This document shows positions 1 through 39,801 of a DNA stretch of 39,801 nt, piece by piece. A program made the translations under genes and the position numbers. The stretch's first letter is position 1, and each line of letters opens with the position of its first letter. The notes beneath the pieces are model-generated. The model did not search any database. It worked only from the letters and a program-made list of their open reading frames with translations, and was not told where the DNA came from. Origin of the DNA: Candidatus Peregrinibacteria bacterium GW2011_GWF2_38_29 (lineage in GTDB: Bacteria > Patescibacteriota > Gracilibacteria > UBA1369 > UBA12463); the NCBI GenBank assembly GCA_000992695.1, contig LBUS01000010.1, positions 1-39,801 of the forward strand, read 5' to 3'.

Positions 1-2
1 TA

Positions 3-99
3 TCATAACTTGGATACATATTTTGTTTGGCTAAAGAATGGAATCCATTCTAGCCCATGCAACCTAAAAATGTGATCGCAATTGCTGCAATCTTATCAA
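3..99. repeat. Left arm of 97-bp terminal inverted repeat
   Basis: These 97 bases are the exact reverse complement of the last 97 bases of the window (39705-39801). The arm contains an odd palindrome at 36-52 (arms agaatgga/tccattct around one base) and the palindrome gcaattgc at 79-86. No convincing coding frame runs through it. Identity stops sharply at base 99/100, where the tRNA-Gly-like repeat begins. It may be a dispersed repeat at which assembly stopped, the boundary of an invertible or repeated segment, or an assembly fold-back. Confidence 0.95.
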
Positions 100-110
100 G
101 AGTTTGGAGC
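96..110. repeat. 15-bp direct repeat of the tRNA-Gly 3' end (att-like)
   Basis: tcaagagtttggagc here is identical to 606-620, where it covers the last bases of tRNA-Gly (CCA end and start of the acceptor stem) plus nine flanking bases. Duplication of a tRNA 3' end is the classical footprint of tyrosine-recombinase integration. The roughly 510 bp between the copies hold one small gene and no integrase, so this would be a remnant at best. A 15-bp match could also arise from local duplication. Confidence 0.6.
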
Positions 111-175
111 TCCTTAATGAACGAAGTGCGAAACAGCGTGACCAACGAATTCATAACTTTTTCATACCAAAATAT

Positions 176-553
176 CTAGATCGGAAGTGAATACTTATCA
201 CCATCAACTAAATATACTTTTGGAATATTTGTACCGCAATATTCAGGTACATCGCCCACAAAAGTTTCCCATTCACTCTCGAGAATAGGATATGGCTGAC
301 CAGTTGAACCTAATTCAGAAGCTTTTCCCGGTTTAAAAACCAAATTAACTGCAAGTTTAGGACTTCTTATGCCTCTTGCATTAGCTTCTTGTAGCATTTT
401 AGCTTGAATTTCTGCATATCTTCCGCTCTCTAATTTGCCTAATTCTACCTCTCCGACCTCAGGAGCAAGTAACTCATCACTAGTCCATAGATATCTTTTT
501 TGTACCGGTGCATTATGACCATCTTCCGCAGATGAGAAATCCGTTTTTTCCAT
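176..553 (-). CDS. Hypothetical acidic protein, 125 aa
   Basis: I do not recognise this protein. I place the start at the ATG at 553 because the frame upstream of it overlaps tRNA-Gly and a promoter; the start is MEKTDFSSAEDG. The protein is soluble-looking, rich in Glu and Gly, with no membrane segment, signal peptide or Cys pair. The C-terminus ends in a hydrophobic-acidic stretch (KVYLVDGDKYSLPI). It lies alone between the left inverted-repeat arm and tRNA-Gly, inside the two copies of the 15-bp tRNA-derived repeat, and has its own promoter at 581-609. It could be cargo of a lost element or an ordinary lineage-specific gene. Confidence 0.6.
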   Translation of the reverse strand: MEKTDFSSAEDGHNAPVQKRYLWTSDELLAPEVGEVELGKLESGRYAEIQAKMLQEANARGIRSPKLAVNLVFKPGKASELGSTGQPYPILESEWETFVGDVPEYCGTNIPKVYLVDGDKYSLPI

Positions 554-580
554 ACGATTTAAATTTAATTGTATATATAA

Positions 581-609
581 ATAATAACAGATTAGGTTTA
601 ATCTGTCAA
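581..609 (-). promoter_or_regulatory. Sigma-70-type promoter with overlapping hairpin
   Basis: On the minus strand a perfect -35 TTGACA (604-609) and a -10 TATTAT (581-586) are separated by 17 bp, positioned to transcribe the small gene starting at 553. A perfect 8-bp stem with a 4-base loop (587-594/599-606) lies between the two boxes. Followed by TATTATTT, it could also act as a weak terminator for tRNA-Gly. The two roles overlap physically. Confidence 0.6.
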
Positions 610-620
610 GAGTTTGGAGC
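606..620. repeat. 15-bp direct repeat, copy within tRNA-Gly 3' end
   Basis: Second copy of the tcaagagtttggagc repeat (first copy 96-110). It spans the encoded CCA and discriminator of tRNA-Gly and the -35 box of the promoter for the small gene. It is the likely parent copy. Confidence 0.6.
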
Positions 621-688
621 GGGTAACGGGAATTGAACCCGTATCTAAACGTTGGCAACGTCTCGTACTGCCGTTGTACTATACCCGC
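615..688 (-). tRNA. tRNA-Gly (GCC)
   Basis: Read on the minus strand, the acceptor stem GCGGGTA pairs with TACCCGC, a T discriminator follows (usual for bacterial tRNA-Gly), and CCA is encoded. The anticodon loop is TTGCCAA (anticodon GCC) on the stem AGACG/CGTTT, and the T loop is TTCAATT on an ACGGG/CCCGT stem. Its 3' end is the part duplicated at 96-110. Confidence 0.95.
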
Positions 689-758
689 AATATTTTCAAT
701 GAATTTGAAATTTGCAGAGAAAATTTACACTAAAATTTGTTTGAGTGCAAGAAAAGTT

Positions 759-980
759 TTAAAAATGCGGATGTCGCTCGTCAAAATCAGGCAAATATAA
801 GAAGAAAACACCGACAACTATGCAAATAATACTGCTCGCGAGCGGATTGCCTGGAAAAAGATAAGCGTCCGCAAGAACCCAAATTCCGCGCCACATAAAG
901 ACAGCGCCAATTGCTACTGTTAAATTACGTAAAAAACTGGCGTCAAATCTAAAAGATAACCGTTTGAACTGATCTTTCAT
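759..980 (-). CDS. Small two-helix membrane protein, 73 aa
   Basis: Seventy-three residues with a basic N-terminus (MKDQFKRLSFRF), then two hydrophobic segments at about residues 17-38 and 45-65, and a short acidic/histidine tail (DFDERHPHF). The pattern RNLTVAIGAVFMWRGIW followed by a YLFPGNP turn resembles small conserved membrane proteins I associate with CPR genomes, of unknown function; that link is from memory. It lies between two tRNA genes, and the leader before the ATG at 980 shows no Shine-Dalgarno motif. Confidence 0.7.
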   Translation of the reverse strand: MKDQFKRLSFRFDASFLRNLTVAIGAVFMWRGIWVLADAYLFPGNPLASSIICIVVGVFFLYLPDFDERHPHF

Positions 981-1083
981 ATTTTGGGGGTTTAAAGTCT
1001 ATTTTTTAAATTATATCATTTTGTTTGATTATTTTCGCCGAATAAGGTTTAATAATTCGCGTAGCAGTTTTTATGGTTAATAC

Positions 1084-1158
1084 GCCGGGGTAGCTCAGTG
1101 GTAGAGCACACGACTGAAAATCGTGGTGTCGACAGTCCAATTCTGTCCCCCGGCACCA
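1084..1158 (+). tRNA. tRNA-Phe (GAA)
   Basis: The acceptor stem GCCGGGG pairs with CCCCGGC, with discriminator A and encoded CCA. The D stem is GCTC/GAGC, the anticodon stem CACGA/TCGTG with loop CTGAAAA (anticodon GAA), and the T stem GACAG/CTGTC with loop TCCAATT. All arms pair fully. It lies directly upstream of the metallophosphoesterase gene on the same strand. Confidence 0.96.
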
Positions 1159-1210
1159 GAGCAATAGCGAAGCGGTTGCTCCATATAAATGAAACGTCGC
1201 CGAAGGCGAC
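1159..1210 (+). other. Two hairpins between tRNA-Phe and metallophosphoesterase gene
   Basis: Immediately after the tRNA CCA there is a 6-bp stem GAGCAA/TTGCTC (1159-1164/1176-1181), then a 6-bp GC-rich stem GTCGCC/GGCGAC with a GAA loop (1196-1210). Neither has a T tract, so they look more like processing or stabilising structures on a tRNA-mRNA transcript than intrinsic terminators. The second one overlaps the Arg-rich start of the longest possible frame, which argues for the downstream start at 1225. Confidence 0.5.
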
Positions 1211-1224
1211 ACCTCTTAAAAACT

Positions 1225-2334
1225 ATGGGTTTTGCAATCGCAATCATTATCATCCAGCTCATCTTTGCACTTGGGCATTTTCTTTTTTATAAAACCTTAG
1301 TGCGCTTTTTTAATATCAAAAATAAACGCATTAAATTAGCGTTAAAAATTGCGCTTATATTTTTGGGCGTGAGCTTTGTTTTGGCTTCAATCTTACCCTT
1401 TGCATGGTTCTATCTTATAGCTGCATCATGGCTTGGATTCCTTCATTTTTTCTTTTGGGCAAGCGTGCTTTGCTGGGCTGTTTATGGCATTTTTAAACTT
1501 GCGAAACTCAAATTTAAGAAATTACGTTTCAGCAAACTACACTTCAAAATTACTGCCGGAATTTTGTTTGGACTTGCTCTTTTGATTAGCGTTTACGGAA
1601 TCTTCAACGCAATGAATTTTCAAATCCGTGAAATCGAAGTGAAACTGCCAAATTTGTCTAAGACATGGGAAAATAAGACGATTGCATTTATCAGCGACGT
1701 GCATGTTGGAAAAATCGATGGCGCGGATTTTGCGGATAAAATTGTCAACAAAATAATGACGCTTAATCCTGATTTAATTTTTATTGGCGGCGATTATTAC
1801 GATGGACATATCGATGATATTGCCGAACTTACAAAGCCTCTTGAAAATCTGAAGGCGTTTCGCGGAGTTTATTTTGTGACAGGAAATCATGAAAAATTTG
1901 ATAATGATAAAAAATATGAAAATGCGATTGATCTCGCCGGAATTGTTGTTATGAATAATATGATGACTGATTTGGACGGCTTGCAAATAATCGGCGTGGA
2001 TTATGCGGTCACAACAAATAAAAATAAATTTAAAGAAGTCTTGGATGGCATGAAAATTAATAAATCAAAACCAAGTATTTTGATAAAACATTCTCCAATA
2101 AACCTTGATGTTGCAAATGATGCCGGAATTTCCTTACAACTTTCCGGGCACACTCACGTCGGACAAATTTATCCTTATAACTGGCTTACACATCTGATTT
2201 ATAAAGGCTATGACTATGGCCTGAATTTATTTGGAAACATGCAAGTTTATACTTCAAATGGCGTTGGTACTTGGGGCCCGCCGATGAAAGTTGGAAATAC
2301 GCCGGAAATTGTTTTGATAAAAATGCTTAAGTGA
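1225..2334 (+). CDS. Membrane-anchored metallophosphoesterase (YkuE/YaeI-like)
   Basis: The calcineurin-like metallophosphoesterase core is clear. In order it has FISDVHVGK (about residues 154-162), GGDYYDG (about 189), GNHEKF (about 220) and SGHTHVGQIYP (about 308), which supply the Asp/His/Asn ligands of the dinuclear metal site. The first ~140 residues hold about four hydrophobic segments, so the catalytic domain is tethered to the membrane, as in the YkuE/YaeI group whose members act on membrane phospholipid headgroups such as UDP-diacylglucosamine. The true substrate here is unknown. I prefer the ATG at 1225 to the one at 1189, which would add an Arg-rich leader overlapping a hairpin. 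The last 8 bp overlap the convergent ABC-exporter gene. Confidence 0.88.
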   Translation: MGFAIAIIIIQLIFALGHFLFYKTLVRFFNIKNKRIKLALKIALIFLGVSFVLASILPFAWFYLIAASWLGFLHFFFWASVLCWAVYGIFKLAKLKFKKLRFSKLHFKITAGILFGLALLISVYGIFNAMNFQIREIEVKLPNLSKTWENKTIAFISDVHVGKIDGADFADKIVNKIMTLNPDLIFIGGDYYDGHIDDIAELTKPLENLKAFRGVYFVTGNHEKFDNDKKYENAIDLAGIVVMNNMMTDLDGLQIIGVDYAVTTNKNKFKEVLDGMKINKSKPSILIKHSPINLDVANDAGISLQLSGHTHVGQIYPYNWLTHLIYKGYDYGLNLFGNMQVYTSNGVGTWGPPMKVGNTPEIVLIKMLK

Positions 2335-4171
2335 GATCTTCGGGTTTTTCTTCAGTCTTTTTCGAAACTATAGACTCTTTTTCATCTTCCTCCTCACCTT
2401 CTCCAATCTGCTTTATAAACCCATTCACCTGCAAATCCCAAAGTTTTTTATAAATTCCGTTGTCTTTTTCAAGCAAAGTTTTATGCGTACCTTGCTCGGC
2501 GATTCTTCCATTTTCAATAACAAAAATCCGATCCATTTGCATAATCGTTGAGAGCCTATGCGCAATAACAAAAGATGTTTTTCCGGCCATCAAAACCTTC
2601 AAAGCTTCCTTTATAAAAAGTTCGGATTCGGAATCAAGCTGACTTGTTGCTTCATCCAAAATTAAGATTTTTGGATTTGCCAAAATCGCTCTTGCAATAG
2701 CCACCCTTTGACGCTCGCCACCGGAAAGCTTTATTCCGCGTTCGCCAACAAAAGATTCGTAACCGGCTTTAAATTTGCTAACAAATTCATGCGCGTGAGC
2801 AAGTTTTGCGGCCTCAATTACCTCCGCATCTATCGCATTCCTTTTACCATAACGGATATTGTCCATTAATGTTCTGTGAAACAAAATCGGATCTTGTGGA
2901 ACGAGCGCAATCGCTTGCCTTAAACTATCCTGCGTAACATCCGCAATATTTTGCCCATCGATAAAGATATCTCCCTTTTTCAAGTTATATAAACGCAAAA
3001 GCAGCTTAACAATTGTTGACTTTCCACCACCGGAAGGGCCAATTAAAGCGATTTTTTCGCCCGGCTTAACTTCAAAAGATAAATCATTCATGATTTCCGC
3101 ACCGTCATCATATGAAAAATTAACGTTTTTAAATTCGATTTTTCCGATTGAAACGTCAAGCATTTTTGCATTCATTCTATCTTTAACCTCATATGGTTTA
3201 TTCAAAATTTCGGTCATCTCGTCCGCATTAGCAAGGTGCTCATAAAGACTTCTTATAACTCTGCCAAAATTCCAAAGCTGAAGAAATATTTCCAATAAAT
3301 ACGCTTGAATAAGCACAAAATCCCCTACTGTAAGAAGATCTTTGCGCCACAATCTAACTGCAATATATAAAATCAATAAATCTATGGCGATCATAAATGC
3401 GCCTTGAAAAGCTTCAATTATCACATCTATGTCAAAGCTCTTTTTTGTCTTTCTGAACCAGTTTTCCGTGGCTTCGCCAAACCTTGTCTGCTCATAATTA
3501 AACCCTGAAAAAAGTTTAATATTTATATTGTTCGAAATCGTATCCGCAAGAACCGCCGTGACCTTTGTATCTGCTTCGGATTTCTTTATATTGAATTTCA
3601 ATTTATAGATAGACAAAGCATATGCGATCGCTATAAATGTAATAACCCATACGAGCATTGCCAATCCAAGCATGTAATGCAGATAAAACAAAACGCCTAA
3701 AGTCCCAATAACTCGTATTACCAATGGAATCAAATCCCAGCTCACCCTATCGCACGTATTTTCAAAAGCGTGCCCCATGCGGCTAACGCGCTTCAAAAGC
3801 GCCCCTGTGAAGTTGTCATTAAAGAATGAATAAGAATGGCCATGCAAATACTCAAAACATTCATTCAAAATATTCGAAATCGCCTTTGGCTGAAAATATG
3901 TATTTAAAGCTCCGGAAACTCGCCAAACAATCCATTCAATAATATTTATACCAAGAACGTAAAATATGATTGTTATAAGGCTTTTATAAAGCACCTCTTT
4001 ATCGCCATTCTGAACCATTATGTTGAAAAAGTTTTTGTATAAAAATGGCGTTACCATGCTGGCGCTAATCCCAATAAATATACACAAAACGATAATGCTC
4101 GTGATTAATTTGTATTTTTTCACGTGCTTCCAGAAAAAACTCAGTGTTTTGGCTGTATTATATTTTGTCAT
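2327..4171 (-). CDS. ABC exporter, fused TMD-NBD half-transporter (MsbA/MDR type)
   Basis: This 614-residue half-transporter has an N-terminal six-helix exporter domain (about 1-320) and a C-terminal ATPase. Visible motifs are Walker A GPSGGGKST (about 377), Q-loop LVPQDP, signature LSGGERQRVAIARA (about 478), Walker B ILILDEATS (about 500) and the switch histidine in IAHRLST. Such proteins work as dimers and export lipids, peptides or drugs; the substrate cannot be read from sequence. The C-terminus has an extra, highly charged Glu/Lys tail. The gene overlaps the stop of the metallophosphoesterase by 8 bp in convergent orientation, and no partner transporter is adjacent, which suggests a homodimer. 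Confidence 0.95.
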   Translation of the reverse strand: MTKYNTAKTLSFFWKHVKKYKLITSIIVLCIFIGISASMVTPFLYKNFFNIMVQNGDKEVLYKSLITIIFYVLGINIIEWIVWRVSGALNTYFQPKAISNILNECFEYLHGHSYSFFNDNFTGALLKRVSRMGHAFENTCDRVSWDLIPLVIRVIGTLGVLFYLHYMLGLAMLVWVITFIAIAYALSIYKLKFNIKKSEADTKVTAVLADTISNNINIKLFSGFNYEQTRFGEATENWFRKTKKSFDIDVIIEAFQGAFMIAIDLLILYIAVRLWRKDLLTVGDFVLIQAYLLEIFLQLWNFGRVIRSLYEHLANADEMTEILNKPYEVKDRMNAKMLDVSIGKIEFKNVNFSYDDGAEIMNDLSFEVKPGEKIALIGPSGGGKSTIVKLLLRLYNLKKGDIFIDGQNIADVTQDSLRQAIALVPQDPILFHRTLMDNIRYGKRNAIDAEVIEAAKLAHAHEFVSKFKAGYESFVGERGIKLSGGERQRVAIARAILANPKILILDEATSQLDSESELFIKEALKVLMAGKTSFVIAHRLSTIMQMDRIFVIENGRIAEQGTHKTLLEKDNGIYKKLWDLQVNGFIKQIGEGEEEDEKESIVSKKTEEKPEDLT

Positions 4172-4256
4172 ACCTCCACGCGATTAATTGCTATGGAAGT
4201 ATATTAAATCAGTAAAGAGGGTGATTGTCAAGCAAATAAGGGCCGGAGGCGCCTTT

Positions 4257-5246
4257 TTAGCAACCATTAGGACCACTCCACGTACTCAAACATCGGTCTG
4301 CGCTTTCGGATTCAACTATATAAAGATCAAATTCAACTTTTGCGTCATCTTCGTCTCCGCTAATTTTTGGCACAGCAATTGCCATTGTGCCTTCTGTGTC
4401 CACTTTATGAAGTGACATCATTTCACTGTCCAAATCTGCGATGCTCACGCCCTTTTTAACCGGCGTACCAAATTCTACTGAATCTATGCAACTTTTTCTA
4501 AAATAAGTATTATAGCTTAACCTATTCCCTTTAACATCGGCTTGGACTACGAAAGCAAAACCATCTTTTAGCCTATCTGCGTATAAACCTTTCAAAACTC
4601 CGCATATCTCTTCAATTCCACTGCTTGCTCCTAAAATACCAAGTACTTCATGAGTGCTTTTTAAAACATGTAAATACACATTCGCTCCTATGTCTCTACC
4701 TGTAATAGATGCCCATTCAGCGGCTTTTGCAAGCCTCTTTCTAACTTCGCCCCTGAAAGAAACGCTGTCTGTATCTCTGAAATAAGACGTCCCGGTCTCT
4801 GCAACTCTGCGCTGAGCGGCGCCTGTGACTTCACCCTCAGGATCGACTTCTTCGTGATTATGACTACCGGATATATTTTTATGAAAATCCTGAGCCATGT
4901 TGCTCAATAAAACTCGCGCATGAGCAATGTTCATTCTATCGTCATCGCTTAGAGATTCTGATGTAAAATTCAACTCTCCTGATGCGATAAAGCTTCTTGC
5001 AATTTCTTGTGAAGCATCTGAAAATTCGTTTCCTATGTATATAGCATGTGAAACGCCAAGCGCTTTCATTTTTGTATCAAAAGCGGCGACTTGGCCCCAA
5101 ATGCCCACGTCCATCTTCCGAACCAATGCGGCTGTATCAGACCTTCTCATGCCGCTCGTAAGAGTTCCTTTAAAATATCTTTCTGCAAGATTTGATAATA
5201 AACCACTCTCATTCTCATCAAGCCCTGCTCCTGATGTTGCTTCCAT
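4257..5246 (-). CDS. Hypothetical soluble protein, 329 aa
   Basis: Not recognised. It is a soluble, mixed alpha/beta-looking protein without signal peptide or membrane segments. Residues 1-110 look helical (for example NIAHARVLLSNMAQDF), then comes an acidic, His-containing loop (SGSHNHEEVDPEGE), another helical part, and a C-terminal part with alternating hydrophobic strands (DGFAFVVQADVKG, AKVEFDLYIVES). It lies upstream of the ABC exporter on the same strand (85-bp gap) and may share its transcript. The length and clean reading frame against several antisense stops support it being real. Confidence 0.7.
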   Translation of the reverse strand: MEATSGAGLDENESGLLSNLAERYFKGTLTSGMRRSDTAALVRKMDVGIWGQVAAFDTKMKALGVSHAIYIGNEFSDASQEIARSFIASGELNFTSESLSDDDRMNIAHARVLLSNMAQDFHKNISGSHNHEEVDPEGEVTGAAQRRVAETGTSYFRDTDSVSFRGEVRKRLAKAAEWASITGRDIGANVYLHVLKSTHEVLGILGASSGIEEICGVLKGLYADRLKDGFAFVVQADVKGNRLSYNTYFRKSCIDSVEFGTPVKKGVSIADLDSEMMSLHKVDTEGTMAIAVPKISGDEDDAKVEFDLYIVESESADRCLSTWSGPNGC

Positions 5247-5327
5247 ATTTTTTATTTTAACAAATAGGGGTTTATTAAATCAAAAACCGGTGCATTTGTC
5301 AAATGAAATTGCCTTTTGAATAGCGAA

Positions 5328-5744
5328 CTATAAACCGAGCGCCATCTTGAGATCTTTTTCGTGCTCCATTTCCATGATCAAAATGTCTTCAAGCGCGCGC
5401 TTTACTCCATATTCACCAAGCTGTTCAGCTTGTGCAACTCTTGCTTTATAGCGATTCACGGCATCAATTTCACCTTTTAAATCCTGTTCAAGCATCACCT
5501 TGCTATCCTTATCCGTTTCACGTGGGCCAATATCAAATGTTGGCTCTCCGCCCATGCCTGCAATGTGGTCCGCGAGTGAGACTGCATGACCGATCTCTTC
5601 ATTCGCATGAACAATAAGCTCTCTTTGCATTGTCTGATACTCTGCGCCCGTGATCTTTGCTGCATGCTGAACATATTGAACAGCCGCCGCATATTCAAGG
5701 CTCAAATCTTTGTTTAATAAGTCGATAAATTCCTGTTTTGTCAT
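5328..5744 (-). CDS. Ferritin-like diiron protein (bacterioferritin/rubrerythrin superfamily)
   Basis: A 138-residue four-helix protein with a complete set of diiron ligands: E17 (SLEYAAAVQY), E50 and H53 (ANEEIGHA, an ExxH), E92 (GEIDAVNRY), and E125 and H128 (MEMEHEKDL, a second ExxH). This is the ferritin/bacterioferritin pattern. It is shorter than typical bacterioferritin (about 155-160), and I see no haem-ligand methionine that I could assign safely. The likely role is iron storage or peroxide detoxification in the cytoplasm. It is divergent to dcd, with about 65 bp between starts. Confidence 0.85.
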   Translation of the reverse strand: MTKQEFIDLLNKDLSLEYAAAVQYVQHAAKITGAEYQTMQRELIVHANEEIGHAVSLADHIAGMGGEPTFDIGPRETDKDSKVMLEQDLKGEIDAVNRYKARVAQAEQLGEYGVKRALEDILIMEMEHEKDLKMALGL

Positions 5745-5808
5745 AGAATTTTTTGGTTAATTTGTAAATTCATTTTAATGTATTGCGTAAAAAATGTACA
5801 ATGCGCTT

Positions 5809-6339
5809 ATGATACTTTCAGACAAAACTTTGAAGAAAATGCTTGATTCCGGCGAGCTCACCGTTAAGCCAATTTCCGAACATTCGATACAGCCGGCATC
5901 AATCGATTGCCGACTTGGAACGCATTATTTGATTGTTGATGATACCGGCATGGATTCGCTGACGCTTGATTCCGAAATCAAATATCGCGAGATTGAAGGC
6001 GAAACAATTACAATTCCGCCAAAAAGTTTTTTGCTTGCGACAACAATGGAATACGTAAAGCTTCCAAACGATTTGACGGCCTTCGTTGAAGGGAGAAGCT
6101 CGATTGGAAGAATGGGACTTTTTATTCAAAATGCAGGGTGGGTTGATCCGGGATTTGAAGGAAAAATCACTCTTGAAATTTATAATGCGAATTCTTTACC
6201 GATAAAACTTCAGGCGGGAAGGCGCATCTGCCAGCTCGTTTTTTGCAAAATGGATCAGGCTGCGGAAAAGCCGTATAACGGGAAATATCAGGGACAAAAT
6301 AAATCCGTAGGAAGTCGGATTTATAATGACAAAATCTAA
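5809..6339 (+). CDS. dcd: dCTP deaminase, possibly bifunctional DCD-DUT type
   Basis: The 176-residue product, read from the ATG at 5809 (MILSDKTLKKML), has the dCTP deaminase signatures EGRSSIGRMGL, AGWVDPGFEGKITLEIYN with the catalytic Glu after ITL, and the C-terminal KYQGQNKSVGSR segment. It makes dUTP, or dUMP in bifunctional members, from dCTP to feed thymidylate synthesis. The GW-DPGFEGKITLE and YQGQ stretches are closer to my memory of the bifunctional deaminase/diphosphatase group than to the E. coli enzyme. Whether it also hydrolyses dUTP is inference. An upstream ATG at 5794 would add only five residues. Confidence 0.9.
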   Translation: MILSDKTLKKMLDSGELTVKPISEHSIQPASIDCRLGTHYLIVDDTGMDSLTLDSEIKYREIEGETITIPPKSFLLATTMEYVKLPNDLTAFVEGRSSIGRMGLFIQNAGWVDPGFEGKITLEIYNANSLPIKLQAGRRICQLVFCKMDQAAEKPYNGKYQGQNKSVGSRIYNDKI

Positions 6340-6411
6340 AATCCAAAGGACAAATAAAATCCAAAGGACAAATGAAATCCAAAGGACAAATGAAATCCAA
6401 AATCCAAATTG
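6340..6411. repeat. 18-bp tandem repeat, about 3.5 copies
   Basis: Three near-identical 18-base units (aatccaaaggacaaatga, with the first ending taa) run from 6340 to 6393, followed by a decayed fourth unit to about 6411. The array starts right after the dcd stop and runs into the inverted repeat that borders the S23 gene. Units lie head to tail without unique spacers, so this is a simple array, not CRISPR. Confidence 0.9.
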
Positions 6412-6427
6412 TTTCAAATGACAAATG
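6393..6427. repeat. Left inverted-repeat border of the S23 cassette
   Basis: Contains caaattgtttcaaatga (6405-6421), an exact 17-bp inverted match to 6873-6889 on the other side of the four-helix-bundle gene, plus aaaatccaaa (6399-6408), matched by tttggatttt at 6893-6902. The inward sequence (acaaat) also matches the right border after an 11-base insertion there. Confidence 0.85.
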
Positions 6428-6434
6428 GATTTAT

Positions 6435-6788
6435 TTAAAGCTTGCGTGATGTGCGAAGAAAAATAGCGCTAAAAATTAGATTTAATTCTGTCGCTTCAAG
6501 CAATAGCTGATCTATTTCAGCTTTAAATTGAGGGAAAATAACTTTAGCCATAATCAGCCAATATTTTGTTTCTTTGGCTTCTTTTCGGCAAATCCCAATC
6601 TTGTGAATAAAATCTTTTTTTGATTCAGCGTGATCCGCTTCGCAATAATTTGCGCCAATGCTTGTGCCGGATTTTATTAATTGCTGAATTATCTCTTTTT
6701 CGATCAAAACACTTTGTGTTTGTTTTGCAAAAATGAGGACAGATAAGCCAAATTTCGTCGTTCTTTCCATCAAGTCATATTTTTCCAT
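6435..6788 (-). CDS. Four helix bundle protein (S23 / 23S rRNA intervening-sequence family)
   Basis: The 117-residue protein has the family pattern: an N-terminal helix with MERTTKFGLSVLIFAK, the conserved IKSGTSIGANYCEADHAESKKDF block (about residues 38-60), and KEAKETKYWL (about 70-79). This family was first seen in insertions of 23S rRNA genes and is also related to diversity-generating retroelement accessory proteins. Most copies are free-standing with unknown function; its basic face suggests nucleic-acid binding. Here it sits between dcd and pnp and is enclosed by matching inverted repeats, so it may be a small mobile cassette. Confidence 0.88.
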   Translation of the reverse strand: MEKYDLMERTTKFGLSVLIFAKQTQSVLIEKEIIQQLIKSGTSIGANYCEADHAESKKDFIHKIGICRKEAKETKYWLIMAKVIFPQFKAEIDQLLLEATELNLIFSAIFLRTSRKL

Positions 6789-6857
6789 ATTTGAATAATA
6801 CGCCGATGATATTAAAAACTTTTAAACAAATTTTAAATTCTTTCTGACATTTAAAAA

Positions 6858-6902
6858 TTTGTCATTTATCATTCATTTGAAACAATTTGAGCTTTGGATT
6901 TT
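6858..6902. repeat. Right inverted-repeat border of the S23 cassette
   Basis: Reverse-complement counterpart of 6393-6427. The 17-bp core at 6873-6889 is exact, the tttggatttt block follows at 6893, and the inner tttgtcattt (6858-6867) is separated from the core by a few extra bases. It ends just before the pnp stop at 6908. Confidence 0.85.
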
Positions 6903-6907
6903 GTAAT

Positions 6908-9013
6908 TTATTTTACGGCCTTGTGCGACAAATTGTATCTGCCCATGTCATCAATTTCCATGAGCTTCACTTTTAATGTGTCGCCAAGTTTCACGACTTC
7001 TTCGACGCGGTTTACGCGCTTGTCGGAAAGTTGAGAAATATGGACAAGACCTTCTTTTCCGGGAACGAGCTCAACGAATGCGCCGAATTCCATAATTCTT
7101 GTTACGCGACCTTCAAAAACGTCGCCGACTTTTGGAATGTAGATAATTCTCTTAACCCATTCAAGAGCTTTTTTGCCTTTTTCTTGATCAGGCGCCGTGA
7201 TGAACGTTAAGCCATCTTCCTCAATGTCAATTGTAACGCCACATTCTTTTGTAATTTTCTGAATTGTTTCGCCGCCCTTTCCAATAACGTCTTTAATTTG
7301 TTCGACAGGAACTTTAACGGTCGTGATTAAAGGAGCATATTTTGAAAGTTCCGGACGTGTTTGTGGAAGCGCTTTTTCCATAACATCAAGAATTTGCATG
7401 CGTGCGATTTTAGCTCTATCAAGAGCTGTTTTCATGATTTCAATTGTAATCCCTTTTACTTTAATATCCATTTGAAGAGCCGTAATTCCTTCACGACTTC
7501 CTGCGACTTTGAAATCCATATCTCCACAGAAATCTTCCATACCCTGAATGTCTGTGAGAATTTTATAATTGCTTTTTCCGTCTGTAATAAGACCCATCGC
7601 GATACCCGCAACGTGTCTTGGAATCGGCACACCGGCATCCATTAAAGATAAGCTAGAAGCGCATACGGAAGCCATTGAGCTTGAACCGTTGCATGAAAGA
7701 GTTTCGGAAACCGTCCAGATTGTATATGGGAATTTCTCTTTATCGGGAACAAGAGCGAGTAGCGCGCGTTCCGCAAGATTTCCATGTCCAATTTCACGTC
7801 TGTTTGGGCCTCTTGAAGGTTTAATTTCTCCAACTGCATATGACGGAAATGAATAATGATGCATGTATCTTTTTTCCTCATCCTGATCCATTGTTTCGAT
7901 AATTTGCGCATCGCCCGGAGCACCAAGAGTTGTGATGTCCAAAACTTGTGTTTCTCCTCTGCGGAAAAGGGCTGAGCCATGAGTGCGAGGAAGAACTCCA
8001 ACTTCACAAGAAAGTGGTCGAATTTCATCGAGCTTGCGACCATCCAAACGCTCTTCTTTTTCAAGAATGCGTTTTCTCATCTTATCCTCAACTGCGTCGT
8101 TCAAAAGCATATCAAGATGTTTTTTTGAGAATTTTTCGTCTTCAATATCTGCTTTATATTTCTCAACCGCGCTTTTTAAAATTTTCTTATAATTATCTTT
8201 GAATTCATGCTTTGTTTGTCCGCGAACACTTTCAACCATATCGTCCGTAACGTAAGCCGCAAACGCCTTCTTTGCTTCTTCGTTTTCAGGCATAATTGCC
8301 GCTGTTTTCAATGTTGGATTAAATAATTTTGCGAATTCAAGTTGAACAGCACAAATTTCTTTAATGTGTTTATGCGCGAGTTCAAGAGCTTTCAACATAA
8401 CGTCTTCAGAAACTTCGCTTGCTGCCGCTTCAACCATCGTGATTGCATCCGGCGTTCCCGCGACCGTTAAATCAAGCTTTCCTTTTCTGCATTGTTCATA
8501 TGTTGGATTAACAACAAGCTGTTCTTTGCCTTCCGAATCAACAATATAACCGATTTTCACAGCCGCTAAAGGGCCTGCAAATGGTGCGCCTGCAAGTAAT
8601 AATGCAGCTGAACAACCATTAATAGCGACGATTCCGGGATCAACTTCCAAGTCTGCAGAAAGCACCGTTGCAATAACCTGAACGTCATTTACCATTCCTT
8701 TTGGGAAAAGCGGTCTAAGAGGTCTATCAATCAATCTCGATGTCAAAATAGCGTTATCTGAAGGCCTACCTTCACGCTTGATAAATCTGCTTCCTTTGAT
8801 TTTTCCAGCCGCATAATATCTTTCTTCATAATCAACGACCATTGGGAAAAAGTCTGCATTTTCCTTTGCTTCGTCGTTAATGATTGTTGTTGAAAGAATG
8901 ACAGTATCTCCAAGAGAAACCGTGACTGTCCCGGATGCTTGCGTGAAAAATTTGCCGGCATCGAATTTTAAGATTCGGCCCGCAAGATTATGTTCTACGA
9001 ATTTTGATTCCAT
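6908..9013 (-). CDS. pnp: Polyribonucleotide nucleotidyltransferase
   Basis: A full-length PNPase of 701 residues, the usual size. It contains two RNase PH-like domains; the second carries FRRGETQVL and GNLAERAL, with catalytic aspartates in DIQGMEDFCGDMDFK. A KH domain (IKDVIGKGGETIQKI, about 565-580) and a C-terminal S1 domain (VFEGRVTRIMEFGAFVEL, about 632-649) follow. It degrades mRNA phosphorolytically from the 3' end and is a degradosome component in many bacteria. It follows rpsO on the same strand, the classical bacterial order, and is preceded by a large hairpin that may mediate autocontrol. Confidence 0.98.
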   Translation of the reverse strand: MESKFVEHNLAGRILKFDAGKFFTQASGTVTVSLGDTVILSTTIINDEAKENADFFPMVVDYEERYYAAGKIKGSRFIKREGRPSDNAILTSRLIDRPLRPLFPKGMVNDVQVIATVLSADLEVDPGIVAINGCSAALLLAGAPFAGPLAAVKIGYIVDSEGKEQLVVNPTYEQCRKGKLDLTVAGTPDAITMVEAAASEVSEDVMLKALELAHKHIKEICAVQLEFAKLFNPTLKTAAIMPENEEAKKAFAAYVTDDMVESVRGQTKHEFKDNYKKILKSAVEKYKADIEDEKFSKKHLDMLLNDAVEDKMRKRILEKEERLDGRKLDEIRPLSCEVGVLPRTHGSALFRRGETQVLDITTLGAPGDAQIIETMDQDEEKRYMHHYSFPSYAVGEIKPSRGPNRREIGHGNLAERALLALVPDKEKFPYTIWTVSETLSCNGSSSMASVCASSLSLMDAGVPIPRHVAGIAMGLITDGKSNYKILTDIQGMEDFCGDMDFKVAGSREGITALQMDIKVKGITIEIMKTALDRAKIARMQILDVMEKALPQTRPELSKYAPLITTVKVPVEQIKDVIGKGGETIQKITKECGVTIDIEEDGLTFITAPDQEKGKKALEWVKRIIYIPKVGDVFEGRVTRIMEFGAFVELVPGKEGLVHISQLSDKRVNRVEEVVKLGDTLKVKLMEIDDMGRYNLSHKAVK

Positions 9014-9020
9014 AAAAAAT

Positions 9021-9070
9021 GGGTTAATTATTATTTGGCCTGTCGGTTTTACCGAGGCCTTTTTTAACCC
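9021..9070 (-). promoter_or_regulatory. Large hairpin in the pnp leader
   Basis: The outer arms gggttaa/ttaaccc (9021-9027/9064-9070) enclose an inner stem ggcct..cggt/accg..aggcc (9037-9059) with a small bulge. It ends 7 bp upstream of the pnp start. On the minus strand it would form in the rpsO-pnp mRNA, where E. coli has an RNase III-processed leader hairpin used for PNPase autocontrol; the parallel is inference. On the plus strand the inner stem is followed by six T, but no plus-strand gene lies upstream to terminate. Confidence 0.6.
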
Positions 9071-9169
9071 AATCCGGAATCAATCCACAAGTGACAAGTT
9101 CCAAATAAAGATATTCTTTATCTCAAACCTGTTACTCGCGCGATGTCCCGAAAATGGGTATTTTTATTA

Positions 9170-9433
9170 TTATTTTCTTAAATTCAGCTTGTCGGCGAGA
9201 GTTTCGTATGCGTCTTTTTCATTCATTTTCAAATAATTGAGCAATTTGCGTCTCTTTCCGACCATCATAATAAGACCGCGTCTTGAATGATTGTCTTTCG
9301 AATGTGTTGCGAGGTGCTCACTTAATTGTGTGATTCTTTCAGTTAAAACCGCAATTTGTACATTTGGAGATCCAGTATCTTTAGGATGTACTGCGAATTT
9401 TTGAATGATTTTTTTCTTTTCTGTACGTTTCAT
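9170..9433 (-). CDS. rpsO: 30S ribosomal protein S15
   Basis: The 87-residue protein is close to the usual 89 and shows the S15 signature: [33 protein letters not shown] and the [10 protein letters not shown] rRNA-binding helix. It binds the central domain of 16S rRNA and is an early 30S assembly protein. It lies upstream of pnp with a 156-bp gap that also holds a small palindrome (7-bp arms ATAAAGA/TCTTTAT near 9106-9122). The leader before its ATG is A/T-rich with no Shine-Dalgarno motif. Confidence 0.98.
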
Positions 9434-9503
9434 ATTTTTTAAGCTGTTAATTTATTGCCATATAAATTTATCAAATAATGTGTGTTTTGGCAAGGGAAAA
9501 TGC

Positions 9504-9585
9504 AGGGGGACGGAGGCAGTGACAAATTTTGAGCTCAAAATTTTCCAGACATTTGAGCTCAAGTTGCAAAATTGCCTCCGTCCCC
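9504..9585. repeat. REP-like inverted repeat element
   Basis: The outer arms ggggacggaggca (9506-9518) and tgcctccgtcccc (9573-9585) are exact 13-bp reverse complements. Between them are a 20-bp perfect palindrome centred on gagctc (9524-9543) and a second ttgagctcaa (9553-9562). The GC-rich arm recurs at 14637-14653 (17 bp shared), and its core at 36494-36504. This resembles REP/RAYT-type intergenic palindromes. It sits between the divergent rpsO and Cys-rich-protein genes, with no transposase nearby. Confidence 0.8.
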
Positions 9586-9592
9586 GTAATCT

Positions 9593-11245
9593 TTGCTTGT
9601 GAATATTTGCAAAAAATGCGGGGCGGAATTTGAGATTTTTGACAAAGATCTTGAGTTTTATAAAAAAATTGATTCGCCGGCACCGACTTTTTGCCCTTTA
9701 TGCAGACTCAAAAGAAGAATGATGTTTCGAAATGAAAGGCACCTTTATTCTCGAAAATGCGATTTGTGTAACAAGGATTTTTTGGCGATTTATGATAAAA
9801 ATGCCGGTTTTCCGGTTTATTGCTATGACTGCTGGTGGAGCCACGAATGGGATGCGAAAAAATATGCCGCGGAATACAATCCGAATTTGCCATTTTTTGA
9901 ACAACTAAAATCTCTTTTTAATAAAGTTCCGCATCTTGGAATCGTCATAAGTTACTGCGAAAATAGTGAATACGCGAATTATACAAATTATTCCAAAAAC
10001 TGTTATTTGGCTTTTGGATGCCACGAATCCGAAGATTCATATTATGGTTGGAGAATGCATAACGGACTTGCTTGCGTTGATTGCACACAAACCGATCGAG
10101 GAAAATACTTATACGAATGCGTTGATTGCAATGACGGCTACGAGCTTTTTTTCTCTCAAGATTGCGAAAATTGCACTGATTCTTATTTTTTATACGATTG
10201 CAAAAGTTGTCAGGATTGCATGTTTTCAACCGGACTTCGAAATAAAAAAAATTATATTTTTAATAAAAAATATACGCCGGAAGAATATAAAACAGAAAAA
10301 GCAAAGTTTGATTTTGGCTCAAATAAAGCCCTTTCTGAAGCTAAAGAAATTTTTAAAAAGTTTTTACTCGAATATCCAAGGCGCGCGCTTTTTATTGTTA
10401 ATTCGGAAAATTCATTTGGCGATCACATTATAAATAGCAAAGATGTTCGATTTGGATTTAACGTGAAAGATATTTATGAAGGTGCATATTTGGAATCGTG
10501 CAATGAGCTTAAAGATGCCATGGATTCGTGTTTTTGCGGATGGCCGGCAGAGCTGAATTATGAAGGAATAAGTGCGGGTTGCGTTAATTCTTATAATGTA
10601 AAATTCACATCAACTTCGTGGACGTGCGTGAATGTTGAATACTCGGAATCGTGCCATCATTCAAAGGATTTATTTGGGTGTTATGGCTTGCGACATAAAA
10701 ATTCTTTCTGCATTTTGAATAAACAATATGAACCGTCCGAATATTTGGCATTAAAAAAGAAAATTATTGAAGATATGAAGGCTCGAAAAGAATATGGAGA
10801 GTTTTTCCCGGCCGAACTTTCCCCTTTTGCTTATAACGAAGCTGTTGTTTTTGATTATTATCCTTTGACGCGCGAACAGGCTTTAAATCAAGGTTTTTCA
10901 TGGAAAGAACCAAATCCAAAAGATTATCTTCCGCAGGTTTTTGATGTGCCGGATAAAATAAATGACGTTCCCGATTCGATTACAAAAGAAATTCTTGCGT
11001 GTGAAAAATGCGGCAAAAATTACAAAATTGTTGCGCATGAATTATTATTTTATCGAAAATTCAATCTTCCAATCCCGCGAAATTGCTTTGATTGCAGGCA
11101 TCAATCAAGAATGCATCAAAGAAGCTCGCAAAATTTATACGAGCGAAAATGCGATAAATGCGGCACTGCAATTAAATCGGTTTATGCAGACAACAGACCG
11201 GAAAAGGTTTATTGCGAGGGGTGCTATTTGGGAGAAGTATATTGA
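9593..11245 (+). CDS. Cys-rich protein with zinc ribbons at both ends
   Basis: A 550-residue protein of unknown function. Residues 1-80 hold two Cys pairs-of-pairs (CKKCG..CPLC and CDLC..CYDC). Residues about 470-550 repeat the same plan (CEKCG..CFDC and CDKCG..CEGC), with parallel landmarks such as LEFYKKIDSPAP versus LLFYRKFNLPIP and HLYSRKCDLC versus NLYERKCDKC. The middle is Cys/Tyr/Asn-rich with short repeating units (CVDC, CENC, CKSCQDC) suggesting a beta-helix-like stack; KNYIFNKKYTPEEY and NSFCILNKQYEPSEY mark two homologous blocks. There is no signal peptide. The start is TTG 9593 or GTG 9599, as no ATG lies near. I recall similar zinc-ribbon proteins in CPR genomes. Confidence 0.85.
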   Translation: MLVNICKKCGAEFEIFDKDLEFYKKIDSPAPTFCPLCRLKRRMMFRNERHLYSRKCDLCNKDFLAIYDKNAGFPVYCYDCWWSHEWDAKKYAAEYNPNLPFFEQLKSLFNKVPHLGIVISYCENSEYANYTNYSKNCYLAFGCHESEDSYYGWRMHNGLACVDCTQTDRGKYLYECVDCNDGYELFFSQDCENCTDSYFLYDCKSCQDCMFSTGLRNKKNYIFNKKYTPEEYKTEKAKFDFGSNKALSEAKEIFKKFLLEYPRRALFIVNSENSFGDHIINSKDVRFGFNVKDIYEGAYLESCNELKDAMDSCFCGWPAELNYEGISAGCVNSYNVKFTSTSWTCVNVEYSESCHHSKDLFGCYGLRHKNSFCILNKQYEPSEYLALKKKIIEDMKARKEYGEFFPAELSPFAYNEAVVFDYYPLTREQALNQGFSWKEPNPKDYLPQVFDVPDKINDVPDSITKEILACEKCGKNYKIVAHELLFYRKFNLPIPRNCFDCRHQSRMHQRSSQNLYERKCDKCGTAIKSVYADNRPEKVYCEGCYLGEVY

Positions 11246-11302
11246 AGTGGAAAATCTTCTTTTTTTATGTTAAATTCCTAAGAAGAAGCAATAAACTCCT
11301 CA

Positions 11303-12310
11303 ATGAACTACAAAACTATTATTGGCCAGGCTTGGTCGTTTACGAATAAAAATAAAAGACTGATCTTTTGGTACGGCTTTATTCCATCAATTTTCACAAC
11401 GACGTATGGAGTTATTTATATGGCGTATCAGTTTTTTTCGTTTAGGAAATCGCCTTTAATGGGACATAAGGGCCATGGATTCCTTTATGACGTCGGAACT
11501 TTTATCATGGATTTTATAACAAAACACGCGTCGCTCAGTATACCTTTGATTATCGTAATGATTATTGCGGTTATAATTTGGTTTTTGTTGCCGACTTTGT
11601 GTCAGGCCGCGGCAGTGCAATATATCAGCCGAAAACACAATGGTCAGCCCGCGACTCTTGGCACCGGCATGCGATATGGAATTTTTAATTTCTTGCCACT
11701 TCTTGAATATCACGCACTCATGAAAACCATAAGCTTTTTTGCAATGTCTATGGAAGCGGCTTTTGTACTGCGAAATCTTGGCGTTGAAGCATTTAAATTT
11801 TTGCTCCCTGTTTTTATCTTTGCGTTTCTTCTTGGCTTGGTTTTATCGCTTTTATTCAGCTACGCGGATTTCTATATTGTCGTTGATAATGAAAAAGTGT
11901 TTTTATCGATCTGGAAAAGTATGCGACTTGTTATTTTAAACTGGCAAAAAACGTTTCTTGTTTCGCTTCTTATGATTTTGATCGGCATAAGAATTATAAT
12001 TCAGATTTTAACGCTCATGTTTATACCTTCCATACTCTTGATTGGAGTGAGCTATATCGGCATGACTTGGGCGGCGCAAATTGGGCTTATTATAGCCATA
12101 ATAGTAGCAATTGCCGCGCTACTTTTCGCTTCTTATTTAACAGGCGTTATTGATATTTTTTCTTATACAGTTTGGACGTTTACATTCCTGGATTTAACTT
12201 CCCAAAAAGAAATTTCCGCACGTGAAAAGATTACAAAAATTTCGGCAAGAGAAGTTGTGCCGCAAATGAATGGACAAATGAGGGAGGAGCCTGGAATGGA
12301 TCCGGATTAA
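11303..12310 (+). CDS. Polytopic membrane protein, 335 aa, unknown function
   Basis: Unrecognised integral membrane protein with about six hydrophobic segments (roughly residues 20-45, 75-100, 140-160, 168-190, 215-255, 258-290) separated by short loops. The start MNYKTIIGQAWSFTNKNKRLIFWYG (cytosolic, basic) resembles the opening of DUF-type membrane proteins common in CPR genomes. The C-terminal ~40 residues are hydrophilic and Met/Glu-rich. It follows the Cys-rich gene by 57 bp on the same strand and may be cotranscribed. It ends 3 bp from the convergent small lipoprotein-like gene. Confidence 0.75.
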   Translation: MNYKTIIGQAWSFTNKNKRLIFWYGFIPSIFTTTYGVIYMAYQFFSFRKSPLMGHKGHGFLYDVGTFIMDFITKHASLSIPLIIVMIIAVIIWFLLPTLCQAAAVQYISRKHNGQPATLGTGMRYGIFNFLPLLEYHALMKTISFFAMSMEAAFVLRNLGVEAFKFLLPVFIFAFLLGLVLSLLFSYADFYIVVDNEKVFLSIWKSMRLVILNWQKTFLVSLLMILIGIRIIIQILTLMFIPSILLIGVSYIGMTWAAQIGLIIAIIVAIAALLFASYLTGVIDIFSYTVWTFTFLDLTSQKEISAREKITKISAREVVPQMNGQMREEPGMDPD

Positions 12311-12313
12311 GAA

Positions 12314-12610
12314 TTACTTTTCTTTGTCTTTATGCAGCCTCAATGCCTCTCTAATCGCCATTCCCGACGATATAACTATTAACAACAATAACAAATCCTT
12401 GTTTATCCCATATCGTATGTCGCGCACCAAATCTTCTTGAGCGTTATTTGATTCACATCTAGCACCAGCCGCAGCGCAACCTTCTGTATTTTTTCCATTA
12501 CAGTTAAATTTAATTTCCGGGCATCTTTTTTCTATGGCTTGAAAAGCCTCACAACCAACCGCTCCGCCTAAAGCCAAACCCGATAATAAGATGACTTGCG
12601 ATAATTTCAT
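12314..12610 (-). CDS. Small secreted or lipoprotein-like protein with C-terminal membrane segment
   Basis: Ninety-eight residues, unrecognised. The N-terminal signal MKLSQVILLSGLALGGAVGC ends in a cysteine and looks like a lipobox, though AVGC is not a strong match. The central part has four further cysteines (residues about 29-52) that could form two disulfides. A hydrophobic segment at about 73-86 (LLLLLIVISSGMAI) is followed by a charged tail, suggesting a two-anchor protein. It has its own TTGACA promoter just upstream and two palindromes beyond that. Confidence 0.65.
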   Translation of the reverse strand: MKLSQVILLSGLALGGAVGCEAFQAIEKRCPEIKFNCNGKNTEGCAAAGARCESNNAQEDLVRDIRYGINKDLLLLLIVISSGMAIREALRLHKDKEK

Positions 12611-12614
12611 GACT

Positions 12615-12662
12615 ATAAAATAACAAAACGATGGATTTTGTCAAATTTCCGTACTAGTACGG
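12615..12662 (-). promoter_or_regulatory. Promoter with adjacent 14-bp palindrome
   Basis: On the minus strand, -35 TTGACA (12639-12644) and a weak -10 (TTTTAT at 12615-12620, 18-bp spacer) precede the small gene that starts at 12610. The perfect palindrome CCGTACTAGTACGG occupies 12649-12662, only four bases upstream of the -35 box, a position typical of an activator or repressor site. No regulator can be assigned. Confidence 0.5.
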
Positions 12663-12693
12663 CGTCTATACAATTTCAAGATTTGATTTACCA

Positions 12694-12723
12694 CATAGAA
12701 TTCCTTCCTAGGAAGGAATTCCG
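12694..12723. repeat. 30-bp repeat with 24-bp perfect palindrome, copy 1
   Basis: The 24-bp core at 12698-12721 is perfectly palindromic, with half site GAATTCCTTCCT. Including flanks, 30 bp are identical in inverted orientation to 18571-18600, which lies inside the HNH gene. There is no T tract, so it is not an intrinsic terminator. This copy is intergenic, downstream of the DUF3307 gene. Confidence 0.92.
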
Positions 12724-12801
12724 GTTCAACTATTTTGGCTTTTGTATGCTATTTTTTACTCCCCTTCACGTAAGACGACTATATATTATAGCAATTCACG
12801 C

Positions 12802-13383
12802 TTAGGCCAGCCTATTAACGATGAATCCCACAACCACAAATATCGCATAAACAATTGCGAGCGCAAGAATGCGGAGAATCATGTTTCCGTAATGAAATTT
12901 TGCTTTTCCAAAAGCCTGATGTTGCATCAAAACCGTGTAGTTATAAATCTCCATTGTGTAGCTCAAAAACACGCCGAGAATCAAAAAAATCACAAAATAC
13001 GGATCGCTATATATTGAAGGTATAAAATTGCATATTATTTCGCCGCTTGTTAATGAGGAAATCGCAAGACCAGCCAAAATAATTATTACAAAATGCACAA
13101 GCTGATCCAAAATAAAATATCTCACAAATTTATCGCTATCGCTCTTGAGCGAAATATCAATCTTTGTGCGGTCAATAAAGCCGTGCACAACTCCAAGCAG
13201 AATCACAACGCCGACTGTCGCAAAATTTAAATAAGGCAAAATCAAAAGCAAAGTAATGATGACGTGTATTCCCGCATGCGCAATCACGCCATAAACGCTT
13301 TCTGACTTCCATTTCACAAGCTTTGACGGTTGGAGCATAAAATCCGCAATCAGATGCGCTAAAATCAAATATAAAATGACCAT
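12802..13383 (-). CDS. DUF3307 family membrane protein
   Basis: The 193-residue protein matches the DUF3307 pattern: an N-terminal LILAHLIADFMLQPSKLVKWK (residues about 6-26), a helix with HAGIHVIITLLL, then LGVVHGFIDRTKI (about 83-95) and LDQLVHFVII (about 112-121). The conserved His/Asp residues sit at membrane edges, suggesting a metal or substrate site, but no function is established that I know of. It has five or six membrane segments. It is the last gene of an apparent three-gene minus-strand unit, 28 bp after the cNMP-domain gene. Confidence 0.85.
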   Translation of the reverse strand: MVILYLILAHLIADFMLQPSKLVKWKSESVYGVIAHAGIHVIITLLLILPYLNFATVGVVILLGVVHGFIDRTKIDISLKSDSDKFVRYFILDQLVHFVIIILAGLAISSLTSGEIICNFIPSIYSDPYFVIFLILGVFLSYTMEIYNYTVLMQHQAFGKAKFHYGNMILRILALAIVYAIFVVVGFIVNRLA

Positions 13384-13411
13384 AAAAAAATTAATAAATT
13401 TTAAAGTTGGT

Positions 13412-13852
13412 TTAAATGCGCTCGTTTTTCTTCATGCGATCAATAACATCAGTGCTGACTTTTGCCGCAAGAGCTGAATTTTCGCTTAATAGAGCGTCAA
13501 AATCAGACTTCTTTAATACAAAAATTTCACATTCTTCAATGGTTCGAGCTGTTGCATTTCTTGGACGATCAGAAACAAGAGCCATTTCTCCAAAAACGTC
13601 TCCGGCGCTCAATACAGCCATATTCGTCGTGTGCACCGCAAGCTCTTCAGAGCCTTTAAAAATCTCGACATTACCTTTTTTAATAATGTACATCGCATCG
13701 CCCGGATCGCCTTCCTTTATAACAGTGTAATTTACCGGGAAAAACTGCAAAACCGCGACTGAAAGAATTTTCTGAATTTCCTCATCCGACATTGCTGCAA
13801 AAAGAGGAAGCGCCTTCAAATTCGCAAAAGCTCCTTGTGTTTCGTCTGACAT
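13412..13852 (-). CDS. Stand-alone cyclic-nucleotide-binding domain protein
   Basis: A CRP-like beta-roll domain makes up almost all 146 residues. The phosphate-binding cassette is FGEMALVSDRPRNATA (about residues 88-103), with the expected Glu for the ribose and Arg for the cyclic phosphate. VIKEGDPGDAMYIIKKG (about 44-60) is the typical entry strand pair. There is no helix-turn-helix, kinase or channel, so it must act through a partner. It sits 27-28 bp from genes on both sides (HExxH membrane protein upstream, DUF3307 downstream), suggesting one transcript and perhaps control of a membrane partner. Confidence 0.9.
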   Translation of the reverse strand: MSDETQGAFANLKALPLFAAMSDEEIQKILSVAVLQFFPVNYTVIKEGDPGDAMYIIKKGNVEIFKGSEELAVHTTNMAVLSAGDVFGEMALVSDRPRNATARTIEECEIFVLKKSDFDALLSENSALAAKVSTDVIDRMKKNERI

Positions 13853-13879
13853 AAAAATGTGGGTTATAGCTTTATTATA

Positions 13880-14581
13880 TCAAGAGTCAACGCCGTTTTC
13901 TACTTCCCCACGTCGTCTCAAACTTTTTACTGTTTTTTTAATCAAAGAGGCGAGCCTTTCTATTGGCTTTGCGGCAACGATAGTTAAAGCTGTTAAAGCC
14001 GTTGTAACGGCAATTGTCATAATCTCCCTTGAATAAGGACTAGGCGCGCCATAAACCCCGAGCGACTGAAATTCAGGAAAATGTTTATATATAAATCCTA
14101 AAAATATTTGAGACGCACATGATAAATCTCCGTATCTATAAAGCGCCAACTCCGCTATTCCATTGGCTAATGGCGTACATACCATTGCAGTCGACATCTT
14201 CGAAGCCATTTCGATTCTTTCATCGTAACTGTATTTAACCTTTCCGCTTCGCGCATCCAAAGTCTCTTTCATAACTTTCTTTAAAACTACATATGATATG
14301 GCTCCAAGAACTATATGTGGAGATAAATATACTATTGCACTTTCCAACGATGAAAACTGCGACATATCGGCATTAACTCGAGCTATAACCATGCCGCCGT
14401 CAAAAATGGAATACTCTATGCCATTAACTTCTCCGCCAAGAATTTTCATTGTTGCGGCATGAATCACCTCATGCGCGGGCGCAACTCCAGCAATCACACT
14501 TGCTCCAACTATTGCCCCTTTGTGTTTTTCAACAAACGAAGGTTCATCGTTTTCTACTTTGTCTAATTCTCTTTTTACCAT
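13880..14581 (-). CDS. Putative membrane HExxH metalloprotease-like protein
   Basis: Unrecognised 233-residue protein with HEVIH at residues 37-41, at the edge of a hydrophobic segment (about 22-36), as in membrane-embedded zinc peptidases such as site-2 proteases. Further hydrophobic segments lie at about 75-100 and 185-205. The third metal ligand is not obvious, and I do not see the M50 NPDG-type motif, so catalytic activity is inference. I choose the ATG at 14581 because a near-consensus promoter (14603-14631) lies inside the longer possible frame. It heads the unit with the cNMP-domain and DUF3307 genes. Confidence 0.65.
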   Translation of the reverse strand: MVKRELDKVENDEPSFVEKHKGAIVGASVIAGVAPAHEVIHAATMKILGGEVNGIEYSIFDGGMVIARVNADMSQFSSLESAIVYLSPHIVLGAISYVVLKKVMKETLDARSGKVKYSYDERIEMASKMSTAMVCTPLANGIAELALYRYGDLSCASQIFLGFIYKHFPEFQSLGVYGAPSPYSREIMTIAVTTALTALTIVAAKPIERLASLIKKTVKSLRRRGEVENGVDS

Positions 14582-14602
14582 AGCGTTATGATAAAGGAAA
14601 TC

Positions 14603-14631
14603 ATTGTATAATAATTTTATATACTTGTCAA
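14603..14631 (-). promoter_or_regulatory. Near-consensus sigma-70 promoter for the HExxH/cNMP/DUF3307 unit
   Basis: The minus strand shows TTGACA (14626-14631), 17 bp, then TACAAT (14603-14608), followed by a start codon at 14581. It is one of two strong back-to-back promoters flanking a REP-like arm at 14637-14653. Confidence 0.8.
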
Positions 14632-14636
14632 CACCT

Positions 14637-14653
14637 ACTGCCTCCGTCCCCCT
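14637..14653. repeat. REP-like half element between divergent promoters
   Basis: actgcctccgtccccct is identical (17 bp, opposite orientation) to 9504-9520 of the REP-like element and shares 13 bp with that element's other arm. Here only one arm is present, placed exactly between two divergent promoters, so it is a degraded copy or a protein-binding site. Confidence 0.75.
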
Positions 14654-14658
14654 AATAC

Positions 14659-14687
14659 TTGACATTTTCTCTTTTCTGTTATATAAT
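14659..14687 (+). promoter_or_regulatory. Perfect-consensus sigma-70 promoter for the PAS protein gene
   Basis: TTGACA (14659-14664), exactly 17 bp, TATAAT (14682-14687): the full consensus, about 30 bp upstream of the ATG at 14718. The transcript leader would be very short and has no Shine-Dalgarno motif. Confidence 0.88.
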
Positions 14688-14717
14688 TTAATAAACACGA
14701 TAAAAACAAATATAAAT

Positions 14718-15299
14718 ATGCTACCTTTAAACCAAAGCAGAAAGATCGCACTTATAGCCGTAGGGTTATTCGTCGTATCGATCTCAATTTTGTTTACTGT
14801 TACGCAAAAAAGCTCGTTTATGTCCGACGATTTGAAGGCTCAAATTTTCGGAAATACAGTAGCTCACGAACAGTCTCCGGAAAGCTCTTCTGATCCGGTT
14901 GTAGTTATCCAAGCTGACAATAAAGTTGCATATGCAAGCCCAAGCTTTAAAACAGCCCTTGGCTACAGTGATGAAGATTTAAAAGACGCTGATTTTTTCG
15001 GACTCGTTCACTCAGGTGATGCAGGCGAAGTTGCAAAATTTATTACAAAAATCGTACAAGATCATAATGAAATGAAAAATCTTGGCCCATATAGAATTAA
15101 AGGAAGCGACGGTCAATATAAGGTTTATATGGCAAATGCGACCGTAAAAATGAGTGCAGGCAAGGTTACGCAAATCGTTATTACAATGAAAGATATTACA
15201 AAATCCGTCGAACAGATAAACAACGACGAGCAGACCGGCAAACCGATTCGCACGATGAAAAATGATCCGGATAAGAAAGTTATGGCAAGTAAGGTGTAA
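14718..15299 (+). CDS. Membrane-anchored PAS domain protein without output domain
   Basis: The protein of 193 residues begins MLPLNQSRKIALIAVG, with one hydrophobic segment at about 10-28 that anchors it. A PAS domain follows at about 60-165: PVVVIQADNKVAYASPSF, LGYSDEDLKDADFFGLVH, then the PAC-like strand end IVITMKDITKSVEQ. The C-terminus (about 170-193) is charged. No kinase, cyclase or HTH domain follows, so it would sense or bind and pass the signal to a partner, which cannot be identified. The ATG at 14718 is chosen because the consensus promoter lies between it and earlier in-frame starts. Confidence 0.85.
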   Translation: MLPLNQSRKIALIAVGLFVVSISILFTVTQKSSFMSDDLKAQIFGNTVAHEQSPESSSDPVVVIQADNKVAYASPSFKTALGYSDEDLKDADFFGLVHSGDAGEVAKFITKIVQDHNEMKNLGPYRIKGSDGQYKVYMANATVKMSAGKVTQIVITMKDITKSVEQINNDEQTGKPIRTMKNDPDKKVMASKV

Positions 15300-15308
15300 G
15301 AAAAACGC

Positions 15309-15485
15309 TTAAGATTTGCTAAATGGCCATAGTTTACCTAGGCATCTTTTTATCGCCTCCCTTCTTTCCTCTCTTCTAACCCTTTCAAAATGATCTAAAA
15401 GGGCTTCGGCACATGGTCGAAGAAAAGCGCGCATTATTACTTCACCATCTTCGCGAGTCAAACTTCGCGGTTCTTTGTTTCCCAT
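15309..15485 (-). CDS. Small basic helical protein, 58 aa
   Basis: A short frame runs from ATG 15485 to TAA 15309. The product starts MGNKEPRSLTREDGEVIMRA, has an amphipathic helix with LRPCAEALLDHFERVRREER, and ends CLGKLWPFSKS. It is strongly charged, Arg/Glu-rich and has two Cys. It fills the only gap between the PAS gene (stop 15299, convergent) and leuS, and codon choice looks like its neighbours. I do not recognise a family. Its small size leaves some doubt. Confidence 0.55.
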   Translation of the reverse strand: MGNKEPRSLTREDGEVIMRAFLRPCAEALLDHFERVRREERREAIKRCLGKLWPFSKS

Positions 15486-15579
15486 TGTTTAGCTCTTTTA
15501 CGGATTATCAATATAAATAAAAAGGTGTAAAAAATCAAGTTTAATTGCCAAACAATAGCTTTTGACTTAAAATTTGCCC

Positions 15580-18030
15580 ATGGATGAAATTCGCCCAACA
15601 GATATAGATCAAAAATGGCAAAAAAAATGGAGAGAAACGAATCTTCATAATGCTGATTTTTTGGGAACGGATAAGCCGAAGTATTATAATTTGGTGATGT
15701 TTCCTTATCCTTCTGCGGCAAAACTGCATATCGGGCATTGGTATAACTATGGCGGTTCGGATTTGTGGGGACGATATATGCGCATGAAAGGATTTAATGT
15801 TTTTGAACCTATGGGATTTGATTCTTTTGGCTTGCCTGCTGAAAACTATGCGGTTAAAACCGGCGTGCATCCAATGGATTCGACTTATGAAAATATAAAA
15901 ATAATGTGCGAACAATTGAGCGCTGTTGGCACAATGTATGACTGGGATAAAAAAGTTGTGACGAGCGATCCCGAATATTATAAATGGACCCAATGGATAT
16001 TTTTGAAATTTTTTGAAGCTGGCTTGGCAAATCGAAGAATGGCTCCTGTGAACTGGTGCCCAAAGTGCCAAACATGCCTTGCTAATGAGCAAGTTAAAGA
16101 AGGCAAATGCGACAGATGTAGCAGCGAAGTTGTGAAAAAAGACATGGAACAGTGGTTTTTCAATATAAAAAAATATGCGGAAAGATTGCTGAATTTTGAA
16201 GGCTTGGATTGGCCGGAAAAGACGAAGATGATGCAGAAAGATTGGATTGGAAAAAGTGAAGGTGTGAATTTTAAACATAAAATTAAAGATCTTGATATTG
16301 AATTTGAAGTTTTTGATTCGATTCCGCAAACTTTTATGGCGCAAACCTTTGTGATAATCGCGCCGGATCATCCGCTTGTTAAAAGGCTTGTGGAAGGCAC
16401 GGAACATGAAAAACCCGTTATGGATTTTGTGAAAAAAATCGAGAAAAAAAGATTAAATAAAAAATTCGATATTGATGCGGACATGGAAGGTGTTTTTACC
16501 GGAAGATATTCTGAAAATTACATGGGAACGGGAAAGGATTTGCCAATTTGGGTGGCGAGTTTTGCCCTTATGGACTATGGAACTGGAATTGTCGGCTGCT
16601 CCGCGCATGATGAAAGAGATTTTGCTTTTGCAAAAATGTATAACTTGCCTTTGCATCCTGTGCTTTTCCCTGAAGACAAAAGTCATGCTGAAAAAGTGAA
16701 AAATTTGGAAGTTTTTTATCGCGAACCGGATGGAATTTTGCACGAACCAAAAGAATTTGAAGGTATGAAATGGCATGAAGCTCGCAAACCGATTATCGAT
16801 CATATTGAAAAGAAAAAATTTGGAACAAGAACAATAAATTATAAATTGCATGACTGGCTTCTCTCTCGTCAACGTTATTGGGGAGCGCCGATTCCGGTTG
16901 TTTATTGCGAAAAATGTAAGGCGGACGGCTCTGCGCCGGGCGGCATTGTCGCGATTCCGGAAAAAGATTTGCCGGTTTTGCTTCCAAGAAACGTTGATTT
17001 TATTCCACGTGGAAAATCACCATTACATTACTGCGATGAATTCATGAAAACCACTTGTCCAAAATGTGGCGGACCCGCAGAACGTGAAAGCGATACAATG
17101 GATACTTTTGTTGATTCTAGTTGGTACTTTTTGCGCTATCTATCGCCAAAAAATGAGGAAAACGCGTTTGATAAAAAAATAATAAAAAAGTGGATGCCGG
17201 TTGATATGTATATTGGCGGAGCTGAGCACGCGTGCATGCATTTGATATATGCGAGATTTTTCACAATGGTTTTGCACGACCTCGGATATATTGATTTTGA
17301 TGAGCCGTTTAAAAGGCTTGTACATCAAGGGACTATCACAAAAGATTCTGCAAAAATGTCGAAATCAAAAGGAAATGTTGTGAGTCCGGATTCGTTTATT
17401 GAAAAATATGGAAGTGACGTTTTCCGCATGTATTTGATGTTTATTGGACCTTTTGTTGCCGGCGGAGATTGGAGTGATAAAGGAATAACGGGGGTCGCGA
17501 GATTTGAAAGAAAATTTAAGGATATTATTTTTGGGGACGATGAAGTGAAAAATAAAGAAGAAATGTTGCGCGTGATTCATAAAACAATAAAGCGCGTGAC
17601 CGAGAGCATGGAGGCGTTTCAATTTAATACTGCGATTGCCGCAATGATGGAATTTACGAATGAAATCGGTGCATGCGGAATTGATGCGGAAAGCAAAAAA
17701 ACAATGGTTCGCTTGATTGCGCCTTTTGCGCCTCATACTGCGGAAGAACTCTGGGAAAAATTAGATCAGAAATATAGCGTCTTCGATGTGAATGTGAGTG
17801 GCGGCTGGCCGAAATTTGATGAAAAATATTTGGTTACTTCAGTGCTTGAATTGCCAGTGCAAATTAATGGAAAACTTCGCGCAGTGATTACGGTCCCTGT
17901 CGATGATGCTAAAGAAAAAATTCTTGAATGCGCGAAAAATGAGTCAAACGTAAAAAAATACTTTGAAGGCGCACAAATTGTTAAGGAAATTTATGTGCCG
18001 GGAAAATTGGTGGGATTTGTGGTGAAATAA
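15580..18030 (+). CDS. leuS: Leucyl-tRNA synthetase
   Basis: A complete class Ia LeuRS of 816 residues from the ATG at 15580. HIGH is exact at residues 50-53 (KLHIGHWYN) and KMSKS at 592-596 (AKMSKSKGNVV). A Cys zinc knuckle (CPKCQTCLANEQ, CDRC, about 160-185) follows the first half of the fold. The CP1 editing domain is present, with DYGTGIVGCSAHDERDF (about 330-347) holding the conserved Asp. A second zinc module (CEKC..CPKCGG) and the C-terminal anticodon-binding helical domain complete it. No Shine-Dalgarno motif precedes the start. Confidence 0.98.
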   Translation: MDEIRPTDIDQKWQKKWRETNLHNADFLGTDKPKYYNLVMFPYPSAAKLHIGHWYNYGGSDLWGRYMRMKGFNVFEPMGFDSFGLPAENYAVKTGVHPMDSTYENIKIMCEQLSAVGTMYDWDKKVVTSDPEYYKWTQWIFLKFFEAGLANRRMAPVNWCPKCQTCLANEQVKEGKCDRCSSEVVKKDMEQWFFNIKKYAERLLNFEGLDWPEKTKMMQKDWIGKSEGVNFKHKIKDLDIEFEVFDSIPQTFMAQTFVIIAPDHPLVKRLVEGTEHEKPVMDFVKKIEKKRLNKKFDIDADMEGVFTGRYSENYMGTGKDLPIWVASFALMDYGTGIVGCSAHDERDFAFAKMYNLPLHPVLFPEDKSHAEKVKNLEVFYREPDGILHEPKEFEGMKWHEARKPIIDHIEKKKFGTRTINYKLHDWLLSRQRYWGAPIPVVYCEKCKADGSAPGGIVAIPEKDLPVLLPRNVDFIPRGKSPLHYCDEFMKTTCPKCGGPAERESDTMDTFVDSSWYFLRYLSPKNEENAFDKKIIKKWMPVDMYIGGAEHACMHLIYARFFTMVLHDLGYIDFDEPFKRLVHQGTITKDSAKMSKSKGNVVSPDSFIEKYGSDVFRMYLMFIGPFVAGGDWSDKGITGVARFERKFKDIIFGDDEVKNKEEMLRVIHKTIKRVTESMEAFQFNTAIAAMMEFTNEIGACGIDAESKKTMVRLIAPFAPHTAEELWEKLDQKYSVFDVNVSGGWPKFDEKYLVTSVLELPVQINGKLRAVITVPVDDAKEKILECAKNESNVKKYFEGAQIVKEIYVPGKLVGFVVK

Positions 18031-18164
18031 GATTCTTGTGCGATGATTTATCTGAAAGGTTAATGCGTACTTGCCTTGGTTTTTCGCAACAGTTTTTTTC
18101 TTTCTGATCTGGCTTTTTTGGCTTATTTAAGCTAAAATATCAGCAACAACATAATCTAAAAAAT

Positions 18165-19106
18165 ATGACAAATGTAGCGCAAAATCTTCATGAAAAATTC
18201 GTCTTTTATGGCAAAAACGCAAAAGAATGGATGCGAAAATGCGTATTACTTTTGCCGGAAATAAATAGACTGCGGATTTGGGAGAAAAAAGGATTCGGAA
18301 GCATTCACGAATACGCGGCAAAACTTGCAGGAATGAGCAGAAATTCGGTCGATGAGGCGCTTCGAATACTAAGAAAAGTGGAAGACAAGCCGGAATTGAG
18401 ATGGGTTATTGATAAAAAAGGAATAAATGCAATCAAACCAATCGTCACAATTGCAACTCAAGAAACAGCGGATTTTTGGGCAGAAAAAGCCATGGAAATG
18501 AGCAAAAACACATTGGAGGTTTACGTGAAGGAGTTCAAAAAAGCGCATGTGGAAGAGAAAAATAACAAATCGGAATTCCTTCCTAGGAAGGAATTCTATG
18601 CTGTGCCGCAAGTACAAAATATATCAATGGAGCTCGATCCGGAAATCGCAAAACAACTTGAAAAACTCAAAGGCCAAGGAAATTGGAACGAACTAATGCA
18701 AAAACTTTTGGAGGCCTATAAATCACAAAATGAAGCCAAAAAGCCCATTCCTCAAGAAAATGCAAAAAGATATACGTCTGCAAAAATCAAAAAATATGTG
18801 CTTACTAAAACAAACAACACGTGTGCGTTTCCCAACTGTACGAAAAAGTACAAATACCTGCATCACGCTGATAGATTCGCGCTCACACACGAGCATAATC
18901 CGGATACGCTCATTCCTCTTTGCAAAGCGCATGAAAGATTGGCGCATGCAGGCCTGATTGAAAATGAAAACATGGCACCGGAAAACTGGCGAATAAAAAC
19001 AACTGCGGATAAAGCCAGTGAAAAATGGCAAAAAGTAGATAAGTGGGTTGTAAAATATTATTCAGGTAACTTTGTGGGCACGGAAGAAGTCGTAGAAATA
19101 ACATAA
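18165..19106 (+). CDS. HNH endonuclease-domain protein with palindrome-encoded linker
   Basis: The protein has 313 residues. The N-terminal ~125 residues are helical (FGSIHEYAAKLAGMSRNSV looks like a helix-turn-helix). Residues about 137-145 (EFLPRKEF) are encoded by the 24-bp palindrome at 18573-18596. ISMELDPEIAKQLEKLK resembles a ribbon-helix-helix-type segment. The C-terminal HNH nuclease module has CAFPNC (about 220), LHHADRF (about 233), HNPDTLIPLC and KAHERLAHAG, giving the metal-binding and catalytic His/Asn set. HNH proteins of this build occur on mobile elements and as restriction-type nucleases; the target is unknown. Confidence 0.85.
   Translation: MTNVAQNLHEKFVFYGKNAKEWMRKCVLLLPEINRLRIWEKKGFGSIHEYAAKLAGMSRNSVDEALRILRKVEDKPELRWVIDKKGINAIKPIVTIATQETADFWAEKAMEMSKNTLEVYVKEFKKAHVEEKNNKSEFLPRKEFYAVPQVQNISMELDPEIAKQLEKLKGQGNWNELMQKLLEAYKSQNEAKKPIPQENAKRYTSAKIKKYVLTKTNNTCAFPNCTKKYKYLHHADRFALTHEHNPDTLIPLCKAHERLAHAGLIENENMAPENWRIKTTADKASEKWQKVDKWVVKYYSGNFVGTEEVVEIT
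18571..18600. repeat. 30-bp repeat with 24-bp perfect palindrome, copy 2 (inside a gene)
   Basis: Identical in inverted orientation to 12694-12723. The copy keeps the reading frame of the HNH gene and adds a short charged-aromatic linker, with no stop in the frame used. Confidence 0.92.
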
Positions 19107-19121
19107 AGCGCGCACTTTTTA

Positions 19122-19793
19122 CTATACCTTTTGCAGTAACACAACAAACTCCCCTTTTGGATTTTTAGTTTTGAAATGCGCGATAATTTCGCTGAACGAT
19201 CCACGCAAAACTTCTTCATACATTTTTGTAAGTTCGCGGGCGATCACGACCTGCCAATTATCGCCGATTATCCCCTGAATTTGCTCAAGCGTGCGCACAA
19301 TCCTGTGCGGAGATTCATAAAAAATAATTGCGCGCTCTTCCTCCAGCCAAGAATTAAATAAAGTTTGGCGACCTTTTTTTAGCGGCAAAAATCCGTAATA
19401 AACAAAGCTGTGCATGTGAAGTCCAGAAACTGAAAGCGCTGTCAAAAATGCTGATGCGCCCGGAATTGGAACAAGGTTTATTTGACTTGCCAGTGCGGCT
19501 TGAATCAATTTGTATGCAGGATCAGAAATACCGGGAGTGCCGGCGTCAGTTATCAATGCAATCGACCTGCCTTCGTCCAAAAGTTGAATTAATTGTGCAA
19601 GCTTGTGGTCGTCCGAATAAGAATGAAAGCTGATTTGCTGAGTATTTATTTCATATTTATCAAGCAAAATCTTGGAATGACGCGTGTCTTCCGCGGCTAT
19701 GTAATCCACTTCCTTGAGCGTGCGGATGGCGCGAAGCGTGATGTCTTCAAGATTGCCGATTGGCGTTGCGACGATGTATAAAGTGCCTTTCAT
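19122..19793 (-). CDS. rsmI: 16S rRNA (cytidine-1402-2'-O)-methyltransferase
   Basis: The 223-residue protein begins GTLYIVATPIGNLEDITLRA and carries AEDTRHSKILL, the SAM-site loop ALITDAGTPGISDPAY (about residues 80-95) and IPGASAFLTALSVSG. These are the hallmarks of RsmI in the tetrapyrrole-methylase fold. It 2'-O-methylates C1402 in the decoding centre. It is shorter than the E. coli enzyme (about 286), lacking the C-terminal extension, as often seen outside proteobacteria. It overlaps the tsaB-like gene by 4 bp, so the two are translationally linked. Confidence 0.95.
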   Translation of the reverse strand: MKGTLYIVATPIGNLEDITLRAIRTLKEVDYIAAEDTRHSKILLDKYEINTQQISFHSYSDDHKLAQLIQLLDEGRSIALITDAGTPGISDPAYKLIQAALASQINLVPIPGASAFLTALSVSGLHMHSFVYYGFLPLKKGRQTLFNSWLEEERAIIFYESPHRIVRTLEQIQGIIGDNWQVVIARELTKMYEEVLRGSFSEIIAHFKTKNPKGEFVVLLQKV

Positions 19794-20128
19794 ATGCGAA
19801 GTTTTTTAATTTTTGCTTTTGTGATTTTTGGCTTTGTTGCGTAAATGGGTGTGACTATTTTTTTCTCGCCCATCAAAAATCCGATTGTGTTTGCGATCGT
19901 GACTCCTATGCGCGTTCCCGTGAATGAGCCGGGGCCTTTATCAACTTCGATTTTACTTATATTTCCGCGCAAATCCGGATATTTTTTTATTAAACTTTTT
20001 AAAATTTCAAAAGCATGTTTTGCTGTTTTTTCGCTTGCTGTCCACGTTTTTTTAAAAACATTTTTGCCTGATTTTTTCAAAGCAATTTCGCAAACTTCAC
20101 CGCTTGTGTTGATTTTTAGTGTGTACAT
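19790..20128 (-). CDS. tsaB: TsaB-like t6A biosynthesis protein, short form
   Basis: The 112 residues cover only the N-terminal half of TsaB: INTSGEVCEIAL at the start and the signature DKGPGSFTGTRIGVTIANTIGFL (about 67-89). TsaB pairs with TsaD in threonylcarbamoyl-adenosine (t6A) synthesis for ANN-decoding tRNAs. Full-length E. coli TsaB has about 230 residues. The second ASKHA subdomain is missing and the C-terminus is a Lys-rich tail, a reduction I associate with CPR genomes. The stop is clean and overlaps rsmI, so a recent frameshift is unlikely. Confidence 0.85.
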   Translation of the reverse strand: MYTLKINTSGEVCEIALKKSGKNVFKKTWTASEKTAKHAFEILKSLIKKYPDLRGNISKIEVDKGPGSFTGTRIGVTIANTIGFLMGEKKIVTPIYATKPKITKAKIKKLRI

Positions 20129-20164
20129 CGGGATCAGTATATCAAAAATCAGCCTTTTTATTAC

Positions 20165-20193
20165 TTGACTTGCTTTCTTTTACATGTTTTAAT
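20165..20193 (+). promoter_or_regulatory. Probable promoter for the kinase-like gene
   Basis: TTGACT (20165-20170), 17 bp, TTTAAT (20188-20193; an 18-bp spacing gives TTAATA), about 20 bp before the ATG at 20214. The resulting leader is very short, without a Shine-Dalgarno motif. Confidence 0.55.
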
Positions 20194-20213
20194 ATTAACC
20201 TTACCTATATTTA

Positions 20214-21662
20214 ATGGAAAGTGACCAGACACAACCTGCGAGACTAAATAAAAAAGAAAGGCTGCGTGAAGCCGTTCTTGCTTTGCATGGCACGCCTTTT
20301 AGTGACAAGGAACTCGTGGATCGCGACGAAAAGCCTGACTGGAGAATTGCCGTTTCCGAATATTTAGCAAAAATGGAGGAAAATCCCAACATTGACCAAG
20401 TTATTAATGCGCTTATGGCGCTCGATGTTTCCGAATGCCACACCCTTGCCGATTTTGATAAAATATTTGGAGACTTTAGAGGATCTGAATTGAGTAAATT
20501 AAACGCTGATGAGACGCAAATTTTTGCCGTAAAATGCATTATCAAGTCTCTTCAGGTGATGATTGAGGCTCTTTCAAAATTACCTTCTTTTTCTGATTTA
20601 GAAAAAGCTAATTTTGATTTAAATTTATTAAGTGAAGCCAAGAAAATTATTGCGCTTTGTGATGAAGTTTGCACAAAATTAAATGGCGTTTCAGGATTTA
20701 TTGATAGCGAACTATTTAAAATGGCCTCCACTTTTATCGGACATGACGCTGGAACTATTATTTATCTTACAAGAAGTTACCTTGGGTCTTTAATCTCTAG
20801 TTTAAAAAAATTGGCGGAAATAGATAAGCCGGAATTAAACCAAAATAATGTTGACTGGATTGCAAAAATAAAACTTTATTTATCTCAAACATACGATCAT
20901 TACACCCACTTGATGGCTCAAGTTTATAAAGCTAATCTTTCCATTATCACGGGGCAACCCACCATGGAAAAATTTGATATAAAAGAAGCTCTTGTGCCTG
21001 CGATGCAACAAAACGCCAATAGATTTGATTACGAGATTAGAGAATCTGATGGTCTGTCGGCTGCCGACCCTATTAATGGAACTATTCTATGCGATATAGA
21101 GCCCGGCTTGAAGTTAAATGCCGATCCAAATGCTCTTGCATTAATAGCGCACAATACAATAAAAAATCCTCTTAAGATTTGTGGACGAGCAGGAGAAGGT
21201 CACGAAGGAATATGTGTTATCGTCAGTGCGAGGAGACTCCCCAATGGCTCTATCTCAATATTTATTAAAGATACTGGAGTTGGAATTTCCGATGACGCGA
21301 TGAGAAAGCATTATAAAGACAAAGCACTCGTAAAACTTGAGCACGGAGAAAAACTTAGCCTATTTGAGGAATTGTTGATCGATGAGCAATGGAGTGAACA
21401 CCTTCCACCTGCTGCGATAAGCAGAAGACTATTTGATCGAGGTGAAAGCTTTTCCGGTGGCACGGGCGTTGGACTCCATCTTGTTAAAAATATTATAGAT
21501 GCACATCAAGGACATGTTCGAATTTTTAAACATCCAAAATATGGCGCCGGAGTCCAAATGATTTTTCCAAACATTGCAAATAAGGATGAAGCTGAAAGAC
21601 AACGCTTAACAACCGAAGCGCGCACAGATTTATTATTTGAACATTTGCCGGAACAATTTTAA
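20214..21662 (+). CDS. Histidine-kinase-like ATPase without recognisable sensor domain
   Basis: The 482-residue cytoplasmic protein has a C-terminal HATPase_c domain (about residues 295-465). It shows an N-box-like LALIAHNTIKNPLKI, G1 DTGVGIS, and G2 GGTGVGLHLVKNIIDAHQG, then GAGVQMIFP. A helical segment around FIGHDAGTIIYL (about 177-188) has a His in the spot expected for a dimerisation/phosphoacceptor helix, though the H-box is not canonical. The N-terminal ~150 residues are unrecognised, with no membrane segment. An unusual ~50-residue insertion lies between G1 and G2. No response regulator is adjacent, so it is either an orphan kinase or an anti-sigma-type ATPase. Confidence 0.8.
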   Translation: MESDQTQPARLNKKERLREAVLALHGTPFSDKELVDRDEKPDWRIAVSEYLAKMEENPNIDQVINALMALDVSECHTLADFDKIFGDFRGSELSKLNADETQIFAVKCIIKSLQVMIEALSKLPSFSDLEKANFDLNLLSEAKKIIALCDEVCTKLNGVSGFIDSELFKMASTFIGHDAGTIIYLTRSYLGSLISSLKKLAEIDKPELNQNNVDWIAKIKLYLSQTYDHYTHLMAQVYKANLSIITGQPTMEKFDIKEALVPAMQQNANRFDYEIRESDGLSAADPINGTILCDIEPGLKLNADPNALALIAHNTIKNPLKICGRAGEGHEGICVIVSARRLPNGSISIFIKDTGVGISDDAMRKHYKDKALVKLEHGEKLSLFEELLIDEQWSEHLPPAAISRRLFDRGESFSGGTGVGLHLVKNIIDAHQGHVRIFKHPKYGAGVQMIFPNIANKDEAERQRLTTEARTDLLFEHLPEQF

Positions 21663-21676
21663 GAACGGGTCGCCGC

Positions 21677-24388
21677 TTAATACATTTTTTTCAACTCCAC
21701 TCCCTGATAAAAATATTTGATTATCTCTTCTGCTGTTTTGCCTGCCACAGCCATTCCTGTGGCGCCACAACCGCTCAAACCAACGCCGTGGCCCGATAGG
21801 GCTCCAGTCTTACAATATGGGTCTGAAATGGCTTGCAAATAAGGCGTATCATTCCATCCCCAAATTTCTTTTGCACTGCGTGTTTTGCCATCGCTGGATG
21901 AAAAATAAGGCGTTTTTACAAGCTTATCTGCATATGTGACAACAATCCCCTGCGTTTCAACTGCCGCACGAACTGTATTTGATGAACGTTTTTCAAAGCC
22001 ATAACCGAGATATTTTTGAGAAACATTTGGATTATCATCAAGATTATATGGCGCGCCTTCAAATTTCTTCGCTACATCAATATAAAATTTCGCATATGTG
22101 CGAGCCAAAATCATAATTGTTTTTATTTTTTCGCTATGATCACCATTTGAAACTTCCCCAATTCCTTTTATATAATCTTCAAGCGAAAGCTCATTAATCA
22201 AGCGTAATTTCCCGTTATAATAAGCCGCTTCCAAAGTGCCGCGGAAAAGATTATCATTTAATTTTACATTCCAATCCGGCCTGTTTTCATAATTTTTAAT
22301 TTCCAAAATGGCGCCATTCAAAGATTCGACGCGAACGGGATTCGTGGAAGTTATTTTGCTCAATACCCCTGCTGCGGTTTTTAAAGAAATTTCATACACA
22401 CCACTCGTATATTTTATAGTCACCTCATCGTTTTCATGCAAATTAACAAGCGTTTTTTGCGCAGAAACAAGGCTAAAATCACCATTTGCAGTCATAATCG
22501 GCTCACCATTGAACTTTGATAATAAAATTCTTATATTCCCACCTTTGTCGTCTTTTAAAGTTTCGGCAACTTGATTTCCATAAACACGAACTCTCACGCT
22601 AACTGGCATTCTTGTTAAGACTGCATCACCTGCTTTTAACTTAAATCTAAAACTTGAAATGCCTTTTGTTTGCGGAGCGATAAGATCAAACTTGATTGTT
22701 GCAACTTCCCCGGGTGCAATTTTATTTTCTTCCATTGTCCAATTTTTCATTTTAAACATTGAAGATGATTCCATGACTTGAATTTGATTTATGCCGGATT
22801 TTGTCCAAGTTGCGCCACCAACGTTTTTGAATTTTACCCAAACACTTGTAGCTCCACCTATATCAGCCGTATTTGGCGCACTCATTCCAAAAACCTTGTG
22901 ATCAAAAAGTCTATTATAAGTTGGAATTGTGAAGTCTATTGTTTCACCTTGAATGTTTTGAATCCCTTTTACGGTCGGCACTATTGTTTCAACGTAATCT
23001 CCGGAAATATTTGGCGTCGTCACTTCAAACGTGAATTTTCCAATCTCTCCAGGATTAACTTTTGCGTTTAATAAAGCGCCGATTGATTTTGTTCTTGATG
23101 CTGTTTCAAGCGTTACCGGATTATCGCCATAATTCACCCAAGGGACGTTTCCTGTGTTTTTAAGTTCTAGCGTGCCGCTAAGCTTTGTGCCGGACTGCGC
23201 TATCCCTTGCGGCAAAACAGCGGTCACAATTGCATAAGTATAAACAGGCGGAGCGATGTTTACGGGAATTTTTATATATTTTTCGAGCTTCACTTTATTA
23301 TTTATAAAAGGTGCCATTTCAAACATCACAACTCCCGGTTTGTTTTTTGAAGTCATTGAAATTGTGAAAGTCATCGTATCTCCCGCGCCTGCTGCAAAAT
23401 TAAGTGCGGTTGAAGTAAATTCGATTTTGTCATTAAATGATTTTGGATCTGTCACGACAAGCGTTGTTCCGACCGGCCAAGTCACGTTCCCCGTATTCTT
23501 AAGCCTTATTTGAAGATCACGTGTTTTCGAAGGATCAATATTTATATAATATACATCGGATAAATTGTCATAATCATAACCCTTGTCTTTTTGACGTTTA
23601 AAAAATGTTGTTTCAAAGGTTGTATCGATTTTTTGCGCCGCAAGTTTTCGAATAACGTCCATTTTTGAATAAATGAATTTACCCGGACAATCTGTTGCGG
23701 CAACATCCTTATGCCCGATTATATTTGGTAATTTTTTTCCACGGAACATTGAATAGCCCGTAGGATCAATCCCATAAAGTATGCTTTTTTCTCTTATTAA
23801 AGCCGCGAGAGAAAGTAACGCTTTCTCCGGAATCTCATCGTTGTCGTAACTACCAAGAATTGCGATTCCGATTGAACCTGTGTTTGCAGTACCGGCATGT
23901 GCACCAATAACAGCTTCCCCGCCGGCACGCCCTTCGTAAATATTTCCTTCGCGATCTATTATATAGTTATATCCAATGTCGCCCCATCCACGCGTGAGTG
24001 CGTGATATGAATAAATTTCACGAATTTTTTGTTTTGGATTATCGAGATTTGCTTTTGAATCCGTATGATGAATAACAAACTTTGTGATTTTTTTCGCATA
24101 TTCAATTGGCCAAGTGAGCACTTGCCCTGCGGAATTTGTGCTTACTCTGCGAACAACTTGAAGCTCATCTGAAAACTTTTCTACATACTCACTATCGACT
24201 TTTTTAATGTTTGGAATCGTCCTATTACCATTCCAAACGCGCCAACTTTCATCCGCGCCCCACTGTGCTCTTGAAATAATTTTTAAAGGCGTATAAGCGG
24301 CCTCCGCTTTATCTATATTCGTGAAATTTGCGAATTGTAGAAAAATTCCCGCGACGATTAAAAGTACAAAAGTTTTTTTCAAATTCAT
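21677..24388 (-). CDS. Secreted amidase (PGRP) - Ig-like repeats - SpoIID cell-wall hydrolase
   Basis: The 903-residue product starts at the ATG at 24388 with signal peptide MNLKKTFVLLIVAGIFLQFA and likely cleavage after AEA. Domain 1 (about 40-245) is a PGRP/N-acetylmuramoyl-L-alanine amidase: FVIHHTDS, GWGDIGYNYIIDREG, and GHKDVAATDCPG supply His/His/Cys zinc ligands. Three Ig-like repeats follow (about 265-620), each with an N-G-W landmark (KNTGNVTWP, KNTGNVPWV, KNVGGATWT), resembling NBR1-type Ig domains. The C-terminal part (about 690-900) is SpoIID-like (LEDYIKGIGEVS..ARTYAKFYI; SGHGVGLSGCGATGMA). The two enzymes would cut peptide stems and glycan strands. It ends 14 bp from the convergent kinase-like gene. 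Confidence 0.92.
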   Translation of the reverse strand: MNLKKTFVLLIVAGIFLQFANFTNIDKAEAAYTPLKIISRAQWGADESWRVWNGNRTIPNIKKVDSEYVEKFSDELQVVRRVSTNSAGQVLTWPIEYAKKITKFVIHHTDSKANLDNPKQKIREIYSYHALTRGWGDIGYNYIIDREGNIYEGRAGGEAVIGAHAGTANTGSIGIAILGSYDNDEIPEKALLSLAALIREKSILYGIDPTGYSMFRGKKLPNIIGHKDVAATDCPGKFIYSKMDVIRKLAAQKIDTTFETTFFKRQKDKGYDYDNLSDVYYINIDPSKTRDLQIRLKNTGNVTWPVGTTLVVTDPKSFNDKIEFTSTALNFAAGAGDTMTFTISMTSKNKPGVVMFEMAPFINNKVKLEKYIKIPVNIAPPVYTYAIVTAVLPQGIAQSGTKLSGTLELKNTGNVPWVNYGDNPVTLETASRTKSIGALLNAKVNPGEIGKFTFEVTTPNISGDYVETIVPTVKGIQNIQGETIDFTIPTYNRLFDHKVFGMSAPNTADIGGATSVWVKFKNVGGATWTKSGINQIQVMESSSMFKMKNWTMEENKIAPGEVATIKFDLIAPQTKGISSFRFKLKAGDAVLTRMPVSVRVRVYGNQVAETLKDDKGGNIRILLSKFNGEPIMTANGDFSLVSAQKTLVNLHENDEVTIKYTSGVYEISLKTAAGVLSKITSTNPVRVESLNGAILEIKNYENRPDWNVKLNDNLFRGTLEAAYYNGKLRLINELSLEDYIKGIGEVSNGDHSEKIKTIMILARTYAKFYIDVAKKFEGAPYNLDDNPNVSQKYLGYGFEKRSSNTVRAAVETQGIVVTYADKLVKTPYFSSSDGKTRSAKEIWGWNDTPYLQAISDPYCKTGALSGHGVGLSGCGATGMAVAGKTAEEIIKYFYQGVELKKMY

Positions 24389-24563
24389 AGTACGTTTAAT
24401 ATAACCCATGCTTAAAATATCCGCTATAAAATGCCCTTTACAATGAGCCGTGTTTTGTGTAAATTAAAAGTGTCCATTTTAAAAAGGTCTCCAAAATAGA
24501 AAGGAGCTTTTAGCGAAGTAAGTTTTTGGATTTTGCGCTTTGAATTTTGTAATTTATATAAGT
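24389..24563. other. Divergent intergenic region with hairpin
   Basis: These 175 bp separate the divergent amidase and unknown-protein genes. They hold a bulged hairpin at about 24482-24512 (AAAAG..CTCC / GGAG..CTTTT). Near the plus-strand start there is an A/T-rich stretch ttttgtaatttat that also occurs just before the pnp stop at about 6900. No convincing promoter pair was found by eye. Confidence 0.35.
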
Positions 24564-25847
24564 ATGGCTATTTCTTACAGCCTCAAATATCAGAAATCAA
24601 ATCTGTTTCATAAAGTTTTTATTGAGAAAGAAGGTGAAGTCGTCCTTCTCGACAAAGGTTTACGCTTAAAGGGTAAAGGCGCAAACGATCACGGTGAAAT
24701 AGTAAATTTTTCCGATATAAAAGAGCTTAATTTAAAAGAAGACATTCTAACTTTTACGACTTTCACAAAAGATTGCTATACATTGAGTAATGCCGGAACT
24801 GCTTTTAATGAATTTGCGCACGATTTCTTTAAAGTTAGAAATGAATTTATATTAGGCGCGCTTTTTTTGAAACAAGGCGATCTTATTGCCAATTTTGATT
24901 GTGCTTTTGAGAGAACAAATCCTGCAGGTAAAATGATCACAAAAGGCCAAGGCATAGTAAAAATCTTTAGCGAAGGGATTGTTGTTGTGCCGGAATTAAA
25001 CGATTCTTTCTTGATTCCCTTCTCGTTTTTAAGCTTCCACGATTTTGATGAAGATGAATATACATTCAAGTGCGTTTTAGATAGTGGAATAACAATTATG
25101 TTTTCCAGACTTGAAAATGAATATGAAAGTTTTCAAGAAAAAGTACACGCAGCTCTTGGACTTTATTATGACAAAATTTTGCGCGAGATGATAAATCTTT
25201 TTATGGATTTTGGATCTGAAGTTATCGTCAAGCTCGCAAAAATAATGAAGAATGGAAGTGCGGTTAGTTTAAAGGCGATTAAAAAAATCGATAAAGCTCT
25301 TGCTGATAAAATGATGGAACTTGTTTTGCGTGATGAAATTATGAAGCAAAGCCTTGAAAGTTTCCTTAAAACCGATGACGACCACACATACATTGGAATT
25401 CGTGTTGTAAACGGCAAAAAAGACGTGTTTAGATTTTCACTTATGTTCGCTCTTCCGGAGAAAAATGTCGTTGCATGCACCACCGGATACTTTGATGGCG
25501 AAATAAAAAGAATTAATGAAACTTTGTTTTTCAAAATAATCATGGAGCGCGGAAATGCAGAAGAAAAAATATCACATAAAATTCTTGAAATAAATCAGTC
25601 GCTTGTTTTGATGAATTTTATTCTTGATCCTTTGTATCGTGATAAAAAAGAAATGCGAAGATCAATTTATAAAATGGCTGTAAGAAAACTTCCATTCTTA
25701 CGAATTTTGCGAAAATCTTTTGTCGCATCTTTGCCAACAATTCTTCCTAATATTTTTGCAAAAAATCTTGAAGCTGTTTTTGAAAAAGCGAAAATTTTAA
25801 ATGGGCAAAATCACTCCAACCATAGCAGTGAAGATTCGCAGGAGTAA
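24564..25847 (+). CDS. Hypothetical cytoplasmic protein, 427 aa
   Basis: I do not recognise it. From MAISYSLKYQKSN, residues 1-220 are rich in beta strands (EVVLLDKGLRLKGKG, QGIVKIFSEGIVVVPELND) and resemble two tandem PH-like or split-barrel units. Residues about 225-290 are helical (LINLFMDFGSEVIVKLAK). A third strand-rich part carries TYIGIRVVNGKKDVFRFSL. The C-terminus ends with a basic helix (RKLPFLRILRKSF) that could touch membrane or nucleic acid, and a His/Ser tail. No signal peptide. The start at 24564 is chosen over a TTG eight codons upstream. The long clean frame makes a real gene near certain. Confidence 0.8.
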   Translation: MAISYSLKYQKSNLFHKVFIEKEGEVVLLDKGLRLKGKGANDHGEIVNFSDIKELNLKEDILTFTTFTKDCYTLSNAGTAFNEFAHDFFKVRNEFILGALFLKQGDLIANFDCAFERTNPAGKMITKGQGIVKIFSEGIVVVPELNDSFLIPFSFLSFHDFDEDEYTFKCVLDSGITIMFSRLENEYESFQEKVHAALGLYYDKILREMINLFMDFGSEVIVKLAKIMKNGSAVSLKAIKKIDKALADKMMELVLRDEIMKQSLESFLKTDDDHTYIGIRVVNGKKDVFRFSLMFALPEKNVVACTTGYFDGEIKRINETLFFKIIMERGNAEEKISHKILEINQSLVLMNFILDPLYRDKKEMRRSIYKMAVRKLPFLRILRKSFVASLPTILPNIFAKNLEAVFEKAKILNGQNHSNHSSEDSQE

Positions 25848-25862
25848 GCGATTAAAAAGGGG

Positions 25863-25891
25863 TTGTTAATTCCCTGCTAATGCACTAAAAT
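25863..25891 (+). promoter_or_regulatory. Probable trxA promoter
   Basis: TTGTTA (25863-25868), 17 bp, TAAAAT (25886-25891), 37 bp upstream of the trxA ATG. Two matches are off consensus in the -35 box. The region is A/T-rich, so a second -10 (TATATT, about 25900) is possible. Confidence 0.45.
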
Positions 25892-25928
25892 TATAGATAC
25901 TATATTTTAATATCTAACAATTTTGATT

Positions 25929-26255
25929 ATGCCAACAGTACATATAAAAGATGCAGACTTTGAACAAGAAGTTTTAAAATCCGAACTTCCGGTATTGGTA
26001 GATTTTTTTGCAACATGGTGTGGCCCATGCAGAATGATGGGACCAATCATTGATGAACTATCAGAAGAGTACGTCGGAAAAGTAAAAATTTTCAAAATGG
26101 ACGTTGATGAAGCTCAACAAACTGCAACGAAGTATGGAATTCAAAGCATCCCAACATTGATTTTCTTTAAAGCCGGAGAGCCCGTTGATAGTGCAATTGG
26201 ATTTCAATCAAAAGATGCATTGAAAGCTAAGCTTGATGCCCTGCAAGCAGCTTAA
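25929..26255 (+). CDS. trxA: Thioredoxin
   Basis: The 108-residue protein matches thioredoxin in full: the active site WCGPC at residues 30-34 (FFATWCGPCRMMGPII), the buried Asp25 in LVDFFA, the cis-Pro loop SIPTLIFF and the terminal GFQSKDAL helix. It is a cytoplasmic disulfide reductase; thioredoxin reductase is not in the window. The start is the ATG at 25929. It is convergent with rnhA, with 28 bp between stops. Confidence 0.97.
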   Translation: MPTVHIKDADFEQEVLKSELPVLVDFFATWCGPCRMMGPIIDELSEEYVGKVKIFKMDVDEAQQTATKYGIQSIPTLIFFKAGEPVDSAIGFQSKDALKAKLDALQAA

Positions 26256-26283
26256 GGTCTATTTAGAGCGGATTTATCGCCGT

Positions 26284-26757
26284 TTAAAAAAGGCACTGCT
26301 GATCAGATGATTCGTCGAAATTTATATTTATAGCCGATTTTCTTGGCAATCTTTTTGCTTTTTCGGATTCCATGACTGCAATTTCATCCGCTAAATTATT
26401 ATATTCATTACTTGCGTGTCCTTTTACCCACTGCCATTCAATATTTATTCCTTTTAAATCTTTATCCATCTCTGCCCAAAGATCTTTATTTTTCTTGCGT
26501 TTCCAATTTTTTGTTAACGTTTGAATTAATAGACTTGAATCAGAAAAAATTGTTGCATAATTTTTTTTATTTTTTTTGAGCCATTTTAATGCTCCAATTA
26601 CACCCATCATTTCCATGCGATTATTGGTTGTGTATGCGTCATTTCCGCTGATGACAATTTTCTTATCATCATCAAATATTATTGCCGCCCAACCACCAGG
26701 ACCGGGATTTCCAAGACAACTACCGTCTGTAAATATTTTGCTTTTTTCTTTTTTCAT
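26284..26757 (-). CDS. rnhA: Ribonuclease HI
   Basis: The 157-residue RNase HI has all catalytic acids: D11 (FTDGSCLGNPGPGGWA), E49 (NNRMEMMGV), D73 (FSDSSLLI) and D124 (NNLADEIA), plus the metal-loop histidine H114 in WVKGHAS. It removes RNA from RNA-DNA hybrids such as primers and R-loops. The basic handle region is present as KNWKRKKNKDLW. An unusual 25-residue C-terminal tail (about 133-157) ends with the residues DESSDQQCLF and is not part of the fold. Confidence 0.95.
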   Translation of the reverse strand: MKKEKSKIFTDGSCLGNPGPGGWAAIIFDDDKKIVISGNDAYTTNNRMEMMGVIGALKWLKKNKKNYATIFSDSSLLIQTLTKNWKRKKNKDLWAEMDKDLKGINIEWQWVKGHASNEYNNLADEIAVMESEKAKRLPRKSAININFDESSDQQCLF

Positions 26758-26794
26758 ACTATATTAATAATATATCATTTAACCCTCACTTCAA

Positions 26795-26881
26795 ATGGCA
26801 AAGAAAAAAGTTGCTAAGAAGGTCGCAAAAAAAGCAGTTAAGAAAGTTGCGAAAAAAGTTGCGAAGAAAAAGAAGAGATAA
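26795..26881 (+). CDS. 28-aa Lys/Ala/Val-rich miniprotein (histone H1 tail-like)
   Basis: A frame of 28 codons from ATG 26795 to TAA 26879-26881 encodes MAKKKVAKKVAKKAVKKV and continues in the same pattern to KKKKR. It consists entirely of K, A and V after Met, apart from the last Arg, in KKVA-type units like the lysine-rich tails of bacterial histone H1-like proteins. Such a peptide would bind DNA or RNA by charge. It is followed by a bidirectional terminator 30 bp later. Synonymous lysine codons (aaa and aag) and Ala codons alternate, so it is not a pure DNA repeat; this supports selection on the peptide. Confidence 0.6.
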   Translation: MAKKKVAKKVAKKAVKKVAKKVAKKKKR

Positions 26882-26910
26882 TCGCTAAAGTTTAAATACT
26901 GTAGCAAAAT

Positions 26911-26942
26911 AAAAACCCTTGCTTCCTTAGTAGGGGTTTTTT
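26911..26942. terminator. Bidirectional intrinsic terminator
   Basis: AAAAACCC (26911-26918) pairs with GGGTTTTT (26934-26941), with T-rich tails on both strands. It lies between the Lys-rich miniprotein (plus) and the HExxH gene (minus, stop at 26955), so it can end both transcripts. Confidence 0.8.
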
Positions 26943-26954
26943 AGTTGTGTTTTT

Positions 26955-27533
26955 TTAATTCGTTTGCATATTTACACGCACTTCCGGGAATGCTTTTTCA
27001 AATAATTTTACGCAATCAGGATAATCCATTACATTTCCCCCGGATTTTTGAACGAATATCTGAAACATCCAAGAATAGGCATCCTGTTCGCATAAATCGA
27101 TTGTCGTTTTAAGGCCAATAACATTTGCAACGTGCATAAAATCGGCCACAGCAGTTCTATATTCAGGAGCAACATCACCACCGCTTTTAAATGCTCCTAT
27201 TAATTCTGCAAGCGCTTCATTTCTTATACCATTTTTATGAGCTTGTTCGTGCCCAAGAGTTTGAGTTGCAAATTCAAGATCGCGAAAAATAACAGGGTCA
27301 GCCGTTATGCCGGTTGCATCAACCATGCCTGCAATATCTCCGGGAAGTGTTTCTAAATTTACTTCTTCCGCGCTAAGGCCAGTTTTCATCAATGCAATTC
27401 TTGCGTTTTTTAATTCTATTTTGTGCTGTTCGTATAATGCGATTTCGTGAGCACGTGCAATTTTATCCGGATTTAAACGTTTTTTATCCGGATCATTGTC
27501 TTGCGCGAACCATGTTGCTAAAGTTTGTGACAT
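26955..27533 (-). CDS. Small HExxH putative metallopeptidase
   Basis: Unrecognised 192-residue soluble protein. HEQAH at residues 95-99 is an HExxH zinc motif, in the helix context LEFATQTLGHEQAH, and NEALAE (E106, E110) seven to eleven residues on could supply the third ligand. This is the layout of minimal gluzincin-like or WSS1/IrrE-like peptidases, but no family can be named. Most of the rest is predicted helical, with two cysteines (about 148 and 173). There is no signal peptide, so any action is cytoplasmic. It is divergent to the hisR-like gene and may share regulation of the 110-bp gap. Confidence 0.65.
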   Translation of the reverse strand: MSQTLATWFAQDNDPDKKRLNPDKIARAHEIALYEQHKIELKNARIALMKTGLSAEEVNLETLPGDIAGMVDATGITADPVIFRDLEFATQTLGHEQAHKNGIRNEALAELIGAFKSGGDVAPEYRTAVADFMHVANVIGLKTTIDLCEQDAYSWMFQIFVQKSGGNVMDYPDCVKLFEKAFPEVRVNMQTN

Positions 27534-27585
27534 ATATCTATTATACTTTATTTTTGTGGCTTTTACAAGCCAAATAAAATTACTA

Positions 27586-27633
27586 TTGACAATTTTTACG
27601 AGTTTTGATATTGTATCAACGTATTAACACGTT
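27586..27633 (+). promoter_or_regulatory. hisR/his promoter with palindromic operator
   Basis: TTGACA (27586-27591), 17 bp, TATTGT (27609-27614). The palindrome TTGATATTGTATCAA (27605-27619) covers the -10 box, and a near-palindrome AACGTATTAACACGTT (27618-27633) covers the start-site region. The arrangement fits a repressor that blocks RNA polymerase. The half site TTGTATCAA recurs at 27948-27956 in the leader before hisG. The likely ligand protein is the TrpR-family product just downstream. Confidence 0.75.
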
Positions 27634-27644
27634 AAAACAATAGA

Positions 27645-27932
27645 ATGTCTGAAAAAGCAATAAATACAGTTGAAGCAAAAGAATTGTTTAATGCGATCTC
27701 AAAGCTAAAAAATGCTGATGAGTGTCGCAAGTTTTTTCGTGATCTTTGCACTCTCTCTGAGCTAACAAGTATGATTGAAAGACTCCAAGCCGCAAAATTA
27801 ATTCAAAAAGATACTCCTTATAGAAAAATTAGCCAATTGACCGGTGCCAGCACAACGACTGTTACGAGAGTTGCGCATTGGTTCCATCATGGACAGGGCG
27901 GATACAAGCTTGTACTTGGTAAAACCAAATAA
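27645..27932 (+). CDS. hisR: TrpR-family regulator, YerC/YecD type; likely histidine-operon regulator
   Basis: The 95-residue all-helical protein matches the YerC/YecD subgroup of Trp-repressor-like proteins: KELFNAISKLKNADECRKFF at the start, LCTLSELTSMIERLQAAKLI in the middle, and the helix-turn-helix PYRKISQLTGASTTTVTRVAHW (split about residues 62-84), ending HHGQGGYKLVL. In Gram-positive bacteria, members of this group are reported as histidine-metabolism repressors (HisR). Its place 74 bp before hisG and the palindrome over its own -10 box support autoregulation and control of the operon, which remains inference. Confidence 0.85.
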   Translation: MSEKAINTVEAKELFNAISKLKNADECRKFFRDLCTLSELTSMIERLQAAKLIQKDTPYRKISQLTGASTTTVTRVAHWFHHGQGGYKLVLGKTK

Positions 27933-27959
27933 ATAATCCAAGTAAGTTTGTATCAATCT

Positions 27960-27982
27960 GTCCCGCATATGCGGGACTTTTT
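27960..27982 (+). terminator. Intrinsic terminator or attenuator between hisR and hisG
   Basis: The perfect 18-bp palindrome GTCCCGCATATGCGGGAC (27960-27977) is followed by TTTTT. It would end hisR messages or allow partial read-through to hisG. No separate promoter for hisG was found in the remaining 25 bp, so read-through, or initiation around the TTGTATCAA half site, must feed the operon. Confidence 0.88.
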
Positions 27983-28006
27983 ATATATTTAACAACTTAA
28001 AAAATA

Positions 28007-28621
28007 ATGAAAAAAACCAGATTAAAAATAGCAATACAAGGCAAAGGCCGTTTAAGCGATTCGAGCGTTGAACTCTTGAGCTCATTGGGTCTTAAATTCC
28101 AACCAAATGGAAGAAATTCGCTTGTTTCGTGCCAAAACTTCCCATTGGATATTCTTTTTATCAGAGATGATGATGTCCCGGAATATGTTAATCGCGGTGT
28201 CGCTGATTTTGGAATTGTTGGAGAAAATGTTTTTCGAGAGAAAAAATGTTCCGTAAAAATTATAAAAAAACTCGACTTTGGTTCGTGCTCGTTGATCATT
28301 GCTGTTCCTAAAATGTCTGGCATTAAATCTTTAAACGAGCTTGAAGATAAAATTATCGCAACTTCTTATCCACAAATTTTATCTGAATATCTTAAAGAAA
28401 ATGGCGTCAGTTCTTCCGCCTTAAAACTTAAAGGATCGGTTGAACTTGCTCCGCTGGTTGGGCTTGCAGATGCTGTTTGCGATATAACAAAAACCGGACA
28501 AACATTACGCGAACATGGCCTTATAACTATAGCGAAAATTATGGACTCACAAGCTGTTTTGATTGAAAGTCCTAATCAAAATTCTAATAAATCTAATTTT
28601 TATAAACTATGGAGATCTTAA
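28007..28621 (+). CDS. hisG: ATP phosphoribosyltransferase, short form
   Basis: First step of histidine synthesis (ATP + PRPP to phosphoribosyl-ATP). The 204 residues show LKIAIQGKGRLSDSSVELL, VADFGIVGENVF, and the PRPP-site stretch GSVELAPLVGLADAVCDITKTGQTL (about 145-170, read in two parts). The protein ends about where the catalytic core ends and lacks the ~80-residue C-terminal ACT-like regulatory domain of long HisG. Short-form enzymes normally need HisZ, a HisRS-like partner, and no hisZ is in this window. The stop overlaps hisD by 13 bp. Confidence 0.95.
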   Translation: MKKTRLKIAIQGKGRLSDSSVELLSSLGLKFQPNGRNSLVSCQNFPLDILFIRDDDVPEYVNRGVADFGIVGENVFREKKCSVKIIKKLDFGSCSLIIAVPKMSGIKSLNELEDKIIATSYPQILSEYLKENGVSSSALKLKGSVELAPLVGLADAVCDITKTGQTLREHGLITIAKIMDSQAVLIESPNQNSNKSNFYKLWRS

Positions 28622-29892
28622 ATACTAAAAATTTGTCAGTTGAAAAAATCTTATCACGCATTAAGCGCGTGCAAAGTAAAAAACAAGATGTCGAGACGTC
28701 TGTGAAAAACATTCTTATGAGTGTTAAAACCGGTCGCGATAAAGCTGTTTTTAAACTCACGGAAAAATTTGATGAAGTTAAACTAACGTCTTTGAAAGTT
28801 GATGTGCGTGAAATTACAGATGCTTATTCGCAAGTTAGCCCAGCGCTTTTACGAGCTTTAAAACGAGCAAAACGAAATATAGTAAAATTTCACAAAGCTA
28901 ATTTAATAAAAAAGGGACCTGTCGTTGAAACCGAAAAAGGCGTGAAATCATGGCGTGAATTTCGACCAATTGAAAAAGTTGGCTTATATGTACCTGGCGG
29001 GAAAGCGGCTTATCCTTCAACTGTTTTGATGCTTGCTGTTCCGGCAAAAATTGCAGGATGCGAGAAGGTAATTATTTGTACGCCTGTGGATAAATTCGGT
29101 AAATGCAATCCTGCTGTTCTTGTTGCGGCTGATATATGCGGTGTAAGCAACGTATATAAAATCGGCGGAGCGCAAGCGATTGCTGCAATGGCTTATGGGA
29201 CCGAAACCGTTCCAAGGGTATATAAAATTTTTGGACCAGGCAATCAATATGTAACAACCGCAAAAATGCTTGTTTATGGCGAAGTTGATATTGATATGCC
29301 GGCCGGACCTTCAGAAGTGCTTATTATCGCAGATAAAGATGCAAATCCAAGGTGGATAGCTGCTGATGCGCTCTCTCAGCTTGAACACGGAGAAGATTCG
29401 CAAAGCATCTTGATTACTTTTTCTGAAGATTTTGCGCGAAAAGTTATTGAAGAAATGAAATCGCAGATTCGCGAGCTATCACGAAAAAATATAATTGCTG
29501 AATCTTTTGGAAAAAGTTTTGCCATTATTGTTGATTCTGAAGAGCAAGCGTGCGAAATCACCAATGAATATGCGCCCGAACACTTGGAAATCATAACCAA
29601 GAATCCGCGAAAAACGCTCAAAAAAATTAATAACGCAGGATCTGTTTTCCTTGGTGAATATTCCTCGGAACCGCTTGGAGATTATGCTTCCGGAGCTAAT
29701 CACACGCTACCAACTTCCGGATATGCAAAAATGTTTAATCCGCTGTCCGCTGAATCGTTTGGGAAAATGATGCAAGTCCAGAAAATATCAAAAGCCGGCA
29801 TCAAAAGACTTAAAAAAACAGTTGAAATAATCGCAGAAAGCGAAGGCCTTACTGCACACAAAAAAGCTATAACAATAAGAGACTATGATTAA
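28609..29892 (+). CDS. hisD: Histidinol dehydrogenase
   Basis: Last two oxidations of the pathway (L-histidinol to L-histidine with NAD). The 427-residue enzyme carries VGLYVPGGKAAYPSTVLM, the KIFGPGNQYV and DMPAGPSEVLII blocks, and the zinc ligands: Gln/His in SQLEHGEDSQ, Asp in EPLGDYASGANH and His in EGLTAHKKA. The length matches the family. The gene overlaps hisG (13 bp) and hisC (8 bp), so all three are translationally coupled. Confidence 0.98.
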   Translation: MEILNTKNLSVEKILSRIKRVQSKKQDVETSVKNILMSVKTGRDKAVFKLTEKFDEVKLTSLKVDVREITDAYSQVSPALLRALKRAKRNIVKFHKANLIKKGPVVETEKGVKSWREFRPIEKVGLYVPGGKAAYPSTVLMLAVPAKIAGCEKVIICTPVDKFGKCNPAVLVAADICGVSNVYKIGGAQAIAAMAYGTETVPRVYKIFGPGNQYVTTAKMLVYGEVDIDMPAGPSEVLIIADKDANPRWIAADALSQLEHGEDSQSILITFSEDFARKVIEEMKSQIRELSRKNIIAESFGKSFAIIVDSEEQACEITNEYAPEHLEIITKNPRKTLKKINNAGSVFLGEYSSEPLGDYASGANHTLPTSGYAKMFNPLSAESFGKMMQVQKISKAGIKRLKKTVEIIAESEGLTAHKKAITIRDYD

Positions 29893-30937
29893 AAAACTTG
29901 TCAGAAAAAATATCGAAAAATTAAAGCCATATTCGTGCGCCAGAATGGAATACTCCGGTGAAGGACTGTTTATGGATGCAAATGAAAATCCTTTGCAAAG
30001 TGTGAAAATCGGCTTAAAAGTTGGGTTAAATCGTTATCCCGATCCTTATGCGATGGATCTACGAAAAAGTTTATCAAATTACCTTAGAGTTCCGGCGAAA
30101 AATATATTTGTCAGCTCTGGATCTGATGAAATCATAGATCTTCTTATGCGAATTTTTCTGAATGAAAATGATGAAATTGTTATATTCGAACCAACCTATG
30201 GGATGTATAGGGCCTCCGCTGAGGCTGCAAATGCAAAAGTTAAAGTCTGCCTTCTGAATGCTGATTTTCAAATAGATTTTCGCGCTTTACCTCGATATAT
30301 TTCAAAAAAAACAAAGATGATTTTTATATGCAGACCTAATAACCCGACCGGAAATTTGATTTCTGAAGATGACGTCATAAGTGTATGCAAAATGTTTGAT
30401 GGAATTGTCGTTGTCGATGAAGCATATATAGAATTTTCGTCTGCAAAATCGGTTTCTCGACTAAGCCCATTAATTCAAAACCTCGTTGTGCTTCGAACTT
30501 TTTCAAAAGCTTGGGGACTCGCAGGAATTCGAGTCGGATACGCGATAACAAGCGCGGAAATAATAAATTATTTGAATAAAGTTAAACTGCCTTATAACGT
30601 CAGCGCCGTTTCTCAGTATATTGCGACTTTGGCTTTAAAAGAACCAAATCAAATGATTAAATTACGAGATAAAATAGTTTCCGAACGAGAAAAGTTAAAA
30701 AATATTCTTGAAAAAATGGGTTTTAAAGTTTTTCCGAGTGAAGCGAATTTTTTGCTTATAAAAAGTGAATATTCGGATAAAATTTTTGAAAAACTTATTG
30801 AAGAATACCGCATTATCATACGTCGATTTAAAAATAAACCTTTAGTCGAAGATTGTTTCAGGATAAGCATCGGCACGCCTCAGCAAAATAGTTTATTATT
30901 AAAATCTATTAAAAAAATTGTATATGGAACCAATTAA
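29885..30937 (+). CDS. hisC: Histidinol-phosphate aminotransferase
   Basis: PLP-dependent class I/II aminotransferase of 350 residues that converts imidazole-acetol phosphate to histidinol phosphate. Visible are MDANENPL at the start, YPDPYAMDLRKSL, SSGSDEIIDLLMR, CRPNNPTGNLIS, VVDEAYIEFS and the PLP lysine in RTFSKAWGLAGIRVGYA, then the C-terminal arginine context FRISIGTPQQN. It overlaps hisD by 8 bp and the start of hisB by 14 bp. Confidence 0.97.
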   Translation: MIKKLVRKNIEKLKPYSCARMEYSGEGLFMDANENPLQSVKIGLKVGLNRYPDPYAMDLRKSLSNYLRVPAKNIFVSSGSDEIIDLLMRIFLNENDEIVIFEPTYGMYRASAEAANAKVKVCLLNADFQIDFRALPRYISKKTKMIFICRPNNPTGNLISEDDVISVCKMFDGIVVVDEAYIEFSSAKSVSRLSPLIQNLVVLRTFSKAWGLAGIRVGYAITSAEIINYLNKVKLPYNVSAVSQYIATLALKEPNQMIKLRDKIVSEREKLKNILEKMGFKVFPSEANFLLIKSEYSDKIFEKLIEEYRIIIRRFKNKPLVEDCFRISIGTPQQNSLLLKSIKKIVYGTN

Positions 30938-31973
30938 AATCGCTTTTTTAGATAGAGATGGCGCACTCATATTTGAGCCACCGGACACAAAACAGATCGA
31001 TTCGATCGATAAGCTTAAAATTTTACCTGGCGTTATTGATGGGCTAAAAAAACTGCGTGATAGCGGCTATAAACTTGTCATGATTTCGAATCAAGATGGC
31101 GTCGGCACAAAATCTTTCCCAAGAAAAGACTTTGAAGGACCGCAAAATGAATTTTTACGATTACTCAAAGTTGAAGATTTGGAATTTTATAAAATTTTTA
31201 TATGCCCACACAAGAAAGAAGAAAATTGTAGCTGTAGGAAGCCAAAAATTGGACTTTTAAAAACATGGTTAAAATCTGAAAAAATTGATTTTGAAAAATC
31301 ATTTATGGTTGGTGATCGAGAAACCGATATGCAATTTGCGAAAAATCTTGGCATACGCGGAATAAAAATGGAAACCAATGGAAGATTTCCAAGAATTGCA
31401 GTGCATACAAGAAAAACAAATGAAACTGATACCTTTGTTCTTGCGAATTTGGACGGCACCGGAACGTATGAAATAGATACAGGGCTTAGCTTCTTCAATC
31501 ACATAATGGAACAGCTGTCTAAACACTCTTTAATTGATTTGTGCGTTAAAGCTAACGGCGATTTGAATGTCGACGAGCACCACACAATTGAGGATATCGC
31601 TATAACGCTCGGTGAAACGCTAATAAATGCTCTTGGAGAAAAAAGGAGTATAAAGCGTTATGGCTTTCTTATGCCGATGGACGACTCTCTTGTTGAAGTC
31701 GCAATTGACCTTGGAGGCAGGCCTTATTTTGTGTTTAACTGCGAATTTAAAAGAGAAAAAGTCGGTGATTTGCCAACAGAGATGATTGAACACTTTTTCA
31801 GGACACTTAGCGATTCTTTGAAGGCAAACATACACATCAATGTGAAATATAGCAGAAATGAACACCACAAGATCGAAGCCATGTTCAAAGCGTTTGGAAA
31901 AGCCTTGAGAATGGCTTGTGAAAATGATAAACGAGCAAAAAATACTTTACCAACAACAAAAGGAATTATATGA
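30924..31973 (+). CDS. hisB: Bifunctional histidinol-phosphatase / imidazoleglycerol-phosphate dehydratase
   Basis: The 349-residue fusion has an N-terminal HAD phosphatase (about 1-155) with nucleophile FLDRDGA, the zinc loop CPHKKEENCSCRKPKIGL and VGDRETDMQFA. The C-terminal IGP dehydratase (about 160-349) has GTYEIDTGLSFFNHIMEQL, DEHHTIEDIAITLGE and RNEHHKIEAMFKAFGKALR. This is the E. coli-type HisB; many bacteria keep the two activities separate. It performs steps 6 and 8 of the pathway. The start is the ATG at 30924, inside the end of hisC. The stop TGA overlaps hisH (ATGA). Confidence 0.97.
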   Translation: MEPIKIAFLDRDGALIFEPPDTKQIDSIDKLKILPGVIDGLKKLRDSGYKLVMISNQDGVGTKSFPRKDFEGPQNEFLRLLKVEDLEFYKIFICPHKKEENCSCRKPKIGLLKTWLKSEKIDFEKSFMVGDRETDMQFAKNLGIRGIKMETNGRFPRIAVHTRKTNETDTFVLANLDGTGTYEIDTGLSFFNHIMEQLSKHSLIDLCVKANGDLNVDEHHTIEDIAITLGETLINALGEKRSIKRYGFLMPMDDSLVEVAIDLGGRPYFVFNCEFKREKVGDLPTEMIEHFFRTLSDSLKANIHINVKYSRNEHHKIEAMFKAFGKALRMACENDKRAKNTLPTTKGII

Positions 31974-32563
31974 AAATCGGAATAATAAATTATGGAGGAG
32001 GAAATTTAAAAAGCGTTACTAACGCGTTAGTCCGGCTTGGGCAAAATTTTGAAGTCTTGGATAGTCCGAGCCGGCTTGAATATGTTGATAAAATCATTTT
32101 TCCGGGAGTTGGCTCTGCAAAAAACGCCATGAATGAACTTAAGAAAAAAGGTTTTGTTGAGCCAATCAAAGCTTTAAAGAAGCCATTTCTTGGGATATGT
32201 CTTGGTATGCAACTTCTTTCCGAATTCTCGGAAGAAGGAAAAGCAAAATGCTTGGATGTAATCCCGGGTAAAGTTAAAAAATTTCAATCCGGTGAACTCA
32301 AAATTCCTCAAATCGGGTGGAATAAAGTTAATGTTGTGAAAAAAAATGCCCTTTTTGATGAAATAAAAGATCAAGATTATTTTTATTTTGTGAATTCGTA
32401 TTATTTTGATGCGCAAATAAAATACACAATCGGAACTACTGATTATTGCTTAAAATTCGCCTCCGCTATATCTAAAAACAATTTTTACGCAGTCCAATTT
32501 CACCCTGAAAAGTCAGGCGAATCAGGATTGAAATTATTATCTAACTTTTGTAACAAATGTTAA
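31970..32563 (+). CDS. hisH: Imidazole glycerol phosphate synthase, glutaminase subunit
   Basis: A class I glutamine amidotransferase of 197 residues. The nucleophile Cys is in [11 protein letters not shown] (about 73-83) and the catalytic His/Glu pair in QFHPEKSG (about 178-185). It also has [16 protein letters not shown] and [11 protein letters not shown]. It delivers ammonia to the HisF half of the downstream fusion protein. One of the few genes here with an SD-like AAAGGA before its ATG; it also uses an ATGA overlap with hisB and a 7-bp overlap with the fused hisA-hisF gene. Confidence 0.97.
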
Positions 32564-34032
32564 TTATACCCGCAATAGATATCATAAATGGCGAATGCGT
32601 CAGACTCCGAAAAGGAGACTATGGTTCAAAAACCGTATACTTTAAAAATCCCGTAAAAGTCGCACGAAAATTTGAAAAAGATGGAGCAAAAATGCTTCAC
32701 ATTGTGGATCTGGATGCTGCAAAATCAGGTAAGCCAGAAAATCTGAAAACGATAATTAAAATCAGAAAAATTGTAAATATCCCGATTGAAATTGGTGGAG
32801 GGATACGTTCACTTGAAATCGCTGATAAATACATTAAAGCCGGCGTGAATAGATTAATTATTGGCACGAAAGCAATTGAAAATCTTAATTTTATCAAAGA
32901 TTTAATAAAAAGATTTGGTGCTGAAAAAATAGTTGTCGGCCTTGATGCAATCAACGGCAAGCTTGCTACTAACGGATGGCTTAAAAAAAGCAATATCGAC
33001 TATCTTGTGTTTGCCAAAAAACTCAAGAAAATCGGCATAACTGAGATTATTTTCACTGATATTTCAAGGGATGGTATGTTAACGAAACCAAATTTTAAAG
33101 CGATTTCGGAACTCGCTCGGATGAATTTTAATTTAATTGCATCCGGTGGTATTTCTGATATCTCTGATGTTGAAATATTAAGCGGATTAAACATTTACGG
33201 TATAATAATCGGAAAAGCTTTATATGAAAATAAGGTGTGTTTGCGCGAAGCCGTTGATGCCGTAAAGCCGCTTACAAATCTGACAAAACGCATTATCCCC
33301 TGCCTTGATGTTGCGAATTCAAGGGTTGTAAAAGGCATAAATTTTAAAAATTTGAAGGATAGCGGAGATCCTGTCGAGCTTGGCAAAAAATATTCCGAGG
33401 AAGGCGCGGACGAGCTTGTTTTTCTTGATATAAAAGCCACAAAAGAAAATAGAAAAACAACACTTGATATGGTGCGAAGAATTTCTGAAAATGTTTTTAT
33501 TCCATTTACAGTCGGCGGAGGCGTATCAAATATCACAGATATTAAAAATTTGCTTTTGAGCGGGGCCGATAAAGTCTCAATAAATACCGCGGCTGTTCTT
33601 AATCCTGCTCTTATTTTTAAAGCCGCTAAGAAATTTGGCAATCAATGTATTGTTGTCGCAATTGATGCGAAAAAAATAAATGGTAAATATAAGGTTTTCA
33701 CGAGAGGCGGAAGCCAAAAAACCGGTTTAGACGTTTTTGAATGGACGAAAAAGGTTGAATCTTTGGGAGCTGGCGAAATTCTTTTGACTTCGATGGATCG
33801 CGATGGAACAAAACGCGGATTTGATATCGAATTACTTGAAAAAATTTCTTCCGCTGTAAAAATTCCGGTAATTGCGTCCGGAGGAGCGGGATCTTTAAAG
33901 GATTTGAAAATAGCTTTAAATGAAGGAAAAGCCGATGCCGTTCTCGCCGCTAGTTTATTTCACTTTAACGAAATTTCAATTTCACAAGCAAAAAAATATT
34001 TATCAAAATTTAACATACCAATGCGTATATGA
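32557..34032 (+). CDS. hisA-hisF: HisA-HisF fusion: ProFAR isomerase fused to IGP synthase cyclase
   Basis: One open frame of 491 codons encodes two homologous (beta-alpha)8 barrels. HisA spans about residues 1-235 ([19 protein letters not shown] with catalytic Asp; [19 protein letters not shown] with the second Asp; IASGGISD). HisF spans about 242-491 ([19 protein letters not shown] with Asp; [24 protein letters not shown] with Asp; VIASGGAGS). The link is only a few residues (KPLTN). The usual HisF start [12 protein letters not shown] reads [12 protein letters not shown] here, and no stop or good start lies at the junction. The fusion couples two consecutive steps. All catalytic residues seem intact. 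Confidence 0.95.
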
Positions 34033-34610
34033 AAAAAATAATTGGCTTAATACCGGCGATAATCCAGGATAAAAACACGAGTACCGTGCTAATGCTTGGC
34101 TATATGAATCAGGAATCGTTTAATAAAACTTTAAAAAAAAAGCGCGTTTGGTTTTATAGCAGATCAAAAAAACGTTTGTGGATGAAAGGCGAAACAAGTG
34201 GCAGTATTTTGGCATTTATAAGCGCAAAGTTTGATTGCGATAATGATGCGATTTTGATTAAAGCTGTGCCAGCCGGACCAACCTGTCACACGGGGAAAAC
34301 ATCTTGTTTTGAAGATGAGCCTGATTATCTTTATTTTTTGAAAAAGCTTTTCGAGCTTATAAAAAGCCGTAAAAAGCTCATGCCTAAAAATTCTTATACG
34401 AGCTATCTATTTAAAAAAGGATTAAATAAAATGTGTGCGAAAATTAAAGAAGAATCCGGCGAAGTTATTTTAGCGGCAAAAAAAGAAACCAAAAAACGGC
34501 TTATAGAAGAGAGCTCTGACCTGCTTTATCACTTGATGGTTTTGCTTGCATCCAAAAAAGTCGATTTAAAATCTATAATTGAAGAACTCCAAAAGCGAAA
34601 TAAAGATTGA
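34029..34610 (+). CDS. hisIE: Bifunctional phosphoribosyl-AMP cyclohydrolase / phosphoribosyl-ATP pyrophosphatase
   Basis: The 193-residue fusion catalyses steps 2 and 3 of histidine synthesis. HisI covers about 1-100, with [31 protein letters not shown] and the metal-binding [20 protein letters not shown] followed by HTGKTSCF. HisE covers about 105-193, with [28 protein letters not shown] and [14 protein letters not shown]. It overlaps the fused hisA-hisF gene by 4 bp and is the last gene of the operon. It is convergent with argH, with only three bases between stops. Confidence 0.97.
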
Positions 34611-34613
34611 TTC

Positions 34614-35948
34614 TTATTTGCTTAAACTCGCAATTTCCTTCGCCAGCTTATCCAGTCCAAGATTGCCGACACCGCCTTGATGCTTGGACTGTTTGAGCAT
34701 GGAAACGATTGATGATTTGTCGATTTTGATTTCCTTAAGATGAGAACCAACTTCACGATAAGCATCACGAAAAGACATTCCGCCCTTTACCATTTCGAAA
34801 GCTTTGTGCGCGGAAAAAAGTTCAGGCACCATGTTGTCGAGTAATTTTTCTTCATTTGGAACAATGTTTTTTATGACAACTGACATTGCTTCGAGTGACA
34901 TTTTCGTGTAGCGCAAGCCAAGAAATAATGGGCGCTTAATTTCCTGTCCATCTCTGTGATATCCGGAAATTTTGTTGATGTAATTCATGATCATTTCATT
35001 TCTGCATGCAACAACCGTTGCTGTGCGACCGCGAATCAATTCGCAAACATCAAGATTTTTCTTTTGCGGCATGATTGATGAGCCTGTTGAAATATTATCC
35101 GGAACATGAAAAAAATTAAATTCCTGAGTCGTGAAAAATAATAAATCACAAGCAAGTTTATTGAGAGTCAGCATAATTTCTATGCAAGCTTCAAGAGTCA
35201 TTCCTGCGATTCTTCCGCGTGAATTGTGGCAATAAATAACGTTGCTTTGCGTCCTTTTAAAGCCAAGATCAGCTGAAAGCTTATCACGATCAAATGCAAA
35301 TGGAGAACCAAAACCAGCACCACTCCCAAGTGGATTTTGATCGACGAGCGTATCTGAAATCGCGATCATCATCTTGATATCGTCGAGCAAATTTTCCGCA
35401 AAAGCACCGTACCAAGTCCCGACAGAAGTCGGCATCGCCTTTTGCATATGCGTATAACCGGGCATTGGCATGAATTCATATTTTTTCGCCATATCAACCA
35501 AATCCTTGGCGAGCTTTAATGCGACTTTTTTCATATCAGCGAGCCTGTCTTTCATAAAAAGCCTTTCTGTAACCAAAATCTGGTCATTGCGTGAACGTGC
35601 CGTGTGAATCTTTTTTCCAATTTCTCCATAATTTTCGACGAGATAATTCTCGATTTTCGTATGACAATCCTCGTCTTCGACGGTTAAAACAAACTTTCCC
35701 GCATTATAAAGTTTTGTAATTTCTGCGAGACCTTTTTTTAATTGCTCCAATTCTTTAGCTGTGATTATTCCATGGCGATGCAACATTTTGCCATATCCAA
35801 GCGATCCTTGGACATCATATGGAATCAATTCTTGATCGCGAAGAATATCTTCACCCGCATTATATTCCTCAACCACAGGATCAATTTTCATGGCGGAAGA
35901 TTTATACCAGAGTTTTCTTAGTATAGGTTTTTTTGTTGTTTTAGGCAT
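34614..35948 (-). CDS. argH: Argininosuccinate lyase
   Basis: The 444-residue fumarase-superfamily enzyme shows KIHTARSRNDQILV, PGYTHMQKAMPTS, the flexible signature loop GSSIMPQKKNLD (about residues 285-297) and AHKAFEMVKGG. It splits argininosuccinate into arginine and fumarate. argG and the rest of arginine synthesis are not in the window, so its role depends on genes elsewhere. It lies third in a minus-strand row after the EamA transporter and amidohydrolase genes (31-bp gap to the latter). Confidence 0.96.
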   Translation of the reverse strand: MPKTTKKPILRKLWYKSSAMKIDPVVEEYNAGEDILRDQELIPYDVQGSLGYGKMLHRHGIITAKELEQLKKGLAEITKLYNAGKFVLTVEDEDCHTKIENYLVENYGEIGKKIHTARSRNDQILVTERLFMKDRLADMKKVALKLAKDLVDMAKKYEFMPMPGYTHMQKAMPTSVGTWYGAFAENLLDDIKMMIAISDTLVDQNPLGSGAGFGSPFAFDRDKLSADLGFKRTQSNVIYCHNSRGRIAGMTLEACIEIMLTLNKLACDLLFFTTQEFNFFHVPDNISTGSSIMPQKKNLDVCELIRGRTATVVACRNEMIMNYINKISGYHRDGQEIKRPLFLGLRYTKMSLEAMSVVIKNIVPNEEKLLDNMVPELFSAHKAFEMVKGGMSFRDAYREVGSHLKEIKIDKSSIVSMLKQSKHQGGVGNLGLDKLAKEIASLSK

Positions 35949-35979
35949 ACCAATGTTTTTGATAATTGATTATTGACTA

Positions 35980-36987
35980 TTATAAATTAAGCTTCAGCGT
36001 CTTATAACCATTTATGGTCGCAACTGCCGCTAATTTTGGCATATCATATAACCTGCATGCGGCCGCAAGCATAAGGACTTCGTCCGTGAGATCACCACTA
36101 CAATCCGGAACAATGATATCTGAAATATTATCCGTACCAATCGATACATTCACGCCAGCCTCAAGCATTTCATCAACTTGCGCTATAGAATTATGAACCG
36201 GCGCCATCTTATCTTTATGCTGTTTCATTGTAATCACTGCTTTTGGGCAAACCGTCACGTTCGTGCCCGTATCAACCATTTTTTTATAAATTCTTTGACG
36301 ATCTTCCGTTGATTGACATGACACGGAAAGCGCATGTATAAGCGTTACGCGGCCTTCCATGTGATTCTCCACGACTTTATCCAAAAACCATTCCGTATCT
36401 TTTTCGAGCGGATTATTTTCCTGATCTATGTGAACATCTATATCTTTATTCAGGTTTTTTGCCATGGAAAATAAAAAGTCCGCGTGCTTTCTACCTCCGT
36501 CCCCGAATTTCCGGTCTCTCGACGGCAAGCCTCCAACAACATCACAAATTGCGCATGCTTTTTCGAATAAATCAACTTTGCGTTTATCGAAATCCGTCGC
36601 CTCTTCATTCAAAAAACCTTCAAGCGGTTGCGGTGCAAGCTGAAGAATAAATTTCCCTTTATACTTTTCACGCATTTCTGCGGCTGTATTTATGCAAAGC
36701 ATATCAACGATATTGTCCGCGTCGACAAATGTGCGGCAAGCAATGATTCCCTGCTCCATAAAAAGGGCTATTGCATCATCAAAACGCTTTATCAGCGATT
36801 CTCGCGTGTGCGCTTTTTTGATATCACGATTTAAAACCCACTTTTCTTCCATCAAGGTATTTGAAAGCGCAAAATTCTCTTCTGTGAGCGTATATGCGCG
36901 ATCCAAATGCGCATGACAATTAACCATTCCCTTGGTCTTTGCGACCTCTTTTAGAAAAAGCTCCTTGAAAAGAAATTGTTTTGGCAT
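35980..36987 (-). CDS. Amidohydrolase-superfamily protein (cytosine deaminase-like)
   Basis: The 335-residue TIM-barrel hydrolase carries the metal site of the cytosine deaminase/AtzC-like group: HxH in NCHAHLDRAY (about residues 24-26), a His in DVHIDQENN (about 190), a His in LIHALSVSC (about 219) and the Asp in SIGTDNISD (about 283). The substrate is likely a cyclic amidine or amide such as a pyrimidine, but cannot be read off. It lies between an EamA transporter and argH, which could mean salvage or processing of an imported nitrogen compound; that is inference. An 11-base REP-like core lies within it at 36494-36504. Confidence 0.85.
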   Translation of the reverse strand: MPKQFLFKELFLKEVAKTKGMVNCHAHLDRAYTLTEENFALSNTLMEEKWVLNRDIKKAHTRESLIKRFDDAIALFMEQGIIACRTFVDADNIVDMLCINTAAEMREKYKGKFILQLAPQPLEGFLNEEATDFDKRKVDLFEKACAICDVVGGLPSRDRKFGDGGRKHADFLFSMAKNLNKDIDVHIDQENNPLEKDTEWFLDKVVENHMEGRVTLIHALSVSCQSTEDRQRIYKKMVDTGTNVTVCPKAVITMKQHKDKMAPVHNSIAQVDEMLEAGVNVSIGTDNISDIIVPDCSGDLTDEVLMLAAACRLYDMPKLAAVATINGYKTLKLNL

Positions 36988-37023
36988 ATTGTTGTTGAAA
37001 ATTCTGCTTTGTATTTTACCTTC

Positions 37024-37887
37024 TCATTCTTTTTTTGACAAGAAATAGACGCCAAAAATAAGCAAAAACATGCCTGCCATCTGCATAATCGTCACGGACT
37101 CGCCAAGAAATATAAATCCTAAAATCGCAACGAAAAACGGAGAAGTGAGCTCAAGACTAGTAACCTGAGCGGCCTTTAACCTTTTTAATGCTTCATAATA
37201 AAGAAGTATTCCAACTCCTGCGATTACTCCGTTTATAATTTGATAAACATTGCTTACGTAAAATGCATTTGTATAAATTAAATAAGCAATAAGCATAACT
37301 GCGCCTATTCCAAATCTATAAAAAGTCGTAACACCGGCATTAGTGTTGCTCAGGTATTTTCGCGCAACCATTCCCGTCGTAGCCCATGCAATAGTCGCAA
37401 TAAGCATAAAATAATCCTCTTTTGTACCAATGCTAAAATTCCTCAAGCTATCCACGTCTTTTGCTACCACAAAAAATGCAGCTAAAAACATGAATGCAAC
37501 ACCAATATAATCATACTTTGTGATTTTATCGCTCTTCAAGAAGAAATATCCAATCAATAAAATGAATATTGGCTGGATGTGCCCTATCACAGAATAATTT
37601 ACGACCGATATTTTCGTTATGGAATAAAAATATATAAGATCGCCGATTATTGAGCCAAAAATCGCAAGATACATCATTGCGGAAAATTCCTTTTTTGTAA
37701 CTTTAAAACTCGCCTTGTTCGTTATCAACGTGTAAATAAAGGCAATAATCACCATTGGAATTGCCCTTATTCCAAGTGTTTGTACGAATGTTGCATTTGA
37801 ATATGACAATTTAACAAGCACGGGATCAATCGCCCAAATTATGCTTGCGATAATTATCAAAACTACACCGACGTGTTTCTTGTTCAT
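37024..37887 (-). CDS. EamA/DMT-superfamily transporter
   Basis: A 287-residue membrane protein with ten hydrophobic helices in two homologous halves, the drug/metabolite transporter layout (EamA repeat). The end of the second repeat, KAAQVTSLELTSPFFVAILGFIFLGE, has the usual PxxxxxxxxxxLGE pattern, matched in the first half by VIGHIQPIFILLIGYFFL. Such transporters carry amino acids, nucleosides or other metabolites. It is the promoter-proximal gene of the EamA-amidohydrolase-argH row and is divergent to dus, with only 30 bp between starts. Confidence 0.92.
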   Translation of the reverse strand: MNKKHVGVVLIIIASIIWAIDPVLVKLSYSNATFVQTLGIRAIPMVIIAFIYTLITNKASFKVTKKEFSAMMYLAIFGSIIGDLIYFYSITKISVVNYSVIGHIQPIFILLIGYFFLKSDKITKYDYIGVAFMFLAAFFVVAKDVDSLRNFSIGTKEDYFMLIATIAWATTGMVARKYLSNTNAGVTTFYRFGIGAVMLIAYLIYTNAFYVSNVYQIINGVIAGVGILLYYEALKRLKAAQVTSLELTSPFFVAILGFIFLGESVTIMQMAGMFLLIFGVYFLSKKE

Positions 37888-37917
37888 GCGTGGATTATAA
37901 CATGATAGAATTGCGTT

Positions 37918-38940
37918 ATGAATTTTTGGGAAAAACTAGAGAAGCTGGAGCGGCCATTTTTTTGTTTGGCGCCAATGGAAGACGTGACTGACACGTGTTT
38001 TCGACAAATTGTTATGAAAGCTTCCAGGCCGGATGTGTTTTTTACGGAATTCATGAACATTGAAGCGTTTGGAACAAAGGGCGAGGATAAAGTCATTCAT
38101 CGGCTTAAATATGCGAAAAAAGAGCACCCGATTGTTGCACAAATTTGGGGAATGGATCTACGAAAATATATTCTTGGAATAAAAAAAATTAAAGAACTGG
38201 GATTTGATGGCGTTGATATCAATATGGCGTGTCCGGAAAAAAGAATTATTAAAAATGGTGCGTGCTCTGCGTTGATTAAAGATCCTGCGTTTGCAAAAGA
38301 GATTATTTTGATTGCAAAAGAAGCCGCCGGAGACATGCCTGTTAGCGTTAAGACGCGTATTGGATTTAATAATATACAAACCGAGGAGTGGATTGGTTTT
38401 TTGCTTACTATGGGCCTTGATGCACTCACGATACACGGCAGAACGCGAAAAGAGATGTCCAAAGTTCCCGCGCACTGGGACGAAATTGGGAAGGCGGTGA
38501 AAATGAGGAATGAAATGATTAAGGCGAATGAGAAATCGAATGATAAATCGCGCGCTAATCTCGCGAAAAAAACTTTAATTATTGGAAATGGCGATATAAA
38601 AAACCGTGAACATGGGATCGAAATGGCAAAAAAATATGGCGTTGATGGGATTATGATTGGACGCGGAATTTTTCATAATTTGCTTGCGTTTAAAGATGCT
38701 GGCACGGACGGCTTAAGCACGGATTTTTCCGCGCTGCCCATCAAAAAACGGCTTAAATATGCGCTCGACCACTTGAAGCTATTTGATAGAACTTGGGGCG
38801 ACGCTAAGAATTATGAAGATATGAAAAAATTCTTCAAAATGTATATTATTGGATTTGAAGGCGCAAATGATTTGAGGGTGAAATTAATGGGAACGAAAAA
38901 AGACGAGGAGGCGAGAAAAATATTGGAAGAATTAATATAA
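37918..38940 (+). CDS. dus: tRNA-dihydrouridine synthase
   Basis: The 340-residue FMN enzyme reduces uridines in tRNA D-loops. Motifs are LAPMEDVTDTCFR at the FMN site, QIWGMD, the catalytic cysteine in DINMACPEKRIIKNGACSAL (about residue 104), TIHGRTRKEMSK and IGNGDIKN, and the GIMIGRGIFHN phosphate loop. It is closest in pattern to DusB, but the subgroup is uncertain. A Lys/Asn/Ser-rich insertion (about 195-220) breaks the barrel loop before TLIIGNGD. Its leader is at most 30 bp from the divergent EamA gene, and no Shine-Dalgarno motif is seen. Confidence 0.93.
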   Translation: MNFWEKLEKLERPFFCLAPMEDVTDTCFRQIVMKASRPDVFFTEFMNIEAFGTKGEDKVIHRLKYAKKEHPIVAQIWGMDLRKYILGIKKIKELGFDGVDINMACPEKRIIKNGACSALIKDPAFAKEIILIAKEAAGDMPVSVKTRIGFNNIQTEEWIGFLLTMGLDALTIHGRTRKEMSKVPAHWDEIGKAVKMRNEMIKANEKSNDKSRANLAKKTLIIGNGDIKNREHGIEMAKKYGVDGIMIGRGIFHNLLAFKDAGTDGLSTDFSALPIKKRLKYALDHLKLFDRTWGDAKNYEDMKKFFKMYIIGFEGANDLRVKLMGTKKDEEARKILEELI

Positions 38941-38947
38941 ACCCTAA

Positions 38948-39673
38948 TTATACTGCCGCAATTTGACTCCTTATATCATGCAATCCCGCTCTCATTTTAT
39001 CTCTGTCCTTTATCCTCCCGCTAGCCTTGCTTCTTTCTGAAACATTTCTCATGCCACCCTTGTATGGTTTTGCCATATTGGTATCAACTTTTCCTCTACT
39101 TCTTGCGTTTGACAAATCGGCGTGAGTTCTCGTCCAAAAATCAAACAGTTTATCATATGCATCTAATTTTTCTTCCGAATATCCCATTAATCCCATCTCT
39201 TTTCTTATTCTTGGACGCATCTTTAAATTTACAAATTGGTTAACGGCTTCCCTTTCAATTCCACATTCTTGAGCAATGTCCTCTAGCGTTATATCTGCCC
39301 ATGGCATGTCATACAGATCTAATCTTCTAAATAAAATATAAAAATTTCTTATAAGCATGTCTTCTTTTGATAATTTAGATCCGGATGTCGCTGTTTTCCC
39401 CATCTTCTTTTGCATAATCTTAAAAACATCCATCAATCTTATCGCTTCTTCTTTAATAGCTGCTATGTTTAACGCCTTATCAAAATACAAATCATCCTCA
39501 TTCGCGTATTGCTCTGCAAGTAATTCCTCGACTGCAAGTACAGCAGGAGCCTTCCCGTTCTCTTCTCCGTTTAGATCCTCATCTGAAAATGATACACTTT
39601 TCACATACCCTATTGCCCATATTTCTTTTATCTTTTTTGGCTCTATACCCATAGCCTGAGCTAAATCTTGCAC
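38948..39673 (-). CDS. Sigma-70 region 3/4-like protein, probably 5'-truncated
   Basis: From the GTG at 39673 it has 241 residues. The start LAQAMGIEPKKIKEIWAIG followed by SVSFSDEDLNGEENG parallels sigma region 3 (EELAERM..KIRKVLKIA..ISMETPIGDDED in E. coli RpoD). ITLEDIAQECGIEREAVNQF (about 132-151) followed by RPRIRKEMG parallels the region 4 helix-turn-helix. Region 2, which binds the -10 element, is absent. The frame stays open 21 codons upstream (to 39736), and LIKEAKAHGKRLSVQDLAQ reads like true region 3, but an in-frame TAA sits within the inverted repeat. The C-terminal ~60 residues are basic. It is a truncated sigma factor or a stand-alone derivative. Confidence 0.65.
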   Translation of the reverse strand: MQDLAQAMGIEPKKIKEIWAIGYVKSVSFSDEDLNGEENGKAPAVLAVEELLAEQYANEDDLYFDKALNIAAIKEEAIRLMDVFKIMQKKMGKTATSGSKLSKEDMLIRNFYILFRRLDLYDMPWADITLEDIAQECGIEREAVNQFVNLKMRPRIRKEMGLMGYSEEKLDAYDKLFDFWTRTHADLSNARSRGKVDTNMAKPYKGGMRNVSERSKASGRIKDRDKMRAGLHDIRSQIAAV

Positions 39674-39704
39674 CGACAGCCTTTTACCGTGCGCCTTCGC
39701 TTCT

Positions 39705-39801
39705 TTGATAAGATTGCAGCAATTGCGATCACATTTTTAGGTTGCATGGGCTAGAATGGATTCCATTCTTTAGCCAAACAAAATATGTATCCAAGTTATG
39801 A
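39705..39801. repeat. Right arm of 97-bp terminal inverted repeat
   Basis: Exact reverse complement of bases 3-99. It begins inside the upstream open frame of the sigma-like gene and reaches the last base of the window, so its true outer limit is unknown. Confidence 0.95.

Follow-up and report, generated by a model that had tools for sequence, protein, structure and literature searches.

Why should the gene for a predicted nuclease carry, in the middle of its reading frame, a long perfect palindrome of which an identical copy lies between genes on the same contig? The question is raised by a 39,801-nucleotide stretch of the genome of Candidatus Peregrinibacteria bacterium GW2011_GWF2_38_29 (the window), whose host group comprises ultra-small bacteria in which few genetic systems are understood. 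If the palindrome is the site that the encoded protein itself recognises, the puzzle becomes how a nuclease can tolerate its own target within its own gene.

The palindrome pair

The two copies of GAATTCCTTCCTAGGAAGGAATTC, a perfect 24-bp palindrome (Table 1), lie in inverted orientation within a 30-bp unit that is identical at positions 12694–12723 and 18571–18600 and that takes in the flanks of the palindrome (CG...TATG). The initial annotation of this DNA described the repeated unit and noted that the second copy is found in an HNH gene, where it encodes the peptide EFLPRKEF without breaking the frame. Both descriptions hold, the frame in question being the 313 amino acid ORF at 18165–19106, and the repeat is far beyond chance: no match to GAATTCCTTCCTAGGAAGGAATTC is seen in dinucleotide shuffles of the window and three palindromes as long as GAATTCCTTCCTAGGAAGGAATTC are seen in 440 kb of the genome, against approximately 0.3 expected from Markov controls. 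The annotation also held that a dispersed element should be doubted if only two copies were present genome-wide. This test has been overtaken, as exactly three copies of the sequence are present: the two in the window and one, with two symmetric changes, inside an 84–85% identical HNH paralogue on contig C4. When 287 genomes of the phylum were scanned for the 22-bp core of GAATTCCTTCCTAGGAAGGAATTC, the only matches were those in its own genome and a single match with two mismatches. No target-site duplications, a check proposed in the initial annotation, and no clean empty sites were found. The palindrome pair is a real observation, but it is not a stray repeat.

Table 1 Features of the window discussed in the text
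Feature	Position	Strand	Details and basis
Second intergenic palindrome CCGTACTAGTACGG	12649..12662	.	Cognate to two further HNH paralogues (contigs C13 and C3)
Intergenic cognate palindrome, identical to the HNH-gene copy	12698..12721	.	Sequence match
Degenerate copy of TGGCTTATTTAAGCCA, as TAGCATACAAAAGCCA	12736..12751	-	BLAST of dispersed elements against each other
Palindrome-like TTGGCTTATTTAAGCTAA upstream of HNH gene	18118..18135	+	Conserved in paralogue leaders; related to TGGCTTATTTAAGCCA
HNH-family gene, 313 aa	18165..19106	+	ORF; 8 paralogues in own genome; PHROG HNH matches in most homologues
N-terminal helical DNA-binding domain (predicted), residues 1-133	18165..18563	+	Foldseek Noc match; weak Pfam HTH_ParB matches
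Start of last helix of DNA-binding domain, M112-S-K114-N115-T-L-E	18498..18518	+	x1 = K114, x2 = N115; helix 114-133
In-frame palindrome GAATTCCTTCCTAGGAAGGAATTC	18573..18596	+	Linker residues 137-144; presumed own binding site
HNH nuclease domain, residues about 201-300	18765..19064	+	Invariant residues; PHROG HNH matches

The HNH protein and its relatives

The protein encoded around the second copy is predicted to comprise an N-terminal DNA-binding domain, a disordered linker, a small helical pair and a zinc-binding HNH nuclease domain. In an AF2 model of the window protein (mean pLDDT 85.8), the helical N-terminal domain is well predicted and the residues encoded by the palindrome fall within a disordered stretch (residues 134–147), followed in turn by the helix pair and nuclease domain. 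Of 20 homologues, most have matches to PHROG HNH families (best 2.7e-8), and the zinc and catalytic residues conserved in the HNH fold are found here also: C220, C225, H233, H234, H244 and C253 are present in 105/105 aligned genes and H256 and H261 in nearly all. The middle Asn of the classical HNH fold is not conserved in the family. Foldseek pairs the nuclease end of the model with the HNH domains of IscB, McrA and Cas9.

A resemblance to the Noc/ParB DNA-binding domain, with two helix-turn-helix-like units, is predicted for the N-terminal domain. Foldseek aligns it over 117 columns with the Noc DNA-binding domain of 6y93_B, a structure in which that domain is bound to its palindrome, with a TM score (target) of 0.61 and an E value of 1.9 that is not significant. 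Matches to Pfam HTH_ParB (PF17762) have E values of 0.015–0.1, the best of them (15.8 bits) lying below the cut-off of 22.6. A ParB_N (CTPase) domain was looked for in the HNH protein with no match, the protein beginning with its reading domain. The sole PF02195 (ParB_N) match in the genome is located in a 504 amino acid frame (L238, G000:C2:11531-11791).

Members of the HNH family are present in 46 of the 288 genomes of the class, often in at least eight copies each. Relatives are found almost only in Peregrinibacteria/Peribacteria and close Patescibacteria, and none was found in the viral contigs searched. The window gene stands between leuS and an rsmI-like gene; at the same locus, a congener has leuS, a 94 amino acid ORF and rsmI, the HNH gene being absent, and HNH genes therefore come and go. 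Where the reading domains are equally similar, the nuclease halves are more alike within genomes than between them (0.81 versus 0.52 for reading-domain similarity of 0.6–0.7 and 0.85 versus 0.62 for 0.7–0.8). Such homogenised nuclease halves and diversified readers are as expected if the nuclease part is subject to gene conversion, although genes that were duplicated recently, with readers that then changed fast, could also give this pattern. A further palindrome, GGTGAGTATATACTCACC, is common to the leaders of several HNH genes in different genomes and is perhaps the operator of a common regulator; a leader palindrome of this type is perfect, as GGTGAGCATATGCTCACC, at L047:5603-5620.

Palindromes in the linker of the family

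Alignments reveal that most HNH paralogues and homologues have a palindrome at the same linker but that its sequence differs from gene to gene, examples being TTCCGTACTAGTACGGAA, TTGCCCCGGGGCAA, CGGGCTTCCCGGGAAGCCCG, ATTCCTCCGCGCGGAGGAAT, TTTCGAGAGGGCGCCCTCTCGAAA and AAAGTCTGCCCGGGCAGACTTT and the longest being the 32-bp GTCTATTTTCCGTACCGGTACGGAAAATAGAC. The initial annotation had proposed that homologues without EFLPRKEF would show whether an element had been inserted. Such homologues do exist, but mostly have a different palindrome at this place rather than no element at all. Across 106 distinct genes, a linker palindrome of at least 12 bp is found in 62.3%, compared with 3.4% once codons have been resampled synonymously and 2.4% in windows of equal size from other parts of these genes. 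For palindromes of at least 16 bp, the corresponding values are 35.8, 0.3 and 0.2%. The centre of the palindrome falls between codons (phase 0) in 64 of 66 genes. About a quarter of genes have no linker palindrome of at least 10 bp, many of these displaying a near-palindrome instead.

Where the palindromes of related genes differ, they do so mostly by symmetric, paired changes: the L125 and L132 palindromes have five positions the same, three paired differences and none that is one-sided, and those of L022 and L024 have six, three and none, respectively. Stems of at least 7 bp are loop-free in 55 genes, with loops of at least 3 in only four. That changes are mostly two-sided and looped stems nearly absent indicates a constraint on the DNA in its double-stranded form. 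The linker palindromes are selected at the DNA level, in place and beyond the needs of the peptide that they encode.

A relationship between protein residues and base pairs

In one subfamily (subfamily 1), with overall similarity partialled out, half-site similarity tracks two protein windows, 53–72 (r 0.27, p 0.0005) and 109–124 (r 0.32, p 0.0007), and does not track the helix pair or the HNH domain. The 53–72 signal is absent when flanking linker DNA is used as a control target and is not seen in subfamily 2.

A residue-to-base relationship is seen in the motif M-S-x1-x2-T-L-E, located where the last helix of the reading domain starts. The putative target of the window protein, CCTTCCTAGGAAGG, has the centre CT|AG. 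The identity of x1 follows the second base from the palindrome centre without exception in 37/37 subfamily 1 genes: lysine or arginine is found with C (26/26), glutamine with G (5/5), alanine, isoleucine, asparagine or valine with A (5/5) and serine with T (1/1). At x2, asparagine is found with T in 11 of 12 cases and other residues with C in 25 of 25. The x1 relation is similar in the 27 genes of subfamily 2, with few exceptions (z 7.0). Among 28 disjoint sister pairs, change of the base goes with change of x1 class in 10/11 pairs versus 0/17, with agreement in 27/28 (p 8e-7), and the x2 relation has a p value of 5e-4; these p values control for relatedness only in part and are not those of a full phylogenetic model. 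The code was defined without the genes whose palindromes are short or damaged, and most of these agree with it. The clear x1 failures among 18 short palindromes are L126, L019 and L193, and of the near-palindromes, L033 fails, whereas in L121, L135 and L143, for example, one side or both show the centre that the code predicts.

The two residues that open the last helix thereby predict the two central base pairs of the palindrome, and the HNH protein and its target appear to have changed together many times. In ParB and Noc, the same base step is read by Arg201 when it has C and by glycine or small residues when it has A (PMC7383237). Here, x1 and x2 seem to be located on the last helix and not at the ParB position that reads the same base. 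Judged by sequence spacing, x1 lies on a helix that follows the one bearing residue 201, and the likeness is therefore one of logic and not of a proven equivalent residue.

Dispersed sites

Sites outside the HNH genes were sought in 440 kb of the genome, together with genome-wide pattern searches. The 12-bp cores known from the family occur at 11 sites in the 440 kb against approximately 1.1 expected. Three of these are in HNH genes and the other eight (8/8) are outside ORFs of at least 90 codons. A given palindrome has between 0 and 9 copies per genome. In describing the repeat as dispersed, the initial annotation was correct, as several intergenic places per genome hold cognate palindromes, but its suggestion that the element inserts into tolerant protein linkers is not supported as a general rule: coding copies in the 440 kb belong to a single HNH family, at one homologous position and in a fixed phase, and their sequence co-varies with the DNA-reading helix of the protein.

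The second intergenic palindrome of the window, CCGTACTAGTACGG, lies 36 bp from the intergenic copy of GAATTCCTTCCTAGGAAGGAATTC. It is found in 4 of the 69 genomes of the order, each of which has an HNH gene bearing either CCGTACTAGTACGG or a one-base variant (the latter being the case in the window's own genome), with the remaining 65 lacking CCGTACTAGTACGG. One genome has nine copies, of which one is inside an HNH gene. Another palindrome, TCTGCCCGGGCAGA, is found in 16 of the 69 genomes, both within HNH genes and outside them; of these copies, at least L204 and L205 lie within long frames that are not HNH genes, where the match may be a coincidence of codons. Genome G004 has two intergenic copies whose cognate HNH gene is found only in a sister species, so site and gene need not be linked within a single genome. 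Intergenic sites of different cognate types are often grouped, as at 12649 and 12698 in the window and at L049, L064 and L082, and a conserved second palindrome, TGGCTTATTTAAGCCA, is located approximately 15–25 bp from several dispersed sites and also, in either orientation, in some linkers. In the Dive96 genome (L178/L080), dispersed repeats near CCGTACTAGTACGG also include a portion of the palindrome belonging to a different HNH paralogue (CCCCGGGGATGGTAAACC), which suggests that these elements are composite.

That the intergenic copies are remnants of HNH genes was suggested by 76–99 bp of nucleotide similarity but was rejected. Masked tblastn detected no HNH coding similarity in the 350-bp flanks of the tested intergenic sites; a single tblastn match (L047@5603) proved to come from an intact HNH gene, of which it is the leader. 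What the intergenic copies have in common with HNH genes is the short palindrome unit.

A probable target within the gene for its own reader

The DNA-level constraint and the residue-to-base code together argue that the linker palindrome is, very probably, where the protein encoded by the surrounding gene binds, a reading to which we assign a probability of roughly 0.8. The initial annotation offered a binding site as one possibility, and this is supported by the co-variation of the palindrome with the protein's own DNA-reading helix. A homodimer would bind the parS-like palindrome through its N-terminal domain of predicted ParB/Noc type, whose last helix would read, at its start, the two base pairs beside the palindrome centre. 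In most genes, the flexible linker that joins reading domain and nuclease would hold the gene's own target in frame, further cognate targets would be placed in intergenic DNA, and the HNH protein would nick or cut at or near these cognate sites. With reader and target written in the same gene, the recognition code would be readable from sequence, and so testable by single swaps, and the family would form a natural record of dozens of protein–DNA specificity switches.

Any account of the role of the system is more tentative. It may be homing-like and self-spreading, target and reader travelling as one module, a proposal to which we give slightly less than even odds; cutting at cognate sites would then drive gene conversion and the spread of sites. 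We likewise suggest, without committing ourselves to it, that this is a self-targeting family in which each nuclease gene must hold an intact target in frame and in which the module shifts its specificity by paired mutation and spreads by conversion. If true, this would be a form of selfish or recombination system that has no earlier description. With its own target intact, the nuclease should cut its own gene unless it nicks only, needs two sites or is restrained. We found no report in the literature of this in-gene target arrangement, nor of palindromes in these bacteria.

Alternative explanations

The in-gene palindrome might instead be an operator, by means of which the protein tunes or blocks its own transcription, with the intergenic sites forming a small regulon for each paralogue, diversification preventing cross-talk among paralogues and the nuclease acting elsewhere. 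This deserves serious consideration, although we doubt that it is correct. The intergenic location of the dispersed sites is in keeping with it, as are the sequences beside CCGTACTAGTACGG: the copy in the window adjoins TTGACA on the minus strand and, in its own genome, a TTGACA-like box adjoins two intergenic sites and a TGGACA variant the third. Plasmid ParB proteins, moreover, can serve as co-repressors (PMC7022226). A position in the middle of an ORF would be unusual for an operator, however, other intergenic copies have no obvious promoter, and the clusters of sites, the common short flanks and the strict conservation of the nuclease are left unexplained. A simple operator reading drawn from the TTGACA neighbours was retained only as a rival.

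It is improbable that the palindromes are passive mobile elements, similar to those of Rickettsia, that have repeatedly entered a tolerant linker in frame. Similar short bipartite units do occur in intergenic DNA and in the linkers of different HNH lineages, in both orientations, and the intergenic copies lack HNH coding similarity beyond the unit. Against this, the units are absent from every other gene family in the sample, occupy one homologous position in one phase, mutate in place by paired changes and obey a residue–base code with the encoded protein, and the idea was already disfavoured on the last of these grounds.

Less probable again is a mutational by-product, in which template switching keeps quasi-palindromes perfect in the absence of selection and the link to the protein reflects shared ancestry. 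Template switching can yield paired changes, and the palindrome and the helix are some 20–30 codons apart in one gene, but neither the fixed phase and homologous position over distant lineages nor a residue code that holds for both subfamilies and among disjoint sister pairs is predicted, and the flanking linker DNA controls lack the 53–72 signal. Least credible of all is an RNA hairpin in the mRNA with a role in regulation, stability or RNA binding. Although a perfect palindrome is able to fold in this way and its position is transcribed, the reading was rejected since stems with loops are nearly absent and Rfam gave no match except tRNAs in the window and two dispersed-element loci, and it is further opposed by the intergenic cognate copies and by the two central base pairs, the would-be loop, being those that follow the protein code.

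Comparison with known systems

As the binding site of its own gene's product, the linker palindrome would find its nearest known counterpart in ParB/parS, the differences being the nuclease, the missing CTPase, the multiplicity and the co-diversification. The likeness to ParB/Noc with parS/NBS extends to the predicted fold of the reading domain, to 14–16 bp palindromes of similar kind and to the way in which residues match the second base pair out from the centre, and some family palindromes have a parS-like core, TTCACGTGAA, as in GTCTTCACGTGAAGAC in L127. In B. subtilis, parS-359 is located within the parB gene itself (PMC4442127), which is the closest precedent found. The HNH family differs in having no CTPase domain upstream, in being fused to an HNH nuclease and in being multi-copy; its paralogues seem to have targets of their own that change with the protein, and the linker target is found family-wide rather than as one conserved site. 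Fusions of a ParB-CTPase fold with HNH were reported in 2025 (PMC12704722). In the part of that report available to us, these also join a ParB-related module to HNH but carry the CTPase fold, whereas the window family would have the helix-turn-helix part only, and an in-gene target is not mentioned there.

RAYTs are tyrosine (HUH-type) transposases with REP/REPIN palindromes beside the gene (PMC3116915) and likewise link a nuclease-type protein to its own class of dispersed, mostly extragenic palindromes. The window protein is of HNH type, however, and not a Y1/HUH tyrosine transposase, and its palindrome lies inside the ORF, with few dispersed copies, rather than beside the gene in high copy. 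No link between HNH and RAYT was found in the literature.

The palindromic elements of Rickettsia invade many unrelated genes. Like them, the units described here are both intergenic and in frame inside genes, but only one gene family is concerned, with co-variation of protein and palindrome, and non-HNH copies in the 440 kb are all intergenic, with no in-frame copies in unrelated genes. Homing endonuclease genes interrupt their own target. The HNH family resembles HNH homing endonucleases in its nuclease and in its selfish-looking, multi-copy genes that are present or absent among relatives, but its genes keep the putative target intact and no intron or intein was seen in them.

Other repeats in the window and genome

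Several further repeats were observed. At 9506–9585 in the window, the 20-bp palindrome AAATTTTGAGCTCAAAATTT stands between GGGGACGGAGGC and its inverse, GCCTCCGTCCCC, in a manner like that of a miniature inverted-repeat element. The sequence GGGGACGGAGG has exactly 13 occurrences in the 440 kb, some of them within genes. Tandem 18-bp units (AAATCCAAAGGACAAATA) occupy intergenic positions 6321–6409, and an A-rich repeat of 40–45 bp (TCAAAACTCAAAAGTCAAAGCTACAAGTTAAAAATCAAAACT) has many dispersed copies, at L064:11851-11895 and at many sites in L047–L063. Finally, positions 3–99 and 39705–39801 form a perfect 97-nucleotide inverted repeat at the two ends of the contig, probably a repeat at which the assembly broke.
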